Under the pieces are notes generated by a model. The model ran no database searches. It saw only the letters and a list, made by a program, of their open reading frames with translations, and was not told the origin of the DNA. A stretch of 64,000 bases of DNA from Bacteroidales bacterium. GTDB taxonomy: Bacteria > Bacteroidota > Bacteroidia > Bacteroidales > UBA1715. Each line of letters begins with the position of its first letter. Positions within the stretch are counted from its first letter, which is position 1. Both the position numbers and the translations under genes were made by a program. Positions 1-64,000 of the stretch are shown in pieces. Location of the stretch: contig JAGCOW010000007.1 of assembly GCA_017642535.1 (NCBI GenBank), positions 1 through 64,000 of the forward strand, given 5' to 3'.

Positions 1-535
1 CTTGATTTTCAACAGAAACCGACATTCTACACATTCCGTCAAAACGAGTATTGTGCCAAACGTCCCATGCACACGCTTTTTCCCCCGTATTTATAACGGT
101 GGCTTGCACAAACACGCTACCATCGGGATTGACGGCAATCTCCTTTTCCACCGTAATTCCAGAAATGGGACTATGGGGACCACGCATGCGAATTGCCGAC
201 GGAGTGTTTTCAACTACTTCATATTCAGCAATATACAAGTATGGATCGGGTGGCCATTCCGCGGCCGATTTTTTTCTTTCCTGATTAAGTTCCTGATGAA
301 TCCACCATTCTTTTTGCGGGCCTAACCAAATGGTATGACCACAATATGGAACAAATTCGGTATTCTCATCCACCTGAGGTTTCTTTGCGACATTCCATAA
401 ATCGGGATTCGATTTAATCAAATTCGGAGAACCGTTTTTCGATACAAACACTATCGTTCCTCCTATTTCGGGAATTACGCCAACCGTTACATCAGCATTT
501 GAAATATATTTTACCGACTTATACTTTGTCATCAT
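1..535 (-). CDS. DUF4380-like protein (partial, 3' end outside window)
   Basis: The frame opens at tandem ATG codons (535 and 532) and runs off the left edge, giving 178 residues. It shows VGVIPEIGG at residues 18-26 and GHTIWLGPQ at 66-74 followed by two tryptophans, which match my memory of the DUF4380 family, galactose-mutarotase-like beta-sandwich proteins of unknown role in Bacteroidetes. No signal peptide is seen, so it is probably cytoplasmic. It is divergent from porT, with about 80 bases between the starts. A short overlapping frame on the other strand lacks any family likeness. The family call is from motif memory; function is unknown. Confidence 0.72.
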   Translation of the reverse strand, partial: MMTKYKSVKYISNADVTVGVIPEIGGTIVFVSKNGSPNLIKSNPDLWNVAKKPQVDENTEFVPYCGHTIWLGPQKEWWIHQELNQERKKSAAEWPPDPYLYIAEYEVVENTPSAIRMRGPHSPISGITVEKEIAVNPDGSVFVQATVINTGEKACAWDVWHNTRFDGMCRMSVSVENQ

Positions 536-604
536 TTTGCATTTTGCGATAAAGTTATAAAAAAACTCTAAGATATAGTTTGGAAATGAAGTAAAAAAAA
601 TCTC

Positions 605-612
605 TATTTTTG
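605..612 (+). promoter_or_regulatory. Bacteroidetes -7 box for porT
   Basis: TATTTTTG followed by C fits the TAnnTTTG consensus; a TTTG at 579-582 lies 22 bases upstream as a -33 box. The predicted transcription start is within a few bases of the ATG at 619, so the mRNA may be leaderless or nearly so. The TTG inside this box (610) is therefore unlikely to be the start codon. Confidence 0.6.
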
Positions 613-618
613 CAAAAA

Positions 619-1353
619 ATGATTGCATTGAGACGTTTCGTTCCAATCATATTGATTTTGCTTTTGTCTTTGCAAGGATTTAGCCAGACAAAAAAGATTC
701 TCCACGACCAGTCGTACGACAAGAAATGGTTTCATCTTGGCTTTACCCTTGGCGCTAATCGTATGGATTATAGAATTTTTCCCGATTCCACGTTACTTAT
801 GACGGGTTTGTCGGATTCAATTTATAATGTGGAAGCACACGGAACATTGGGAATTGATTTGGGTATTATTAGCGAATTGCGTCTTGGCAATTATTTTGCT
901 CTTCGATTCCTTCCTGGTTTGCTTTTCGGGCAACGCGACTTGGTGTACCAATTGCGTAAAGACAATTCTCCTCGCTTTGAACCTGAACTGAAAGAATATA
1001 GGATGAAAGTCCCGAGCATTTATATTGATGCGCCTATTCTTGTGAAATTCAAGGGGAAACGTATCAACAACTATCGTCCTTATTTGGTTGGTGGAATGGC
1101 TGTCCGTTACGATTTGGACACGAAACGAATCGGTCACAACAACGATGATTATTCCATAAACCAACGTCCTCTTGACTATTTCTACGAGTTCGGGTTTGGA
1201 ATAGATTTCTTTTTGGTGTATTTCAAACTTGCGACAGAATTCAAATATAGTTTCGGTATGAAGAACATCCTTATTGCCGAGCAAACCGAATATTGCACGG
1301 TGATTGATGCATTGAAAAGTCGCATGTTCATTCTTTCTTTCCATTTTGAATAA
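619..1353 (+). CDS. porT: PorT family outer membrane beta-barrel protein
   Basis: The product has 244 residues. A signal peptide (charged start, then a leucine/isoleucine run ending at FSQ, about residue 23) is followed by an all-beta sequence typical of PorT: FHLGFTLGANRMDY, a stretch with LGIDLGIISELRLGNYFALR and RPYLVGGMAVRYDL. PorT is an outer-membrane barrel needed for type IX secretion in Porphyromonas and gliding relatives. The ATG at 619 was chosen because the upstream TTG lies inside the promoter. The stop is 2 bases before the next ATG, so it is probably co-transcribed with the flavoprotein. It could instead be a PorT-family barrel with a different role, but length and motifs favour PorT. 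Confidence 0.8.
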   Translation: MIALRRFVPIILILLLSLQGFSQTKKILHDQSYDKKWFHLGFTLGANRMDYRIFPDSTLLMTGLSDSIYNVEAHGTLGIDLGIISELRLGNYFALRFLPGLLFGQRDLVYQLRKDNSPRFEPELKEYRMKVPSIYIDAPILVKFKGKRINNYRPYLVGGMAVRYDLDTKRIGHNNDDYSINQRPLDYFYEFGFGIDFFLVYFKLATEFKYSFGMKNILIAEQTEYCTVIDALKSRMFILSFHFE

Positions 1354-1355
1354 CT

Positions 1356-2918
1356 ATGGTGCACACTCTCTCATTTCAGGTTTCTCCCAAAATCGCGGCA
1401 AACGATTTCTTGCTCAAGAAACAAGTGGCGGAACAATTGTCGTTGCCAATGGCAGAAATCCACGAGATGCGTATAACCAAACGATCTATTGACGCTCGTT
1501 CGCGGAACATAAAAATCAATCTTTCGTTGCTTATTGCAAGTGGCAACGACCCAAGCGTTCCCTTCGAGAAAATTCACTACGAAAAACGAGATGTTTCCCT
1601 GCAACCCGAAGTTCATATTGTAGGTGCTGGACCAGCGGGATTGTTCGCCGCGTTGCGTCTCATTGAACTGAATTTGAAACCGATTGTCTTGGAACAAGGA
1701 AAAGACGTTTCGGAACGAAAGAAAGATATTGCAAAACTCAATCTCAATCAAGGGTGCAATCCGCTCTCAAACTATTGTTTTGGTGAAGGTGGTGCGGGAA
1801 CGTTTTCCGACGGGAAATTATACACTCGTTCGAAAAAGAAAGGCGACAACCGACGTGTGTTGGAACTTTTTGTGCTTCATGGGGCAAAACCCTCAATTTT
1901 AGTTGACTCTCACCCTCATATCGGCTCCGACAAATTGCCTGAAATTATTTCCAATATGCGAAAAACCATATTGGAATGTGGTGGGGAAATACATTTTAAT
2001 AAGCAAGTCGTTGATTTTGAAATACATAACGATTGCATAACAAAATTGATTTGTTCAGACGAAACCATTCCGACAAAACAAGTCATTTTAGCCACTGGTC
2101 ATTCGGCACGTCCGCTCTATTATGCTTTGCACAATGCAGGAGTGGAACTGGAGGCGAAAGCGTGTGCCATGGGCGTTCGTGTGGAACATCCGCAGGATTT
2201 GATTAATCACATACAATATCATGGAAACGTGATGAAAGAATTGCCTGCCGCAAATTATTCCCTTGTTCACCAAGTTGACGGTCGTGGCGTGTATTCTTTC
2301 TGTATGTGTCCTGGAGGAATCATTGTTCCTTCAATGACAGCCGACAAACAAACTGTGGTAAACGGGATGTCAAACTCGCGAAGAAATTCGCCATACGCAA
2401 ATTCGGGTATGGTCGTTGAATTGCAAGTGTCTGATTTCAAAAATTTTGAACGATATGGTGAACTTGCAGGTCTGAAATTTCAAGAACAGTTTGAAACGTT
2501 GGCGTATCAAAACGGTGGTCAAATGCAAATTGCACCAGCACAAAGAATTTCGGATTTTGTGCGAGGTAAAATCTCAGGCACATTACCAAGCACGTCATAT
2601 ATTCCGGGGATTGTCAGTTCGCCAATGCACTTCTGGATGCCCGACTGCATAGCAAAACGCTTACAAGAAGGACTGAAATTTTTTGACCGACAAATGCACG
2701 GCTTTGCAAGTTCCGACGGAATCATCGTCGGTGTGGAATCCCGTTCATCTTCGCCCGTTCGTATTCCTCGAAATCAGGAAACGCTTTCACACGTACGCAT
2801 TACAAACTTATTTCCTTGCGGCGAAGGTGCAGGATATGCGGGAGGTATTGTCTCATCGGCAGTTGACGGTATGAATTGCGCTGACGCGATAGTAGAAAAA
2901 TTAAGAGTTAAAAATTAG
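1356..2918 (+). CDS. NAD(P)/FAD-dependent oxidoreductase (COG2509 type)
   Basis: The product has 520 residues. An N-terminal domain of about 80 residues precedes a Rossmann FAD site, VGAGPAG at 89-95, then an FGEGGAGTFSDGKL block, and a C-terminal FPCGEGAGYAGG block that closes the flavin pocket. This order is that of the uncharacterised flavoproteins annotated as FAD-dependent dehydrogenases (COG2509). It has no signal peptide and is probably cytoplasmic. Its start is 2 bases after the porT stop, so the pair is read together, although I know no functional link. The substrate is unknown. The downstream gene converges on it, with 15 bases between the stops. Confidence 0.82.
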   Translation: MVHTLSFQVSPKIAANDFLLKKQVAEQLSLPMAEIHEMRITKRSIDARSRNIKINLSLLIASGNDPSVPFEKIHYEKRDVSLQPEVHIVGAGPAGLFAALRLIELNLKPIVLEQGKDVSERKKDIAKLNLNQGCNPLSNYCFGEGGAGTFSDGKLYTRSKKKGDNRRVLELFVLHGAKPSILVDSHPHIGSDKLPEIISNMRKTILECGGEIHFNKQVVDFEIHNDCITKLICSDETIPTKQVILATGHSARPLYYALHNAGVELEAKACAMGVRVEHPQDLINHIQYHGNVMKELPAANYSLVHQVDGRGVYSFCMCPGGIIVPSMTADKQTVVNGMSNSRRNSPYANSGMVVELQVSDFKNFERYGELAGLKFQEQFETLAYQNGGQMQIAPAQRISDFVRGKISGTLPSTSYIPGIVSSPMHFWMPDCIAKRLQEGLKFFDRQMHGFASSDGIIVGVESRSSSPVRIPRNQETLSHVRITNLFPCGEGAGYAGGIVSSAVDGMNCADAIVEKLRVKN

Positions 2919-2933
2919 GGGTGGCTGAGCTTT

Positions 2934-3677
2934 TTACTTTCGTCTTTTAAATTCTGAACAAAGAATTGCCGTTGCCACAGCGACATTCAATGATTCCGAC
3001 GTTTTTCCTGTCGTGTTGAACGACGGAATATGAATTGTGCGATTCACGAGTTGAGCAACTTCGTCGCTTATGCCGTTTCCTTCGTTTCCCATAACCAGTA
3101 CGGCGTTTTGGGGCAATTCTGCTTCATATACATTCTCGCCAGCCATATCGGCGGCAAATGTGACGCAACCGTTTGTCTTTTTCAAGAATTCGGGCAAGTC
3201 AACGTAACGCACAGGCATGCGGAACACAGCGCCCATAGTGGCTTGCACCACTTTCGGATTATACACGTCAACGCAATCGGTGGAACAAATTATCTGAGAA
3301 ACGCCAAACCAATCTGCCAAACGAATAATTGTTCCCAAGTTTCCCGGGTCTTGTACTCCGTCGAGAGCGAGCACCAAACCCTGTAATGTTGTCGGGGTAT
3401 CGTAGTTTTTACAATAAGCTAACGCCCAAACGTCTTGCGGATGTTGAAGCAACGATATTTTTTCAATTTCTTCGTGAGTTGCCTCATAACTTTCACATGG
3501 AATTGTATGAGAATCAAGCCATTCTCGCGTCGCGACAATGGCTTCTACACGAAACGAAGACTGCAACAATTCTTCAACTGATTTATTTCCTTCAACAACA
3601 AATTTCTGTTCTTCGTCACGAACTTTCTTTTTGCCAAACGAAGCAAAATATTTCAGTTTGTTCTTACTCAGCTCCAT
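2934..3677 (-). CDS. TrmH/SpoU family RNA 2'-O-methyltransferase
   Basis: The product has 247 residues, normal for the family. An N-terminal RNA-binding domain (SpoU_sub_bind type; FVVEGNKSVEELL near residue 27) is followed by the SPOUT trefoil-knot domain with the three SpoU motifs: QDPGNLGTIIRLADWFG, VMGNEGNGIS and, at the end, SESLNVAVATAI. Such enzymes methylate a ribose in rRNA or tRNA with S-adenosylmethionine. The exact target cannot be told from sequence. Nine bases separate it from the upstream secreted-protein gene on the same strand, so the two may share a transcript. Confidence 0.88.
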   Translation of the reverse strand: MELSKNKLKYFASFGKKKVRDEEQKFVVEGNKSVEELLQSSFRVEAIVATREWLDSHTIPCESYEATHEEIEKISLLQHPQDVWALAYCKNYDTPTTLQGLVLALDGVQDPGNLGTIIRLADWFGVSQIICSTDCVDVYNPKVVQATMGAVFRMPVRYVDLPEFLKKTNGCVTFAADMAGENVYEAELPQNAVLVMGNEGNGISDEVAQLVNRTIHIPSFNTTGKTSESLNVAVATAILCSEFKRRK

Positions 3678-3686
3678 AGCAAGTGA

Positions 3687-4178
3687 TTACAGCATTTCTT
3701 GCAACTTGCCGTCTTTTTTGGCGTCAATATATTTTTGCAAGCGTTTGTCCGGCTCAACGTGATATTTTTTGTACATACAATAGCGAACGAACTTGTCAAT
3801 TGCTTGATACTGAAGGTCTTCTTCTTTTATTGAAAAATTATTGTCAATGGCGACTTTGCACATCGAAGCGAAGTAGCGAGCTGCCAGCGGAGCGTCGTCG
3901 CTAATGATTTTGAAGAATTTCTTATGCGTTTGGAATGAATAGTACGGATTGTTGTTCATCCATTCTACCAAGAAATCGAATGCGATGAGATTCTTTTCAT
4001 CATTTTTCACTGACGAATTCAAGAGAAATTCGCAACAATTCACCACGTATGGCTGAACTTCTGCATATTCCGCAGAATCTTTCAACATACGACCATTCAT
4101 TTCCGTAAAATCTTGTGCGAACGCACCTACGGCGAACACTGCACATACCAGAGAAACAATAACCTTTTTCATATTCAT
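3687..4178 (-). CDS. Secreted protein of unknown function
   Basis: The product has 163 residues. The start is ATG 4178 or ATG 4172 (MNMKK). A signal peptide ends at VGAFAQ (about residue 22), so the protein is exported to the periplasm or surface. The mature part is hydrophilic and probably alpha-helical, with a FLVEWMNNNPYYSFQ segment and many charged residues; I do not recognise the family. It lies directly upstream of the SpoU methyltransferase on the same strand and just downstream of a perfect palindromic repeat. Confidence 0.7.
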   Translation of the reverse strand: MNMKKVIVSLVCAVFAVGAFAQDFTEMNGRMLKDSAEYAEVQPYVVNCCEFLLNSSVKNDEKNLIAFDFLVEWMNNNPYYSFQTHKKFFKIISDDAPLAARYFASMCKVAIDNNFSIKEEDLQYQAIDKFVRYCMYKKYHVEPDKRLQKYIDAKKDGKLQEML

Positions 4179-4190
4179 CCTTTTTTAATT

Positions 4191-4218
4191 GTAGAGACGT
4201 TGCGCGCAACGTCTCTAC
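4191..4218. repeat. 28-bp perfect palindrome, GTAGAGACG family
   Basis: GTAGAGACGTTGCG is followed immediately by its exact reverse complement. A second 28-bp palindrome with the same outer GTAGAGACG arms lies at 27395-27422, and two degraded relatives lie at 49673 and 53826. It sits between the secreted-protein gene (starts 4178) and the barrel gene (ends 4246). This is a dispersed palindromic repeat rather than a gene-specific site. Confidence 0.8.
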
Positions 4219-4245
4219 ATAATTCAACCTATATTATAATGTACA

Positions 4246-4959
4246 TCAAAATTCATTCCGAATTTTTCCAAAACGTAAATTTACAAAAAGTGTTACAAAA
4301 CACCAAGAATTTTCGTCATTACACATAATTTCTATTTTTCGTAGGTAGGTTTGTATGCTTGTTCCTATCTCTACTGCCGACGCATACGTGTTCCGTCCCG
4401 AAAAGTTAAACTCAAAACTTGACATTGCCACCAAACCTGGAACAAGTTTGATTTCGTTGAGTCCATAACCGAACGATGCTTTCCCAAATTTGGTGTATTT
4501 TGAATCGTCAAATTTCTCTATCACATCTTGTCCGTCGGGGTACATTACGTGGTAATAGGTTGGCTTTTCTATAGCACACGCAAGCCCCGCGTCGTAGTTC
4601 CAATAAATGGCGACAGAATTTTTGTCGGATTTGCTGAATTGTTCGTTTTTTCGACCAATGGTAGCGTGTAACGCACCTACATTATTCTTTTTCCCATAAA
4701 TCGTCATACCTGTCGATGATGCCAGACGCACTTCTTTGGGACTACGAAGATTCACGAACTGTATGCGATACGAGGTTTTGTGCAGATAATCCACATATTT
4801 GCCGTAGCGATAGCCAATGCCAAAACCGTTTGTGTTCATTCCTAACGAGAAAGAATAATCGTCGGAGAACAAAATTTTATTCTGATTGTCGAGTTCGCCT
4901 TGGCTGAATACAGGCAATGAAAAAATACAGAGCATGAAAATACTCTGTATTACTTTCAT
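4246..4959 (-). CDS. Exported outer-membrane-like protein, unknown
   Basis: The product has 237 residues from ATG 4959, where a clear signal peptide begins (MKVIQSIFMLCIFSLPVFSQ). The frame is open about 48 codons further upstream, but that part would encode no secretion signal and overlaps the small lipoprotein gene. The mature part alternates polar and aromatic residues (YSFSLGMNTNGFGIGYRYG, later KASFGYGLNEIKLVPGLV), like an outer-membrane beta-barrel of about 8-10 strands. I do not recognise a family. The small lipoprotein gene is 25 bases upstream on the same strand and may be its partner. Confidence 0.7.
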   Translation of the reverse strand: MKVIQSIFMLCIFSLPVFSQGELDNQNKILFSDDYSFSLGMNTNGFGIGYRYGKYVDYLHKTSYRIQFVNLRSPKEVRLASSTGMTIYGKKNNVGALHATIGRKNEQFSKSDKNSVAIYWNYDAGLACAIEKPTYYHVMYPDGQDVIEKFDDSKYTKFGKASFGYGLNEIKLVPGLVAMSSFEFNFSGRNTYASAVEIGTSIQTYLRKIEIMCNDENSWCFVTLFVNLRFGKIRNEF

Positions 4960-4984
4960 TGGAATTTCTATAAGTAACCGAGAC

Positions 4985-5119
4985 TTATATTCTTGAATTG
5001 TCGATTTGCTCAACACTTGATTCACCTGGATATGCTGGACAAGGGTCAACAGTTTTACATGCAGAAACAAGTGCCGCAAGAGCAGCAGCAACAACCAAAA
5101 CAATACCTAATTTTTTCAT
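4985..5119 (-). CDS. Small lipoprotein, 44 residues
   Basis: The reading frame runs from ATG 5119 to TAA at 4985. The protein starts MKKLGIVLVVAAALAALVSAC, with the lipobox cysteine at residue 21, and has a 23-residue tail containing DPCPAYPG. It should be exported, lipidated and held in a membrane. A good -7 box lies at 5156-5163. Short lipoproteins with a CPAY-like tail occur in Bacteroidetes in my memory, but I cannot give a function. It lies 25 bases upstream of the barrel-like gene on the same strand, so the two may work together. Confidence 0.72.
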   Translation of the reverse strand: MKKLGIVLVVAAALAALVSACKTVDPCPAYPGESSVEQIDNSRI

Positions 5120-5155
5120 AAATGTAAATTTTTATTATGAAACTTAATCAATGTT

Positions 5156-5163
5156 CAAAAGTA
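5156..5163 (-). promoter_or_regulatory. -7 box for the small lipoprotein gene
   Basis: On the minus strand the sequence reads TACTTTTG, a match to TAnnTTTG, 36 bases before the ATG at 5119. I found no clear TTTG -33 box. Confidence 0.5.
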
Positions 5164-5245
5164 AACTTTTTCTTTGAAATACATAGCATCAAATGCTAAA
5201 ATTTACAAAAACCTTGTTATCTATTCTTTTTTCTATGCAAAATTG

Positions 5246-5253
5246 TACATTTG
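5246..5253 (+). promoter_or_regulatory. -7 box for the DUF4293 gene
   Basis: TACATTTG followed by C matches the consensus and lies 24 bases before ATG 5277. It supports that ATG over an in-frame start at 5193, which would lie upstream of the promoter. Confidence 0.55.
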
Positions 5254-5276
5254 CACTTGATAGTAAAAAGAGAACA

Positions 5277-5753
5277 ATGATACAAAGAATACAATCCATA
5301 TATCTGCTTCTTGCTGGCGTTCTCGTGGGCTTGGCAACAGTATTTCCCCTTGTCGATTTCACTTTGAGCGAATCGTTTGCCGAAGGTGTTATTGGCCGTC
5401 TTTCGGCTTTCGCCTGGAAATACGGATCCAACAATGATTGGCAGACCGTTTATAATATCTATTCGTTGGGAATAGCCGTTATTATTGCCGCTATAGCAAA
5501 TATAGGTACGATTTTTGTTTTTAATAAGAGAAAATTGCAAATAAAAATAACGCATTATACGTTTATACTCAAAATAGCGATAAGTGCTGTTATAGTTTAT
5601 TTTATATGTATTTTACAAGGAGACGACGTGCTTTCGACACGACCACAGATAGGTTCTTTGTTGATTGTCATTTCAATGGTTTTCGACTGGTTGGCAGTCA
5701 AAGCTATTCGAAAAGACGAGGCGTTGGTTCGTTCCATAGATAGGATTCGTTAA
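5277..5753 (+). CDS. DUF4293 family membrane protein
   Basis: The product has 158 residues. It starts MIQRIQSIYLLLAGVL and has four hydrophobic segments (about residues 7-27, 62-82, 96-115 and 124-142), which is the layout of the DUF4293 integral membrane family of Bacteroidetes. The function is unknown. The start at 5277 follows from the promoter at 5246. The stop is 12 bases before the next start, so the thioredoxin-like protein is probably co-transcribed. Confidence 0.8.
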   Translation: MIQRIQSIYLLLAGVLVGLATVFPLVDFTLSESFAEGVIGRLSAFAWKYGSNNDWQTVYNIYSLGIAVIIAAIANIGTIFVFNKRKLQIKITHYTFILKIAISAVIVYFICILQGDDVLSTRPQIGSLLIVISMVFDWLAVKAIRKDEALVRSIDRIR

Positions 5754-5765
5754 AAATTGATAGAT

Positions 5766-7280
5766 ATGAAAAAAATTGTCAGTTTCATTCTGTTATTTTC
5801 AGTTACGGTTGCTGTATTTGCACAAAAGAAACCTCATAAAATTGAAGTTCAGATTCAGGGAGTGAAAGACACGACGCTCTTGCTTGGCTATCATTATGGC
5901 GAGAAAAAACTTGTGTCCGACACTATTCACGTTGATTCCAAAGGGCGTGGTGCTTTTGTTGGCGATTCATTGTTGGATGGCGGTTTGTATCTCATTCTGA
6001 CTCCCGATTATCGCTATTTTGAAATCATGATTGACAATCCCGATCAAACGTTTAAAATAACAACCGACACAACTGATTTGGTTGGAAATCTTAAAATAGA
6101 GGGAAGCGAATCGAATACCGTTTTTCTGCAATATCAACGGAAAAGTTCGGAGTTGTACAAAATTCGCAAACCTGCACTCGACAAACTCAAAGAACTTCAC
6201 GCGCAGGATACATCGAAATTCAACAAGAAAAAACTTGAGGCACGCCGTGATTCCATTGAAATGTTCCGAAACAGAGTCGATTCGGTTCGGAATGTTATGG
6301 TTGCCTACGAAGACAATATTATAGCGCAACATCCAGACTATTTGCTTTCGGCAATTCTTAATTGTACACACGAAATCGAAGTTCCCGACTATCCTCGCGA
6401 TGCTGACGGCAATATAACCGACTCGCTTTTCAAATATACGTATATGAAAAACCATTATTTTGACAAAATAAATCTCGGTGACGAACGTCTGTTGCGTACT
6501 CCAGTATATGAGTCAAAGATTGATGATTATTTCGACAAACAAATTTTCCAAATACCTGACTCCATCATTCCACAAGTTGATTTTGTGATGAACAGAATCT
6601 TGGAACAAGAAAAGAAGGGATACGAAGGTAAAATGTATTACAACACGTTGCACCACTTGTTCATGAAATATCAGAACCCGAAATATATGGGACTTGACAA
6701 TATCTTTGTCCATATTATGAAGAACTATTACCTCAATGGTCACGTTCCTGCGCGTGTTGTGAAGGATACGGCATATATGAACAAAATCCAAGACCGTTAC
6801 ACCAAGATGGTACACAACCAGATTGGCGTACAGGCAACCGACTTGTTGGTGTACAAAATGGGGAACGATACGCTTGACGAAAATATGGGCTGGTATCGTC
6901 TGAGCCAGGTAAAATCGCCGTATGTGGTTATTTATTTCTGGGATACTGATTGTGGTCATTGTAAGAAAATTATCCCAGAATGGCACAAATTGTATCGTGA
7001 AAACGAGTTCAAGAAAAAAGGCGTGGAGTCTTTTATGGTCTATACGCAGACCGATATGGAAAAGTGGAAGAAATTCATAACCGAACAGGATATGTTCGAT
7101 TTCATCAACGTGTTTGACCCATATCAAAACACGAATTTCCGAACGACGTACGATATTTATAGCACACCTGTGGTTTACGTGCTTAACAAGGAACGAAAAA
7201 TCATTGCCAAGCGACTTCCGCCCGAAACAGTTGTTGAGGTTCTGAATCGCGAGTTGGAACAGATGAACAAGAAAAAATAG
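5766..7280 (+). CDS. Secreted thioredoxin-like protein (DUF4369/DUF5106 type)
   Basis: The product has 504 residues from ATG 5766 (an upstream in-frame TTG is less likely). A signal peptide MKKIVSFILLFSVTVAVFAQ is followed by a beta-rich N-terminal domain like DUF4369, a charged helical middle region like DUF5106, and a C-terminal thioredoxin fold with the redox motif CGHC near residue 396 (DTDCGHCKKIIPEW). It should act outside the cytoplasm as a thiol-disulfide exchanger, in the ResA/TlpA style. It sits between DUF4293 and a Nudix gene on one strand with short gaps (12 and 1 bases). The partner proteins are unknown. Confidence 0.82.
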   Translation: MKKIVSFILLFSVTVAVFAQKKPHKIEVQIQGVKDTTLLLGYHYGEKKLVSDTIHVDSKGRGAFVGDSLLDGGLYLILTPDYRYFEIMIDNPDQTFKITTDTTDLVGNLKIEGSESNTVFLQYQRKSSELYKIRKPALDKLKELHAQDTSKFNKKKLEARRDSIEMFRNRVDSVRNVMVAYEDNIIAQHPDYLLSAILNCTHEIEVPDYPRDADGNITDSLFKYTYMKNHYFDKINLGDERLLRTPVYESKIDDYFDKQIFQIPDSIIPQVDFVMNRILEQEKKGYEGKMYYNTLHHLFMKYQNPKYMGLDNIFVHIMKNYYLNGHVPARVVKDTAYMNKIQDRYTKMVHNQIGVQATDLLVYKMGNDTLDENMGWYRLSQVKSPYVVIYFWDTDCGHCKKIIPEWHKLYRENEFKKKGVESFMVYTQTDMEKWKKFITEQDMFDFINVFDPYQNTNFRTTYDIYSTPVVYVLNKERKIIAKRLPPETVVEVLNRELEQMNKKK

Positions 7281-7281
7281 T

Positions 7282-7806
7282 ATGTGCACCGAGTCATATC
7301 CACAACGGGTGCTCAGATATTGTCCACGCTGTGGCAAGGGACATTTCTCGCCATACAACGACAAAGCAAACAAATGCGACGCTTGTGGTTTTGTGTTCTA
7401 TTTTAACGCAGCAACTGCGGTGGCTGTCATCATAAAAGACAAAGAGAACAGAGTGCTTTTGACCACGAGGGCGTTCAATCCCGGCAAAGGAACGCTGGAC
7501 TTGCCCGGCGGCTTCGTTGACCCGTTAGAGTCGGCAGAACACGCAATTGACAGAGAAATCAAGGAAGAATTAAATTTGACCATCACCGAAAAAAAATATT
7601 TAGGTTCGTTCCCCAATACCTACCTATACGGCGACGTGGTTTACTTCACTTGCGACTTGGTCTTTGAATGCACAGTGGAGACGTTTGAAGGAATGCAGGC
7701 AAAAGACGATGTTACTCACTGCGAGTTTTACACCATTACCGAAAAACTTCTTGAAAACGTCGGTGCAACTTCGATAAAAAACATTTTGCGGAAGTATTTT
7801 TTATAA
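7282..7806 (+). CDS. Nudix hydrolase with N-terminal zinc ribbon
   Basis: The product has 174 residues. CPRCG and CDACG (residues 14-18 and 32-36) form a four-cysteine zinc ribbon. The Nudix box follows: GGFVDPLESAEHAIDREI then KEELNL, which keeps the catalytic RE and EE pairs but has Asn where the consensus has Gly. Such proteins hydrolyse nucleoside diphosphates linked to another moiety; the zinc ribbon is shared with NADH pyrophosphatase NudC, but the specific SQPWPFPxS-like element is not seen, so the substrate is left open. The ATG is one base after the previous stop, and a strong terminator follows. Confidence 0.85.
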   Translation: MCTESYPQRVLRYCPRCGKGHFSPYNDKANKCDACGFVFYFNAATAVAVIIKDKENRVLLTTRAFNPGKGTLDLPGGFVDPLESAEHAIDREIKEELNLTITEKKYLGSFPNTYLYGDVVYFTCDLVFECTVETFEGMQAKDDVTHCEFYTITEKLLENVGATSIKNILRKYFL

Positions 7807-7838
7807 AAAACGGCAAACCATAGAGGAATGCCGTTTTT
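7806..7838. terminator. Rho-independent terminator, bidirectional
   Basis: The 10-bp perfect stem AAAAACGGCA / TGCCGTTTTT has a 13-base loop and A/T runs on both sides, so it can end transcripts of the Nudix gene (+) and of the convergent lipoprotein gene (-). The stem core and AACC loop start recur in the terminator at 31954. Confidence 0.75.
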
Positions 7839-7857
7839 CATTTGATTAATGATTTAA

Positions 7858-8817
7858 TTATAAACTATTTGTACTAAATGTCAGTGTAAAACCATTTTGC
7901 AAATTACCCGTTTGTGTGCCATCAGTTGCATAAAAGGTATAACCATCAAGTTGTTCCATGTATACGGAATATTGACCTAACGACATACCTGTCAATGTCT
8001 TTTTATAACCCGAAGAAACCGTGTATGTATTTTTCTCTCCGGTGGTATAGTTGGTAACTACAAATTTATATGTCCCTGCATCTGAACCTGTTGCATTATT
8101 GTTAAGGACAATCGTCCCACTCTGTACCACTACAACCTTTTCTTTAATGGTAGTTGTAACAAGGTTTGCACCTTCCGTACAAGCTTTCGAACACGTTCCT
8201 TCTTCGTTGGTCTGAGTATCATTTATCACTTCGAAGAAATAGGTCTTTGGAGATAAGTTGTAAAAAGTTACTTGACCTTTTGAGTCGGTATATAACGAAG
8301 AACCTATGATGTTTTTTGAATTTGAATAATCCAATCGGTTCTCGTACAACCGCACTGTAGCTCCAGAGACGGCATTCCCATTAGAATTTTTTACGGTAAT
8401 GGTAAGTGCTGTTGTTTTTACGGTGTATTTGATTTTATTCTCACCTTTTTCTATGGTAACATTGTCCGTGGAACGATATTTCTTTCCTCCGTATTCCATT
8501 ATAAAATAAAACGTTTTGTTTATGTCAAGGTTCGAGAAGGTTGCTATACCTTCATCATTGGTAACGATTGAAGCCACCATAGCATCATCTGAAACATTGT
8601 ACAGTGTTGCTGTCGCTCCTGACAAGTACTTATCGGTTGTCTCGTCATAAAGTGCAATTTTCAACGTGGCGTTTTTACTTTGTTCCTCTTCTTGTTTTTG
8701 TTGCTGTTCTTCCTGCTTTTGTTTTTCCTCTGGTGTGATTTCATTTTCTTTTGTACAACTACACATAATTCCCATCGCCACTATGACACTGGTTAATAGA
8801 AACAATACTTTTTTCAT
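7858..8817 (-). CDS. Surface lipoprotein with carboxypeptidase-regulatory-like Ig repeats
   Basis: The product has 319 residues. The signal peptide ends in a lipobox, MGIMCSC, with the lipid-bearing Cys near residue 21. A highly charged linker of Glu, Lys and Gln (about 27-48) is followed by three repeats of a transthyretin-like fold, each with an SGATATLYN / SGATVRLYE type strand and a TNDEGIATFSNL / TDSKGQVTFYNL type strand. These are typical of CarboxypepD_reg or SpaA-like domains. It is likely to be anchored in the outer membrane and displayed, possibly for adhesion or binding; the ligand is unknown. No good -7 box was found (nearest AATCTTTG). Confidence 0.75.
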   Translation of the reverse strand: MKKVLFLLTSVIVAMGIMCSCTKENEITPEEKQKQEEQQQKQEEEQSKNATLKIALYDETTDKYLSGATATLYNVSDDAMVASIVTNDEGIATFSNLDINKTFYFIMEYGGKKYRSTDNVTIEKGENKIKYTVKTTALTITVKNSNGNAVSGATVRLYENRLDYSNSKNIIGSSLYTDSKGQVTFYNLSPKTYFFEVINDTQTNEEGTCSKACTEGANLVTTTIKEKVVVVQSGTIVLNNNATGSDAGTYKFVVTNYTTGEKNTYTVSSGYKKTLTGMSLGQYSVYMEQLDGYTFYATDGTQTGNLQNGFTLTFSTNSL

Positions 8818-8879
8818 AATCTTTGTTTTTAATTGAACATAAATTTTACTTCTGCAAAGATTTGCATAAACAAAAAATA

Positions 8880-8922
8880 TTGCTGTAATTTATTGTAAGA
8901 TAGTTTCTTACAAGGTGTAAGA
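8880..8922. repeat. Degenerate copy of the CTTACAAGGTGTAAG repeat
   Basis: It shares TTGCTGTAA and TTTCTTACAAGGTGTAAGA with the copies at 9717 and 14214, with an insertion between. The core CTTACA-AGG-TGTAAG is itself a small inverted repeat. Confidence 0.6.
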
Positions 8923-9080
8923 TTATTTCTTACAAGTTCTATTGTTCCATTTCTTTTGGTGGCAAAAGAATTTTGCGAATAAGTGAGAGCAAAGGAAATG
9001 TATTTTCTTTGCCGAACGTGAGCAAAATGCCAAAAGGAAACGGAACCCAAAGAAAAGCCACCGACGGACCCGCTCGGCTA

Positions 9081-9186
9081 AAAATCAACTGCGTTCCACT
9101 AAAGGAGTTGAAGTGCCACATTGTCGTATGATATAGATTATCGTTAGAAGGCACCAACTCCTTTTGCGCTTCACTACGTTGATTTT
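9081..9186. repeat. Long imperfect inverted repeat, 37-bp arms
   Basis: Left arm 9081-9117 and right arm 9150-9186 begin and end with AAAATCAAC / GTTGATTTT and contain AAAGGAGTTG / CAACTCCTTT and GTGCC / GGCAC, with mismatches between these blocks and a 32-base loop. It looks like a large stem-loop or a miniature mobile-element unit. Confidence 0.7.
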
Positions 9187-9438
9187 CTACACGCCTCTCG
9201 GCTCAGTCGGAGTGTCGTGCTAACAAAGATTTTCGTTTAGTAAAATAAAGAAGAAAGATTCTTCAAGGAACGACGATGGTTCGCCTCCGCAGATGAGCGA
9301 GATTGCTATAAATTGATTCAGAAAACCCCGTTAGCCCCAACGCATACTAACCGTCGGGGCGATAGCCACTGCTTGGTCAGAGAAACCCGCAGTAAGACTA
9401 ATTCACTTTCACAGGGGTAGATAAGAAGTTATTTTTTC

Positions 9439-9494
9439 AAACCTTAATAGACATTCGGCGAATGAATCTCGCCGACGCTGCCTATCAAGGATTT
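9439..9494. repeat. Hairpin repeat, copy 1
   Basis: It contains AATAGACATT, the hairpin CGGCGA-7 nt-TCGCCG, and ACGCTGCCTATCAA then GATTT. It matches copy 2 at 9570 closely; the differences are concentrated in the hairpin loop. Confidence 0.7.
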
Positions 9495-9569
9495 AAAGTT
9501 GCTTTCTAAACCCCAGAACAATTCCGAGACGTTAGAAAACAACTCTTTGTTTTGTAAAAATTTTCATTC

Positions 9570-9625
9570 AAACCCCAATAGACATTCGGCGAACCAATTT
9601 CGCCGACGCTGCCTATCAAAGATTT
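9570..9625. repeat. Hairpin repeat, copy 2
   Basis: Same element as 9439-9494 in direct orientation, 131 bases further on. The loop reads ACCAATT instead of ATGAATC, while both 6-bp stem arms are kept. Confidence 0.7.
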
Positions 9626-9644
9626 GAACGTTTGGTCGCCAGTG

Positions 9645-9671
9645 AATTGGTCGCTCCAATTGCGACCAATT
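9645..9671. repeat. 10-bp perfect inverted repeat
   Basis: AATTGGTCGC / GCGACCAATT are separated by 7 bases. It has no T-run, so a simple terminator role is unlikely. Confidence 0.55.
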
Positions 9672-9716
9672 ATAACAACCTGTTTTCTGTTTGCAAATAT
9701 GAAACACTTTTCTCCG

Positions 9717-9767
9717 CTTTGCAATAGTTTGCTGTAAGTTTGTTTCTTACAAGGTGTAAGAAAATTT
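9717..9767. repeat. 51-bp direct repeat, left copy
   Basis: It matches 14214-14264 in the same orientation with three differences in 51 bases. It contains GTAAG/CTTAC and CTTACA/TGTAAG inverted motifs. The two copies bracket the Bro-N and MmeI-like genes. Confidence 0.8.
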
Positions 9768-9828
9768 AAAACTATGACTTGTTGTATGCTGTCTGCCCAC
9801 TCTAGTAGAGCGGGCTAACTATATCGTT

Positions 9829-10653
9829 TTATTTAAGTTTTTTCTTTTCGGCAACCGAAAGGTAATTCTTGTTTGACACAACACTTCGTCCCAGTTCTTT
9901 CTCTGTCGCTTCACGGGCTTTGCCAGCAACGGTTCCGCCTCGTCGGGCTATGTTCTTACTCTCGCCGAACGTTTCCGGCTCTTCTTTTTCGGAAATTTCG
10001 GTAGTAACTCGTTCCCCCAGCATTGTAAAAATCAATTCTAGGTCATTCATGTGGTCGCGAAGATTTTGGTTTTTCTTTGTCAAACCCTTGTATTCCTTAT
10101 ATTCAGAGGGAGTCATCCCGAATGTTGCATTACTTATTTCGGCTGTGAGGATTGCAAAATCATGTTTTTCAGTAATACCTCGTTTTTTCCATTCGTCGGT
10201 CAAATTTTGGCGAATGGCAATACCACGAAGCCGCTTGTCAATCCAATCCTTTGGATACCCTTTCTGTTCATAGAGTTCCTTCATTCGTTCTTGTGCAAGT
10301 TCGGGATTCTCAATTTCTTGCAAACGCTCGTAACCCACTTGCGAGAGCCATAATTTGAACGGTTCCGCCTTGGGTGACGGAATAGATTGGATAATACGAA
10401 GAAGACCTTTCACATTGGCACAATTCATTCGTTGTTTACCTCCAGCAGTTTCAACCCAAAGGGTAGGTACAAATTGTACCCATCCTTTTGCAAGTTCCAT
10501 ATCACGTAGTTTCATACGTTTTACGTATTGTTTAGGATCGGAACTATCTGTCAATGCAGCAACCACATCCTCAACTACAAAATACCATTGTTCTTCTTCC
10601 TCGTTCCATACGGAGCGAATTCTTTTGTCCTGAAACAATTTAATGTTATTCAT
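9829..10653 (-). CDS. Bro-N domain protein (phage antirepressor-like)
   Basis: The product has 274 residues. The N-terminal 100 or so residues form a Bro-N domain: IRSVWNEEEEQWYFVVEDVV, then KRMKLRD and MNCANVKGLLRIIQSIPSPK, as in baculovirus BRO and phage antirepressors. The C-terminal half has DFAILTAEIS and the basic RRGGTVAGKAREATEKELG segment seen in chromosomal DinD/Bro-N proteins. It probably binds DNA. A -7 box lies at 10680-10687. It is 170 bases downstream of the MmeI-like gene on the same strand, and such proteins often accompany restriction systems, but its role here is inferred only. Confidence 0.8.
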   Translation of the reverse strand: MNNIKLFQDKRIRSVWNEEEEQWYFVVEDVVAALTDSSDPKQYVKRMKLRDMELAKGWVQFVPTLWVETAGGKQRMNCANVKGLLRIIQSIPSPKAEPFKLWLSQVGYERLQEIENPELAQERMKELYEQKGYPKDWIDKRLRGIAIRQNLTDEWKKRGITEKHDFAILTAEISNATFGMTPSEYKEYKGLTKKNQNLRDHMNDLELIFTMLGERVTTEISEKEEPETFGESKNIARRGGTVAGKAREATEKELGRSVVSNKNYLSVAEKKKLK

Positions 10654-10679
10654 AGATATTGCGATTAAAAATTTCTATA

Positions 10680-10687
10680 CAAAGATA
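10680..10687 (-). promoter_or_regulatory. -7 box for the Bro-N gene
   Basis: The minus strand reads TATCTTTG, 27 bases before ATG 10653. The gene therefore has its own promoter separate from the MmeI-like gene upstream. Confidence 0.55.
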
Positions 10688-10736
10688 CCTAAAAAAACAA
10701 TTCTTCCAAGGATTTCGTTCGCTCTTGTCATTTTTA

Positions 10737-10808
10737 TTGTTCCGTTAGGAACATCAGGTTAGTAGAAACAACATTGCAAACGAAAGATAGCCGTGCCGTA
10801 GGTACGCA
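10737..10808. repeat. Dispersed intergenic element with GTTCC/GGAAC and GTGCC/GGTAC motifs
   Basis: It contains GTTCCGTTAGGAAC (inverted repeat with a 4-base loop) and GTGCCGTAGGTAC about 40 bases later. This pairing of motifs is familiar to me as a recurring intergenic element in many Bacteroidetes genomes; I cannot name it or verify copy number from this window, where I see one copy. Confidence 0.5.
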
Positions 10809-10823
10809 ATAAAGTGGTTCTGA

Positions 10824-13739
10824 TTACTTCCGAGATTTCTTTGTTTTTGAAATCTTCTTATCCTTGCTTTTGGAGGTGGTTTTTGTTTTTGATTGTTTTG
10901 TAGTCATTTTTTCATATAACTTGAATAATTCACCAACAATTGCCTCGTCACTCATACCTTCGGCAAAACCATAAGCTTCCATTACAGCATGATCGTTGGC
11001 AGCATGTGCCTTACGCAATTCAGAGGGCATAGTATTTACATCGTTTAAAACAGATAATGGGCAATCGGGATATTTTGACCGAGCGTCTAAAATTAATTGT
11101 GCTGTTTTTTCAATTTTTGCTTTTTGTTCATTAGTTGGTTCGCACCATGGAAACGTGTTGTACACAAGTTCTTTTGAGTAACGGTAATCGCTTTTTAGTC
11201 GTCCTGCCACAACACGCATCCACGCCATATGTACTGATGATGTAAGCACACCGAAATGATAGATTGTCGCATGGGGAATAATTTGAACAGCATTGGATGA
11301 AATTACATTAGCCGTTGCAAACCCTATAGGTACGTATCGTCTTCGTTCGGAAGAAACTGATGGGACTATAATATAATCCACATTTTCAGGTTGGGTTATT
11401 TGAGCGAACAGATTCGGCACTTTTGCGTAACCATTTGTGGTTTTTGCTTTAGATGCAATACGAAACTCACGAACAGCACTCACACGTTCATACAAAATCT
11501 TGCTGTTCTTTATTTCCAATGGGCTTGCATTTTTCAACCACAAACAAAAACGTTCTTTGCCTTTTATAAATTCGTCAGCACCAATGTATGGTCTTATAAA
11601 TTTTTCTATAGACGGCTCCTTTTTCAACAAATCATTTTTCTCTTCTTCTGAAAGAACAAAATAGCCACCATCGCGTGGCTGATTGCCAAAATTCATTTTC
11701 GGGACATCACAAATTGGTTCTTTTTCTGCCTCTACAAAAACACTCTGTCCTTCAATCAAATACGGACTAATGTTTGATACCTTTTTTACGATGCCATCGG
11801 ACATAAAAAGCATTTTTTCTTTTCTATCATAATTAGCAAAGCCAACTATTACACAATGAACTGCTGCTTGATTTGTACTTTCGCTTTGCCATTTAAATGT
11901 TTGATAAGCAATATTGATTTTTGCTCCAAAATCGTTAAGAAGCACATTCCATAAAATCGGTACTTGCGCCCCTTGGCAAATGGAATTGGTTGAAACAAAA
12001 GCGACCTCAGTATTTGCACCTTTAATAAAATCAGCAGCCTTACGATACCAACCGCACACATAGTCTAAATCTTGGACATCTTTAATATTCCCAAAGAGTT
12101 GCTGAATCTCCTGTTTCTGTTCACTACCTTGTTCCATCATTCGCGCCCCTATAAACGGCGGATTTCCCATAATATAGTCGTATGTATGTTTTTTACCGTC
12201 GGTTTCGGTGGTGAATCCACTGAAAAGTCCCTCGTTGGGAATGTTATTTTTGTCAATTGGTTTGAGTGTTCGCCAATCCATACGGAGCGCGTTTCCTTCC
12301 ACAATATTTGCTTGGTTTTTAAGTGGCAAGAAATCAAGGTTTTGACTGACAATCGCCTCAGTTTCCGCCATCATTTGGCTTTCGGCAATCCAAAGTGCGG
12401 TTTTGGCAACCGTAACGGCAAAATCGTTTATCTCAATGCCATAAAATTGGTTGATATTCACTTGTATGAGATTGTCTAACCCTAAATTTTTCCAACCTTT
12501 ATTCAAAATAGACAGAACCTTGTTTTCAAGCCGTCGTAACGAAATGTATGTTTCTGTAAGAAAGTTACCCGAACCACAGGCAGGGTCAAGAAATGTGAGA
12601 TTGCCTAATTTTTCTTGAAATTTAACAAGATTTCCAGACTTTTGTTTAACCGTTGATTTTTCACAAATTGACTCAAATTCCGATTCCAAGTCGTTCAAAA
12701 ACAAAGGGTCTATTACTTTGTGTATATTGGCTATGCTTGTATAATGCATTCCGCCTTTTCTTCGTGTTTCGGGATTAAGCGTGCTTTCAAAAACAGCACC
12801 GAAAATCGTTGGTGAAATCTCGCTCCAATTGAATGGCGCACATTCATTTACAATTACATCAACAATGTTCTGGGTGAAATTTGGGATTTCAATATTCTCG
12901 TCGCGAAAAAGACCTCCATTCACATACGGGAACGGGGTTAGTGTTGTGTCGTATTTGTCGCGGTCTTGAATTTTCGTATCCAAAGCCCTGAAAAGATCTA
13001 TTATACCTTTTCGTACACTTTGCAGATTGAAGGACTTTATGTAATCCTCAAAACTTGTTCTCTGTTCAAACAGTCCTGCATCTTCGGCGTAAAGACAAAA
13101 AACTATTCTTACACAAAGGATATTGAGCGAGCGAAAACTTTTTTCATCAGGATTTTTGTATTCAGGCAAAATAGCATCATAAAGTTTTCCAACAAGTTTC
13201 CCCGCCTTTACAGAAAGTTCTTCTTCTCGATGAATATTTTCATTTTTATTATCAACAATAAACTGCAATCGATAAAAATCTTGAACAAAGTCTTTCAAAA
13301 AAATTTGTTCAGGTTTATCCTGTGGCTTTTCTAAATCATAGACCAAAAATTCCGCAAAGTTGCATACGATAATCCATCGAGGTTTTTCGCTTGCTTTCAT
13401 TTCTCCCACATAACGTTTGGCTTGTTCGAATGGAGTGAGAACTGTCCCATCACTTTGTTCATATGCTTTGTGAAGGTCAATTTTCAGCCCTTTTTGTTCA
13501 ATAAGAACTTTTGTTGATGAAATATATGCGTCAATAAATGAAGTGTGAGATAGCTTTACCCTTTTTTCAAATTCTATATACGAAGCACCGTCGGCAATGC
13601 CTAATACATTTTGCAACAACTGAATCCAAAAACGTTGAGTTTCCTGTTTTTCATCGCCACGGCCAGCCCATTCTTCTGCAAATTCCTTTGCTGCTTTCTT
13701 TTTTTCTGTAATTATCATAATGATTGATAGGTTGTGCAT
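10824..13739 (-). CDS. MmeI-like type IIL restriction-modification enzyme
   Basis: The product is a single chain of 971 residues combining cleavage, methylation and recognition. The N-terminal nuclease domain has a PD-(D/E)xK pattern: Asp 70 in SFIDAY and Glu 81-x-Lys 83 in IEQKG. A helical spacer follows, with the gamma-class methyltransferase motifs DPACGSGNF (385-393) and NPPF (526-529), then a target-recognition domain and a C-terminal domain with a lysine/serine tail. In this family one strand of the site is N6-adenine methylated and cutting is about 20 bases away. The start is ATG 13739 or ATG 13718. It is bracketed by 51-bp repeats and lies next to a Bro-N gene, which suggests transfer. 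Confidence 0.88.
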   Translation of the reverse strand: MHNLSIIMIITEKKKAAKEFAEEWAGRGDEKQETQRFWIQLLQNVLGIADGASYIEFEKRVKLSHTSFIDAYISSTKVLIEQKGLKIDLHKAYEQSDGTVLTPFEQAKRYVGEMKASEKPRWIIVCNFAEFLVYDLEKPQDKPEQIFLKDFVQDFYRLQFIVDNKNENIHREEELSVKAGKLVGKLYDAILPEYKNPDEKSFRSLNILCVRIVFCLYAEDAGLFEQRTSFEDYIKSFNLQSVRKGIIDLFRALDTKIQDRDKYDTTLTPFPYVNGGLFRDENIEIPNFTQNIVDVIVNECAPFNWSEISPTIFGAVFESTLNPETRRKGGMHYTSIANIHKVIDPLFLNDLESEFESICEKSTVKQKSGNLVKFQEKLGNLTFLDPACGSGNFLTETYISLRRLENKVLSILNKGWKNLGLDNLIQVNINQFYGIEINDFAVTVAKTALWIAESQMMAETEAIVSQNLDFLPLKNQANIVEGNALRMDWRTLKPIDKNNIPNEGLFSGFTTETDGKKHTYDYIMGNPPFIGARMMEQGSEQKQEIQQLFGNIKDVQDLDYVCGWYRKAADFIKGANTEVAFVSTNSICQGAQVPILWNVLLNDFGAKINIAYQTFKWQSESTNQAAVHCVIVGFANYDRKEKMLFMSDGIVKKVSNISPYLIEGQSVFVEAEKEPICDVPKMNFGNQPRDGGYFVLSEEEKNDLLKKEPSIEKFIRPYIGADEFIKGKERFCLWLKNASPLEIKNSKILYERVSAVREFRIASKAKTTNGYAKVPNLFAQITQPENVDYIIVPSVSSERRRYVPIGFATANVISSNAVQIIPHATIYHFGVLTSSVHMAWMRVVAGRLKSDYRYSKELVYNTFPWCEPTNEQKAKIEKTAQLILDARSKYPDCPLSVLNDVNTMPSELRKAHAANDHAVMEAYGFAEGMSDEAIVGELFKLYEKMTTKQSKTKTTSKSKDKKISKTKKSRK

Positions 13740-13773
13740 TTACTATCAATCACTATAATCGGATAACAAAAAA

Positions 13774-13960
13774 GGTGCAAGCTTTTCTTTCTTATCCACG
13801 AGGAGCCTGCAAGAACCACGTTCAAATCCAAGATTAGCTTACACCTGATAGGTGCAAGCATCAACAACCATGGATTTGAACGAGAAACATTCTTCTCGTG
13901 GATTAACTTTATACGATAACTCTAAATCATCAGTTTGCAGGCTTTTGATTTGGATAAGAA
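13774..13960. repeat. Nested and competing inverted repeats upstream of the MmeI-like gene
   Basis: Four nested pairs are seen: 13789-13798 with 13951-13960 (10 bp, perfect), 13804-13812 with 13935-13943 (9 bp, perfect), 13819-13830 with 13871-13882 (12 bp, perfect), and 13837-13845 with 13851-13859 (one mismatch). A further pair, 13795-13805 with 13892-13902 (one mismatch in 11), uses the same left arm as the first two and so excludes them. GGTGCAAGC also recurs directly at 13774. The block lies 35-220 bases before the MmeI-like start. Confidence 0.8.
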
Positions 13961-14213
13961 TAATAGTTAATGCTATGATTAATACTATGTTATAAATTTT
14001 CTATTTCTACATTATTACTTTATTTTGATTTACAATTTCCTTTGCCACCACACAAAAACGAGTAGCGTAGGATTTTGCGAAAATAGAAATAAAATTCGGA
14101 ATTATCTACTTTGGTGTTGTAAAAAATATCCGTAATCTTTTTTATTGGAAATGAAACGCTATCGGGGGAGATTCCTTGCCTCGCATTGCTCGGCTGCGGA
14201 ATCTGTTTCCCCT
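13961..14213. other. Intergenic stretch with a stem-loop, no gene seen
   Basis: AT-rich DNA without a credible reading frame or a TAnnTTTG box on the minus strand. At its right end, 14164-14212, GGGG and AGATTCC pair with GGAATCT and CCCC around a GC-rich loop (TTGCCTCGCATTGCTCGGCTG region), resembling dispersed Bacteroidetes stem-loops. Confidence 0.5.
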
Positions 14214-14264
14214 CTTTGCAATAGTTTGATGTAAGTTTTTGTCTTACAAGGTGTAAGAAAATTT
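14214..14264. repeat. 51-bp direct repeat, right copy
   Basis: Partner of 9717-9767. Its last base overlaps the stop codon of the HTH gene, so the element sits immediately downstream of that gene. Confidence 0.8.
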
Positions 14265-14536
14265 CACTTTTTAGTTATCACAATTTTATTTTCTGTCACT
14301 ATCACCTCGCACCAGTCGGGCGAAACGGTTGTCTGGGTCTGCGAAATGACTTGCAAAAAGTCTTTGTGAAGCACTTCCGAAACGTCTTTCAGCCGTTCCA
14401 CGTCGATGTTGGTGCGTTTGAGCATATCGTACACCGTCTGGCGATGTACGTTGAGCAGTTTTGCCAATTCCGAAGCCGACATATCCTGTCGCTTCATTTC
14501 CGCTTTTATAAGCGAGCCAATGTGTAATTTATTCAT
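14264..14536 (-). CDS. Small HTH (XRE-like) regulator
   Basis: The product has 90 residues. IGSLIKAEMKRQDMSASELA followed by KLLNVHRQTVYDML is a helix-turn-helix of the Cro/XRE type in the first 50 residues. The C-terminal 40 residues are beta-prone (CEVIVTENKIVITKK). It resembles the HTH protein at 33377 in layout (LHIGSLI versus LHIGDWI), so the two may belong to one Bacteroidetes family. Its ATG overlaps the stop of an upstream frame as ATGA. It could control the neighbouring genes or bind the adjacent CTTACAAGGTGTAAG repeat; this is inference. Confidence 0.8.
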   Translation of the reverse strand: MNKLHIGSLIKAEMKRQDMSASELAKLLNVHRQTVYDMLKRTNIDVERLKDVSEVLHKDFLQVISQTQTTVSPDWCEVIVTENKIVITKK

Positions 14537-14838
14537 TGTTGTAAATTTTTAACGTTAACACTCCGTTGACGTTTGCGCAAAATCAACAATGCAAGTATAA
14601 ACTCGGATTTGAGTAGGCAGGATGTAGGATTTGAAAATAATTTCACCCCACAACCCTTATAAATACTGGCTTGGCTAAAAAATTTTTGTAGGACGTAAGA
14701 AATCGCCTTACAAATTCGGCGGATTTTCGACTTTTTTGATAAAAAAAGGAGAAAAATGAAATATTTTCTCGTAATCCCAAAAGTTGGCATACTTTTTAGG
14801 TTTGTAATCCCAAAAATCGGTATGATTTTTAGGTTCAT
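14533..14838 (-). CDS. Doubtful small reading frame upstream of the HTH gene
   Basis: The frame has 101 codons from ATG 14838 and its TGA overlaps the HTH start (ATGA), an arrangement seen in coupled genes. The first 23 residues are two 11-residue repeats, NLKIIPIFGIT and NLKSMPTFGIT, encoded by a 33-bp tandem repeat. The rest is rich in Lys, Ile and Phe with no recognisable domain, and may be chance translation of AT-rich DNA. I rate it less likely than not to be a protein. Confidence 0.3.
   Translation of the reverse strand: MNLKIIPIFGITNLKSMPTFGITRKYFIFLLFLSKKSKIRRICKAISYVLQKFFSQASIYKGCGVKLFSNPTSCLLKSEFILALLILRKRQRSVNVKNLQQ
14771..14835. repeat. Tandem 33-bp repeat, two copies
   Basis: Copies at 14771-14803 and 14804-14835 both start GTAATCCCAAAA and end TTTTTAGG plus a few bases; they differ in the middle (GTTGGCATAC versus ATCGGTATGA). 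They lie about 240-300 bases before the HTH start on the minus strand. Confidence 0.65.
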
Positions 14839-14899
14839 TGAAAATCTTGGGAATTTTTAAGAGAATCCGAACGAAATCGACGGTTATTGTATATGGGCA

Positions 14900-15550
14900 T
14901 TATTCTTCGTCAATCTCAACTCTTTCAATGTAATACTCCATTGTGGAAAGTTTCTCTTCCGTCGAAAGCATACTTTTTATGAGCCGCATTGCGTGCCGTT
15001 CCTCAAAGTTAAGGTAATTCAAAAATTCAGGTTGGTTTTTGTGGATGTCCAACACTTTTAAAAATACCAGGTCCTTGTCTTTCAGAATCTCCTGTTGCTT
15101 GAATTCGTGGAGTTTATTAACGAATTTTCGTCGCGAAATCGGAAGTTTTTTCCTCTCCTCAAAGTAGAGTTGATAGGCCTCGTCGCTTATAAAAGCGGTT
15201 CGTTCCAAGCCAATTAAATGACGGATTATCTTCAATTCCGCTTCAATCATTTCCAACGGCTCGTTGATGTATTCGCTAAATGCCTGAAAGTCTATTACTT
15301 GTCCAGAACGAATCAGTTTCATGGTTTCGCCAAATGGAGCAACCATTTCTGCTAATTTGGGATAGGCAAACGTCCGTTCCTGCAATCGTTTCACGGGAAC
15401 GAGGAGTTTGTCGTCCATGTGGTTTATGTGATCAAGATAAGAGAGCCGTCGTATTTTCACATATTTTTCAGCCGCCTCTATTGCTTTTCGAAACGAAGGA
15501 TAGATAATTTCAAATCCGTCGCGGTTGGTGATTTTTGCCCCGTTTGCCAA
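14900..15550 (-). CDS. Unrecognised protein, TTG start
   Basis: The product has 216 residues if read from TTG 15550, the only early start: a TGA stop lies just upstream, and the next ATG is at residue 46. The protein looks soluble, charged and mainly helical, with no signal peptide and no motif I recognise (segments EAAEKYVKIRRLSYLDHINH and EELTAFISDEAYQLYF-like helices). A -7-like TATGTTTG at 15558-15565 would give a nearly leaderless message from the TTG. A 5'-truncated remnant is the alternative. It is flanked by structured intergenic DNA and a second unknown gene. Confidence 0.55.
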   Translation of the reverse strand: MANGAKITNRDGFEIIYPSFRKAIEAAEKYVKIRRLSYLDHINHMDDKLLVPVKRLQERTFAYPKLAEMVAPFGETMKLIRSGQVIDFQAFSEYINEPLEMIEAELKIIRHLIGLERTAFISDEAYQLYFEERKKLPISRRKFVNKLHEFKQQEILKDKDLVFLKVLDIHKNQPEFLNYLNFEERHAMRLIKSMLSTEEKLSTMEYYIERVEIDEE

Positions 15551-15557
15551 ATCTACT

Positions 15558-15565
15558 CAAACATA
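15558..15565 (-). promoter_or_regulatory. Possible -7 box before the TTG-start gene
   Basis: The minus strand reads TATGTTTG, 8 bases before TTG 15550. No -33 TTTG at the right distance was found, so this is weak. Confidence 0.35.
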
Positions 15566-15611
15566 CGCAATACAATTTTTCTGCGTTATGCCACCTTTCG
15601 TATTCAACACA

Positions 15612-15659
15612 TACGACCAACAAAAAACTGCGGGCAAACTTGCTCGCAGTGTGGTCGTA
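15612..15659. repeat. 48-base two-part hairpin
   Basis: The outer stem TACGACCA / TGGTCGTA is perfect. The inner stem CTGCGGGCAA / TTGCTCGCAG has one G-T type mismatch and a 2-base loop. The rest of the gap 15566-15907 holds no supported gene; a plus-strand frame of about 60 codons from ATG 15588 passes through the hairpin and is not convincing. Confidence 0.65.
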
Positions 15660-15907
15660 GGAATTGCACCATTAGAAAGGCAAGTCGCCCGCAAAGCAGG
15701 GCATCGCACTTGTATCTTTCTTTATTTGCATATTCCTGAAATTTCCTACGTTTCACTGCGAATAGACAAATAGCAAACGCTATGGTATTATGTTATTATT
15801 TCCTTTTCTCTACATATTTATTGTGTTTTGAATTATTTCCTCTAACCGCACAAAAAAGTATGGAATAGAGGTCGTAAAAATAGAAAAAAATGAAATAACT
15901 CGTTTTT

Positions 15908-16597
15908 CTACAAATAATAATTCTTGATTTGCTTGAGAGTTTTTTCTCCGTTGGTGGTTTTGAATGCTGCCAATTCTCCCCATTCGTTGCCTAAGAGTTT
16001 TGTAAGTTCACGCAACAGACTGCAAATCTTTTTGGTCTGTCCCTGTTTATAGAATAACGACAGATTGTGGTCGGTAACAAGACGTATCAGTTCGTGATTC
16101 GCCAAGTCAGTTCCTATTTTGTATTTGTCGTCTTGAAATAATTTAAGTATTTCCGTTTCTTGGCTTTTATCAATTGTGATTCGCTGTTCTTCGGCAGAAA
16201 CGTGTTCTTTCCCCTTCCATTTTCCATTTCTCTGTTGCTTCAGACGAGCAATCTCATTCTCAATCACCACGGCAAGCAAGTAGGAACGCTTGTTCTCGGT
16301 GATTTCCTTAATAGTGTCGTCAAACATCATAGGAGCCACAAGAACCTCTTGCACGGAGTATAAATTCAAAATTTCTTCCGAAATCAGCATATAATCTTGA
16401 TAGAAGAACGTAGGCGTTTTCGTAGGATAAATTTGTTCGTCCTGAAAAAGAATTCGTATCGTTTCCCATAAAGTAAGGTTCAACCGCGAACGAAGACCTT
16501 CCAGCGTGGAAAGTTTCGTCTCAATGGAATCTTGTTTGAGTGTGGTGGCAATTATTTCCGCTATTTCTTGTACGTTTATGTCGGGTAAATGCTTCAT
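15908..16597 (-). CDS. Unrecognised protein, 229 residues
   Basis: It starts MKHLPDINVQEIAEIIATTL and ends NGEKTLKQIKNYYL. It is charged, without signal peptide or membrane segment, and predicted mainly helical; a basic segment ARLKQQRNGKWKGKEH sits near the middle. I do not recognise the family. The start is supported by a complete promoter (-33 and -7) just upstream. It is divergent from the starch-synthase-like gene and forms, with the 14900 gene, an unknown pair at the edge of the restriction-enzyme region. Confidence 0.65.
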   Translation of the reverse strand: MKHLPDINVQEIAEIIATTLKQDSIETKLSTLEGLRSRLNLTLWETIRILFQDEQIYPTKTPTFFYQDYMLISEEILNLYSVQEVLVAPMMFDDTIKEITENKRSYLLAVVIENEIARLKQQRNGKWKGKEHVSAEEQRITIDKSQETEILKLFQDDKYKIGTDLANHELIRLVTDHNLSLFYKQGQTKKICSLLRELTKLLGNEWGELAAFKTTNGEKTLKQIKNYYL

Positions 16598-16631
16598 TGT
16601 TCAACGATAAATCTTCAAAATAGTATATCGT

Positions 16632-16661
16632 CAAAGATACATAAAAAGTAGATTTTGCAAA
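16632..16661 (-). promoter_or_regulatory. Promoter of the 229-residue gene
   Basis: On the minus strand TTTG (16661-16658) is followed after 18 bases by TATCTTTG (16639-16632), close to the Bacteroidetes sigma consensus with its 19-21 base spacer. The leader to ATG 16597 would be about 30 bases. Confidence 0.65.
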
Positions 16662-16691
16662 AAAACTGAGTTTTTCTCAAAAAAAAATTGT

Positions 16692-16699
16692 TAATTTTG
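16692..16699 (+). promoter_or_regulatory. -7 box for the starch-synthase-like gene
   Basis: TAATTTTG then C, 20 bases before ATG 16719. The divergent promoter at 16632-16661 is only about 30 bases away, so both share one small control region. Confidence 0.5.
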
Positions 16700-16718
16700 C
16701 ATACGAAAATTTTGTGTG

Positions 16719-17546
16719 ATGAAAAAAGCAAAAGTCCTTTATGTTTCCCAAGAAATGGCGAAGTACCTTCCCGACACTGAGATGTCGTTGAAGAGTCGAT
16801 ATCTTCCTCAATACATTCAAGAGAAAGGTAAAGAAATTCGTTGCTTCATGCCGAGATATGGTTTGGTCAACGAACGCCGAAATCAACTTCACGAAGTTAT
16901 CCGTTTGTCTGGAATGAATCTTATTATTAATGACACGGATCATCCGCTCATTATTAAGGTTGCTTCGATTCAGCAGGCGCGTTTGCAAGTCTATTTCATC
17001 GATAATGATGAATTTTTCCGTCGTAAGGCGTTGTTTACCGATGAAAACGGCGCTGAATTTGACGACAACGACGAGCGTATGATTTTCTTTGCCCGTGGCG
17101 TGCTCGAAACGGTGAAGAAACTGCGTTGGGCTCCCGATATTGTTCACTGTCATGGCTGGTTCACGTCGTTGCTTCCTTTGTATCTCAAGAAGACTTTCTA
17201 CGAAGATCCGCTTTTTGCCAACGCAAAGGTTGTGTATTCGCTTTACAACAATAGTTTCAATACTAAGTTCTCGAATGATTTCGCCAACAAAATTCATTTT
17301 GACGGAATTACCGACGAGGACATCCAACCTATAAAGAACGGTGCCGATTGGCTGAGTTTGAATAAGTTGGCTATCGACCAGGCCGAAGGTATTGTGTTGG
17401 GTGAACAAGATGTTAATGCGGAATTGATTCAATATTGCAAAGACAAAAAGAAAGTCATTCTTCCGTATCAAGGGCTCGAAGACTATGCCGATGCATATTC
17501 TGATTTTTACGATAGTCTTTTACCCGATTTACCTGATGCAAAATAA
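16719..17546 (+). CDS. Half-length glycogen/starch synthase-like protein (GT5 N-terminal domain)
   Basis: The product has 275 residues, about half of a normal GT5 glycogen synthase. It has the N-terminal Rossmann part only: KVLYVSQEM start, IRCFMPRYG, and PDIVHCHGWFTSLLPLYLKK. The KxGGL motif that binds ADP-glucose in true synthases is not present near the start (DTEMSLKSRY instead), and the whole C-terminal nucleotide-binding domain is missing. This short form is common in Bacteroidetes next to a DUF4270 gene, as here. Synthase activity is doubtful and a regulatory or binding role is possible. The next gene starts 1 base after the stop. Confidence 0.75.
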   Translation: MKKAKVLYVSQEMAKYLPDTEMSLKSRYLPQYIQEKGKEIRCFMPRYGLVNERRNQLHEVIRLSGMNLIINDTDHPLIIKVASIQQARLQVYFIDNDEFFRRKALFTDENGAEFDDNDERMIFFARGVLETVKKLRWAPDIVHCHGWFTSLLPLYLKKTFYEDPLFANAKVVYSLYNNSFNTKFSNDFANKIHFDGITDEDIQPIKNGADWLSLNKLAIDQAEGIVLGEQDVNAELIQYCKDKKKVILPYQGLEDYADAYSDFYDSLLPDLPDAK

Positions 17547-17547
17547 A

Positions 17548-18846
17548 ATGAACGTGAAGTTGTCGCTTCTTGGTTGTTTGTGCTGCCTGCTATTGTTCGT
17601 TTCGTGCGACAAAGGCGACAATACTATAGGATTGGATACTCTTCCCGGTACTGATTTGCTGAAAACATTAGTGGATAGTACGTCAACAACTATCACTTTA
17701 TCGACGACCGACGACGATTCTGTTCGTTCTTCGGCAGTTTCTTATATGGTGGGCGAGATGAACGACGACGTGATGGGAAAAACGCGTGCCGGATTTGTAA
17801 CCCGATTGTATGTGCAAGGGTTGAATTTAGACGATTTGGCAAATTTCGTTCTTGATTCTGCCTGTTTCCGACTTTCAAAATCACACAAATATGTGTATGG
17901 CGACACCAATACGGCTCAAACGTTCTCACTCTACGAAGTTACGCAAGATGTTACTGTGGAGGATTGTAAAAATTATTGTCAATCAAAGACAACGCCCACG
18001 TGCTTGTCTTCGTTGACTCCGTTGATGGATATAGATTTCAAGAAACACGCCGATTCCGACACGTCGTATCTTTATAAGTTGCCAGATGAGGTTGTAAATG
18101 CGATTTTTTCAAAAATTTCGGCATGCTACGATGCCTCACAGTCGCCACAACATTTTGATTCACTGTTTATTAGACAATTCAAGGGAATATACTTGACTAC
18201 GAAAAACGATGCGTTCAACAATGCACAATCTGTCATAGTGCATTGCATTCCCGAGCTGAAGTTTTATTTCCATAATAAAAGTGATGCGACAACGGAATCG
18301 TTGGTGTTTGCCCCGTCACCACAAGCGTATAACAAACCTTTGTCATCCGACCCGAGTCAGATTTATTTGCAGGCAATCAATGTGTATGAGCATGAATATC
18401 CGACGACAATCTCGTCAAATCTTAATACTGAAGCGAGCGAAACATACGTGCAAGGTTTTAACGGCTTGAAAACGAAAGTGCATTTTTCTGGTCTGGAATC
18501 GTGGAGAGACAATATGCAGTTGAATAGTTCCGACCCGTTGCTAATCAACATTGCGCGACTTTCAATCCCGTTGAAGGAATCACGCAATACGTATCTTCCG
18601 CTCAATTTACGCATTTACAACGATTCTCGGGACTTGATTTATTCAACAATGTCGGCTACAAAAGATAGTACGTGCTATTTGTTTGATATTCAATATTTCA
18701 TGCAATATCTCTATGACCATTCTGCTACGGCAGACGATTATTCCTATGAAATTTGCATTCCCGAAAACAATATCTATGGCAATGCCTTTGTGTTAGACGG
18801 GACGGCCTCGAATAAGCTGAAGCTGACGATTACCTACACAAAATAA
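17548..18846 (+). CDS. DUF4270 lipoprotein
   Basis: The product has 432 residues from ATG 17548, where the signal MNVKLSLLGCLCCLLLFVSC ends in a lipobox Cys at residue 20. The body is beta-rich with the DUF4270 pattern: TIGLDTLPGTDLL near the start, MVGEMNDDVMGKTRAGFVTR, and LVFAPSPQAYNKPL with RLSIPLKES later. These are outer-membrane lipoproteins of Bacteroidetes with unknown function. The gene follows the half-length starch synthase directly and is probably co-transcribed with it and with the EI24 gene. Confidence 0.82.
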   Translation: MNVKLSLLGCLCCLLLFVSCDKGDNTIGLDTLPGTDLLKTLVDSTSTTITLSTTDDDSVRSSAVSYMVGEMNDDVMGKTRAGFVTRLYVQGLNLDDLANFVLDSACFRLSKSHKYVYGDTNTAQTFSLYEVTQDVTVEDCKNYCQSKTTPTCLSSLTPLMDIDFKKHADSDTSYLYKLPDEVVNAIFSKISACYDASQSPQHFDSLFIRQFKGIYLTTKNDAFNNAQSVIVHCIPELKFYFHNKSDATTESLVFAPSPQAYNKPLSSDPSQIYLQAINVYEHEYPTTISSNLNTEASETYVQGFNGLKTKVHFSGLESWRDNMQLNSSDPLLINIARLSIPLKESRNTYLPLNLRIYNDSRDLIYSTMSATKDSTCYLFDIQYFMQYLYDHSATADDYSYEICIPENNIYGNAFVLDGTASNKLKLTITYTK

Positions 18847-18856
18847 CTCATTGGTT

Positions 18857-19612
18857 ATGAATGTAATACAAGAGTTTGGTACGGCACTGTCGCTACATGG
18901 GAAAGCATTTTCCTTCATCAGGAAAAACGGACTTTCGTGGACATTTCTCATTCCTATCGCCTTGTTTCTCATTCTATTGACCGTAGGATTGTACTCCATT
19001 GGCGAGCTGACGGATTACTTGACTATGAAAATCTTATACAATTATGTATATGACGGTTTCGTAAGTTCCCTATTGTTGATTCTTTTCAGGATTCTTTTTT
19101 TCATTGTGATAGGAATGTGGGGCGGATACATTATAGTAATAATAATGTCGCCGTTTCTTGCGTACATATCGGAGAAGACGGAAAAAATAATCACGGGCAA
19201 TGATTATCCATTCAACCTCAGTCAGTTTATTAATGACGTGATTCGTGGTATTCTGTTGGCATTGCGTAACTTTTGCATGGAAATGCTCATTAGTATCGTG
19301 TTTTTTCTCTGTTCTTTCTTTACTGCGGCAATGGCGGCACCGTTTGTCTCCGTCATTTTATTTCTCGTATCTGCATATTTCTATGGGTTTTCATTCATAG
19401 ATTATACCAATGAAAGACGGAAACTCTCGGTGAAACAAAGTGTTCGCTATGTTAGTCAACGAAAAGCTATGAGTTGCGGTCACGGATTCATATTTGCATT
19501 GTTGTTGTACATCCCCGTTCTTGGCGTTGCCTTGTCGTCATTTTATGCCATCATAGCAACCGTTGCGGCTACGATGCACGTTTTGGAAATAGAAAATCAG
19601 CAATTAGCGTAA
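18857..19612 (+). CDS. EI24/CysZ-like integral membrane protein
   Basis: The product has 251 residues from ATG 18857; an in-frame TTG at 18851 is less likely. It has hydrophobic segments at about residues 30-52, 75-110, 140-185 and 215-240 and ends with [27 protein letters not shown], as in the EI24 (CysZ) domain. CysZ proteins carry sulfate, but the Bacteroidetes members are not tied to cysteine genes, and none is nearby. Its 3' end overlaps the convergent parE by 9 bases, so there is no separate terminator. Confidence 0.75.
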
Positions 19613-21475
19613 ATCGTCAGTGTCGATTCGCAAATTTTGAATGATAAACTCTTGTCTGTCAGGAGTATTGTCACCCATGTAGAAATTCAGCATTTCGCTT
19701 AATTGTGTGTCGTGGTTTATGACAACAGGTTCCAAGCGAATATCTTTTCCTATAAACGTAGAGAATTCATCGGGTGAAATCTCGCCAAGACCTTTGAATC
19801 GTGTGATTTCCATTTTGGGGTCGGAGCTCAGGGCTTTGATGGCAGCCACACGTTCCTCATCGGTGTAGCAATAGCGAGTTTCCTTTTTGTTTCTGACGCG
19901 GAACAAAGGTGTTTGTAAAATATAAACGTGTCCTTCGCGAATCAAATTGGGACAATATTTCAGGAAGAACGATACCAGCAACATTCTGATGTGCATACCA
20001 TCGTCATCGGCATCGGTGGCAATGATGACTTTGTTGTAACGAAGATTTTCCAACGACCCTTCTATATTGAGTGCCGATTGCAAAAGATTCAGTTCCTCGT
20101 TTTCGTAAATCTCTTTTTGCTTTGCTTTTATTGCATTCAGTGGCTTACCTCTCAAACTGAAAACCGCTTGAGTTGATGCGTTTCGGGATTTCGTGATGGA
20201 ACCGCTGGCTGAATCCCCCTCGGTAATGAAAATGGCCGTTTCTTCACGAAGTTCGTGAGTCGTATTGTAGTGATAGCGGCAATCACGCAATTTTTTATTG
20301 TTCAAGTTTGCCCGCTTCGACATAGACTTGCTACGAACGACGTCAATTGCCTTGCGTTCTTTCTCGGAATCTTGGATTTTTTTTGCCATCACCTCGGTAA
20401 TTTCGGGATGTTTGTGCAAATAATCGTCAAGTTCCTGTTTCACGAAGTCGTTCACAAACTTGTTGACCGTGATACTATCTTCTTGTGGCGTCATATTGCG
20501 TGAACCCAGTTTCACCTTTGTCTGGCTTTCGAACACGGGTTCCTCAACACTTATTGCAATAGCACCAACAATGCCATTCCGAATATCGGACAGTTCCTGA
20601 TTTTTATTGAAAAATTCCTTTATTGTTTTCCCAAGTGCCTCTCGGTATGCACTTTCGTGTGTTCCACCTTGAATTGTGTATTGCCCGTTCACAAACGAAT
20701 AATAATCGTCGCCTGTTTGTTCGGTATGCGTAAGAACAATTTCAATGTCAGTGCCTTTAAGATGGATAATCGGGTAGAGAGGAACTATTTGCTCTCTTTC
20801 AAAATTTTCGGTCAACAAATCCAACAAACCATTTTTTGAGTTGAATTTCAGTCCGTTGTAATTTATGGTAAGTCCCGTATTTAAGTACGAATAATTACGC
20901 ATCATTGTCTCGATGAAATCATCTCGGAAAGCATAATTTTCAAAAAGACCTTTGCTTGAATCCGGCTCAAACTCGATGAGAGTGCCTCGTTGTGTTTTGT
21001 TTCCGTCATCTTTTATAACTCCTGTATCGGAAACAAGTTCTCCTTGTTTGAACTCAATTCGGCGAGTTTCGCCATCGCGGAACGATTGAGCTGCAAATTT
21101 CCATGAAAGAGCATTGACCGCCTTGGTGCCCACACCATTCAAACCGACAGATTTCTTGAATGCCTTGGAATCGTATTTTGCACCAGTATTCAAGATTGAT
21201 ACGCAGTCAAGCAATTTTCCAAGAGGAATTCCACGACCATAGTCACGGACCGTTACTTTGCCATCTTTTACGGTAACATCAATTACTTTCCCTTCATTCA
21301 TACGAAATTCGTCAATGGAGTTGTCAATCACCTCCTTGACAAGAACGTAGATACCGTCGTCGGAATGCGAGCCGTCGCCAAGTTTACCGATATACATACC
21401 AGGACGAAGACGTATGTGTTCTACGCCTTCGAGGGTTCTGATGTTTTCTTCTGTATATTCGTTAATTTCAGCCAT
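19604..21475 (-). CDS. parE: DNA topoisomerase IV subunit B (type IIA, ATPase subunit)
   Basis: The product has 623 residues. The GHKL ATPase part has [20 protein letters not shown] and [13 protein letters not shown] (first 120 residues). The Toprim part has EGDSASGS and [11 protein letters not shown], and the C-terminal part has [13 protein letters not shown]. It is shorter than GyrB and carries SASGS where GyrB usually has SAGGS, so I favour the ParE-like Bacteroidetes form; the partner ParC is not in the window. It relaxes and decatenates DNA with ATP. The -7 box at 21500 supports ATG 21475. Confidence 0.85.
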
Positions 21476-21499
21476 TTTGCACCTTTACAATTTGCACAA

Positions 21500-21507
21500 C
21501 AAAGGTA
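21500..21507 (-). promoter_or_regulatory. -7 box for parE
   Basis: The minus strand reads TACCTTTG, 25 bases before ATG 21475. Confidence 0.5.
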
Positions 21508-21596
21508 CTTTTTCGTCGCAAAAAGGAAATACATACTCGCAACGAAGATTTCACGAGTTATCAACAATTATACAACGAGCGAGAAAGACGTTACTG

Positions 21597-21869
21597 TTAT
21601 TTTGTCGTTTTTTTCGCTTGTTTTTTTACTGGAGAAGGAGCAGGTGTCGAAGAATTGTTTGTTGTTTTCTTTGCCTGTTTCTTTTCTGTCGTGCCAGAAG
21701 CTTGTTGTGACTGATTCGTTGTAGATTTTTTCGCTTGCTTTTTCGGCAGATTTTGTTGTGGAGTAGTGCCGTTTGTCGTTGGATCTTGTTGAGAATTGTT
21801 GGTCAAAGACGTTGGGATTGCACAAGAGCAAAGCAAAGCGATAACGAAGATTGAGATTATTTTTTTCAT
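21597..21869 (-). CDS. Small lysine-rich repeat lipoprotein
   Basis: The product has 90 residues. The signal MKKIISIFVIALLCSC has a lipobox Cys at residue 16. The rest is low-complexity: Ser, Thr, Asn, Gln and Pro linkers joining three copies of KKQAKKT or KKQAKKS spaced about 20 residues apart, the last at the C terminus. The basic clusters could bind peptidoglycan, lipopolysaccharide or nucleic acid outside the cell, but this is a guess. A good -7 box lies at 21890. No family is recognised. Confidence 0.7.
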   Translation of the reverse strand: MKKIISIFVIALLCSCAIPTSLTNNSQQDPTTNGTTPQQNLPKKQAKKSTTNQSQQASGTTEKKQAKKTTNNSSTPAPSPVKKQAKKTTK

Positions 21870-21889
21870 ATCAAAAACATTTAATTATA

Positions 21890-21897
21890 CAAAGATA
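21890..21897 (-). promoter_or_regulatory. -7 box for the lysine-rich lipoprotein gene
   Basis: The minus strand reads TATCTTTG, 21 bases before ATG 21869. Confidence 0.55.
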
Positions 21898-21953
21898 TAA
21901 AAAACTTGCAATAACTATACCAAAATTCAGTAGTCTATATTCCAAAAATTCAG

Positions 21954-21961
21954 TACCTTTG
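21954..21961 (+). promoter_or_regulatory. -7 box for the PorP/SprF operon
   Basis: TACCTTTG, 24 bases before ATG 21985. It likely drives the PorP-like gene and the overlapping PorE-like gene. Confidence 0.5.
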
Positions 21962-21984
21962 TAACGAGTATTTTTTGTTTGACA

Positions 21985-23025
21985 ATGGAGAAATTTGTAC
22001 GGAATACATTTAATATAGTACGGGCGATGCTTGTTCTGCTCTTCTCTATTGTGGCAATGGGTGCGGCTTCTCAGGAAATTCATTTTTCGCAATTTTATGC
22101 AAATCCTCTTTCTATAAATCCGGCTAATACGGCGTGGTATGATGGAAATCTCCGTGTAAACGCTATGTATAGAACACAATGGAGAGCCATTGATTCCAAA
22201 CCGTTTCAGACGGTAAGTCTGAGTATGGAGAAACAATTCCAATATTATGATTTTTCGTATGGATTTGGTGTCTGTGCCATCCGTGACGAGTCGGGATATG
22301 TTGGATTGATTAATGACAAAGTTTTATTGTCGGGTGCATTTGCCCTCAACGTCAATGGACATAATTTGAGTGGCGGAATCCAGACAGGATTGGTGTATAA
22401 GACCACCAATATCTCGCATTATACCTATAATAATCAATTTGATTTAGGAGGTGAATCTGTGTTTAACCGAAATTTTGAAAACGGAGAGCAGGAAAATGGA
22501 CGATTGTTCCATTTGGCAATCAACGCAGGTGTGCTATGGGACAAGCAGTTGACGTCTGATTTCATTGCAAAGGCAGGATTCTGCATTTTTAACATAAACA
22601 CACCGTATGAGTCGTTTTACGGTGTTGAGTTGGAAGATTCCGAACAACCGTTGCGTGTAGCGATTCAAGGTGGTGGAAAATATACGATGAGTGCGAAAGT
22701 CACGTTACAACCGAATATTCTTTTAATGCGACAGGAGAAAGCAACAGAGATGCTTGTCGGTGGAAATGCTGATTATGCTCTCAAAAAAGATATGGCGGTA
22801 TATGGCGGTGCATTGTTCCGATATGGTTTTTCAAAAAATTACGATGCAATCGTATGGATTATTGGTGCGAAATATAAGAGATTCAACATAGGTGCAAGTT
22901 ACGACGTAAACTTTTCTTCGTTGCACGAAGCCACGAATTATCGAGGTGCGTTTGAAGTATCGTTGACCTATTTGACTCCAAGTTGGAAAAGTTCTAAATT
23001 CAGAATATCATGCGAAAGATTTTAA
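21985..23025 (+). CDS. PorP/SprF family type IX secretion membrane protein
   Basis: The product has 346 residues from ATG 21985. A signal peptide ends at MGAASQ, followed by the family hallmark EIHFSQFYANPLSINPANTA, then a beta-barrel body with repeats such as YGFGVCAIRDESG, LSGGIQTGLVYKTT and YGGALFRYGFSKN, ending in a basic stretch. PorP/SprF proteins sit in the outer membrane and serve T9SS or surface attachment of type-B CTD cargo. The PorE-like gene begins inside its 3' end (16-base overlap), so the two are translated together. The PKD giant at 39077 has the type of C-terminal domain expected of a SprF client. Confidence 0.88.
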   Translation: MEKFVRNTFNIVRAMLVLLFSIVAMGAASQEIHFSQFYANPLSINPANTAWYDGNLRVNAMYRTQWRAIDSKPFQTVSLSMEKQFQYYDFSYGFGVCAIRDESGYVGLINDKVLLSGAFALNVNGHNLSGGIQTGLVYKTTNISHYTYNNQFDLGGESVFNRNFENGEQENGRLFHLAINAGVLWDKQLTSDFIAKAGFCIFNINTPYESFYGVELEDSEQPLRVAIQGGGKYTMSAKVTLQPNILLMRQEKATEMLVGGNADYALKKDMAVYGGALFRYGFSKNYDAIVWIIGAKYKRFNIGASYDVNFSSLHEATNYRGAFEVSLTYLTPSWKSSKFRISCERF

Positions 23026-25121
23026 ACACACGATTACTCGTCGGAGTAATGACAGTATTGCTTGGAAGCACAGCATTTGCTCAAACTGAGGATTTATCAT
23101 CGTATTCCCCAAGAAAACTCAAATCTATGGGATACAGTGCCATGTCGGTTGGCGACAATTATTCGGCGATAGAGTATTTAAAGGCATACTGCGACAAGAA
23201 GAAAAACAAGCCAAAAGTGCTTTTTGACCTTGCTGAATGTTACAGGGCAACAAGAAACTATATCCCTGCTGCGACGTACTATGACAAGACGATGCGACTT
23301 GACAAGAAAAACTTGGTTGCCATCTATCATTATGGCGAAATGTTGAAAGTTTATGGCTATTATGACGAGGCAAAAAAATATTTTGTTCAGTTCAAACAAT
23401 TATATAAAGGTGGCTATGACATTGATTACAAACGACTTGTAACGCAACAGATTATGGCTTGTGATTCGGCACAAATGCTTATAGATTCGGCTCAATCGGT
23501 GCAAATCACCCGTTTGAACAATACTATCAACAAAGCATCGGTGGAACTTTCGCCCATATATTTAAACGACACTACATTATTATATGCATCATTGCGCACC
23601 GATAATCCTGTTATTTCAGCAGAAGGAGAAAACGCAAATATGCCGTATCGCCATTTTTATACTGCCAACAAAGTGAAAAACGAATGGCAATTCAATCAAG
23701 AATGGTCGGAAGGAGAGTTTAATCTCAATAATGTACATAGTGGCAACGGAGCTTTTTCACCCGACAGAAAAAGTTTCTATTTTACTCGTTGTGAAAGTGA
23801 TTGGCAACATAAGACCAATTGCCAAATCTATGTAAGTCATAATAATAAAGGTCGTTGGTCGGAGCCAGAATTGTTGCCTCCAACTATCAATATGAAGAAA
23901 ACCAACAATACGCAACCAGCGGTTGGTACCGATTCAAAACGAGGCGATTTGATTTTGTATTTCGTGAGTGACCGTCCCGACGGGAAAGGCGGCTTGGATA
24001 TTTGGTACAGTGTTTTTCTGTCGAAGAAAAACGAATGGCGTGAAGCCAAAAACTGTGGTAACAAGATAAATACTGCCGGCGACGAAATGACGCCGTTCTA
24101 TCAAATGAAAGAGAGAACGCTGTATTTCAGTTCAAATGGTTGGTACGGACTCGGAGAACAAGACGTATTCAGAGCGACTGGCGAATTGACAAAATGGACA
24201 CCTGCCGAGAATGTCGGTTATCCTATCAATACAGGTTTTGACGACATTTATTTTTCGGCCGATGCAACGACAGTGAACGGATTCTTGGTATCGAATCGTC
24301 CAGCCGAAAAGAAGGGCTCGACTTGCTGTGACGACATTTTCTCATATAAATATGTAGATGCAATCTCCCTTGGAGTGGATGGAACGGTTATGCTTATTCC
24401 CAATGCGACAATCGAAAAAATCATAAACGACAATATGGAGCAGGAGACGAGCAGAACGAGTACGGGCGATACTGTGATGTATGCCGAGGGAAGCATTGTT
24501 TCGTTGTTCCTTATCGACAAGAATGTGGAAGAGCCAATATTCATCGCTGCCGACACGACCGACGAGAAAGGACATTATTTCTTCGATATTTTGGCACGCA
24601 AAGACTATATGTTGCAGTTCGAGAGCGACAAGAATTTGCCACCAGAAATGCGATTCACGACGAAAAATATCTTCACGTCCGACACTCTTCACATGGATGC
24701 TATCGGAATTGACTATCTTTCGAAGGATGCATTTCGCATAAAAAACATTTATTATGACTTTGACAAGTCAAATTTGAGTTTAGAATCGAAAAAAATTATT
24801 TCTCGTACCATTTTATATATAATGAATGAATATCCTCAAATTATTGTTGAAATTGGTAGTCATACCGACAATAAAGGAGGTGACAGATACAACTTACGAC
24901 TCTCGCAGAAACGAGCTGAGAGCGTTGTTAATTATCTGGTACAGAATGGAATAGATCCCAATAGATTGCGTGCGAAAGGGTATGGAGAGATGCATCCTTT
25001 AGCACCAAATACCAACGAAGATGGAAGTGACAATCCCGAAGGTAGAGCCAAAAATAGAAGGACAGAATTTAGGGTAATTGGAACTTTGAATCAATATTTT
25101 GAAATAATTTACGAAGAATAA
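23010..25121 (+). CDS. PorE-like OmpA family protein 1 (TPR, beta-propeller, OmpA)
   Basis: The product has 703 residues. The signal peptide ends at STAFAQ (about 25). TPR-like helices follow (LFDLAECYRATRNYIPAATY), then a PD40-type propeller region with GAFSPDRKSFYFTRC, YFVSDRPDGKGGLDIWYSVF and YFSSNGWYGLGEQDVFRATG, then a carboxypeptidase-regulatory-like domain and a C-terminal OmpA domain with the peptidoglycan-binding core EIGSHTDNKGGDRYNLRLSQ. This is the domain order of PorE, the T9SS protein that links the secreton to peptidoglycan. It overlaps the PorP-like gene and is followed by a paralog, so it is one of a tandem pair. Confidence 0.85.
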   Translation: MRKILNTRLLVGVMTVLLGSTAFAQTEDLSSYSPRKLKSMGYSAMSVGDNYSAIEYLKAYCDKKKNKPKVLFDLAECYRATRNYIPAATYYDKTMRLDKKNLVAIYHYGEMLKVYGYYDEAKKYFVQFKQLYKGGYDIDYKRLVTQQIMACDSAQMLIDSAQSVQITRLNNTINKASVELSPIYLNDTTLLYASLRTDNPVISAEGENANMPYRHFYTANKVKNEWQFNQEWSEGEFNLNNVHSGNGAFSPDRKSFYFTRCESDWQHKTNCQIYVSHNNKGRWSEPELLPPTINMKKTNNTQPAVGTDSKRGDLILYFVSDRPDGKGGLDIWYSVFLSKKNEWREAKNCGNKINTAGDEMTPFYQMKERTLYFSSNGWYGLGEQDVFRATGELTKWTPAENVGYPINTGFDDIYFSADATTVNGFLVSNRPAEKKGSTCCDDIFSYKYVDAISLGVDGTVMLIPNATIEKIINDNMEQETSRTSTGDTVMYAEGSIVSLFLIDKNVEEPIFIAADTTDEKGHYFFDILARKDYMLQFESDKNLPPEMRFTTKNIFTSDTLHMDAIGIDYLSKDAFRIKNIYYDFDKSNLSLESKKIISRTILYIMNEYPQIIVEIGSHTDNKGGDRYNLRLSQKRAESVVNYLVQNGIDPNRLRAKGYGEMHPLAPNTNEDGSDNPEGRAKNRRTEFRVIGTLNQYFEIIYEE

Positions 25122-25145
25122 TAAACCTTTTTTGAATTTGTTTCG

Positions 25146-25153
25146 TATATTTG
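25146..25153 (+). promoter_or_regulatory. -7 box for PorE-like gene 2
   Basis: TATATTTG, 35 bases before ATG 25189. It implies that the second PorE-like gene can be read separately from the first. Confidence 0.5.
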
Positions 25154-25188
25154 GGGCGTTATATGTTGAATAATGTAAATATACACTT

Positions 25189-27375
25189 ATGAAGTACAAA
25201 TATTTGATACCAAGTATCTTAATTTTTTTCGGGTTGGCAATTAACTCTTTTGCGCAGGTTGATTTGTCATCATATAGTTCCGGAAAACTGAAAAAAATGG
25301 GTGAAAAAGCGGTGAATTGTGGAGATTATTACTCTGCAGCTCGCTACTATGAGGCATATTGCAAGGAAAAAGAAGATTACAAGGCAATGTTCCAATTAGC
25401 TGAGTGTTATCGTTATACTCGTAATTATGCAGCAGCTGAATTGTGGTATGACAAGGCGTACAAGGCAAATCCACAAAAAAATGTGAAAGCTTTGTATTAT
25501 TATGCTACGATGTTGAAGACATCGGAACGATATGCAGAGGCGAAAGGACATTTCAAATCGTTCAAAAAAGAATATGCAGGTGCAAAAGATTTCAGTGTAT
25601 ATTCGGCATTAGTAAAACAACAATTGATTGCGTGCGACTCGGCTCCATCGTACATTGCAAATCCGTTGAATATGGCTGTAAATCCATTGGATAATTCTAC
25701 GAATACCGAAGGAATGGAATATATGCCGATTTTCTTGGATAATAACGCTTTTGTATATGCAACAGAGGCATTGGATTCACTTGGCGCAAATAGCGGATTG
25801 GATTCACTTGTTCCTCCAAAATTTTTCGAGGCAACATATGCGGGCAATCGTTGGATGACAAAAGACGATTGGACAATGAACGTACAGGAAACTCCTAATT
25901 TGAATGCAATGCACGGAGCATTTTCTCCTGATATGCAACGTTTTTATTTCGTTCGTTGTGAAAAAGGAAAGAAGAAATTCTTGTCATCGAAATATAAACC
26001 AGACCTTTGTAAGATTTATATGACGAAAAACACTTTCGGTACATGGCAAGCTCCTGAAGAATTACCAGAAATCATCAATGCAAAGAAAACGTCTAACATT
26101 CAAGTTGCAATTGGTAACGAATCAAAGAAAAACGACGAGATTTTGTATTTCATCTCTGACCGTGAAGGTGGTCGTGGTGGATATGATATCTGGTATTCAA
26201 TCTTCATGTCAAAAAAGAACGAATGGAGAGCTCCAAAGAACTGTGGTAACAAAGTGAACTCGGCTGGTGATGAGATTTCTCCATATTATGATGCAGTAAC
26301 AAGAACATTGTATTTCGCTTCTAACGGTTTTGCCGGTATGGGTGAATTTGATATCTTCCGTTCAAATGGTGAAATGAGTAAATGGACACCAGCAGAAAAT
26401 ATGGGTTTTCCTATCAACTCTCCGTATGACGATTATTATTTCGCATTAAGTCCTAACGGTAAAAAAGCGTTCTTCGCTACAAACCGTGTTGGAACAATGA
26501 CAGGAGGTCAAGAAACATGTTGTGATGACTTGTATTATGTTGACTACGAAGATGTTAAATTCGATATTCCTGTAACAGGTCGTGTATATGAATTGGTTGA
26601 TAACAAACTTAGCTCTATTGTTGACAAGAGTTTCTCAACTACATCGACGACAGACAGCGTACAAGTTGACTTAACAAGTGCTGAAGGAAATGTAAATGAT
26701 TCTACTCAAGTTGCAGCTGCTCCAGAAAAAGAAATCAAATATCTTGCTGGTAGTCGTGTAGCTCTTTATATTGGTAACTCTAACGAAAAAGTATTCATCG
26801 CAAGTACCGAAACAGATTCTACGGGACGTTACTACTTTACAGTTGAGCCAAATCACCAATATATTCTTCAATTTGAAAATGTTCGTTCTGGTTCCGCATT
26901 CATTCCGTTCTCAACGCGAGGCATTACCGAACCTGACACACTTCATTTGAAAGATTACGGAATCAATTCTTTAACCAAAGAGGCATTGGTTGTTAAGAAC
27001 ATTTACTATGAATATGGTAAATTCCGTCTGAAAAAAGAACAAAAAGACATTTTGGACGAATCGGTTGTGTCTTTGATGAGAGAAGCTCCTGAAATCGTAG
27101 TAGAATTGAGCAGTCACACCGATGACCACGGAGGTGAGGCATTCAACATGAAATTGTCTCAGAAACGTGCTGATGAAATTGTCAATTACGTTATCAAACA
27201 AGGTATCGAGAAAGAAAGAATCATAGGTAAAGGATATGGTTATTCAGTTCCTGTGGCTCCAAACAAATTTGACGATGGTACCGACAATCCAGACGGTCGT
27301 GCTATGAACCGTAGAACAGAATTTAAAGTTATTGGAACGGTTTCTGAATACGATAACTTTATTGATGAAGACTAA
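25189..27375 (+). CDS. PorE-like OmpA family protein 2
   Basis: The product has 728 residues with the same layout as its upstream neighbour: signal peptide ending NSFAQ, an N-terminal VDLSSYSSGKLKKMG block, TPR helices, propeller motifs (GAFSPDMQRFYFVRC, YFISDREGGRGGYDIWYSIF), a carboxypeptidase-regulatory-like domain with an insert rich in Thr, Ser and Asp, and an OmpA domain with ELSSHTDDHGGEAFNMKLSQ. Codon choice is visibly more biased than in gene 1 (many GGT, CGT and GAA codons), suggesting high expression. It is a likely peptidoglycan anchor of the T9SS or an abundant structural protein. Confidence 0.85.
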   Translation: MKYKYLIPSILIFFGLAINSFAQVDLSSYSSGKLKKMGEKAVNCGDYYSAARYYEAYCKEKEDYKAMFQLAECYRYTRNYAAAELWYDKAYKANPQKNVKALYYYATMLKTSERYAEAKGHFKSFKKEYAGAKDFSVYSALVKQQLIACDSAPSYIANPLNMAVNPLDNSTNTEGMEYMPIFLDNNAFVYATEALDSLGANSGLDSLVPPKFFEATYAGNRWMTKDDWTMNVQETPNLNAMHGAFSPDMQRFYFVRCEKGKKKFLSSKYKPDLCKIYMTKNTFGTWQAPEELPEIINAKKTSNIQVAIGNESKKNDEILYFISDREGGRGGYDIWYSIFMSKKNEWRAPKNCGNKVNSAGDEISPYYDAVTRTLYFASNGFAGMGEFDIFRSNGEMSKWTPAENMGFPINSPYDDYYFALSPNGKKAFFATNRVGTMTGGQETCCDDLYYVDYEDVKFDIPVTGRVYELVDNKLSSIVDKSFSTTSTTDSVQVDLTSAEGNVNDSTQVAAAPEKEIKYLAGSRVALYIGNSNEKVFIASTETDSTGRYYFTVEPNHQYILQFENVRSGSAFIPFSTRGITEPDTLHLKDYGINSLTKEALVVKNIYYEYGKFRLKKEQKDILDESVVSLMREAPEIVVELSSHTDDHGGEAFNMKLSQKRADEIVNYVIKQGIEKERIIGKGYGYSVPVAPNKFDDGTDNPDGRAMNRRTEFKVIGTVSEYDNFIDED

Positions 27376-28651
27376 TAGTAAAAAAAATATAACAGTAGAG
27401 ACGCCATTAATGGCGTCTCTACATTTTTTTTTCACATTTTCTTTACTTCTTCTTTTTGCCGGAAATACGTTTGCTCAAAAAGCAGACTTGGCAAAAACAC
27501 CTCCAATGGGATGGAATAGTTGGAACACATTTGCGACCAACATCAATGAAGAATTGGTTATTGGTGTTGTTGACAGTATGGTTTCAATGGGTTTCCGTGA
27601 TGTAGGATACAATTATGTCGTAATAGACGATGGTTGGATGCTTCGCGAGCGTGACGAAGAAGGCAATTTGGTTGCCGATCCCGAAAAATTCCCCAATGGA
27701 ATCAAACATCTTGCCGATTACGTTCATTCAAAAGGAATGAAGTTTGGCATATATAATTGTGCTGGGACACAAACGTGTGGCGGTTATCCAGGTGGACGAG
27801 GTCACGAATATCAAGATGCACGATTATATGCTTCGTGGGGCGTTGATTACTTAAAATACGATTGGTGCTATCACGGAAATCTTACGTCGGATGCGGCTTA
27901 TACCACAATGCGTGATGCCTTGTATGCCACAGGCAGACCGATTTTGTTCAGTATATGTGAATGGGGTGATACCGAGCCATGGTTTTGGGCTGGCGAAGTA
28001 GGGCATGCGTGGAGAATCTCTGGCGACATTTATCCTTGCTATGATTGTGAAGACCGTCACGATGACGGGTTGCCCACACAATGGTCGGCATGGGGAGTCA
28101 TGAAGATTTTGAATATGAGAAATAACGACACTTTGCGTCGGTATGCACATGCGGGGGCTTGGAACGATTTTGATATGATGGAAGTTGGTAACGGGATGAC
28201 GCCTGCCGAAGACAGAACACATTTTGCTATGTGGTCGCTGTTGGCATCGCCACTCATGTTGGGGAACGATGTGAGAAAAACATCGAAAGAGACGATAGCA
28301 CTATTGACCAACAAAGAGATTATTGCCGTAAATCAGGATGCGTTAGGTATTCAAGGGTTTAAATATCTCCAAGATAAGAATCTTGAAATTTGGGCGAAGC
28401 CATTACAAGGCGGGGCGTGGGCATTGTGTTTTCTTAATACGGGAAATGAGTCGGAGAAAATTACGTTTAACTGGAATTCTCATACAATAATAGATAAGAT
28501 TTTTAATAAAGAAATATCGTTTGCAAAGACACCTTGTAAAATTCGTGATTTGTGTGCAAAGAAAGATGTGGGGACAACCAAGAAGCCGTTGGTTGCAACA
28601 ATTGCCAGTCACGATGTTTTAATGGTAACTTTGAAACCGCTAAAAAAGTAA
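27365..28651 (+). CDS. GH27 alpha-galactosidase-like glycoside hydrolase
   Basis: The GH27 TIM barrel starts with TPPMGWNSWNTF. YLKYDWC carries the expected nucleophile Asp, AWRISGDI the acid/base Asp, and WNDFDMMEVGNG follows. A C-terminal beta domain completes it. GH27 enzymes remove alpha-galactose or related sugars from oligosaccharides and galactomannan. A hydrophobic signal ends at FAGNTFAQ, so it is exported. The start is either ATG 27365, overlapping the previous stop (428 residues), or ATG 27410 (413 residues), which lies inside the palindrome at 27395-27422. The next gene, an NrtR-like regulator, starts 3 bases later. Confidence 0.87.
   Translation: MKTNSKKNITVETPLMASLHFFFTFSLLLLFAGNTFAQKADLAKTPPMGWNSWNTFATNINEELVIGVVDSMVSMGFRDVGYNYVVIDDGWMLRERDEEGNLVADPEKFPNGIKHLADYVHSKGMKFGIYNCAGTQTCGGYPGGRGHEYQDARLYASWGVDYLKYDWCYHGNLTSDAAYTTMRDALYATGRPILFSICEWGDTEPWFWAGEVGHAWRISGDIYPCYDCEDRHDDGLPTQWSAWGVMKILNMRNNDTLRRYAHAGAWNDFDMMEVGNGMTPAEDRTHFAMWSLLASPLMLGNDVRKTSKETIALLTNKEIIAVNQDALGIQGFKYLQDKNLEIWAKPLQGGAWALCFLNTGNESEKITFNWNSHTIIDKIFNKEISFAKTPCKIRDLCAKKDVGTTKKPLVATIASHDVLMVTLKPLKK
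27395..27422. repeat. 28-bp perfect palindrome in the GH27 start region
   Basis: GTAGAGACGCCATT is followed by its exact reverse complement and then a T-run, so it could also act as a terminator for the PorE-like gene 2 transcript. It lies inside or across the start of the GH27 frame. Confidence 0.8.
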
Positions 28652-28654
28652 GAC

Positions 28655-29338
28655 ATGGCAGAAAGAACAGAAATTGACAATTTTTCTATTGACTGTGTTA
28701 TTTTCGGATACGAAAAGGGGGAACTCAAGGCCTTGTTTATCAAAAGAAGTACAGAACCCGATTTTGGGAAAATGGCTTTGCCTGGAGGTTTCGTGTATTT
28801 GGATGAAGATTTGGATGCTGCTCCTATGCGAAGATTGCACGAAATGAGTGGTTTGACCGACATCTATATGAAGCAGGTGGGTACTTTCGGGAGAACCGAC
28901 CGATATCCGATTCGACGCGTTGTAACCGTTGTGTATTATGCACTAGTGCGTATTTCCGATTATTCGGTGACAATTGGTCAGGACGCTTCGGAAATACATT
29001 GGATTCCTGTTACTCAGGTGCCAGAACTCGCGTTCGACCACAGGGAATTGTTCGATGCTGCATTACAAACATTGCAGTCGCAAGTTCATATTGACCCCAT
29101 TATCTTTAATTTGTTGCCTGACGAGTTTTCTCTTTCCGATTTGCAAGATGTGTATGAAACTGTAACGATGCAAACGTTTGATAAGCGAAATTTTAGAAGA
29201 AAAATTTTACGATTGAATATCTTGAAATATACAGGACGAAAGTATTCCAGCGTGTCACATAGAGTTGCTCGTACTTACACGTTTGACAAACAAGCATATA
29301 ATGCTATGCTTCAAAAAGGATTTATGTTTTCTGTGTAA
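28655..29338 (+). CDS. NrtR-like Nudix-domain regulator
   Basis: The product has 227 residues. The N-terminal Nudix fold has a degenerate box: GGFVYLDEDLDAAPMRRLHE then MSGL, with Arg in place of the catalytic RE glutamate and no EE pair. The C-terminal 80 residues (FSLSDLQDVYETVTMQTFDK, then RNFRRKIL) form the winged helix typical of NrtR/AraR regulators. Such proteins sense a nucleotide sugar or related ligand and repress metabolic genes. It starts 3 bases after the GH27 stop, so it may control sugar use with that enzyme. A catalytic Nudix role is unlikely. Confidence 0.82.
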   Translation: MAERTEIDNFSIDCVIFGYEKGELKALFIKRSTEPDFGKMALPGGFVYLDEDLDAAPMRRLHEMSGLTDIYMKQVGTFGRTDRYPIRRVVTVVYYALVRISDYSVTIGQDASEIHWIPVTQVPELAFDHRELFDAALQTLQSQVHIDPIIFNLLPDEFSLSDLQDVYETVTMQTFDKRNFRRKILRLNILKYTGRKYSSVSHRVARTYTFDKQAYNAMLQKGFMFSV

Positions 29339-29344
29339 TGTGTT

Positions 29345-30265
29345 CTATTTCTCGGAACGAACACGGGTCACATCGTTCTGAATGGCATTTTGTAATTCGG
29401 TCAGCGACGTAAATTGCTGTTCGTCACGAAGTTTCTTTGAAAACGCGATTCTGATAGTTTTCCCATAAATATCTTGCGAGAAATCCAATACGTGCACTTC
29501 CACCGAAAGTGGCAAGTTGGTGTTGATTGTTGGATTGTTTCCTATATTGATAACTGCTTGATAATCAGAATTGTCAATCGTTACTATGCCACTATATACG
29601 CCCTTGGCTGGAATTTCCTTATAGTCAGAATTGACTTGCACGTTAGCGGTAGGGAATCCGATGGTTCTGCCAATTTGTGAACCGGCAATCACTTTCCCGT
29701 TCAAGAAATAGGGATATGACAAAAATTTGTTTGCTGTTTCTATGTTACCTTGGGCTATGTTGTTTCGAATTTTTGTCGAACTAATTGTTTGATTTTCAAT
29801 AGAAAATGCTGCAATTTGTTCAACGTTGAATCCCAGTTGGTTACCATATTCTTGCATTAAGGCGAACGTTCCCGAGCCATTGTGTCCATACCGATGGTCG
29901 TGACCAATCACAACTTTTTTTGCCCCAATGCCACGATGAATGATTGTCGAGATATATTCTTCGGGTGATAACTGTGCAAAATCAGCAGAAAAAGGAAGAA
30001 TAAGGCACACGTCTAATCCCAATTGTTCAAGCATGCTGAGTTTTTCGTCCATTGTGGTCAGCATTTTGAAACCGTCGGTTTTACCGAAAAAGATTCGCGG
30101 ATGCGGCCAGAATGTAAGCAAAACAGATTCTCCGTCAATGTTTTGTTTTGCTTGCTCCAATTGACGTAAAATAGCCCGATGGCCAGCGTGCACGCCGTCG
30201 AACATCCCTATTGTAACTATAGGATTTCGTGCTGAAAACTCTTCTATGGAACGATATACTCTCAT
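29345..30265 (-). CDS. ribF: Bifunctional riboflavin kinase / FAD synthetase
   Basis: The product has 306 residues from ATG 30265. The N-terminal nucleotidyltransferase part has TIGMFDGVHAGHRAIL (HxGH-type site) and the C-terminal flavokinase part has GRTIGFPTANV. It turns riboflavin into FMN and then FAD with ATP in the cytoplasm. An in-frame start further upstream (30337) is rejected because the -7 box at 30273-30280 lies downstream of it. The stop faces the NrtR-like gene with 6 bases between. Confidence 0.92.
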   Translation of the reverse strand: MRVYRSIEEFSARNPIVTIGMFDGVHAGHRAILRQLEQAKQNIDGESVLLTFWPHPRIFFGKTDGFKMLTTMDEKLSMLEQLGLDVCLILPFSADFAQLSPEEYISTIIHRGIGAKKVVIGHDHRYGHNGSGTFALMQEYGNQLGFNVEQIAAFSIENQTISSTKIRNNIAQGNIETANKFLSYPYFLNGKVIAGSQIGRTIGFPTANVQVNSDYKEIPAKGVYSGIVTIDNSDYQAVINIGNNPTINTNLPLSVEVHVLDFSQDIYGKTIRIAFSKKLRDEQQFTSLTELQNAIQNDVTRVRSEK

Positions 30266-30272
30266 TCTTCGG

Positions 30273-30280
30273 CAAAAGTA
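30273..30280 (-). promoter_or_regulatory. -7 box for ribF, nearly leaderless
   Basis: The minus strand reads TACTTTTG then CC, only 7 bases before ATG 30265, so the message would have almost no leader. Confidence 0.6.
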
Positions 30281-30348
30281 ACGAAAAGAATAGTAAAAAC
30301 GTTTTGTTACCGAAGTTTTATGTTGTATTTTTCGCAAGCAAAAGAAAT

Positions 30349-31134
30349 ATGGAAAATAAAGAGTTAAACTGTGCCATTTATGTAGTTCATGCCTTACATG
30401 GCTATGAAGTGCACGAACAAAGAATCAAGACGTTGTTTAAGGAGCATCAGCTTGATTTCGAGTTTGTTACGGATGGCGACGTGTCGTTGTTCAGCGACGA
30501 AATTCTTAGCAAATATTTTACTCCGAGTTTTAAGGAATTCCCTAAGAAAGGAGCACTCTCTTGCACATTGAATCATATTTTATCGTACGAGAAATTTTTG
30601 CAGACCGATTATCCGTTTGCCATTATATTTGAAAACGATCCCTATTTTCTTCCCGATTTTCATAAAAATCTGTTACGAATTCTTGCCGAGGCAAAGACAT
30701 TGCAACCTGGTTTTATTGTTTCTCTGGAAAACACCACACTGACGTTTCCAGGATTCTTTCAAATGAGACGCAACCAATGCTTGTATCGTGCAAAAAAAGG
30801 ACGTATGGCGGGAGCATATTTAATAGATAGAGTAGGAGCACAAAACGCATTAGCAGATTTACAAACTCGCAAATGCGGTGATATTATTGACTGGTGGCAC
30901 AATTCTTTGATAGAAAACCACGTCATAAGAATGTATTGGGCTCAGCCAGCAATTAGCGAGCAGGGGTCACACAATGGCTTATTGCACGGCAGTATTTCTA
31001 CACGACAAAAGTCAACCAAAAGACGAATAAACTGGCTTTTGCAAAAATTCTACAAAAGCTATATCAGACGTATATTCCCAAGTCTTGACCTTATCTCGAA
31101 ACGGAGAGCAAAAAAGATTGACGGAGAAAGGTAA
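30349..31134 (+). CDS. GT25-family glycosyltransferase
   Basis: The product has 261 residues from ATG 30349. The family pattern is clear: CAIYVVHALHGYEVHEQRI (start of the fold), KKGALSCTLNHILSYEKFL, FAIIFENDPYFLPDF (the metal-site region, where many members have EDD) and GRMAGAYLIDRVGAQNAL. GT25 enzymes add galactose or similar sugars to lipopolysaccharide or protein-linked glycans. The C-terminal 40 residues are strongly basic, which may hold it to the membrane. It is divergent from ribF. Confidence 0.82.
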   Translation: MENKELNCAIYVVHALHGYEVHEQRIKTLFKEHQLDFEFVTDGDVSLFSDEILSKYFTPSFKEFPKKGALSCTLNHILSYEKFLQTDYPFAIIFENDPYFLPDFHKNLLRILAEAKTLQPGFIVSLENTTLTFPGFFQMRRNQCLYRAKKGRMAGAYLIDRVGAQNALADLQTRKCGDIIDWWHNSLIENHVIRMYWAQPAISEQGSHNGLLHGSISTRQKSTKRRINWLLQKFYKSYIRRIFPSLDLISKRRAKKIDGER

Positions 31135-31269
31135 AAATTCCTATGATAAGGATAAAGTGCTATTCCGTTGGAAAAACCTCATTAAAAAAGTTTACATAGA
31201 AAGAAAAGTAATCAAGTTCTTGCTGTGAATACTTTTGTCTAAAAGATTGCATTTAGGTTCTATTTGATG

Positions 31270-31277
31270 TATATTTG
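31270..31277 (+). promoter_or_regulatory. -7 box for the relB-like gene
   Basis: TATATTTG then C, 20 bases before ATG 31297. Confidence 0.5.
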
Positions 31278-31296
31278 CAACCAAAACAATTGAATT

Positions 31297-31587
31297 ATGG
31301 CACAAACAGCTTTTACGGTAAGAATGGATAGCGAGGTGAAGAAAAACTTTGACTATCTCTGTTCTGAATTTGGAATGTCAACCACCACAGCCATTAACAT
31401 TTTCGCTAAAATGGTGATTCGGAAACGGAAAATACCGTTTGAAATTGAATTAGACAACGAACAAGAAATCCTTCGACAAGGGCGTAAGGCATTTTTAGCA
31501 CTCCGTGAAGAAGCACAAAAAAGTGGCATGCACCTGACGTTGGACGATATAAATAACGAAATTAAACTTGCAAGAGAAGGCAAATGA
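31297..31587 (+). CDS. RelB/DinJ family antitoxin
   Basis: The product has 96 residues. The ribbon-helix-helix part has TAFTVRMDSEVKKNFDYLC, then GMSTTTAINIFAKMVIRKRKIPFEI, typical of RelB/DinJ; the C-terminal tail would wrap a RelE-type toxin. No toxin follows: the DNA after 31587 holds only decayed fragments on the other strand. It is therefore an orphan antitoxin or a remnant. Its own operator could lie around the -7 box at 31270. Confidence 0.85.
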   Translation: MAQTAFTVRMDSEVKKNFDYLCSEFGMSTTTAINIFAKMVIRKRKIPFEIELDNEQEILRQGRKAFLALREEAQKSGMHLTLDDINNEIKLAREGK

Positions 31588-31668
31588 CGTATTGTTTCTT
31601 GCTTCCACCTCGCAATAAATCACCTTTACAACATCGTTGTAAAACTGAAAAACATCTTTTTCCGTCAT
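31588..31668 (-). pseudogene. N-terminal gene fragment abutting relB
   Basis: From ATG 31668 a frame begins MTEKDVFQFYNDVVKVIYCE and then runs antisense into the relB gene, stopping at 31495. Only about the first 27 residues look like protein, so this is probably a gene cut off at the relB junction. I do not recognise the family. Confidence 0.3.
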
Positions 31669-31671
31669 TTC

Positions 31672-31891
31672 TTATTTCAATATTGCGTCGATTTCTGAAT
31701 TGATTTCTTGTGAGGAAAGCAAACTGTTGCGTAACACGTTTCCTCTGCCTATTGTGGGAAATTCAGAAAGAAAGGTGAGTCTTTTTATGTTCAATGAATT
31801 CTCGAAATTTCTCTGGAGAAAAATCTCTTAATTGTGCCGAAGTCAACCCCGTTACGACTTCTATGTGCTTTACATTTTCTTTTGATAACAT
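31672..31891 (-). pseudogene. Small gene broken by a frameshift
   Basis: From ATG 31891 the frame reads MLSKENVKHIEVVTGLTSAQ, then LRDFSPEKFREFIEHKKTHLSF, and stops. The next frame continues LSEFPTIGRGNVLRNSLLSS and ends in EIDAILK at 31672. Joined across a pyrimidine run near 31770 the two make about 74 plausible residues. A one- or two-base deletion explains this. I recognise no family with confidence. The fragment at 31668 begins 4 bases after its stop, so these may be two members of a decayed operon. Confidence 0.45.
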
Positions 31892-31953
31892 AGTGTATTC
31901 TTTTTTACAAAAATAAAGTTTTTCGCTTTATGTGAAATAGTTTTGTAAAAAAA

Positions 31954-31981
31954 AACGGCAAACCTTTGGGGGATTGCCGTT
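31954..31981 (-). terminator. Rho-independent terminator
   Basis: Stem AACGGCAA / TTGCCGTT with a 12-base loop. Read on the minus strand it is followed by nine T residues, and it lies 20 bases after the stop of the 32002 gene. Confidence 0.75.
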
Positions 31982-32001
31982 AATAGACTTAATGGTTTAT
32001 T

Positions 32002-32355
32002 CTAACGCCTTTCATTATCATATTTTTCTTTAGAAATAATATAATTTTCATCTTTTGAATATATTCGGAGTTGCTTATCCCCATTAGGATTCTTTTTGTT
32101 TTTTCCTGTGTCTATTATTTCGTAAATTTCTTTTACATCACTCAAATGAATACGATTAGATTCATCCGATTTTTTTGATTCATTTAATTCTTCTCTTTCT
32201 TCTTTATTTTTCACAATTACTAGTTCGTCTTCAAATAAAACGACCATATAAAGAAGGCCATTGAGTCTGCCATCGTTATTGAAAACAATTGATAGTCTAT
32301 GTTGTTTATTCCCAAACAAATCACTTAACTTGTTTTTTACATCAAATAAATCCAT
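32002..32355 (-). CDS. Unrecognised small protein
   Basis: The product has 117 residues from ATG 32355 (MDLFDVKNKLSDLFGNKQHR). Upstream codons in frame include the TATGTTTG promoter and are excluded. The protein is charged and soluble, with a YMVVLFEDELVIVKNKEE strand pair, a Ser/Asp/Glu-rich turn and a basic C terminus. No signal peptide and no known family. It stands alone between two terminators. Confidence 0.6.
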   Translation of the reverse strand: MDLFDVKNKLSDLFGNKQHRLSIVFNNDGRLNGLLYMVVLFEDELVIVKNKEEREELNESKKSDESNRIHLSDVKEIYEIIDTGKNKKNPNGDKQLRIYSKDENYIISKEKYDNERR

Positions 32356-32376
32356 AATACTTTTATAAATTTTTAG

Positions 32377-32384
32377 CAAACATA
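32377..32384 (-). promoter_or_regulatory. -7 box for the 117-residue gene
   Basis: The minus strand reads TATGTTTG then C, 22 bases before ATG 32355. Confidence 0.5.
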
Positions 32385-32404
32385 AAAAATCCTATAAAAA
32401 AACA

Positions 32405-32433
32405 AAATAGGCAACCTTATTGGCTGCCTATTT
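32405..32433 (-). terminator. Terminator hairpin after the DUF4595-like gene
   Basis: 9-bp perfect stem AAATAGGCA / TGCCTATTT with an 11-base loop, about 20 bases beyond the stop at 32455. Confidence 0.65.
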
Positions 32434-32454
32434 CTGATAAAAATTGTTTATTTA

Positions 32455-33198
32455 TTAATCGTAATATTCAAATGTATAGGTACATCCATCATACACCATT
32501 TTTGAAGGACGACCTTTTTCATCTAATGTGGTTGATATAATGGAAAGCGCACCTGTACCATATTTCACAGAACTTGGTATATTTTTACTGACATTTTTCA
32601 TAAATTGAATTGTATATATTGGCTCTGCATCATCTAACCACAAACAAAAGTCTATATTTGTTTTGTTTTCAATGTCAGAGTATGCTATTGTCGACGTTTC
32701 CTCTTCTTTCCCATCATCATAGATGTACGTGTCTTTTATGGTAGTAAGATTTCCATTTGACCAAGCATAAACTATAGAACCATTTTCGTTCCAACTTATT
32801 TTTGACAAATATCCGTCCACAAAAGAGTATGTTCCCTTATATTGTTCACCATCGGAATACATTCCTTCTTGTTTTGAAATGACATTTTCGGTGGCATCCA
32901 ATGTAATTACTTCTTCTTCTCCATCGAACCCTTTATAATTAACAGAAATGGCAGAAGGATATGAAAACGTTCCCCCATCAGTTTCCCCATCTGAATCAAC
33001 ACCGGTCCATTTAACAATTTTGTTGTTTTCATAAGTGAAAGTATATTTTACATAATCACCATCCTCTGAGATAGTAAGACTCTTTACCAAATACACTTTG
33101 TTCTTTTCCTCTTTTTTCTCATCTTTGTCATCACTTCCGCAGGAATATAATCCAAACATAGCTGCAAGACATAAAGATAGAATTTTAACTGTTTTCAT
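32455..33198 (-). CDS. DUF4595-like surface lipoprotein
   Basis: The product has 247 residues. The signal MKTVKILSLCLAAMFGLYSC ends in a lipobox Cys at residue 20, followed by an acidic/basic linker (SDDKDEKKEEKN). The body repeats short strands of the type YTFTYENNKIVKWTG, YSFVDGYLSKISWNENGSI and TTLDEKGRPSKMVYDG, as in DUF4595 proteins with an RHS-like beta-repeat look. The function is unknown; it is probably outer-membrane anchored. Unusually for this phylum, GGAGG stands 4 bases before the ATG, a Shine-Dalgarno match. An inverted repeat overlaps its promoter. Confidence 0.7.
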   Translation of the reverse strand: MKTVKILSLCLAAMFGLYSCGSDDKDEKKEEKNKVYLVKSLTISEDGDYVKYTFTYENNKIVKWTGVDSDGETDGGTFSYPSAISVNYKGFDGEEEVITLDATENVISKQEGMYSDGEQYKGTYSFVDGYLSKISWNENGSIVYAWSNGNLTTIKDTYIYDDGKEEETSTIAYSDIENKTNIDFCLWLDDAEPIYTIQFMKNVSKNIPSSVKYGTGALSIISTTLDEKGRPSKMVYDGCTYTFEYYD

Positions 33199-33259
33199 AA
33201 TACCTCCATTTTTTAATTAAACACAATGAATAAATTTTAGTGTGCAATATTTTCTTGCA

Positions 33260-33288
33260 CTTTTGTAAAAATTAACTTTACAAAAGTA
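33260..33288 (-). promoter_or_regulatory. -7 box overlapped by an inverted repeat (possible operator)
   Basis: The minus strand reads TACTTTTG at 33288-33281. The 10-bp arms CTTTTGTAAA (33260-33269) and TTTACAAAAG (33277-33286), 7 bases apart, cover the box and the likely start of transcription. This is the placing of a repressor site for the DUF4595-like gene; the divergent HTH gene at 33377 is a candidate regulator. Confidence 0.55.
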
Positions 33289-33376
33289 AAAATAAATTTC
33301 ACCGATGCAAATTTTCTTTAACTTTTTGTAAAAATATTTTTGTTTTTGTCAATAAAAACTTTTGCAAGTTGCAGGT

Positions 33377-33697
33377 ATGAATATAGAAGAACTACATATA
33401 GGAGATTGGATTCGTAAAGTTGCAGTGCAACAAAATGTTACTGTGGCTGAATTGGCACGTAAATTAGGAATGTCAAGGCAAAATCTTACAAGCAAACTCA
33501 AAAATGATTCGTGGGATGTGAAAGAATTATTTGCGGTTTCGCAAGAATTGAATTACAACTTTTTCTCGCCGTTTGTAACTGCCGACGAAAAGCCACAAGC
33601 AAAGAAATTTGTCCTCCAACTCGAAGTTGACGAAAACAAAATCCCCGAAATCCTCCGCATCATAGGCAACTCCAATTTAACTAAATTGGTGAGGTAA
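33377..33697 (+). CDS. Small HTH (XRE-like) regulator
   Basis: The product has 106 residues from ATG 33377. ELHIGDWIRKVAVQQNVTVA then ELARKLGMSRQNLTSKL gives a Cro/XRE helix-turn-helix, followed by LFAVSQELNYNFFSPF and a C-terminal segment of about 35 residues (VLQLEVDENKIPEILRII). It is similar in layout to the HTH gene at 14264. It is divergent from the DUF4595-like lipoprotein, with the inverted repeat at 33260 between them, so it may control that gene or itself. Confidence 0.78.
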   Translation: MNIEELHIGDWIRKVAVQQNVTVAELARKLGMSRQNLTSKLKNDSWDVKELFAVSQELNYNFFSPFVTADEKPQAKKFVLQLEVDENKIPEILRIIGNSNLTKLVR

Positions 33698-33747
33698 GCA
33701 AGTCGCCTGTCGCTGTCACTTCTAAACAAGAAATCTACTATTCCCCG

Positions 33748-33778
33748 TTGCTTTTATTTCAATAATAGCATATATTTG
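33748..33778 (+). promoter_or_regulatory. Promoter of the VapD module
   Basis: GTTG (TTG at 33748-33750) is followed after exactly 20 bases by TATATTTG (33771-33778). The leader before ATG 33796 would be about 10 bases. Confidence 0.55.
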
Positions 33779-33795
33779 CAGAAAACAGAACGATT

Positions 33796-33981
33796 ATGAA
33801 TACACTGAAAGTTGGTTCACGGGTAAAAATTTCACCAAACATTACTGGTATGGACAAATGGATTGACGGTGTTGTAAAAACCGTTGAAGACAATCCATTT
33901 AATGGTATCGTAATATATGCAGAAGCAAATGAGAACAAAGTAGTTTATTTCAACAAACAGAAATACTTTAAGTTGGCGTAA
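33796..33981 (+). CDS. Small protein upstream of vapD, candidate antitoxin
   Basis: The product has 61 residues: [18 protein letters not shown], then [20 protein letters not shown], ending in [10 protein letters not shown]. The pattern of short strands around VGSRVKI and [11 protein letters not shown] suggests a small SH3- or KOW-like barrel. I recall similar short proteins in Bacteroidetes but no function. It is 2 bases upstream of the VapD gene under one promoter, the position of an antitoxin (compare vapXD in Haemophilus), although it is not recognisably VapX. Confidence 0.65.
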
Positions 33982-33983
33982 CT

Positions 33984-34268
33984 ATGTATGCTATTGCTTT
34001 TGATATGGAAATTGCCGAGTTGAAGAAAAACTTCAATGAACAATATAATAATGCTTATTTTGAAATTGGAAAGGTTTTGAAAAAATATGGGTTTTTCTGG
34101 ACGCAAGGAAGTGTATATCTTACCAATTCTAATGAGGATGGATTGGGAGTCGTTTTTGACGCTATGACTGCATTAAAACAAATAGACTGGTTTCGAAAAT
34201 CCGTGCGTGACATTCGTGCATTTAAGGTAGAAGATTGGTCGGATTTTACACAAAGAATCAAATCATAA
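33984..34268 (+). CDS. vapD: VapD-family RNase-like protein (Cas2-like fold)
   Basis: The product has 94 residues. [15 protein letters not shown], then [29 protein letters not shown] and [20 protein letters not shown] match VapD throughout. VapD proteins are ferredoxin-like endoribonucleases related to Cas2, known as toxins in Haemophilus and RNases in Helicobacter; the early Asp (FDM) is the conserved acidic residue. No cas genes are near, so a CRISPR role is excluded. With the 61-residue partner it forms a likely two-gene toxin-antitoxin operon. Confidence 0.85.
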
Positions 34269-34316
34269 TATTTTTTGTTTTTGCAAGGGTTGGGAAACAA
34301 TGCCTTTTGTATTATT

Positions 34317-34652
34317 ATGAACATCGAAGAATTTCGTGAATATTGTCTTTCGTTGCCTAAAGTGACCGAAGATATGCCGTTTGACGAGAACGTGCTGGTG
34401 TTTCGGCTTCATGGGAAAATTTTCGCCTGCGTGGCAATGGACAACCCCGACCTCGCCACAATGAAATGCGACCCAGAAAAAGCCATTGAACTCCGCGAAC
34501 AATATAGCAGCATTGAAGGTGCGTTCCATTGGAACAAGAAATTCTGGAATCAAGTTTGGTTCAACCAAGATGCCGACGACAAACTCATCCGCTCCTTGGT
34601 TGACCACGCATACGACGAAGTATATAAAAAACTCCCGAAACGACTAAAATAA
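34317..34652 (+). CDS. MmcQ/YjbR family protein
   Basis: The product has 111 residues, starting MNIEEFREYCLSLPKVTEDM. It contains PFDENVLVFRLHGKIFACV, CDPEKAIELREQYSSI and NKKFWNQVWF, the pattern of the MmcQ/YjbR (CyaY-like fold) family, small proteins of uncertain DNA-binding or other function. It is followed by a clear terminator and preceded by the VapD module by about 50 bases, so it may be on the same transcript. Confidence 0.85.
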   Translation: MNIEEFREYCLSLPKVTEDMPFDENVLVFRLHGKIFACVAMDNPDLATMKCDPEKAIELREQYSSIEGAFHWNKKFWNQVWFNQDADDKLIRSLVDHAYDEVYKKLPKRLK

Positions 34653-34664
34653 AGGCGTTTAATA

Positions 34665-34692
34665 AAATCGCTTATTACATTAAGCGATTTTT
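34665..34692 (+). terminator. Rho-independent terminator after the YjbR gene
   Basis: 10-bp perfect stem AAATCGCTTA / TAAGCGATTT with a 6-base loop and a T-run. Part of the stem (TTAAGCGATTT) recurs about 35 bases further on. Confidence 0.7.
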
Positions 34693-34786
34693 GAACTAAA
34701 AAGGTTATTGTATTAAGCGATTTCGTATATTGCTTTATGGTTAATGGGATTTTTGTATTAATCATATCTTGCAAAAAAAATTAGTT

Positions 34787-35074
34787 ATGGACGAAATCGT
34801 AATGACTCCCGATGCTTGTATGCAGTTTCTTGTGTGGTCGTACTACTACCACGGCATTTTGCCCGAAAAGGCCGTCAGTTACAAGCACTATGGCAAGTTT
34901 GCCGACGCCGATGTACCGCATCTTGACAGTGTGAAAGACACCGTTTTCAAATGTTTTGAAGAAACGTCGATACGAAATGCCTGCAAACAGTTCCAACTAG
35001 CAAAAGAACGTCACGAACCGTGTCCGTTCCCGCAAAACGCTCTTGACGCAATGTTTGCAAAAGAAATTCAATAA
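34787..35074 (+). CDS. Unrecognised small protein
   Basis: The product has 95 residues from ATG 34787 (MDEIVMTPDACMQFLVWSYY). It is soluble, with several Cys and His residues (HLDSVKDTVFKCFEET, AKERHEPCPFPQNALDAMF) but no spaced metal motif. No family recognised. It lies 2 bases upstream of the DUF1294 gene and is probably co-transcribed with it. The nearest promoter-like sequence, TATCTTG, is one base short of consensus. Confidence 0.6.
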   Translation: MDEIVMTPDACMQFLVWSYYYHGILPEKAVSYKHYGKFADADVPHLDSVKDTVFKCFEETSIRNACKQFQLAKERHEPCPFPQNALDAMFAKEIQ

Positions 35075-35076
35075 TT

Positions 35077-35352
35077 ATGGAAACAAGCACTTCAATCATC
35101 ATTTTTTATCTTCTTGCCATTAACATAGTGGCATTCATTGCCTTTGGTGTTGACAAATACAAAGCAAAACGCGACAAATGGCGTATTCCAGAATCAACCT
35201 TGCTCACAATGGCGGTACTTGGTGGCAGCATTGGTGCTTTGGCAGGAATGAGATTTTGGCGGCACAAAACCTTGCACGACAAGTTCCGAATAGGAATTCC
35301 CGTAATTATTGTGTTACAAATCGTGGCAGTAATCTGGTTAGGTTTAGCGTAA
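35077..35352 (+). CDS. DUF1294 family membrane protein
   Basis: The product has 91 residues. Two or three membrane segments (about 5-25, 42-60 and 72-90) flank the typical DUF1294 signature FGVDKYKAKRDKWRIPESTL then GGSIGALAGMRFWRHKT. The function is unknown. It is read with the 95-residue gene, and its stop converges on dusB with 3 bases between. Confidence 0.88.
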   Translation: METSTSIIIFYLLAINIVAFIAFGVDKYKAKRDKWRIPESTLLTMAVLGGSIGALAGMRFWRHKTLHDKFRIGIPVIIVLQIVAVIWLGLA

Positions 35353-35355
35353 TTT

Positions 35356-36333
35356 CTATCCCCATTTCTCAGCAATAAAGTCGAGCAAATCTATTGTCTC
35401 TTGCAGGTCGGTGAGATTGAGGAGTTTAATGCGTGTTTCGCGAAAGTTCTCCAATCCTTTGAAGGTGCGTGCAAATTGGCGACGCATATGAATCACGCCA
35501 TACGGCAAGCCCATAAATTCAACGGATTTCAGCATAGATTCTTTGATAACCTCCACTTGTTCCTTTATGCTTGGTTCGGGAAGCAATTCTCCCGTTTTAA
35601 GATAGTGTTTTATGTGCTGGAAAATCCACGGAGCGCCTATGCTTGCACGTCCCACCATAATGGCATCAACGCCATAGTTTTCGAATGCAGCTTTGGCTTT
35701 TTGCGGAGAGTCGATGTCACCGTTTCCAATAATGGGAATGTGCATTCGGGGATTTTGTTTCACCTCACCAATCAGAGTCCAGTCGGCCTCGCCCGTGTAC
35801 ATTTGTGCCCGTGTGCGTCCGTGAATGGTAAGAGCTTGAATGCCAACGCCTTGTAATTGTTCTGCAACCGACACGATGGGCATATCGTTGCTGTCCCAGC
35901 CCAAACGAGTTTTTGCCGTTACTGGTGTAGAAACGGCATTCACTACCGATTTTGCAATGTCTATCATCAGTGGAATGTTTCGCAACAAGCCAGAACCAGC
36001 ACCTTTGCCCGCAATTTTCTTTACGGGGCAACCAAAATTTATATCAATAATGTCGGGTTTAAACTCGGCTTCAACGATTTTTGCGGCTTCAGCCATTGTT
36101 TCGGGAACTTTGCCAAAAATCTGCACAACAAATGGTCGTTCGTACTCATAACTTTTGATTTTTCGCATTGTCTGATTTATGGAACGCACAATCGCATCGC
36201 AAGCGGCAAATTCAGAATAAAGCAAATCGGCACCATATTTCTTGCACATATAGCGAAACGACGGCTCGCTCACATCTTCCATAGGTGCGGCGAAAACGGG
36301 AAATTCATCAAATTCTATCGAGCCAATTTTCAT
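35356..36333 (-). CDS. dusB: tRNA-dihydrouridine synthase
   Basis: The product has 325 residues. The FMN TIM-barrel has PMEDVSEPSFRYMCKKYGAD at the start, the catalytic Cys in INFGCPVKKIAGKGAGSGLL, ALTIHGRTRAQMYTG and IPIIGNGDIDSPQKA then DAIMVGRASIGAPW, all standard for Dus enzymes. It reduces uridine in the tRNA D-loop with NADPH. Its ATG overlaps the stop of the upstream CvfB-like gene by 4 bases, so translation is probably coupled. Confidence 0.92.
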   Translation of the reverse strand: MKIGSIEFDEFPVFAAPMEDVSEPSFRYMCKKYGADLLYSEFAACDAIVRSINQTMRKIKSYEYERPFVVQIFGKVPETMAEAAKIVEAEFKPDIIDINFGCPVKKIAGKGAGSGLLRNIPLMIDIAKSVVNAVSTPVTAKTRLGWDSNDMPIVSVAEQLQGVGIQALTIHGRTRAQMYTGEADWTLIGEVKQNPRMHIPIIGNGDIDSPQKAKAAFENYGVDAIMVGRASIGAPWIFQHIKHYLKTGELLPEPSIKEQVEVIKESMLKSVEFMGLPYGVIHMRRQFARTFKGLENFRETRIKLLNLTDLQETIDLLDFIAEKWG

Positions 36334-37163
36334 TTCAAGCGAATGCCGTTATCTTCAATGATGATTTTCTTTGCCTTATAGAGTCCGCCAATAGCCATCT
36401 TGAAAGACTTTTTACTCATTGCAAGTTGTTCCTTGATTTCTTCCGAAGAACTTTTGTCGTGCAACGGCAAGAAACCATCGTGTTTCTCAAGTTCCGACAA
36501 AATTACCGACTCTATGTCTGAGATTTTGTTCTGATATCCTGATTTAGAAAGACTTATGTCTAATTTTAAATCTTCGCGGATTTTTTTGATATAGGCAATT
36601 CTCGTCTCGCCAATGGTAAGATTGGTGAATGTTTCGTTGTTGTAAATGATTCCCCAATAGAGGTCGTCAACAATCACTTTTGTTCCCAATTCCGTCTTGG
36701 AATGGATTTTTATCAGGACTTCGTCGCCCTCGGCATAGGGAGGGTTGTATTTGTCAAGAAATCTGTCAATCTTAGCAGAAGCGGCAATTCGGTCGGTGTC
36801 CTCGTCAATGTAAACGTACACCCAATATCTGTTGTCAGCTTTCATACGCATTTTTTGCTCGCGATACGGAACGAACAAATCTTTGGGCAGTCCCCAGTCG
36901 AGAAAAGCACCGAATTTATTCACCTCTTTTACCGTTAAATAGGCAAATTGACCCACTTCGGCAAGTGGCGTTTCTGTCGTGGCAATAATCCTATCCTCAG
37001 AATCAAGATATATGAAGACTTCAATTTCGTCACCTTCCTTCAAATCTTTGGGAGCATAGCGATTGGGCAACAAAATGCTATCGTATTCGGCTCCATCGAG
37101 ATAGAAACCGAAATCAACCTTGCGAAGCACTTTGAGCGTATTTTTCTTACCGAGTTGTAACAT
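36330..37163 (-). CDS. CvfB-like S1-domain RNA-binding protein
   Basis: The product has 277 residues. It has three S1-type RNA-binding barrels, seen as VDFGFYLDG, VNKFGAFLDWGLPKDLFVPY and the region KVIVDDLYWGIIYNNE, followed by a C-terminal winged helix (EEIKEQLAMSKKSFKMAIGG). This is the CvfB/YitL architecture; the family binds RNA and affects gene expression. It lies directly upstream of dusB with a 4-base overlap. Confidence 0.85.
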   Translation of the reverse strand: MLQLGKKNTLKVLRKVDFGFYLDGAEYDSILLPNRYAPKDLKEGDEIEVFIYLDSEDRIIATTETPLAEVGQFAYLTVKEVNKFGAFLDWGLPKDLFVPYREQKMRMKADNRYWVYVYIDEDTDRIAASAKIDRFLDKYNPPYAEGDEVLIKIHSKTELGTKVIVDDLYWGIIYNNETFTNLTIGETRIAYIKKIREDLKLDISLSKSGYQNKISDIESVILSELEKHDGFLPLHDKSSSEEIKEQLAMSKKSFKMAIGGLYKAKKIIIEDNGIRLK

Positions 37164-37243
37164 AGTAATCGTTTGGAGACAAAAAAAGGAAATTAAATCA
37201 ACATTACCAAATATAAATCCTCAATTGTCAATTATCAATTGAT

Positions 37244-37978
37244 TCATCGTTTCAATCCAATGAACGAACACATTCGTCCTGTCGCGCCGTCGCGTCGGTA
37301 TGAGAAAAATGTTTCGGGATTTGAGAACGTATCTAATCGGGAATTATGAATCTCGCCCACATTGCAATCTTGCAAGATTGTTTCCACGCAACCGTTCAAA
37401 TCAAGGTACAAGTTATTATTTCTTTCCTCCAAAAACTTGTGTGGAAAGAAGTCGCGGAATTCTGCCCCGACCTCATAGTTTTCTTTCTGAATCATTGGAC
37501 CAATGTATGCCACGAGATTCTGTGGATTGGCAAACTGCGACAGGGTGGCTATCATATTTTGTATAATGCCGTCGCGAGTGCCACGCCAGCCGCAATGCAA
37601 GCCGCCAATAATCGTAAAATCCTTGTCGTGGAACAATACGGAGCCACAGTCGGCAATGGAAATCGTGAGCAACAGACCTTTCTCCGTCGTGAAAAAGCCA
37701 TCCGCTTCGTAATCATTTATAAACGACGCATCAGCACGAATCACGTCGGCAGAATGGATTTGGTGCAAGTTCAGTATCTTGAATTGCGGAGCGACTTGTT
37801 GAAACAACCGTGAGCGATTTTCCAAAACGTTTTCGTGCTCGTCTTTGGAATGTAGGCCCACGTTCATGCTCGCGTACACGCCAGAACTCACACCGCCTTT
37901 TCGTGTGGAAAAGCCCGCAATGCACCGAGGATTGTCGAGCCATTCAAAATGAGGTATATCTGATTCTACGTACTGCAT
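37244..37978 (-). CDS. pgeF: Peptidoglycan editing factor / YfiH laccase-domain protein
   Basis: The product has 244 residues. The metal-site residues are present: His in LHQIHSADVI, Cys in TISIADCGSVLFHD and His in GGLHCGWRGTRDGI. The family has been shown to act as purine nucleoside phosphorylase and to prevent misuse of L-serine in peptidoglycan precursors. The start at 37978 follows the -7 box at 37995. About 80 bases separate it from the CvfB-like gene. Confidence 0.9.
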   Translation of the reverse strand: MQYVESDIPHFEWLDNPRCIAGFSTRKGGVSSGVYASMNVGLHSKDEHENVLENRSRLFQQVAPQFKILNLHQIHSADVIRADASFINDYEADGFFTTEKGLLLTISIADCGSVLFHDKDFTIIGGLHCGWRGTRDGIIQNMIATLSQFANPQNLVAYIGPMIQKENYEVGAEFRDFFPHKFLEERNNNLYLDLNGCVETILQDCNVGEIHNSRLDTFSNPETFFSYRRDGATGRMCSFIGLKR

Positions 37979-37994
37979 AACCGTTTTTCTGTCT

Positions 37995-38002
37995 CAAAGA
38001 TA
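37995..38002 (-). promoter_or_regulatory. -7 box for pgeF
   Basis: The minus strand reads TATCTTTG, 17 bases before ATG 37978. Confidence 0.5.
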
Positions 38003-38044
38003 GAGAAATCCGCAATCGCATATATTTTTTACCATAAAAACTTA

Positions 38045-38052
38045 TACATTTG
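38045..38052 (+). promoter_or_regulatory. -7 box for gmhA
   Basis: TACATTTG then C, 18 bases before ATG 38070. The pgeF box lies about 45 bases away on the other strand. Confidence 0.5.
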
Positions 38053-38069
38053 CAGACAAAGAATTGGTA

Positions 38070-38651
38070 ATGAAACAAACTATTCAAGACACGATTCAGC
38101 GGTCAATAGCGGTAAAACAGGCGATTTTGAACGACGAGAACTGTATTGCTCAAATTGAATTCGTCGCAAAAAAAATGATTGACGCATATAAGAACGGCAA
38201 CAAGACAATGTTTGCTGGAAACGGAGGCAGTGCCGCCGATGCGCAACATTTGGCTGCCGAACTGGTGAACAGATTTTGTTTCGACCACATCGGGCTTCCT
38301 GCGCTTGCATTGTCAACCGATTCGTCAATCGTAACATCAATTGCCAATGATTACGGCTACGATTTCTTGTTTTCGCGCCAAGTGGCGGCACAAGGGAATT
38401 CGGGTGACATTTTTGTTGGAATTTCCACGTCGGGAAATTCCGAAAATATTGTGAAAGCATTGCAGCTTTGCAAGGAAAAGGAAATTTATACCGTCGGGCT
38501 CACTGGTGGAAACGGAGGTAAAATGGCTTCATTGTGCGACACGTGCATCATAGTTCCATCGAACGAAACGGCACGAATCCAAGAGGCACACATACTCATA
38601 GGGCACATACTTTGTGGCATTGTAGAATCGGCTCTGTTTCGGAAAAATTAA
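38070..38651 (+). CDS. gmhA: Sedoheptulose-7-phosphate isomerase
   Basis: The product has 193 residues. The SIS domain shows GNGGSAADAQHLAAELVNRF, LSTDSSIVTSIANDYGYDFL, GISTSGNSENIVKAL and the C-terminal ARIQEAHILIGHILC, matching GmhA throughout. It makes D-glycero-manno-heptose 7-phosphate, the first step to lipopolysaccharide heptose. The start is ATG 38070; a TTG 6 bases upstream is less likely. The SiaC-like gene starts 2 bases after the stop. Confidence 0.92.
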   Translation: MKQTIQDTIQRSIAVKQAILNDENCIAQIEFVAKKMIDAYKNGNKTMFAGNGGSAADAQHLAAELVNRFCFDHIGLPALALSTDSSIVTSIANDYGYDFLFSRQVAAQGNSGDIFVGISTSGNSENIVKALQLCKEKEIYTVGLTGGNGGKMASLCDTCIIVPSNETARIQEAHILIGHILCGIVESALFRKN

Positions 38652-38653
38652 CG

Positions 38654-39049
38654 ATGATGGAAAATTTATTTATAGAACAGACATCGTACACTCCACAAGT
38701 ATATTTCGACGAGGAAGGCAATAAACTTTGTTTGACAGGCCGTTCGTTCCCCGAAGATGCCACATCGTTCTACACACCTGTTTTGGCGTGGTTTGAGACG
38801 AACAAAAATAATTTGCAAGCGAATTTTTCTGTTGAGGTCTTATTGGATTATTACAATACTGCCTCTTCAAAATATCTCGTAAAACTATTCCGTATGACCG
38901 AAGAATTACACGAAAAGAAAGGTTTGACGGTCTCAATCGTATGGAAATATGCGACCAATGACGAAGATATGAAAGAAGCCGGCAGTGAATACAAACAATT
39001 CATTGACATTCCGTTTGAGATGGTTGAAGTTGAAAAGAAGGTTCTTTGA
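38654..39049 (+). CDS. SiaC family regulatory phosphoprotein (DUF1987)
   Basis: The product has 131 residues from the first of two ATG codons (38654, 38657). FIEQTSYTPQVYFDEEGNKL, CLTGRSFPEDATSFYTPVL and LLDYYNTASSKYLVKLFRM, then a C-terminal FIDIPFEMVE, are the DUF1987 pattern. In Pseudomonas, SiaC is phosphorylated by SiaB and dephosphorylated by the SpoIIE-type phosphatase SiaA, and controls c-di-GMP output. Thr or Ser in the NTASS segment is the probable phosphosite. No siaB is adjacent; a SpoIIE phosphatase lies 20 kb away at 59031. Confidence 0.82.
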   Translation: MMENLFIEQTSYTPQVYFDEEGNKLCLTGRSFPEDATSFYTPVLAWFETNKNNLQANFSVEVLLDYYNTASSKYLVKLFRMTEELHEKKGLTVSIVWKYATNDEDMKEAGSEYKQFIDIPFEMVEVEKKVL

Positions 39050-39076
39050 GAAATCGTGAGTGACGAATAGTTTGCT

Positions 39077-42000
39077 TTATCGTATCAAGGTTATATAACC
39101 TTTCTCAAACATTTCCTCGTTTTTAATGCTTATTGCTTTGATAATGTATGAATACGTGTCCATTCCTTGTGGCTTGCCTTTGAATGTTCCGTCCCAGCCA
39201 ATAGACATATTGTCGCTTTCGAACACGATTTGTCCCCAACGATTGTAAATTTTTACTTCAAGAAATTCTTTGATACCCCAACCTTGCACGAGAGCCACAT
39301 CGTTGATTCCGTCACCGTTAGGTGTAAATGCCTCTGGCAATGCTATTTTGGAATCGAAACCGACGTTGAAATGGATGGTAGTATCGTCTGTGAAACATCC
39401 AAGTGAATCTTGCATATAGATGGTATAGTCAAGCGATTCGGGGAAATCCATACAATCATATAAAGCTCCGTCGCCACATTGCAGGTCTATGTCGGGACTT
39501 GGGCAATCGGAACAAGAAAGGAACGAAGACGGTGTCCACGAGTACGAAACGCCAGGAATTTCTCTTGTGTTCACATTGTAACTTTCGCCTGCGATAAGCG
39601 TGTGTGTGTTCGTATTTCCAACGACAGGACTTCCGTCGGCTGCGTAAAATACAATTTCAAAATCAGGAGCTCCGAGATAATAAGGTTTTTGCTGAACGAA
39701 AATGGGAATAGTGTCAATTTTGTCACAATTGTATTCGTTCTTCGTCTCTACATAGATATCTTGCGAACGAGAGATGTGAATATCGGTTTTTGCATTCTTT
39801 GAATTGGTAAACAATTCCACTGGCTTCCAGAGAATTGATGTAAAGTCGCCTGTTGCTGTGGCAGAAATTTTTTCTCCAATGCAAATAGCAGAATCTAATG
39901 CAAAAGTAACATTGGAGACAGGATAGGTCTTGACATTTTTCTGAACTTTATCATTACAAATGTGCGAGGTGAGCGATAAAGAAACAGGAATCACTGTATT
40001 GGGATTGTCAATTGTTATCGTAGGATTTTTTTCTATTGAGGTTTTCCCGTTACCTAAATCCCATATGTATGAGGCTTCTTTTCCTGCAATTGAAGTGTTG
40101 TAAAGAGTCACTGTGTAAGGAGCGCAAGCTGCGGTGTCCAAGTCGTCGAAGCCACGGGTGAACATGGCAATAACGGGGAAAGTCTTAATTGTAACTGAAA
40201 TGTCACGTGTCTTACAGCCCGGTGCATCTACGAAAAATTGTGCTTTATAGATATTGTCGTCATTTCCCGACAATGCCGTGTATTGGTGCAGAATGCTCGT
40301 ATCGGTAAAGTCAACAGAAACACCGTCGCCAAATTCCCAATAGCAGTCGTAGCGATATAAGTTTAAGGTGTCAAAAACGGAGAACGTTACATCTTCGTGG
40401 ATGCAGACTTCGTCTTTGTCGGCCATGAGGCTTGCTTCGTAGCCGGGGACGTGGACAGGAATGGTATAGGTGGTATCTTCGCAACCCCAATAGTCGCTTT
40501 TGGTGTTGAGCCACAGCGATTGGTCGCCAAAATGGTCAAACGTGACGACTTGCATATTGCGTTTGTTGCTGACGTAGATTGAATCGCCTCCGTCAATTTT
40601 CCACCACGCATAACTCCGAATATAGTTGTTGTATATGCTATTGTCGATATATACGATGAATTTTTGTCCTGGTTCCTTGCATTGGTCAGAGTCTTTTATT
40701 TTAATGTTAGCTCCTACATTCTTAATATCAATTTCTTGCGTGGAACTATCAATACATTCGTGTCCTTCGGGACTGATGCTGTATGCCACAAGTTTAACTT
40801 CGTACGGCGTGTTATTCGCTTCGGAATAGGTGTGAGTCGTGGTCTTTTGCAAATCACCATTTTGAGAATCCGTTGTATTGTCTCCGAAGTCCCAAAGATA
40901 TTTGCTAAGGGTATTTGCGTATCCGTAAGTATCTAAATTTCTGACAAATTCAGCTTCTTTTCCAAGGCAAACCTTTTCATTTTTTACGTGAAAGTCAGAA
41001 TTGGGAACGACGGGTTTTATGTAATCGGAAACGGCTGCTGTATCGGCACAACCTTGTTCATCGGTAACGATAAGCGAAACTTTTTTGCTCCCTTTATCTG
41101 AATATTCGGTATGAATAGTCGTTTCCGAACCCGACAGAATTGTGCCGTTTCCTAAATCCCACGTTCGTTTAACGATAGGAAATTCCGATTTAGAGGTGTC
41201 GGTAAAATTCGTAACAAAAGGCAAGCAGTCCGACAGCACGTCGCCATAAAAACCTGCTTGTGGTTTAATCACTTTTACAGGAACCTTGATTGTATCCGAG
41301 CAATTATGCATATCTTGCGTTACGACCATAACAAAGTCAATGTCTTCGTAATTAAATACGTAGCGTTTTGCAGAATCTCGAGTATCGTATCGGTACAGTA
41401 AGTCAAGTTCGGCAGAATATGTCGCAATAAGACGTGATTCGTGAACGCCGTGCCAATCATACACCCATTTCCATGACTGTATATCTTGTCCCATAGTTGG
41501 ATCGATAAGAAAATTAGCTTTGTCGCCATAACAAGGTTCATAGTCTTCGAGAGCGATTGCACCTACGATGTTCGTGACGTTGGTCATTAAGCTGTCGCTC
41601 ATTTGGCAACCTGTTGTAGCGTTCGTTGCAGTAATTTTTATCCAATATGTTCCCCGACCGCCATAATCTCTAAAGTCAACGTCGATGGAATCAAGGTTTG
41701 AGGCAATTTTTGTCCATGCCGAATTTTCGGCCCTTCGTAAATACCAATCCCAATTCTCGGAGCCATAATTTTTACGCAGTGAATAGCGGTAATTAAACGG
41801 GGTGTCGCATGAGGATTCCGAGGAAACCAAATCAATGAGAGGCCCTTTGACCAAAACGCCCTCGTCAAGGTATGTCGTTTGCGAGCAACCATTGTCCGAC
41901 GTGTAGAACGATGCTTTGTGGAAACCTATAGTGTCGTTGAATATGACGGAAAACGAACTTGGTATGGGATTTTCAGAGTCAAAGATTGCGTGAATGCTAT

Positions 42001-43954
42001 ACGGGTTTGAGTTTTCGATGAAATTGACCTCAATCGTATCGTATCTGCTTTGATAGCGAGTCTTGTCATCGAATGTCACCGAAATAATGAGTTCGTCGCT
42101 GGCACAAATCACGTTGTCAAAATCGATAGAAATGTTTGGTTTGTGACCAACGGAAACAGAATCATAAACACCTGGCTCAGGCGATAATGAATAATTGTGC
42201 CGATATAAATTGTTGTAGCGACAACCTTTGCTCGTTTCCAAAGTGAACAAATAGGAGAAAACACCTTCTTGATCGTAGGTATGTGATTTGGTGAGATACC
42301 CCGATTTCTCTTTTTTATTAAAATAGGAATAATCGTCCACCGAACCGTCATTGTTGTAATCCCATGAGATAACAGCGATGGAATCCTTATCGGTGTTGTA
42401 TTCGTAGAATGCGGTAAATGTTACGTCCAGCGGCACGCAACCGCTTCGTGGTGATGCGTATGTTGACTTGTTGCCGTTTGTTAATTTAGGAATAGTAATC
42501 TCAACATTGTTGGGTAGGGCTACGTCGGCCGTGCAATAATTAGGACTAATTGCATATAAATGAGCAGAATAAACCCCGTCGTGAATGAGTGTCTTGTTGA
42601 ACGAAGCGTCGGTATAGAACGTCGTGTCGCTTATTGCCCAATAAAAGTTGGTATTTGCGACGTTACTTGTTGCTTTGTAGGAAACAGTGGCTGGCAATGA
42701 GCAATAAAAGTCGTCGGTCGGAGATGCGTTTATTGTGAGAGGTTCTTCGACAGAAAAAGTACGTACAACGTCTTTCTCGCAAGTACCGTTGTTTGCCGTT
42801 AATTTAATTGTGTAAGTGCCAGCTTGCGGGATGTCTATAGTAAAATCGTCAAGGTCGGATTCTATCGAGCCGTCGTTCATGTAGTCCCAATTCCACGCGA
42901 TGTCTTGTGAGGCATTTGCATCGCTAAACGTGATTTTCCCTGGACAATAGGCAGATTTTGTGGGATTGGCGGATTGTGTGGAATAAGGATTTGCAGTATG
43001 TATGTTTCGTCTTATTTCTGTTTGATTGAACGTGACTTGCGGATATTCATCTTTGATGATGATATTAGGTTGAAAATCAATCAGTTGTATGCGTCGTGCC
43101 GATGTTGACGTACATCCAGATTTTGCTGTTGCCGTAAGTGTAGGCATATAGTTACCATATCCAGTATAGGTGTGCGATGGAGGAGTTTTTCCGTCAAATT
43201 CGGTTCCGTCACCAAGATCCCAATGATACGAAACGACATTTTCTTCTTCTGTCTGATTTGTGAATGTTACAGTCAGTTGTGGCTCGCAAACGCGCGTCTT
43301 GCTTGCCATAAAAGAAACTGCGGGATAGTCGTTATATGTTTTTACCGTAATAGGTTTACGTTCACGGTTTGAGCAGCCGTTTGCATTAGTAATGGAAAGA
43401 AAAACGGTGAAATCGTCGGCACGACCAAAGACGTAAGGAGGGATTTCCTCCGTCAAATAGCTTGAACCATCGGATAAAACCCACGTGTAGGAAACGATTT
43501 CTGCATCAGAATCAATTGATTCGATAGAAAATTGGAATGGTTGGTTCTCGCACGTTGATTGTATGTCGCTCGTAATGGTTACGTCGGGGTCGCGAAAGAC
43601 GGTGATATAATTTTCTTTGGAGACCGTTTCAACAAGTTTTTTATTCTTGTCGTACACTTTCATCGTTACAGTGTATGTCCCAGGATTGATATAAGTATTT
43701 TGCACACTGTCGGCTTGTGTGGAATATTTCCCTTGTTCCACGGTCCATTCATACGTGTAGTCGTTGATAATCGATTCCTGTGTCAAGTTCTTGAAGATAA
43801 CTTTCAAAGGAGAACAGCCACTTACTTCACTTGCTGAAAAATCGTAGTCTTGTGCTAATAATTGATACGATTGTAAAACGAAGAAAATCAAAAATAAAGC
43901 ATATATGCTTTTTGAAAAAAATGTTGATTGTCCACTATTTTTTTTCTTCGTCAT
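39077..43954 (-). CDS. Giant PKD-domain surface protein with gliding-type T9SS sorting domain
   Basis: The product has 1625 residues from ATG 43954. A signal peptide ends at YQLLAQ. At least eight PKD-like Ig folds are marked by WDLGDGTEF, WDFGDN, WEFGDGVSV, WDLGNGTIL, WDLGNGKTS and similar. Paired cysteines recur (SGCSPL, NGCSNR, SGCTST). The C-terminal 90 residues, PEAFTPNGDGINDVALVQGW to IKIYNRWGQIVFES and GWDGTFKG, are the type-B (gliding-motility) CTD, so the protein is probably secreted by T9SS and held on the surface by a PorP/SprF protein. Likely an adhesin. It stands alone between convergent genes. Confidence 0.88.
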   Translation of the reverse strand: MTKKKNSGQSTFFSKSIYALFLIFFVLQSYQLLAQDYDFSASEVSGCSPLKVIFKNLTQESIINDYTYEWTVEQGKYSTQADSVQNTYINPGTYTVTMKVYDKNKKLVETVSKENYITVFRDPDVTITSDIQSTCENQPFQFSIESIDSDAEIVSYTWVLSDGSSYLTEEIPPYVFGRADDFTVFLSITNANGCSNRERKPITVKTYNDYPAVSFMASKTRVCEPQLTVTFTNQTEEENVVSYHWDLGDGTEFDGKTPPSHTYTGYGNYMPTLTATAKSGCTSTSARRIQLIDFQPNIIIKDEYPQVTFNQTEIRRNIHTANPYSTQSANPTKSAYCPGKITFSDANASQDIAWNWDYMNDGSIESDLDDFTIDIPQAGTYTIKLTANNGTCEKDVVRTFSVEEPLTINASPTDDFYCSLPATVSYKATSNVANTNFYWAISDTTFYTDASFNKTLIHDGVYSAHLYAISPNYCTADVALPNNVEITIPKLTNGNKSTYASPRSGCVPLDVTFTAFYEYNTDKDSIAVISWDYNNDGSVDDYSYFNKKEKSGYLTKSHTYDQEGVFSYLFTLETSKGCRYNNLYRHNYSLSPEPGVYDSVSVGHKPNISIDFDNVICASDELIISVTFDDKTRYQSRYDTIEVNFIENSNPYSIHAIFDSENPIPSSFSVIFNDTIGFHKASFYTSDNGCSQTTYLDEGVLVKGPLIDLVSSESSCDTPFNYRYSLRKNYGSENWDWYLRRAENSAWTKIASNLDSIDVDFRDYGGRGTYWIKITATNATTGCQMSDSLMTNVTNIVGAIALEDYEPCYGDKANFLIDPTMGQDIQSWKWVYDWHGVHESRLIATYSAELDLLYRYDTRDSAKRYVFNYEDIDFVMVVTQDMHNCSDTIKVPVKVIKPQAGFYGDVLSDCLPFVTNFTDTSKSEFPIVKRTWDLGNGTILSGSETTIHTEYSDKGSKKVSLIVTDEQGCADTAAVSDYIKPVVPNSDFHVKNEKVCLGKEAEFVRNLDTYGYANTLSKYLWDFGDNTTDSQNGDLQKTTTHTYSEANNTPYEVKLVAYSISPEGHECIDSSTQEIDIKNVGANIKIKDSDQCKEPGQKFIVYIDNSIYNNYIRSYAWWKIDGGDSIYVSNKRNMQVVTFDHFGDQSLWLNTKSDYWGCEDTTYTIPVHVPGYEASLMADKDEVCIHEDVTFSVFDTLNLYRYDCYWEFGDGVSVDFTDTSILHQYTALSGNDDNIYKAQFFVDAPGCKTRDISVTIKTFPVIAMFTRGFDDLDTAACAPYTVTLYNTSIAGKEASYIWDLGNGKTSIEKNPTITIDNPNTVIPVSLSLTSHICNDKVQKNVKTYPVSNVTFALDSAICIGEKISATATGDFTSILWKPVELFTNSKNAKTDIHISRSQDIYVETKNEYNCDKIDTIPIFVQQKPYYLGAPDFEIVFYAADGSPVVGNTNTHTLIAGESYNVNTREIPGVSYSWTPSSFLSCSDCPSPDIDLQCGDGALYDCMDFPESLDYTIYMQDSLGCFTDDTTIHFNVGFDSKIALPEAFTPNGDGINDVALVQGWGIKEFLEVKIYNRWGQIVFESDNMSIGWDGTFKGKPQGMDTYSYIIKAISIKNEEMFEKGYITLIR

Positions 43955-44140
43955 TTTGTTTTTGTAATCCCTCTTTATTAAACTGATTTTCAAAAGGTTA
44001 ATAAATCAGGTAATTGGTACAACAAAGAACGGGAAAAATTTTGTAATTCTCAAATGTTATGAAAGGAATTGTATGAAAAATATACTTTCGTTTCGTTTAT
44101 AAGACTTGAGAGAATGGAAAATGTTTCAAGAGAATGAATA

Positions 44141-45118
44141 TTATTGTTCTCTCCACATTTTTGTTCGTAAAGTTATATTGCGTTGCAGACATTCTTTGTA
44201 AAGCCAGGGTTCGCAACTATGGACGTCACCAACGTTTATGAAATTCATTATTGGTTTGTATTCAGCACCTTCGTAATTTGTAAGCACCAGCACTTTGTGT
44301 TCGGGGTTTGCCGTAACGGTGATGGTGTCGTGAAGCAGGGCAGGGGTTTCGTCGGTACGCCAGTTTACGGGGTTTATGCACATGATGCATTGGTTGCAAA
44401 GAATAGGTTGCACATATTTCACGTCTTTTACCGAATTGTAGCAGATGGTTACGCCCACATCGGCGGAGTCGTGAGCGGCACGTATGTGTTTGCTTTGTGC
44501 GGTGTCTTGTGGAGTAACCTTATAGCCAAGCACGTAAGCGGCAGCAAGGTGGTTGTAGGTTTCGTCGTCCATATATTTCAGCAGTTCCACAACTGCCATT
44601 CCTCCTTGGCTGAATCCTGCCAAAATCAGTGGTCGTGATGAGTCACGGTTGGAAAGAAAATGGTCGAATGCTTGTTTCACGTCGCCCATGGCAATTTTTG
44701 CACGACGATGTATAGTGTCTTCATTGAGCGTTGCCCACGATTCTAACGTAATGTGGCGATAGTAAGGTGCGTAGAAATTGTTTCCTTGAGCCATATAATC
44801 GGCAATTCGGCGAATTTCTTTAGCCATATCGTTGCGATGGTCTTCGTTCCATACATCGGCGTAGTGACAGGTTTGTCCGTCGGCGGTCTGCCAGTCTAAT
44901 TCCCACGTGGAGACAATGTAAAATACATCGGCACCAGTTCCGATAGTATCGTTTTCGGTAATGAACCACATGGTGGAATCGGCATAATCGGGAGCAACAG
45001 GAATTGCTTCAACAGTTTGTGTCTCAATCGTTTTCTTGTTTGTATTGAAAAGATATAATCCTAAACCGATTCCACAGAGAATCAAAATAGATGCAATGAT
45101 GATAGTTTTTGTTTTCAT
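44141..45118 (-). CDS. DUF3089 alpha/beta hydrolase
   Basis: The product has 325 residues from ATG 45118. An N-terminal membrane anchor (about residues 5-24) is followed by the DUF3089 body: ADVFYIVSTWELDW, DYMAQGNNFYAPYYRH, the nucleophile elbow GFSQGG (Ser) and AAYVLGYKVTP. The last His-containing segment VGDVHSCEPWLY probably supplies the catalytic His. It is likely to be a periplasmic or membrane-bound esterase or lipase-like enzyme with unknown substrate. It is 23 bases downstream of tamL on the same strand. Confidence 0.82.
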   Translation of the reverse strand: MKTKTIIIASILILCGIGLGLYLFNTNKKTIETQTVEAIPVAPDYADSTMWFITENDTIGTGADVFYIVSTWELDWQTADGQTCHYADVWNEDHRNDMAKEIRRIADYMAQGNNFYAPYYRHITLESWATLNEDTIHRRAKIAMGDVKQAFDHFLSNRDSSRPLILAGFSQGGMAVVELLKYMDDETYNHLAAAYVLGYKVTPQDTAQSKHIRAAHDSADVGVTICYNSVKDVKYVQPILCNQCIMCINPVNWRTDETPALLHDTITVTANPEHKVLVLTNYEGAEYKPIMNFINVGDVHSCEPWLYKECLQRNITLRTKMWREQ

Positions 45119-45130
45119 AACTTTCAACTT

Positions 45131-45153
45131 TAGACTCTAAACTCTAAACTCTA
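45131..45153. repeat. Short tandem heptamer repeat
   Basis: Three near-perfect copies of CTCTAAA lie between tamL and the DUF3089 gene; the stop codon of tamL is formed by the last unit. It is probably a slippage product. Confidence 0.6.
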
Positions 45154-47454
45154 AAACGGATACCCAATGCCGATGTTCAGATTGAAATCGTCGGTGGTAA
45201 GTTTTCTGTTACCCCAAATGATGTGGGAATTCGTGTTTTCGATAGGGAACGCCTCACGAACTTTTGTTCCCAAATCGCACCGAAGAATCAAGAATGAGAA
45301 ATCGAAGCGAAGACCGAATCCTGTTCCCACTGCCAAATCCTTGTAAAAATTGTTGAGGTGAAATTCCGCACCGTTCAACTCGTCATCGCCAAATGACCAT
45401 ATATTTCCTACATCGACGAACACGGCACCGTCAACAAATCCAATCAGGTGAAAACGACTTTCAATGTTGAATTCCAGTTTAATATCACCAAGATAGTATT
45501 TGAACGAGTTGGTCGTGTCGATATTTGAACCAAGTCCCAACGAACGGCTTTCCCACGCACGCATACTGTTTGCCCCGCCGGCATAGAATTTCTTCAAACT
45601 CGGAATACCAAGTCCGTCGGAGTTGAGATAGGGTATGGAAATTCCGCCAAACACACGGTACACGAGCATTGTCTTGGTTGACAACACGTTGTAGTATCGG
45701 AAATCCGCTTCGCCTTTAATGTATTGGGCAAACGGCAGGTTAAACGTTTCGTATTTTCCATTTTCATTGCGTTCCTTGTCGGTTGCCTTGCAATAAAGAT
45801 ACATCAAGTTTCCACTTGTTTCTGCGGAGAGTCTAACATATTGATAGTCACGAGTTTCGTATCTTCTTTTGTTGTAATAGGTTACCGTAAAGTTATTGCA
45901 ATACAACATATAGTCCTCGAAACTATATTTGTAATAATTCTTGCTATTGATGAAATTGTTGAATCGCTCGGAAATGTCGTAGTAGCGGATATAACTGAAA
46001 TCAATTGGGTTGAGCGTGTAGGTGAAAAATCGTTTTCCGTACCAAATGTAACCAAAGTTGAGTTCTGTGGTTGGACGGGTATAATCGGGAGTTTGAAGAT
46101 AATTGTATTCCACGTGGCAATTGGTTTTGGCACGAAATCGTTTGTTGTATTTCGCACGAACGAAAGGCAACAAGAATTTTGGCGTCGTGAAATCTGCCGA
46201 AACGCCGTATTCCAATGAGTTGAACCATTTTATGTTCTCATTTTCCGTTTTCAATACGTTGTTGTATTCTCCTGCCAATTTCAGTTTAAGATTGAAGTAT
46301 TCTGCTCCGTGAAACAAGTTCCTGTTGATGTACGACGTGTTGAGCTCGGCACCCCAATCGCCACTGGTGTTAGTTCCTTCCACATCAATATTGATTGATT
46401 GTCGTTGTGCAGGAGTGATGTTTATAGCACAGTCAAGATTTACCGTATCTTTATCGTTTTGTTCTTTTGATTCGGTAAATTCAACATTGACGAACGAGAA
46501 TAGAGGGTAACTGCTCATAATTCTTTGCGTCCGTTCCACTCGAAGTTTACTGTAAAGTCTGCCTGTATCAATGAAATTTGCTTGTTGAAGCGTTTCGTCC
46601 TTTACGAAAGTGGCTTTTTGTATTTCGGGATTTGATTCTTGTGGTTCATCGCGTCTTCGTGGTTGCTGATTTGTCTTTGGTTTATAGTTTTGGTCAATGT
46701 TAACCTGATTTATTTTATGTCGTTTGAGCGAATTTACCCCCGTTTTTTTCACCATAATGACAAGCGAGACGCTATCGGGACCGTGGGAAGTGTCGGCGGC
46801 AAATGCTACGTTGTCCTTGCCAAAGGCATAATAACCAAAATTGTTGCAAATAGTCACAATTCGTTCTTGTTCTTCTTGAAGAAGTCCTATGGCAAACGGT
46901 TTCCCCGTCTTGATTTTTGCGGAATTTTGCGTTCTATCAAGTATTTTTGCTATGGAAGAATCTTGAATCTGATATGAGACATTTTTTATCGTGAACAAGT
47001 CGCCCGAAACAATGTCGTAAAACGCAGTTACTTTTTTGTCGTGTCGGCCTCGAAATCTTACGTGCGATGATACTTGGGCGTTATAATACCCTTGTTCGTT
47101 CATAAATAGCCGAAGTTGCTCCTCGTTCTTTTTTATCGACAATTCATCGTAGAGAGCGGGTGGTTCCCCAACAATGTCACGCATCCAACTACCGAATTTT
47201 CGTTCAGAATCTTCAAAGGCGTAGTAAAAGTATAAACGTGTGTAAAAGCCTAAGAATCTTCTGTTTGGCTTTGGTTTTACGTAATTCAGCATCTCGTCTT
47301 TGTCAACTTTTTTTTCGTCAACCGAGATTTTATGTTTTACAAGCAATTGTTGACTGTTTGACAATCTTTTGATGACCGAACATTGGCAAAAAGAGCATAT
47401 TATTCCTATGCAAACCAAGAGTTTGAAGATGGAGTATCGTTTTCTGCCGTTCAT
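45151..47454 (-). CDS. tamL: TamL, BamA/TamA-family outer-membrane assembly lipoprotein
   Basis: The product has 767 residues from ATG 47454. The signal MNGRKRYSIFKLLVCIGIIC ends in a lipobox-like SFCQC, giving a lipid-anchored Cys. POTRA-like domains (LSNSQQLLVKHKISVDEKKV, GKPFAIGLLQEEQERIV) are followed by a 16-strand Omp85 barrel with YFNLKLKLAGEYNN, KKFYAGGANSMRAWESRSLG (the VRGF-like region) and a final FNLNIGIGYPF. TamL, the Bacteroidetes lipoprotein form of TamA, helps assemble or lipid-supply the outer membrane with TamB. No tamB is adjacent, which is unusual. Confidence 0.87.
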   Translation of the reverse strand: MNGRKRYSIFKLLVCIGIICSFCQCSVIKRLSNSQQLLVKHKISVDEKKVDKDEMLNYVKPKPNRRFLGFYTRLYFYYAFEDSERKFGSWMRDIVGEPPALYDELSIKKNEEQLRLFMNEQGYYNAQVSSHVRFRGRHDKKVTAFYDIVSGDLFTIKNVSYQIQDSSIAKILDRTQNSAKIKTGKPFAIGLLQEEQERIVTICNNFGYYAFGKDNVAFAADTSHGPDSVSLVIMVKKTGVNSLKRHKINQVNIDQNYKPKTNQQPRRRDEPQESNPEIQKATFVKDETLQQANFIDTGRLYSKLRVERTQRIMSSYPLFSFVNVEFTESKEQNDKDTVNLDCAINITPAQRQSINIDVEGTNTSGDWGAELNTSYINRNLFHGAEYFNLKLKLAGEYNNVLKTENENIKWFNSLEYGVSADFTTPKFLLPFVRAKYNKRFRAKTNCHVEYNYLQTPDYTRPTTELNFGYIWYGKRFFTYTLNPIDFSYIRYYDISERFNNFINSKNYYKYSFEDYMLYCNNFTVTYYNKRRYETRDYQYVRLSAETSGNLMYLYCKATDKERNENGKYETFNLPFAQYIKGEADFRYYNVLSTKTMLVYRVFGGISIPYLNSDGLGIPSLKKFYAGGANSMRAWESRSLGLGSNIDTTNSFKYYLGDIKLEFNIESRFHLIGFVDGAVFVDVGNIWSFGDDELNGAEFHLNNFYKDLAVGTGFGLRFDFSFLILRCDLGTKVREAFPIENTNSHIIWGNRKLTTDDFNLNIGIGYPF

Positions 47455-47552
47455 TGTCGTCAATAAGAATGCGTGCAATAATACGTAAATTTACCCAAAA
47501 AGGGTATGTTTTGTATAAATTTCAATCAAAGGTAATCCAATCGTTCTGCTTT

Positions 47553-47584
47553 TTTGTGTCATTCAAAAACACTTTCTATATTTG
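47553..47584 (+). promoter_or_regulatory. Promoter of PorE-like gene 3
   Basis: TTTG (47553-47556) is followed by exactly 20 bases and TATATTTG (47577-47584), a textbook Bacteroidetes promoter. The leader to ATG 47621 is about 30 bases. Confidence 0.7.
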
Positions 47585-47620
47585 CACAAAATAAAAAATC
47601 GATTGTTTCGTTTTGCGAGT

Positions 47621-49654
47621 ATGCAGAAAAGATTTGTACGTATAGTTATATTGATTCTTGGTGTCCTTGTCGGCTACTCGTGTGCTTCGCAAAAGAAGAT
47701 GGCAAAAAAAGCCGAATTGGCATTTTCCAATGGCGAATATTTCAAGGCAGTTGATTTGTACGTTCAATTGGCTGAAGATGAGCAATCTAAATATATCAAA
47801 TCTTCATACGAAAGTTGCATTGCCGAGTGTTATCGCCATTTAAACGAATCAAAAAAAGCCGAGGTTGCATACAAAAAAGTTGAAAAGAATAAATCTACCA
47901 AAGACAAGACAGCTCGCTATTGGTACGGTTACTTTTTGTTGAAAAACGAAAAATATGAAGAAGCCGAAAAGATTTTCAAGGCATATAAGAAAGCAAATCC
48001 GAAGGATTCTCGTGGTGCTGCTGGTATAGAGTCTTGTTCGTTGGCTGTGGCATATAAGGAGCATCCTACGCGTTACATTGTTGAAAATGTGAAAGCGTTG
48101 AATACAAAATTCAATGACTTTTCGCCTATGTATTCCGACAACACGTTCGATGTGGTCTATTTTACCTCGTCGCGTGTGGAGGAAGGTGTGAAACCTCAGA
48201 TAAACCAAGTCTCGGGAATGAATTACACAAGCGTGTATGAAGCCCGTTACGATAGAAAAGGGAAGTGGAAGGCTCCCGAAAAAATAGCAGACTCCACCGT
48301 CAATAGCGATTTTGACGATGGTTCTGTTTCAATATCTCCCGACGGTTTTACCATGTACCTTACCCGTTGTATTCAAGAAACGGGAAAGACGAAAGGTTGT
48401 CAGATTTATACGAACACCTATAGAAACGGCTCATGGAACTCCACGCAACTTGTTGAGATTGTGCCTGACTCGATTTCGATAGGACAGCCTGCCATTTCTG
48501 CTGACGGGCTAACGTTGTATTTCGCTTCACGAATGAAAGGTGGCAAAGGCGGTTCCGATATATGGAAGGTGGAACGTGGCTCGGAAAACAGCCCATGGGG
48601 ACGACCAATAAACCTCGGTTCTGAAGTCAATACGCCAGGTGACGAGATGTTTCCATATGTTCGCTTGGACGGAACATTGTATTATTCGTCCGACGGGTTG
48701 CCGGGCATGGGTGGATTGGATATTTACAAAGTGGTGAAAGGCGATGATGGAAAATTACAACCTGTGAATATGCGTTATCCGATAAATTCATCGCAAGATG
48801 ATTTTGGCATTGTATTTCAAGGAAATAAGGAAATAGGTTTGTTCACTTCGAATAGAAAAGGAACACGAGGTTTGGAGGATATTTACTCGTTTGAATTACC
48901 AGAACTGAAACTTGCCGTTGAGGGAACAATGATTGATATGTCGACGAATAAGCCGATCATTGAGGGCGATGTCACATTGATTGGAAGTGACGGCTCATTG
49001 CAGACAGCAAAGACAAAACAAGACGGAAGCTATTCTTTCAAACTTGAACAATATACTGATTATATTGTGATTGGTTCCTTCGAGGGCTTTTTGAAAAAGA
49101 AAGTGGGCGTTTCCACCGCCAACATCAGCGATGATACTACGTTTACCCAAAATCTTGATTTGATAACGATGAGCAAGCCCGTGGAGATACCGAACATCTT
49201 TTATGATTTTGGGAAATGGACATTGAATGAATCTTCAAAAACGGCTTTGGAACAGTTGGGAAAATTGCTTGAAGACAACCCCAATATTACCATAGAATTG
49301 GGCGCTCACACCGATATGGTTGGTGACGACAATGCGAACTTGCTTTTGTCGAAACGCCGTGCCCAAGCCGTTGTGGATTATTTGACGCAAAAGGGCTACG
49401 ATGTTGACCGATTGGTTGCCAAAGGATATGGCGAATCGAAACCTGTTGTGGTGACGGAGGAAATTGCCAAAATGGATTCTTTGTTTGTCGTGGGGATGGA
49501 ATTGTCGCCGTCGGTTATTGAGAAATTCCCGAAAACAAGTCAGGAAAAGGCAAACCAAATCAATCGTCGTACCGAGTTACGAATTCTTTCTACCGATTAT
49601 ATTCCCAAACCAGAGTATTTCGTTCGTCAGAAACGGAAAATGGGAAAAAGTTGA
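47621..49654 (+). CDS. PorE-like OmpA family lipoprotein 3
   Basis: The product has 677 residues from ATG 47621. The signal MQKRFVRIVILILGVLVGYS ends in a lipobox Cys (residue 21). TPR helices (AELAFSNGEYFKAVDLYVQL) are followed by a propeller with SISPDGFTMYLTRC, YFASRMKGGKGGSDIWKVER and YYSSDGLPGMGGLDIYKVVK, a carboxypeptidase-regulatory-like domain (VEGTMIDMSTNKPIIEGDV), and an OmpA domain with LGAHTDMVGDDNANLLLSKR. Unlike the pair at 23010 and 25189 it is lipid-anchored, and it has the PorE domain order, so it may be the true PorE. Confidence 0.86.
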   Translation: MQKRFVRIVILILGVLVGYSCASQKKMAKKAELAFSNGEYFKAVDLYVQLAEDEQSKYIKSSYESCIAECYRHLNESKKAEVAYKKVEKNKSTKDKTARYWYGYFLLKNEKYEEAEKIFKAYKKANPKDSRGAAGIESCSLAVAYKEHPTRYIVENVKALNTKFNDFSPMYSDNTFDVVYFTSSRVEEGVKPQINQVSGMNYTSVYEARYDRKGKWKAPEKIADSTVNSDFDDGSVSISPDGFTMYLTRCIQETGKTKGCQIYTNTYRNGSWNSTQLVEIVPDSISIGQPAISADGLTLYFASRMKGGKGGSDIWKVERGSENSPWGRPINLGSEVNTPGDEMFPYVRLDGTLYYSSDGLPGMGGLDIYKVVKGDDGKLQPVNMRYPINSSQDDFGIVFQGNKEIGLFTSNRKGTRGLEDIYSFELPELKLAVEGTMIDMSTNKPIIEGDVTLIGSDGSLQTAKTKQDGSYSFKLEQYTDYIVIGSFEGFLKKKVGVSTANISDDTTFTQNLDLITMSKPVEIPNIFYDFGKWTLNESSKTALEQLGKLLEDNPNITIELGAHTDMVGDDNANLLLSKRRAQAVVDYLTQKGYDVDRLVAKGYGESKPVVVTEEIAKMDSLFVVGMELSPSVIEKFPKTSQEKANQINRRTELRILSTDYIPKPEYFVRQKRKMGKS

Positions 49655-49672
49655 TAATTGAGAAATTCTATT

Positions 49673-49699
49673 GTAGGGACACAATGCTTGCGTCCTTGC
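49673..49699. repeat. Degenerate GTAGAGACG-family palindrome
   Basis: GTAGGGAC, then ACAATGCTTGCGTCC, resembles the palindromes at 4191 and 27395 with several substitutions. It lies between convergent genes. Confidence 0.45.
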
Positions 49700-49728
49700 T
49701 TGTCAAAATCATAAAATTAAAACAGATT

Positions 49729-50400
49729 TTAATCCTTTTTTTTCTTTTTGATGAGTGGCTCGTCGGAAATGGAAAACACCGAAGTGCATAGATAATAGGT
49801 CAACAGCGAGGCACCGAAACCTACAATTGCTCCGACGTATGTGTCAATAAAGAAATGTTGTAGCAAATAAATCCTTGAAAATCCGGCTCCGAAGGCGATA
49901 ATAAAAAATAATACTTGCAAAAATCTATTTTTGGTAAACATGGAAAACAGTGCCATAGCCGCAAATGCCGTCATTGTGTGTCCCGAAGGGAAAGAAAAAT
50001 ATTCCTTATACACGGATACGTCTTCTAAAATGTGCGTGTATGATTCCAACGGCAAAAACATAGTCGGGCGGGGGATTCTGCCAAAAACATAGTCTTTCAG
50101 TATCATTGTGGTTATTCCGCAAATGAGTCCTGAAATGATGAACATCAGTGTTTTTCTTTTTGAAAAAAAGAATGCGATAACGATGATGAGCAAAAACAAC
50201 CAACCTTCAAAAGCTTGTGAGTAGATGATAAAAATTGGGTCGAGCGTGTAGTTCGCAATGTTGTCGTTTATGAGAATGTTCAAATCGGCTTTCCCCCACA
50301 ACATCAACGGATAAATGCCAAACAACACCAAGGCATAAAAGAGAAAACTGAAATAGTTTTTGGTAAGAATCTCTTTTATGGTTTGCTCAGTTTTATCCAT
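49729..50400 (-). CDS. PAP2-family membrane phosphatase
   Basis: The product has 223 residues. The acid-phosphatase triad is clear: a KDYVFGRIPRP region, SFPSGHTMTAFA and SRIYLLQHFFIDTYVG (SRxxxxxHxxxD). The first motif has two more residues between Lys and RP than the usual form. Six hydrophobic segments surround these. It dephosphorylates a lipid phosphate, possibly undecaprenyl pyrophosphate, phosphatidylglycerol phosphate or lipid A. It lies 8 bases after mqnE and may be read with it. The C terminus is a lysine run. Confidence 0.87.
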   Translation of the reverse strand: MDKTEQTIKEILTKNYFSFLFYALVLFGIYPLMLWGKADLNILINDNIANYTLDPIFIIYSQAFEGWLFLLIIVIAFFFSKRKTLMFIISGLICGITTMILKDYVFGRIPRPTMFLPLESYTHILEDVSVYKEYFSFPSGHTMTAFAAMALFSMFTKNRFLQVLFFIIAFGAGFSRIYLLQHFFIDTYVGAIVGFGASLLTYYLCTSVFSISDEPLIKKKKKD

Positions 50401-50408
50401 AATTGATG

Positions 50409-51575
50409 TTATTTGTTATGAATTGCAATGATATTGTATAATGTATCTCGTTCTACTGGTGTTTTCCCACTATCTTTTATGAGAGTTATCATCTCATCTT
50501 GGGTAATTATCGGTGTTTTTTCCACGGAACCAGCCATGGAATAGATTTTTGTGGAATCATTGATAGTGCCGTCAAAATCGTCAACACCATAATCGAGCGT
50601 AATTTGCGAGAAATCTTTCCCCAACATTGGCCAATACACTTTGAGGTGCGGTATGTTATCTAAAAAGAGTCGTGTTATGGAGAAATTTTTCAAATCTTCG
50701 GTCCACGGCAATTCGCGTTCTATGCCGAGCACATTGTTTTCTTTCTTGTATTTCAACGGAATAAACGCATTGAAACCGTGCGTTTCGTCTTGTAACGTGC
50801 GAAGACGGTTTAGGTGGTCGATTCGGTGGGCAAAGGTTTCTTTGTGACCATACAAAATTGTTGCGTTGGTTTCTATCCCCAGTTGATGTGCCTGTTTATG
50901 AATGGCAAGCCAATCGTTGCTTTTCGTTTTTGAAGGACAAATTTCCTCTCGAAGTTTCTCGTCGAAGATTTCGGCACCGCCACCAGGCATCGCATCCAAA
51001 CCACTTTCTTTCAACTTTGTCAGAACCTCGCAGATAGTCATAGAGTTGAGTTTTGCCATATATTCAATCTCAACGGCGGTGAATGCCTTGATATAAACGT
51101 GTGGCAGGATTTGTTTCACAAGACGTAACAAATCGCAGTAGTAAGCTATAGTGCGAGAAGGGTGGCAACCTCCTACAATATGCACTTCTGTAAGAGCATC
51201 GGCAGGAATAGTCTTTAGTTTTGCAGCAATTTCGTCAATGCTGTATTCCCAACTTTCACGGTCGTCTTTTTCTCTATAGTATGAGCAGAATTTACATTTA
51301 TGTACGCACACATTTGACGGCTCTATGTGGATGTTTTTATTGAAAAAAACTTGATTTCCGAATTTTTGTGTCTTAACGTAGTTTGCCAACATTCCCACAA
51401 AATTCAGATCTGCTTTTTCGTAGAGCACCAATGCATCGTCGCACGAAATTCGCTCGTTGTGCAGAATTTTCTCGGCAATGGTTTGTAATTGCTTGCTAAC
51501 AGATGATTTTACCAATAGAGATGCGATTAATTGCGTCTCTATGTTCAAAGAATTATTTGTATCGTTAGAAATCAT
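50409..51575 (-). CDS. mqnE: Aminofutalosine synthase (radical SAM)
   Basis: The product has 388 residues from ATG 51575; an upstream frame start is excluded because it lies inside the promoter. The radical-SAM cysteines are C90, C94 and C97 in CVHKCKFC. VHIVGGCHPSRTIAYYCDLL, MPGGGAEIFDEKLREEICP and the C-terminal YWPMLGKDFSQITLDYGVDD match MqnE. It makes aminofutalosine from chorismate-derived precursor and SAM in the futalosine route to menaquinone. MqnC has a similar site, but its HIVGGxHP-like element is less exact. Other futalosine genes are not in the window. Confidence 0.88.
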   Translation of the reverse strand: MISNDTNNSLNIETQLIASLLVKSSVSKQLQTIAEKILHNERISCDDALVLYEKADLNFVGMLANYVKTQKFGNQVFFNKNIHIEPSNVCVHKCKFCSYYREKDDRESWEYSIDEIAAKLKTIPADALTEVHIVGGCHPSRTIAYYCDLLRLVKQILPHVYIKAFTAVEIEYMAKLNSMTICEVLTKLKESGLDAMPGGGAEIFDEKLREEICPSKTKSNDWLAIHKQAHQLGIETNATILYGHKETFAHRIDHLNRLRTLQDETHGFNAFIPLKYKKENNVLGIERELPWTEDLKNFSITRLFLDNIPHLKVYWPMLGKDFSQITLDYGVDDFDGTINDSTKIYSMAGSVEKTPIITQDEMITLIKDSGKTPVERDTLYNIIAIHNK

Positions 51576-51602
51576 TTCAAAATTCGTTCTAAATTTCCGA
51601 AA

Positions 51603-51610
51603 CAAAGATA
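51603..51610 (-). promoter_or_regulatory. -7 box for mqnE
   Basis: The minus strand reads TATCTTTG, 28 bases before ATG 51575 and just after the GH9 stop (51621). Confidence 0.5.
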
Positions 51611-51620
51611 CGGAAACTGA

Positions 51621-53792
51621 TTACTTCACAATAATCTGTTTTACGATAATTTGTCCTCGGTTGAACAACTGTAGGACATATACTCCTGTTGGCAAATTCC
51701 GTAAATCCAAGTGAATCAAACTTCGGTCGGTTTCTTGTGAAAACACGCAATTTGACTGTATATCAAAGAGTTTGACGTTTTTATAGTCGGTATTTTCAGT
51801 TTCTATATACAAATCATCTTCTGTCGGGTTAGGATATATTTTTATATCTGGATTTATCAACTGAGAAACTGCGTCAGGTTGCGAATTTTCCGCTTTTTTT
51901 GCAACGAATTTTGAAAGCAAACGAATGTAGTTTACTTGGTAGCCACAGCTTGGCTCGGTAATTGTCCACGAATTCACCGGCCAACCGTCGTTGAAGTCGT
52001 GGTAACGTTTTGCAAATGGTTCATCTTCGGGGAAAATCAAATCTTCTCGGCACAAACTATTGTTATATTTAGAACCACAACTTTGATTGTCACAGCACGA
52101 AGCCAACGTATATGTGTTGATATTTTCACCGCTCACGTATCCGTAAGGGCCACCAATCAAATATCCTGGAGCAGGACCATACGTTGAGGTGGCAACGTCG
52201 TCCCAATCTTCGCTTCCGTTGCAAAACCAACTATGGTACATTTGATTCACACTATTCGATGCACCTCGTTCGTTCATATTCGTCAGATATACCATAGCAA
52301 ACGGATTCACCCCGTGAATGTAGTGAATGTAATCCTCGGCGGCTGTCAAAAACTCTTCCTCGTTGTTTGTAAGTGACTGTTTTGCATACGCATAGTACAA
52401 ATTACCATATGTACATTTGTGAGAATTTGAGCCCCAATTATAATGACGACAATGGGAACGATATGCGTCCGTTCCCAACATATTGCCAAGGTCGTCCTTC
52501 GATTTGTAAAAGCCTTTTTGCAATCCAGCGGAAATGGTTTCCTGAATCGTCTTTGAAACATTATTCATCGTCAGATAACGAAGAAGCATATATTCGTCTT
52601 GCTGACGATATTGGTCCATATAATTATACCATTTGAAGAAATCCAATTCGGTATAATGTGTTTCAAATACCGACAAATAAGAAGCTTTACCCGTCATTTC
52701 ATACAAATACAAAGATGCGTTCAAACGTTGAACTAATCGTACCGAAGTTCCACCTTCTTGTTCACCTGCAGCTACACCGTTGTCGCTATTCCTAAACTCG
52801 ACGCTTGGATTTGCTTCTGCCCAGTTCCATGCTTTTTCAGCTGCTTTTTTCAGTGTATCTGCATAGATTTGATTGAAATCCTTATACACAATATAACCTA
52901 TGGCAAATGCTTTGGCGGCAGCGTAAGACGCATTTGTCGTCGCTGGTCCGTAGAATGTCTGACGGTCGCATGTTGAAGGGGGTGAAGCACCTTCTAAGTC
53001 ATTTACACACAAGACAGAACCATCTTCTTCCTGCATGCGAAGAATCCAGTCAAGTTCCCATTTGACTTCGTCCAATAAATCGGGGATACCATTTCCAGAT
53101 TCTGGGATATTATAATCGTCGGTCCAAACATCTGGATTTTCCCTATATGCGTTCAGAAGAATTTCAACATAATTGCACCCCCATACCGTATATTTGTTCA
53201 TGTCGCCTGCATCGTACCAACCACCGTGTATGTCACGTTCGGTTAAGGCGTTATCCATATCGTTCCATAAACGACATCGCACATCTTGCCAGGGGAGAAT
53301 GTGACTTGCCTCGTCGCTCCACGCTTCTCCTGCATATTTTGCGTCCTTGTCGCAACCTGCTCGTTGGTAAAACAACATACGCACAGCGTCTTTCAGCACG
53401 GAATTATACACATCGTCGGCAATGCGAAACGAATAGGAACGAACTTGGTTTTCAACGTCATATATATAATATGTACCATCGTCAGTCACATTAGAGAAAT
53501 CGAACCACCACACTTCGTCGCCGTATGCCACATCGTTGTCGCCCGACGTAAAATGTGTGATATTGCCTTCAAACACGCTTGTTTTGCTGTTGGCATTCAC
53601 CACCTGATACATATTCCCAGGTGTGAAAGACTGACTTTTGTCATAGCCGACTTTGGGATTTCGTATAATAGCCACTTTCTTGTCTTGTGGTCGGTAACCA
53701 AATTGGTCGGTGACAATGAATTTCGTTATTTCTTGAGAGAAGAGGTTAGTCGTAACTATCCAACAAAAGACAAGGAGGAAAAATCGTTTCAT
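51621..53792 (-). CDS. GH9 cellulase with CelD-type Ig domain and T9SS sorting domain
   Basis: The product has 723 residues. A signal peptide (ending TTNLFSQ) is followed by an N-terminal Ig-like CelD_N domain (FGYRPQDKKVAI, YYIYDVENQVRSYSF), then the GH9 (alpha/alpha)6 barrel with GGWYDAGDMNKYTVWG (nucleophile-activating Asp) and TITEPSCGYQVNYIRLLS (acid Glu). The C-terminal 80 residues carry KIYPNPTEDDLYIE and LPTGVYVLQLF, a type-A CTD for T9SS export to the surface. The substrate is probably cellulose or mixed-linkage beta-glucan. No adjacent SusCD pair was found. Confidence 0.9.
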   Translation of the reverse strand: MKRFFLLVFCWIVTTNLFSQEITKFIVTDQFGYRPQDKKVAIIRNPKVGYDKSQSFTPGNMYQVVNANSKTSVFEGNITHFTSGDNDVAYGDEVWWFDFSNVTDDGTYYIYDVENQVRSYSFRIADDVYNSVLKDAVRMLFYQRAGCDKDAKYAGEAWSDEASHILPWQDVRCRLWNDMDNALTERDIHGGWYDAGDMNKYTVWGCNYVEILLNAYRENPDVWTDDYNIPESGNGIPDLLDEVKWELDWILRMQEEDGSVLCVNDLEGASPPSTCDRQTFYGPATTNASYAAAKAFAIGYIVYKDFNQIYADTLKKAAEKAWNWAEANPSVEFRNSDNGVAAGEQEGGTSVRLVQRLNASLYLYEMTGKASYLSVFETHYTELDFFKWYNYMDQYRQQDEYMLLRYLTMNNVSKTIQETISAGLQKGFYKSKDDLGNMLGTDAYRSHCRHYNWGSNSHKCTYGNLYYAYAKQSLTNNEEEFLTAAEDYIHYIHGVNPFAMVYLTNMNERGASNSVNQMYHSWFCNGSEDWDDVATSTYGPAPGYLIGGPYGYVSGENINTYTLASCCDNQSCGSKYNNSLCREDLIFPEDEPFAKRYHDFNDGWPVNSWTITEPSCGYQVNYIRLLSKFVAKKAENSQPDAVSQLINPDIKIYPNPTEDDLYIETENTDYKNVKLFDIQSNCVFSQETDRSLIHLDLRNLPTGVYVLQLFNRGQIIVKQIIVK

Positions 53793-53825
53793 TATGTTAT
53801 TTTTAGAATCTGTTTTTAATCTTTT

Positions 53826-53852
53826 ATTCCGGACGCAAACGTTGCGTTCCTA
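53826..53852. repeat. Degenerate GTAGAGACG-family palindrome
   Basis: GGACGCAA, ACG and TTGCGTTCC form a palindromic centre similar to the family at 4191 and 27395, with diverged ends. It lies between the metallopeptidase and GH9 genes. Confidence 0.4.
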
Positions 53853-53901
53853 TGAATATCCATCTTCAATACACCTTAATTCTTAACTTTTAATTGTTAA
53901 T

Positions 53902-54774
53902 TTATAAGTCTTTTTCTGGGATTCCGAATGTGGTGACTGACATATCGCCCGTTTCAATACCTTTCTTCAGCCATTTCATACGTTGTTTTGAGGTTCCATG
54001 CGTGAAACTTTCGGGCTGACTGTAGCCACGTGCTTTCTCTTGCAGATAATTGTCGCCAATTTTCTGTGCACAGTCAATAGCTTCTTCAATATCGCCATCT
54101 TCGAGCGATTTATATTTTTGGTTGTCGTAGTGAGCCCACACACCGGCATAATAGTCGGCGAGCAGTTCCAGACGGACACTGATTTTATTTGCTTCGGTTT
54201 TGCTCACGCGATTCATCTGATTATGGGCTTGTCCGAGAGAACCCAAGAGATTCTCAACGTGGTGTCCTACTTCGTGAGCGATGACGTAGGCATACGAAAA
54301 ATCACCATCGGCGCCAAGTTGGCTTTTCATTTGGGTGAAAAACGATAAGTCAATGTACAGTTTTTGGTCTCCAGAGCAATAAAATGGACCAACAGCCGAG
54401 GTTGCCGAACCGCATGCACTATTGACCGAACCCGTAAATAGCACCAACGTTGGTGGTGTGTATGTTTTTCCCATTTTTTTGAAAATGGCGCTCCAAACGT
54501 CTTCGGTTCCAGCCAAGACTTGCCGAGAGAATTTTGCAAGTTCCTCTTCTTCAGCGGAAAAAGTAGTGGAACCCTGCGATGACGGTTGCAACATCTCACT
54601 TCCCGCATTTTGCATCACATTGGTAACCACGTCGGTAAGGTCGCCACCCGAAAGGAATGTGATAACTGCAATAAGGATAATTCCACCTATGCCAAGTCCT
54701 GCTTTTGTCCCAGTGGAACGTCCACCACGGCGGTCTTCCACATTTGTACTCTCACGTCGTCCGTTTAATTTCAT
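53902..54774 (-). CDS. Neutral zinc metallopeptidase (YpfJ family)
   Basis: The product has 290 residues. An N-terminal basic region and one membrane segment (about 25-42, AGLGIGGIILIAVITFL) are followed by an extracytoplasmic peptidase domain with the metal-binding motif HEVGHHVE and the downstream Glu in LELLADYYAGVW. This is the family annotated as KPN_02809 or YpfJ. It probably cleaves proteins or peptides in the envelope; the target is unknown. It stands between two GH9 genes on the minus strand. Confidence 0.88.
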   Translation of the reverse strand: MKLNGRRESTNVEDRRGGRSTGTKAGLGIGGIILIAVITFLSGGDLTDVVTNVMQNAGSEMLQPSSQGSTTFSAEEEELAKFSRQVLAGTEDVWSAIFKKMGKTYTPPTLVLFTGSVNSACGSATSAVGPFYCSGDQKLYIDLSFFTQMKSQLGADGDFSYAYVIAHEVGHHVENLLGSLGQAHNQMNRVSKTEANKISVRLELLADYYAGVWAHYDNQKYKSLEDGDIEEAIDCAQKIGDNYLQEKARGYSQPESFTHGTSKQRMKWLKKGIETGDMSVTTFGIPEKDL

Positions 54775-55000
54775 TTTTTATGAATTTACATATTAATATA
54801 ATGCAATAATACAAAAAAAGGGAACACGTTTCGTCACTCATCTCCATTACCAAACAAAAAATTTGTTCCGAAATTTTACGATTTTCCAGAATAATAGGTT
54901 TATTTTTCTATCTTTACCCGTCAATTTAGTTCAATGTATCTGTAACGATATATACTAAGTGAGAGGAAGAAATAAATTAAAAACTGGAAAATCAAAACCG
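54775..55000. other. Intergenic region upstream of GH9 cellulase 2
   Basis: It holds the divergent promoter region. TATCTTTA (one mismatch to TAnnTTTG) stands about 90 bases before the GH9 start at 55001. No other feature was recognised. Confidence 0.4.
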
Positions 55001-58000
55001 ATGAAAAAAATAACATTCCTACTTCTGTCAGCATTGTTTATGGCTGATTTTGTCGTAGCACAAACATTCTCAACTGAAGACTACCAAAAGGCGGCGTGGA
55101 TGACGCTTCGTTTCTACGGCGGTCAACGTTCAAGCCAGAAATCATTGGAAGGACCAAACTGGTTGATTATGGATCACGATGTCTCTTCGTCAGACCAATC
55201 AAGTTTGTCGGGAAAAGGTTTTAGTGCGAGTGCATATAGAAAAGGATATGATTTTACGAACGATGCCGATGGCTCCGTTGATTTGAGTGGTGGTTGGTTC
55301 GATTGCGGTGATCACGTAAAATTCGGACAAACACAATTCTATTCTGCGTACATTGTCTTAAAAGGATTTTCAGAATGGCCAACTGGTTATGATGATTATT
55401 ATTCCTACGATTATTCTGGCTATCATGCCGCACAGGACTTTTCGTGGGAAGGTAAGAAAGGTATTCCCAACGGTATTCCTGACGTATTGGATGAAGTGAA
55501 GTTTGTGTGTGAATTTTTTATTAAATGTTCTCCTAACGCGACCACGTTTTATTCTCAAGTAGGAGATGGTAATAATGACCAAAAGAACTGGCTTACTTCA
55601 GTTGCCAAGGCAGCCCTTCCTAATAATCAAGGAGGGCAAAACGATGGTTCACGAAGTGTTGTTAAAAATCCTGATGATTGTGCCATGCCGTCGTTTTGTG
55701 CGGCAACATTGGCTTTGTTTTCAAAAGTGTATAAGAAATATGATTCCGAATTTGCCGAGACCTGTTTGCAGCACGCAAAATATGCCTTTTCATATGCAAG
55801 CGCCAAAAAGGGAAAGTCCGCGGCAGCGGGAGGTTTCTATCCCGCTCACAAAAATCCATACGATGCCTATATTTGTGCTGCCGCAGAATTGTTTTGGGCG
55901 ACGGGTGACAATTCATATAAAAGTCAGGCAATTTCAAATAATAGCAATGTAAAAGACCATAATTGGCAATTCGGATTTGATAATTGTGACGATATCGCAA
56001 TATATAATCTTCTCAAATTAGGTGACACGTCACAGTTGGAATTATTAGGTAAATTCGTCAATACTTATTATAAAGGACAGGTAAACTCTCAAGGAGTGTA
56101 CATGTCGAGTGATAATTGGGGAACGCTTCGTTACAATGGGAATGTCGCCTTTATCATGGCATTATATGATACCTATATGGAAGAAAATGCTGTTGATAAT
56201 TCTATATATGCTAATATAGATTTTATTATGGGTAATAACTCTGCGAACTTTTCTTACATCGTTGGTTTCAAACCGAGAAGTGGCAATTATACAGCGGCGC
56301 AACATCCATATCATAGGAATGTGTATTTGAACGATAATGCCAGTGCAGGACAACAGAATTTGAACATACCAAACCGTAATAAGCAATTCGGAGCTCTTTG
56401 TGGCAGTCAGGGCTATAATCCTAACACGTTGAAAAATGCAAGTTCTGACGCACAGGGGATTACCGAAGTTGGTATTGACTTGAATGCCGGTTTAACAGGT
56501 GCTTTGGCTTACATTGTTTCTAAAATAGCCCCTGTCGATACCTCCAAGTTTAGTGTAGAGGAAACGATAGAGATCACATCAACTACAATTCCTCCTATTT
56601 CTGCAAGTGAAGAGGAAGACTTACCCGAACTACAATTGTCAGAATTTTTCTCGACAACAGACAATGAATTGGTGTATTCTGTAGAATCTTCTGACCCGGC
56701 GATAGTATATCCGGTAATGCGTGGTGAAGTATTGGAATTTGTGCAATATGGCACAGGAACGGTTACCATCACGGTAACTGCAACGGCAGGTACAAGTACA
56801 GCGAGTCAGTCGTTTACCATCACCATAAATCCAAAACAAGAGGTGAAGCCATGCGAATTGATTATTACACCAGAAATCTCCGATGTTTCGTGTTTCGGAG
56901 GTGAAGACGGAAAGATAGAACTTTCCGTTTCTGGCGGTGTAGAGCCATATCAGTTCAAATGGAACACGGGACGTACAAGTAACGGTATTTATTCGGTTCC
57001 TGCTGGAGATTATTCCGTGCTTGTAAGGGATTCTGTCGGTTGTACAACTACAAGCTCTTTTAGTATAGAAGAACCAAGTGAAATTAGTGTATGGGAAGAC
57101 ATTACAAATCCAACGTGTGGACAAGACAATGGTGCGATATCTATTGCCGTTTCGGGTGGAACGGCACCATATACGCAGATATGGTCAAAGGCGAATAGCG
57201 ATGCTGCGGTGGTAATTGTTCCTGAAAATTTGACGAGTGATGTTTATAAGGTAATAATTATTGACGATAATGGTTGTAGAATAACCAAAAACTATGCTTT
57301 GCAAGATGGCGGTGCGCCAACGGTTTCGCTTGTCAGCGTCACTCCGTCGAAATGTAATGAAGCGACTGGTAGTTGTGAAATAGCTATTTCAGGTGGTGTT
57401 GAACCTTATTCGATTTCGTGGCTTGATTCTGCTTCCGTTTGGAATGAAAAGAAACGTCCAGCATTGCTCCCAAGAGATTATACGGTAACGGTAAGCGATG
57501 CAACTAATTGTCGTAGTGCTTTCAGAGTTGAGGTTCCGACAATCCCATTACGTCCGCCAGAAATCGCGTTGGTTACCGTTGGTGAAGAATCAGGGAAAAA
57601 CCTTGTGGTTTGGCAGAAACCTGAAACCGATGTGATTGACCATTACACGATTTGGCGCGAAGGCGATGAATATGGAAAATATGATAAGTTAGGTACGGTT
57701 CCGTTCGCAGAGACAAGTATTTTTGCCGACCCTGATGCTGATATTATGGCTCAGTCATGGCGTTACAAGATTTCGGCTACTGATGCGTGTGGCAACGAGT
57801 CGCCGTTGAGCAAGGAACATAAGACAATTCATTTGCAAAAAAATCGCGGCTTGGATGGTGAAGTAAATCTTGTGTGGGACAGTTACGAAGGTGTTGAGTA
57901 CGCTTCGTATCTCATTTATCGGCAGACAAAGACAAAAGTCGAATTATTCAAGAAAGTGTCGGCAAGTTTGAACCGCTATACCGACTTGAATCCTCCGACA

Positions 58001-58348
58001 GACGTGATTGGCTACTATGTAGCAATTCAATTGCACGATACGGTTGATGTTAACAAACCATTGAAGGCAGAAAGTGGACCTTTCATTATTGCAATCAGCA
58101 ACATAGCAGAATTGGAAAATTATGCTGACGCAATTGAAGAAGTTCCTGAAAATCAAATAATTGCGTATGCAAAAGAGAAAAACATTATTGTTAATTCTAT
58201 GGAACAGGCAAATGTTTTGGTATTTGACATTACAGGTCAATTGGTTGCTCAACAAAATATACGGCAAACAACAGCAATTCCTGTGAAAGCTGCAGGCGTG
58301 TATATTGTGATTGTGGGAAATAGTGTGTCTAAGGTTGTGATTTATTAA
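55001..58348 (+). CDS. GH9 cellulase with SprB-like repeats, FN3 and T9SS sorting domain
   Basis: The product has 1115 residues from ATG 55001. A signal peptide (ending DFVVAQ) is followed by a GH9 catalytic domain: SGGWFDCGDHVKFGQTQFYS (catalytic Asp), AAQHPYHRNVY, and GIDLNAGLTGALAYI with the acid Glu in ITEVGID. Then come an Ig-like domain, three SprB-like repeats (VSCFGGEDGKIELSVSGG, CGQDNGAISIAVSGG and CEIAISGGVEPYSISW), an FN3-like region and a final VFDITGQLVAQQNIRQ / AGVYIVIVGNSVSKVVIY sorting domain. It is a surface endoglucanase. The fusion to SprB repeats, usual in gliding adhesins, is notable. Confidence 0.88.
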   Translation: MKKITFLLLSALFMADFVVAQTFSTEDYQKAAWMTLRFYGGQRSSQKSLEGPNWLIMDHDVSSSDQSSLSGKGFSASAYRKGYDFTNDADGSVDLSGGWFDCGDHVKFGQTQFYSAYIVLKGFSEWPTGYDDYYSYDYSGYHAAQDFSWEGKKGIPNGIPDVLDEVKFVCEFFIKCSPNATTFYSQVGDGNNDQKNWLTSVAKAALPNNQGGQNDGSRSVVKNPDDCAMPSFCAATLALFSKVYKKYDSEFAETCLQHAKYAFSYASAKKGKSAAAGGFYPAHKNPYDAYICAAAELFWATGDNSYKSQAISNNSNVKDHNWQFGFDNCDDIAIYNLLKLGDTSQLELLGKFVNTYYKGQVNSQGVYMSSDNWGTLRYNGNVAFIMALYDTYMEENAVDNSIYANIDFIMGNNSANFSYIVGFKPRSGNYTAAQHPYHRNVYLNDNASAGQQNLNIPNRNKQFGALCGSQGYNPNTLKNASSDAQGITEVGIDLNAGLTGALAYIVSKIAPVDTSKFSVEETIEITSTTIPPISASEEEDLPELQLSEFFSTTDNELVYSVESSDPAIVYPVMRGEVLEFVQYGTGTVTITVTATAGTSTASQSFTITINPKQEVKPCELIITPEISDVSCFGGEDGKIELSVSGGVEPYQFKWNTGRTSNGIYSVPAGDYSVLVRDSVGCTTTSSFSIEEPSEISVWEDITNPTCGQDNGAISIAVSGGTAPYTQIWSKANSDAAVVIVPENLTSDVYKVIIIDDNGCRITKNYALQDGGAPTVSLVSVTPSKCNEATGSCEIAISGGVEPYSISWLDSASVWNEKKRPALLPRDYTVTVSDATNCRSAFRVEVPTIPLRPPEIALVTVGEESGKNLVVWQKPETDVIDHYTIWREGDEYGKYDKLGTVPFAETSIFADPDADIMAQSWRYKISATDACGNESPLSKEHKTIHLQKNRGLDGEVNLVWDSYEGVEYASYLIYRQTKTKVELFKKVSASLNRYTDLNPPTDVIGYYVAIQLHDTVDVNKPLKAESGPFIIAISNIAELENYADAIEEVPENQIIAYAKEKNIIVNSMEQANVLVFDITGQLVAQQNIRQTTAIPVKAAGVYIVIVGNSVSKVVIY

Positions 58349-58405
58349 AATAACGGAAGGTGGAAAAATATCATTCTTAATTTTTAATTTTCACTCTTAT
58401 TTTTT

Positions 58406-58413
58406 TACTTTTG
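58406..58413 (+). promoter_or_regulatory. -7 box for efp
   Basis: TACTTTTG then CC, 38 bases before ATG 58451. Confidence 0.55.
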
Positions 58414-58450
58414 CCCCAAAAGATTGTCAAATAAAAATAGAAAAAAAAGT

Positions 58451-59014
58451 ATGATTAACTCACAGGACATTAAGAAAGGTGTGGCTATCCGTATGGATGG
58501 GAAAATTTATGTTTGTATAGATTTCTTGCACGTAAAACCAGGTAAAGGAAATACGATTATGCGTACCACGTTGAAGGACGTTGTTTCGGGTCGTGTGCTT
58601 GAACGTCGTTTCAATATCGGTGAAAAATTGGAAGATGTTCGCGTTGAACACCGTCCATATCAATATTTGTATCAGGAAGGAACTGACTATGTGTTCATGA
58701 ATCAGGAAACTTTCGAACAAATCAACGTAATGCACGATTTGATTTCAGGTGTTGATTTTATGAAGGAAGGTGACGTTGTGGATGCTGTTTTTGATGCTTC
58801 TACAGAAACGTTGTTGTTCGCTGAAATGCCTCAGATGGTTGTTTTGGAAGTTACTTACACCGAGCCAGGCGTAAAGGGCGATACTGCTACAAATGCAATG
58901 AAACCTGCAACAGTAGAGACTGGTGCGGAAGTTCGCGTACCTTTGTTTATCAATGTTGGTGAGAAAATTAAGATTGATACGACTGACGGCTCTTACAAAG
59001 AACGTGTAAAATAA
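58451..59014 (+). CDS. efp: Elongation factor P
   Basis: The product has 187 residues, the usual length. K32 in VKPGKGNTIMRT is the loop residue that is modified or contacts the stalled ribosome. PYQYLYQEGTDYVFMNQETF and the C-terminal VRVPLFINVGEKIKIDT follow the family pattern through all three beta-barrels. EF-P relieves ribosomes stalled at proline runs. The start at 58451 gives the normal N terminus; in-frame codons upstream lie beside the promoter. The SpoIIE gene follows 16 bases later. Confidence 0.95.
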   Translation: MINSQDIKKGVAIRMDGKIYVCIDFLHVKPGKGNTIMRTTLKDVVSGRVLERRFNIGEKLEDVRVEHRPYQYLYQEGTDYVFMNQETFEQINVMHDLISGVDFMKEGDVVDAVFDASTETLLFAEMPQMVVLEVTYTEPGVKGDTATNAMKPATVETGAEVRVPLFINVGEKIKIDTTDGSYKERVK

Positions 59015-59030
59015 CAAAACTATGTGAGCC

Positions 59031-60269
59031 ATGACGCAAGAAAGTCAAACGATTCAACAGCGTTTGGATTTCGCTAATTTTAAGTTGAAATCATTGCTGG
59101 GAATTACTTTGGCTATCAATGCGAACAAACCGGCTCGCGAGTTGTTGGACAAATATCAGCAGATACTCTGTACGGGGTTGAATATAAAAACTTTAGCGGT
59201 TTTTATCGTTTCAATCGGCTGGAAAAAAGTAATATCAGTTGGTATTGAAGATAATTTTGGAGACAACGCTGATGAGGTTTCGTCAACGTTGTCTCCTTTT
59301 TCGGAGATAACGGACTTATCAAAAAGGGAGGAACCTTTTTTTAGAAATTTTGACGTTCTTATTCCTGTTTTTCATAAGGATATACAGTTAGCGTATGTTT
59401 TGCTTGGTGAAAATAGGGACGTCGCACAACGGTTTGAGAGACTTTTCGATCATCTTGATATTATTCAAACTTTGACCAACATTGTCGCCGTTGCTTTGGA
59501 AAACAAGCGGTTGTATAAAAAATCCTTGGAACAGGAATCTTTGAAAGCAGAACTTGAAGTTGCGTCAAAACTGCAAGCAATGCTGATTCCCAATGCAAAT
59601 TCTATAAAGAAAAACGATTTCATTTCGGTTTCTACCTATTATCATCCTCATTCGATGGTGGGTGGCGATTATTATGATTTTATCCAACTGAATGATTCCG
59701 ATTTCGGATTTTGTATTGCCGATGTTTCGGGGAAAGGCATTTCGGCTGCCATGCTGATGGCGAATTTTCAAGCGAATCTGCGGATTTTGTTCAAGAAAAA
59801 TATCCCGTTGATTTCATTGGTGAGAGATTTGAATCAAAATGTGAACAATAATTCGCAAGGCGACAGGTTTGTCACGTTTTTCGTGGGGAAATATAGCGCC
59901 AAACGGAAAAGTCTGCATTACATAAATGCGGGACATAACCCTCCGTTGCTGTTGCGAAAGGACACTTCGGATTTGGTGTATCTTACTGCCGGATGTGTCG
60001 GTTTGGGTATGTTGGAAGAAATTCCCAAAATCACGGCAGGAACGATTGGTATTTCTTCGGGCGACAAACTGCTGTGTTATACCGACGGACTGATTGAAGC
60101 CGAAAATGATAAAGGCGAAATGTATGGTACCATCCCGTTGGAAGGTGCGATTACGATAGATGGAAACGCCGAAGACGTGATTCATTATCTGAAATCCGAT
60201 TTGGATACGTTTGTTGGTGACAAAGCGTTGACCGACGATATTTCAATCTTAGGAATAGATTTTTTGTAA
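59031..60269 (+). CDS. SpoIIE-type PP2C protein phosphatase
   Basis: The product has 412 residues. The N-terminal part (about 1-165) looks like a GAF-type sensor, then a short linker helix (SLEQESLKAELEVASKLQAM) leads to a SpoIIE domain with metal-binding Asp in MVGGDYYDFIQLND and FCIADVSGKGISAAMLMANF, INAGHNPPLLLR, LCYTDGLIEAEND and ALTDDISILGIDF. It should dephosphorylate a Ser/Thr-phosphorylated regulator, such as an anti-sigma antagonist or a SiaC-like protein. It may be co-transcribed with efp and the sulfatase-like gene that starts 4 bases later. Confidence 0.88.
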   Translation: MTQESQTIQQRLDFANFKLKSLLGITLAINANKPARELLDKYQQILCTGLNIKTLAVFIVSIGWKKVISVGIEDNFGDNADEVSSTLSPFSEITDLSKREEPFFRNFDVLIPVFHKDIQLAYVLLGENRDVAQRFERLFDHLDIIQTLTNIVAVALENKRLYKKSLEQESLKAELEVASKLQAMLIPNANSIKKNDFISVSTYYHPHSMVGGDYYDFIQLNDSDFGFCIADVSGKGISAAMLMANFQANLRILFKKNIPLISLVRDLNQNVNNNSQGDRFVTFFVGKYSAKRKSLHYINAGHNPPLLLRKDTSDLVYLTAGCVGLGMLEEIPKITAGTIGISSGDKLLCYTDGLIEAENDKGEMYGTIPLEGAITIDGNAEDVIHYLKSDLDTFVGDKALTDDISILGIDFL

Positions 60270-60273
60270 TGAA

Positions 60274-62106
60274 ATGAAGCAACGGTTACTATTTCTTTTA
60301 CGCTATGTGTTGTTTTGGCTGATTTTCTTCGAGTTCAGCCGTTTATTCTTTTTGTTGTATAATGTGTCTTTTACAACAAATACACCGTTTGTCGATATAT
60401 TACAATCTTTTACCTCTGGCTTTCGACACGATTTGTCGTTGTTGGGGTATGTGTCGGCGATAGTTACCATCGTTAGTGTCATATCTTTGTTCGCCACTAA
60501 TTTCAAACGAATACAACGAGTTTTTGATTGCATAACCATCGTGCTTCTCATTCCATTCTCTATTCTTTTGGTTTCCGATGCAGAACTGTATCGGAATTGG
60601 GGATATAGAACTGATTGCTCTGTGTTGCAGTATCTGGCAACTCCAAAAGAGGCAATGGCGTCGCTTCCATTGTGGCATACGGGCGTTCTCGTGCTGCTTT
60701 CGGTGGCGTTCTTCGTGATATTTTATCTGTTTTATAAAAAATGGGTTTCAAAATGTGTGCTGTCGTTCACGCCGACGAGTAAGTGGTTCGTGTTTTTGTA
60801 TGTAGGCATATTGGGACTTATGGTTATTCCTATTCGTGGAGGAGTTGGTGTTGCTACGCTGAGGACCGGCTCGGTATATTTTTCGTCACAAACCTTTGCC
60901 AATCATGCTGCGATAAACGATTATTGGCATTTTTTGTATTCGTTCGCATATCAAAACAGGGAGCGACCAGAGGTTTTTATGGAACAAGAGAAGTGCGATT
61001 CAATTTGTTCTCATTTGCTAAAAGAGACTGACTCTCAACCAATTCCTTTGTTGAATACACAAAGACCCAATGTTCTTGTGTTCATTTTGGAAAGTTTCAC
61101 TGCCGACCATATTGGTGTGCTGGGTGGAATTAAAGGTGTTACGCCTTGTTTGGATTCAATTGCGAAATCGGGCGTCTTGTTCCGTAATTGCTATGGGAAT
61201 GGGACGAAGAGCGAAATGGGAATTGTGTCCGTTTTGAGTGGTTATCCTGCATTGCCAAAAACGGCGATAATTAAATATAACGAAAAAGCAGAAAAAATGC
61301 CGTATTTGAGTAAGTTGTTTGACTCGTTGGGCTACGAATTGTCGTTGTATCACGGAGGCGACATTCATTTTGCGAATATGAATTCCTATTTTCGTTTTGG
61401 CGGATTTGAAAAATGTGTGACGATAGATGATTTTGATTCCAAAGATGGCACGGCGAAATGGGGCGCATTCGACCACGTAGTGATGCAACGAATGTACGAA
61501 GATTTACACTCGGTAACTAAGCCGTTTTTTACCGTTTGTTACACGTTGAGCAGCCATGAGCCCTTCGATGTGCCTATGAAAAGCGAGTTCTTAAAAAACG
61601 ACGAATATTCAAAGTTCTTGAACTCAATTCATTATGCCGACAGTTGTCTTGGAGATTTTATGAATAAGGCACGAAACGAATCGTGGTGGGATAATACGTT
61701 GATAGTGTTTGTTTCGGACCACGGGGCACGGATTTCAAAAAATGCACAGATTGTTTCGTCGCAGGAAAAATTCCATATTCCTATGATTTGGTCTGGTGGG
61801 GCGATACGAAAGGACACTGTTATTGACAACTTATTGTGTCAATGTGATTTCCCTAAAATGCTTTGCAATCAATTGAAACTCAATTCGAAACAATTTGTAT
61901 TCAGTAAGGATGTCTTAAAATCCGATAATGCGTTTGCATTTTATGCATTTAATAATGGATTCGGTTATCTTTATGATAATCAGTCGTTTTCGTGGGATAA
62001 TACTAACTCGCAAATCATAACGCAAACCGACAATCTGCAAGATACTACGGTTATGCAGGGCAAAGCGCTTTTGCAGAAAGTGACGACTGATTTTTGTGAA
62101 AAATAA
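60274..62106 (+). CDS. LTA-synthase-like membrane phosphotransferase/sulfatase
   Basis: The product has 610 residues. Five N-terminal membrane segments (about residues 8-28, 45-67, 76-96, 125-150 and 163-183) precede an alkaline-phosphatase-fold domain with LVFILESFTADHIG (the catalytic Thr and metal Glu), YGNGTKSEMGIVSVLSGYP and FVSDHGARI (metal Asp-His). This layout is that of LtaS and the phosphoglycerol or phosphoethanolamine transferases, which modify envelope glycans or lipid A. The substrate cannot be set from sequence. Confidence 0.86.
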   Translation: MKQRLLFLLRYVLFWLIFFEFSRLFFLLYNVSFTTNTPFVDILQSFTSGFRHDLSLLGYVSAIVTIVSVISLFATNFKRIQRVFDCITIVLLIPFSILLVSDAELYRNWGYRTDCSVLQYLATPKEAMASLPLWHTGVLVLLSVAFFVIFYLFYKKWVSKCVLSFTPTSKWFVFLYVGILGLMVIPIRGGVGVATLRTGSVYFSSQTFANHAAINDYWHFLYSFAYQNRERPEVFMEQEKCDSICSHLLKETDSQPIPLLNTQRPNVLVFILESFTADHIGVLGGIKGVTPCLDSIAKSGVLFRNCYGNGTKSEMGIVSVLSGYPALPKTAIIKYNEKAEKMPYLSKLFDSLGYELSLYHGGDIHFANMNSYFRFGGFEKCVTIDDFDSKDGTAKWGAFDHVVMQRMYEDLHSVTKPFFTVCYTLSSHEPFDVPMKSEFLKNDEYSKFLNSIHYADSCLGDFMNKARNESWWDNTLIVFVSDHGARISKNAQIVSSQEKFHIPMIWSGGAIRKDTVIDNLLCQCDFPKMLCNQLKLNSKQFVFSKDVLKSDNAFAFYAFNNGFGYLYDNQSFSWDNTNSQIITQTDNLQDTTVMQGKALLQKVTTDFCEK

Positions 62107-62143
62107 GTTGGAGAATTTAGGTCGTTGGAAAATTGATTTTTTG

Positions 62144-62151
62144 TATATTTG
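62144..62151 (+). promoter_or_regulatory. -7 box for guaB
   Basis: TATATTTG then C, 25 bases before ATG 62176. GTTGG near 62124 could serve as a weak -33 box. Confidence 0.55.
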
Positions 62152-62163
62152 CACAATTTATAA

Positions 62164-63642
<1,479 letters not shown>

Positions 63643-63669
63643 TTGACACATTTTGTCAGTAATTTTTGG

Positions 63670-63705
63670 AACACGTGTAGAATAGCTTTTCTACACGTGT
63701 TTTCT
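63670..63705 (+). terminator. Rho-independent terminator of guaB
   Basis: 13-bp perfect stem AACACGTGTAGAA / TTCTACACGTGTT with a 6-base loop followed by a T-rich run, about 30 bases after the stop. Confidence 0.85.
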
Positions 63706-63750
63706 TTGTTTGACGAAAAATAAGGAAACGATAAAGAATTATTCGTCGTC

Positions 63751-63785
63751 AACGTTTTATAGATTCCTATAAAACGTTATCTTTG
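63751..63785 (+). promoter_or_regulatory. 12-bp inverted repeat overlapping the pdxA promoter
   Basis: AACGTTTTATAG and CTATAAAACGTT, 4 bases apart (63751-63778), end exactly where the -7 box TATCTTTG (63778-63785) begins. The repeat covers the -33 region, the placing of a repressor or activator site. There is no T-run, so it is not a terminator of the guaB kind. Confidence 0.6.
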
Positions 63786-63803
63786 TAATCAAATTTGAAA
63801 GAT

Positions 63804-64000
63804 ATGAAACACATTAAGATAGGGATAACACAAGGCGATATAAACGGAGTCGGCTATGAAGTCATTATGAAAGTGCTGGCGGAACAAAAAGTGTATGAGG
63901 GAAAGACGGTTATTGTATATGGTTCTCCCAAAGTTGCCGCATATCACAGAAAATCGCTTGATTTACAGAATTTCAACTTCAATTTGATTACAACGGCTGA
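63804..64000 (+). CDS. pdxA: 4-hydroxythreonine-4-phosphate dehydrogenase (partial)
   Basis: The first 65 residues are in the window: MKHIKIGITQGDINGVGYEV, then IMKVLAE and VIVYGSPKVAAYHRK. GITQGDINGVGYEVI is the PdxA signature start (usually GDPAGIGPE in other phyla). The enzyme oxidises 4-phosphohydroxy-L-threonine with NAD for pyridoxal phosphate synthesis. The frame is open to the right edge. The start at 63804 follows the -7 box at 63778. Confidence 0.88.
   Translation, partial: MKHIKIGITQGDINGVGYEVIMKVLAEQKVYEGKTVIVYGSPKVAAYHRKSLDLQNFNFNLITTA

Follow-up and report, generated by a model that had tools for sequence, protein, structure and literature searches.

The intergenic region in front of an MmeI-type restriction-modification (R-M) gene in the window, by which we mean the whole 64,000-nucleotide stretch of DNA analyzed, carries an element that we predict to be a structured RNA encoded on the minus strand, as is the gene itself. 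As judged from its homologues, the element combines a conserved minus-strand structure, mutually exclusive helices that are under selection and a fixed site before R-M genes. It is probably the 5' leader of the MmeI-gene transcript, acting in cis as a multistate RNA switch or attenuator. That a switch might set the expression of the restriction gene had been proposed in the original prediction, and this idea is now strongly supported by compensatory changes in both of its competing pairings and by the conservation of the leader before R-M genes.

The gene itself (10824 to 13739, minus strand) is, by its domain content, a type IIG MmeI-like enzyme (Pfam MmeI_Mtase, 1.4e-87; MmeI_TRD, 1.5e-78; MmeI_N, 3.4e-35), and comparison with homologues indicates that it probably starts at the ATG at 13718 to 13716 and not at the longest-ORF start at 13739. 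Upstream of it, all four inverted pairs that had been predicted were present in the sequence, namely, 13789-13798/13951-13960 (10 bp), about 13804-13812/13934-13942 (9 bp), 13819-13830/13871-13882 (12 bp), and 13837-13845/13851-13859 (9 bp), as was the competing fifth pair, 13794-13805/13892-13903 (12 nt, 92%). Folding a 226-nt segment on both strands, as had been suggested, gave z-scores of -7.3 for the minus strand and -6.1 for the plus strand relative to 200 dinucleotide shuffles, none of which (0/200) folded equally well on either strand. These z-scores, together with the paired-column counts in relatives, ruled out a chance palindrome. Over the helices, read on the gene strand, G-U wobble pairs outnumbered A-C mismatches 333 to 32, indicating that the minus strand is the folding strand. 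The functional unit exceeds the segment originally described, running on the minus strand from about 13974 down to the start codon at about 13716, and the aligned ends of blastn homologues delimit a unit of about 250 nt. The leader contains no ORF, and no tRNA or tmRNA remnant was detected in the element. A hammerhead-like CUGAUGA motif seen in the window was not kept in relatives (alignments A2 and A8).

The nested pairs had been thought to form one long stem-loop; instead, the helices, all on the minus strand, make up several alternative, partly crossing folds, and the initial set of pairs was incomplete, since the tail, the 5' end, and a palindrome at the start codon are further partners. 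Three sets of helices could be distinguished: a resting set (P1, P2, P4, P5, and L:R), a transient set (PKb, P4, P5, and a 5' hairpin), and an alternative set (P8 and B:A', with P7 possible). In the resting set, P1 joins UUCUUAUCCA (13951 to 13960) to UGGAUAAGAA (13789 to 13798), P2 joins GCCUGCAA (13934 to 13943) to UUGCAGGCU (13803 to 13812), and P4, a sequence-variable helix, joins CGUUCAAAUCC (13871 to 13882) to GGAUUUGAACG (13819 to 13830). P5 is a hairpin whose 5' arm, A, is GCUUGCACC (13851 to 13859) and whose 3' arm, B, is GGUGUAAGC (13837 to 13845). L:R pairs the left arm of the start-codon palindrome, GATTGATAGTAAATGC (13737 to 13752), with the right arm, CTATCAATC (13722 to 13730), which lies immediately 5' of the start codon.

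Covariation was assessed in an alignment (A8) of 66 nonredundant copies sharing less than 90% identity, by an unbiased G-test on columns with APC correction. P1, P2, P4, and the fifth pair ranked at the top. Among these 66 relatives, P1 was paired at 99.7%, with two-sided changes in 4 pairs, P2 at 99.8%, with two-sided changes in 6 of 8 pairs, and P5 at 98.0%, while P4, counted in the MAFFT alignment, was paired at 72 to 81% with two-sided changes in 9 of 10 pairs. Together, the four helices were 93.3% paired, compared to 82.2% after shuffling and 32 to 46% when the strands were slid against each other, with 24 two-sided pairs in total; the shuffle counts ignore kinship, whereas the slid controls retain it and fail.

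The fifth pair, PKb, joins AUCCACGAG (13892 to 13903) to CUCCUCGUGGAU (13794 to 13805); it competes with the inner part of the P1 3' strand for 13794 to 13798 and crosses P2. It was paired at 95.0% in the 66 relatives, compared to 29 to 54% for the slid controls. Columns 23 and 231 (P1) and columns 96 and 231 (fifth pair) were each 100% paired in the 66 homologues (U-A in 49, C-G in 17), and the three columns covaried as TTA in 49 and CCG in 17. The predicted mutual exclusion of the two folds thus proved true for the nucleotides that they share, and it is kept in all 66 homologues through the common column 231. A second exclusion involves B, which is also complementary to A', a second copy of A (GCUUGCACC) in the tail (13774 to 13782). 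B:A' was 99.8% paired in the 66 relatives, with two-sided changes in 6 of 9 pairs and slid controls at 25 to 65%; A' varies at most positions, yet its complementarity to B is retained. Mutually exclusive helices are therefore under selection at two places, P1/PKb via column 231 and P5/B:A' via B.

Three further pairings have weaker support than these main helices. P8 would pair the 5' core, AGCATTAACTATTATTC in the window (13958 to 13974) and AGCATTAGCTATTATTC in most relatives, with AGUUAAUGCU just before A; the start of A overlaps the P8 partner GUUGAUGCU. P8 was 94 to 100% paired at 7 of 10 columns, and in one copy (L103) the core and the partner have each lost one base. P7 would join a loop (13909 to 13919; UCGGAUAAAAG in relatives) to the tail (13755 to 13768; GUUAUCCGAUU in the window), with an energy of -9.4 kcal/mol for a copy's own loop and tail, compared to -7.8 kcal/mol (standard deviation, 0.26) for permuted combinations; it is weak in the window copy, at -4.4 kcal/mol. 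The 5' core, most positions of which are more than 95% invariant in 103 copies, is also complementary to the L arm (mean of -11.7 kcal/mol, compared to -4.5 kcal/mol after shuffling), but since core and L are nearly invariant, this is complementarity and not covariation.

We then considered how these helices would succeed one another. By minimum free energy, the first 180 nt of the window leader fold into the transient set, while 201 nt fold into the resting set, and in an in silico growing transcript PKb formed first and then flipped to the P1/P2 fold. The full window leader folded with a 17-bp hairpin over the start codon. The motif of the start-codon palindrome was found in 85 of 103 copies, L:R having a mean energy of -12.8 kcal/mol. 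A' is followed by a U-rich run (CUUUUUUG in the window, 13765 to 13773): the 12 nt after A' contain 8 U on average and at least 6, compared to 27% U across the element. The terminator-like hairpins of this family (family A) are moderate, with a median of -8.2 kcal/mol, and that of the window copy is weak, at -2.9 kcal/mol; a terminator prediction tool found none at the window leader. Neither did a promoter scan recognize a promoter there, a scan that leaves out the Bacteroidetes promoter type. In a pseudoknot-free model of the window leader, the resting fold was favored over the forced B:A' fold by about 23 kcal/mol, suggesting that the alternative state would need help from a ligand, a protein, or kinetics.

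On the basis of these helix sets, the nascent RNA would first adopt the transient fold, with PKb, P4, and P5, and P1 and P2 would displace the PKb fold once the last strand emerges. In the resulting resting fold, P5 would hold A on B, leaving the tail free for the weak terminator-like hairpin and for the L:R hairpin burying the start codon. The alternative fold would pair the 5' core with the strand before A (P8), with L, or with both, thereby freeing B for A' and exposing the start codon. The balance between the folds would then set the amount of R-M protein, through transcription attenuation, start-codon masking, or both, and the signal could be a metabolite, a protein, an RNA, or folding kinetics alone. 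The element would thus work like a riboswitch or attenuator, ligand binding being hypothetical. With respect to action at the RNA level, for which the original prediction had found no direct indication, the wobble asymmetry on the gene strand and the conserved tail and start-codon pairings argue in its favor, while the transcription of the leader, its ON state, and its signal are what we infer.

The genes behind the leader point in the same direction. About 80% encode R-M proteins, from unrelated families (EcoRI-type, MmeI, Tsp45I, N6_Mtase, Dcm, and D12). A single protein cluster of EcoRI-type methylases stands behind 62 of the 103 distinct copies, MmeI behind 5, and N6_Mtase/Eco57I types, with or without a specificity domain, behind 4; N6_N4 methylases, Dcm (2), D12, Tsp45I, and ResIII-HNH account for other R-M genes. 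We take a family of 813 amino acids with unknown domain content (3 copies and a fourth with an internal stop) to be a type IIG enzyme as well. The non-R-M genes encode sulfatase/phosphoethanolamine-transferase types (3), glycosyltransferase 2 proteins (3), small helix-turn-helix (HTH) proteins (4), one acyltransferase, and one GDSL esterase. The start codon usually lies 65 to 80 nt past the element, in the same direction in essentially all copies. The original prediction had made its reading depend on compensatory changes in relatives and on the presence of the region next to orthologous MmeI-like genes: compensatory changes were found in both competing pairings, and the leader is kept at MmeI-like genes (L039, L104, L152, and L194) and at many other R-M genes too. 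Where the same EcoRI-type methylase lacks the leader, the site holds instead either a divergent leader (L242, L249, L250, L259, and L261) or a small HTH ORF that is similar to controller proteins (L244 to L247 and L253), and from this exchange we infer that the leader is a regulator. At one locus (L092), the R-M gene behind the leader has an early in-frame stop and could be a pseudogene or a phase-off allele.

In a blastn search of 198 related genomes, full-length homologues were found in G162, G196, G030, G003 (two copies), and G053, directly preceding another MmeI gene, EcoRI-type methylases, or a Tsp45I restriction enzyme. A covariance model built from 8 copies matched 27 of 393 genomes of the order, with up to five copies per genome and three in the genome of the window, and about 103 distinct copies were collected. 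Among 395 genomes of the phylum, scanned with this model outside the order, only the window's own genome and one marginal partial match were recovered. When 84,980 species genomes were searched with a gene-blind DNA pattern covering the 25 nt at the 5' end, 115 stretches matched; the 80 matches listed came from Bacteroidales or similarly labeled metagenome-assembled genomes (one "uncultured bacterium"), mostly from ruminant and horse gut, and 79 of these 80 loci, once fetched, were matched by the covariance model. As far as searched, the predicted leader is thus restricted to Bacteroidales. No leader match was found in the viral contigs, plasmids, and phages searched, and an origin from any of these was therefore rejected. 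A repeat element or MITE was likewise rejected, since the element had one good blastn match in its own genome and the distant copies were other leaders preceding genes. One orphan copy (L150:4470) lies beside mfd, apparently without a gene of its own, and in G003 two near-identical methylase genes with different leaders are each cut off by a contig end (L042 and L043) after about 146 bp.

Several blastn matches that covered the 5' core alone led to a second family and to core-only sites. Family B, found in 10 of 295 genomes, has a related core, AGCGTTTGCTATT, and a different leader sequence with the same order of parts, and it precedes N6_Mtase and HSDR_N fusions and N6_N4 methylase, MmeI, MBOAT, and Acyl_transf_3 genes. 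The window harbors one such leader (15560 to 15781, minus strand) upstream of the ORF at 14900 to 15523, for which no Pfam or NCBIfam match was found. Its helices are P1, CGCAGTG/CACTGCG, and P2, CGTAGGAAAT/ATTCCTACG, and its terminator-like hairpin (ACTGCG..CGCAGT, then U) reaches -14.5 kcal/mol over a 45-nt stretch; several family B members have such hairpins of -12 to -20 kcal/mol, often stronger than those of family A. The P8 comparison in family B is biased, because its P8 partner was picked by best duplex. In addition, the 5' core without the leader directly precedes YhcG/DUF1016 nuclease genes and an MmeI gene (L043:6326, minus strand; L047:3482, plus strand; L017:1517, plus strand). 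Part of the conservation of the core may therefore reflect promoter function, as if the core also belonged to a promoter common to defense genes.

Other explanations were weighed against a cis-acting switch. The RNA could be a stand-alone noncoding RNA that ends at the U-run and acts in trans, as an RNA antitoxin or guide-like RNA comparable to AbiF or type III toxin-antitoxin RNAs, the R-M gene merely being next to it. The arrangement, a defense gene preceded by a compact conserved RNA that ends in a terminator-like tail, does recall AbiF (PMC12373285). However, the downstream proteins belong to more than 10 unrelated families, including glycosyltransferases and sulfatases, which makes a common protein partner unlikely, and conservation does not stop at the U-run but extends to P7 and to the start-codon palindrome, as fits a leader; we thus consider an RNA acting in trans unlikely. 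A type III toxin-antitoxin or AbiF RNA in the strict sense was rejected, since no single toxin family lies downstream and the element is a single unit and not a repeated motif. Processive antitermination, in which a put- or EAR-like element would act on RNA polymerase instead of attenuating, we judge quite improbable: the leader is common to R-M and surface-polysaccharide type genes and may control them in either direction, as such an element would allow, but the mutually exclusive helices and the start-codon palindrome point to local switching, the downstream genes frequently stand alone or in short operons, and the Rfam scans matched no known element of this type.

The two remaining explanations place the function in the DNA. 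A recombination or integration site had been suggested originally, and an integron attC-like or other tyrosine-recombinase site assembling gene cassettes would account for the inverted-complementary ends (core and L arm), the location directly before start codons, and the cassette-like variety of the downstream genes. Against this, none of 10 carrier genomes had a match to the integron integrase TIGR02249 above cutoff, tandem arrays of cassettes were not observed, the orientation to the gene is essentially uniform, and the interior shows sequence conservation as well as alternative helices. Moreover, the folding strand of an integron attC is the opposite of the coding strand, whereas here the two are the same, and a recombination site is consequently very doubtful. 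Phase variation is classic for R-M and surface genes, and since the ends of the element are imperfect inverted repeats, an invertible promoter or phase-variation switch would be conceivable, but essentially all of the about 100 copies share their orientation to the gene and a fixed spacing, so that this explanation is nearly refuted and barely tenable.

The cis-acting leader appears to be previously undescribed. None of the 4,227 Rfam families scored above its gathering threshold, a lenient scan of the element gave nothing relevant, and in the literature searched no R-M leader RNA of this kind was described. The main text of a survey of structured RNAs in the human microbiome mentions neither restriction nor methylases, although its supplements could hold an unnamed entry. 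Like riboswitches and leader attenuators such as the T-box and SAM riboswitches, the predicted leader is a long structured 5' element with mutually exclusive helices, a fixed place before the gene, and a putative terminator-like tail or masked start codon; unlike riboswitches, it precedes R-M and surface-modification genes and not metabolic ones, and it has no known ligand and no Rfam family. With the abiF RNA motif (RF03085), which is cotranscribed with the AbiF defense gene that it precedes (PMC12373285), it shares being a structured RNA with a terminator, a putative one in the leader, upstream of a defense gene, but in abiF a short repeated motif is bound by the cognate protein, while the leader is one large switch-like RNA before many unrelated proteins; RF03085 was in the scanned Rfam library and did not match the leader. 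Integron attC sites are likewise long imperfect palindromes whose ends are complementary and which lie directly before a gene, but the leader differs in its conserved interior and opposite folding strand and in having neither integrase nor arrays.

Regulation of R-M systems, as reviewed, involves controller proteins, self-repressing methylases, antisense RNA, and hairpins, and the word "riboswitch" is absent from both reviews (PMC3874152 and PMC12707154). In EcoRI and Eco29kI, reverse promoters inside the R gene give rise to antisense transcripts (PMC3874152 and PMC12707154), which would have in common with the leader that R-M expression is controlled at the RNA level, whereas the leader would be a folded sense-strand RNA. 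Small HTH ORFs resembling controller (C) proteins occupy the upstream slot of the same methylase family in other genomes and, although the leader is an RNA and not a protein, the two probably do the same timing job.

It has long been asked how a newly arrived or resident restriction system spares the cell that carries it and at what point it becomes active. A covarying switch RNA common to unrelated R-M families would be an answer unlike the known ones, and one common in gut Bacteroidales. The same leader before sulfatases, glycosyltransferases, and acyltransferases would tie restriction and surface change, two routes to phage resistance, to one RNA signal. We therefore put forward, as a tentative proposal that may well not hold in full, a defense-specific class of RNA switches, in which a modular leader swapped among unrelated R-M and envelope-modifying genes across Bacteroidales would sense one common signal (e.g., infection, DNA entry, or a metabolite) and control the timing of restriction at the RNA level, replacing controller proteins.

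The window contains other repeats outside the two leaders. The palindrome CTTACAAGGTGTAAG has three intergenic copies, at 8909 to 8924, 9742 to 9761, and 14243 to 14262, and a stretch of about 60 nt that includes ATAGACATTCGGCGAA...TCGCCGACGCTGCCTATCAA is repeated imperfectly and in direct orientation, at about 9440 to 9505 and 9569 to 9630.
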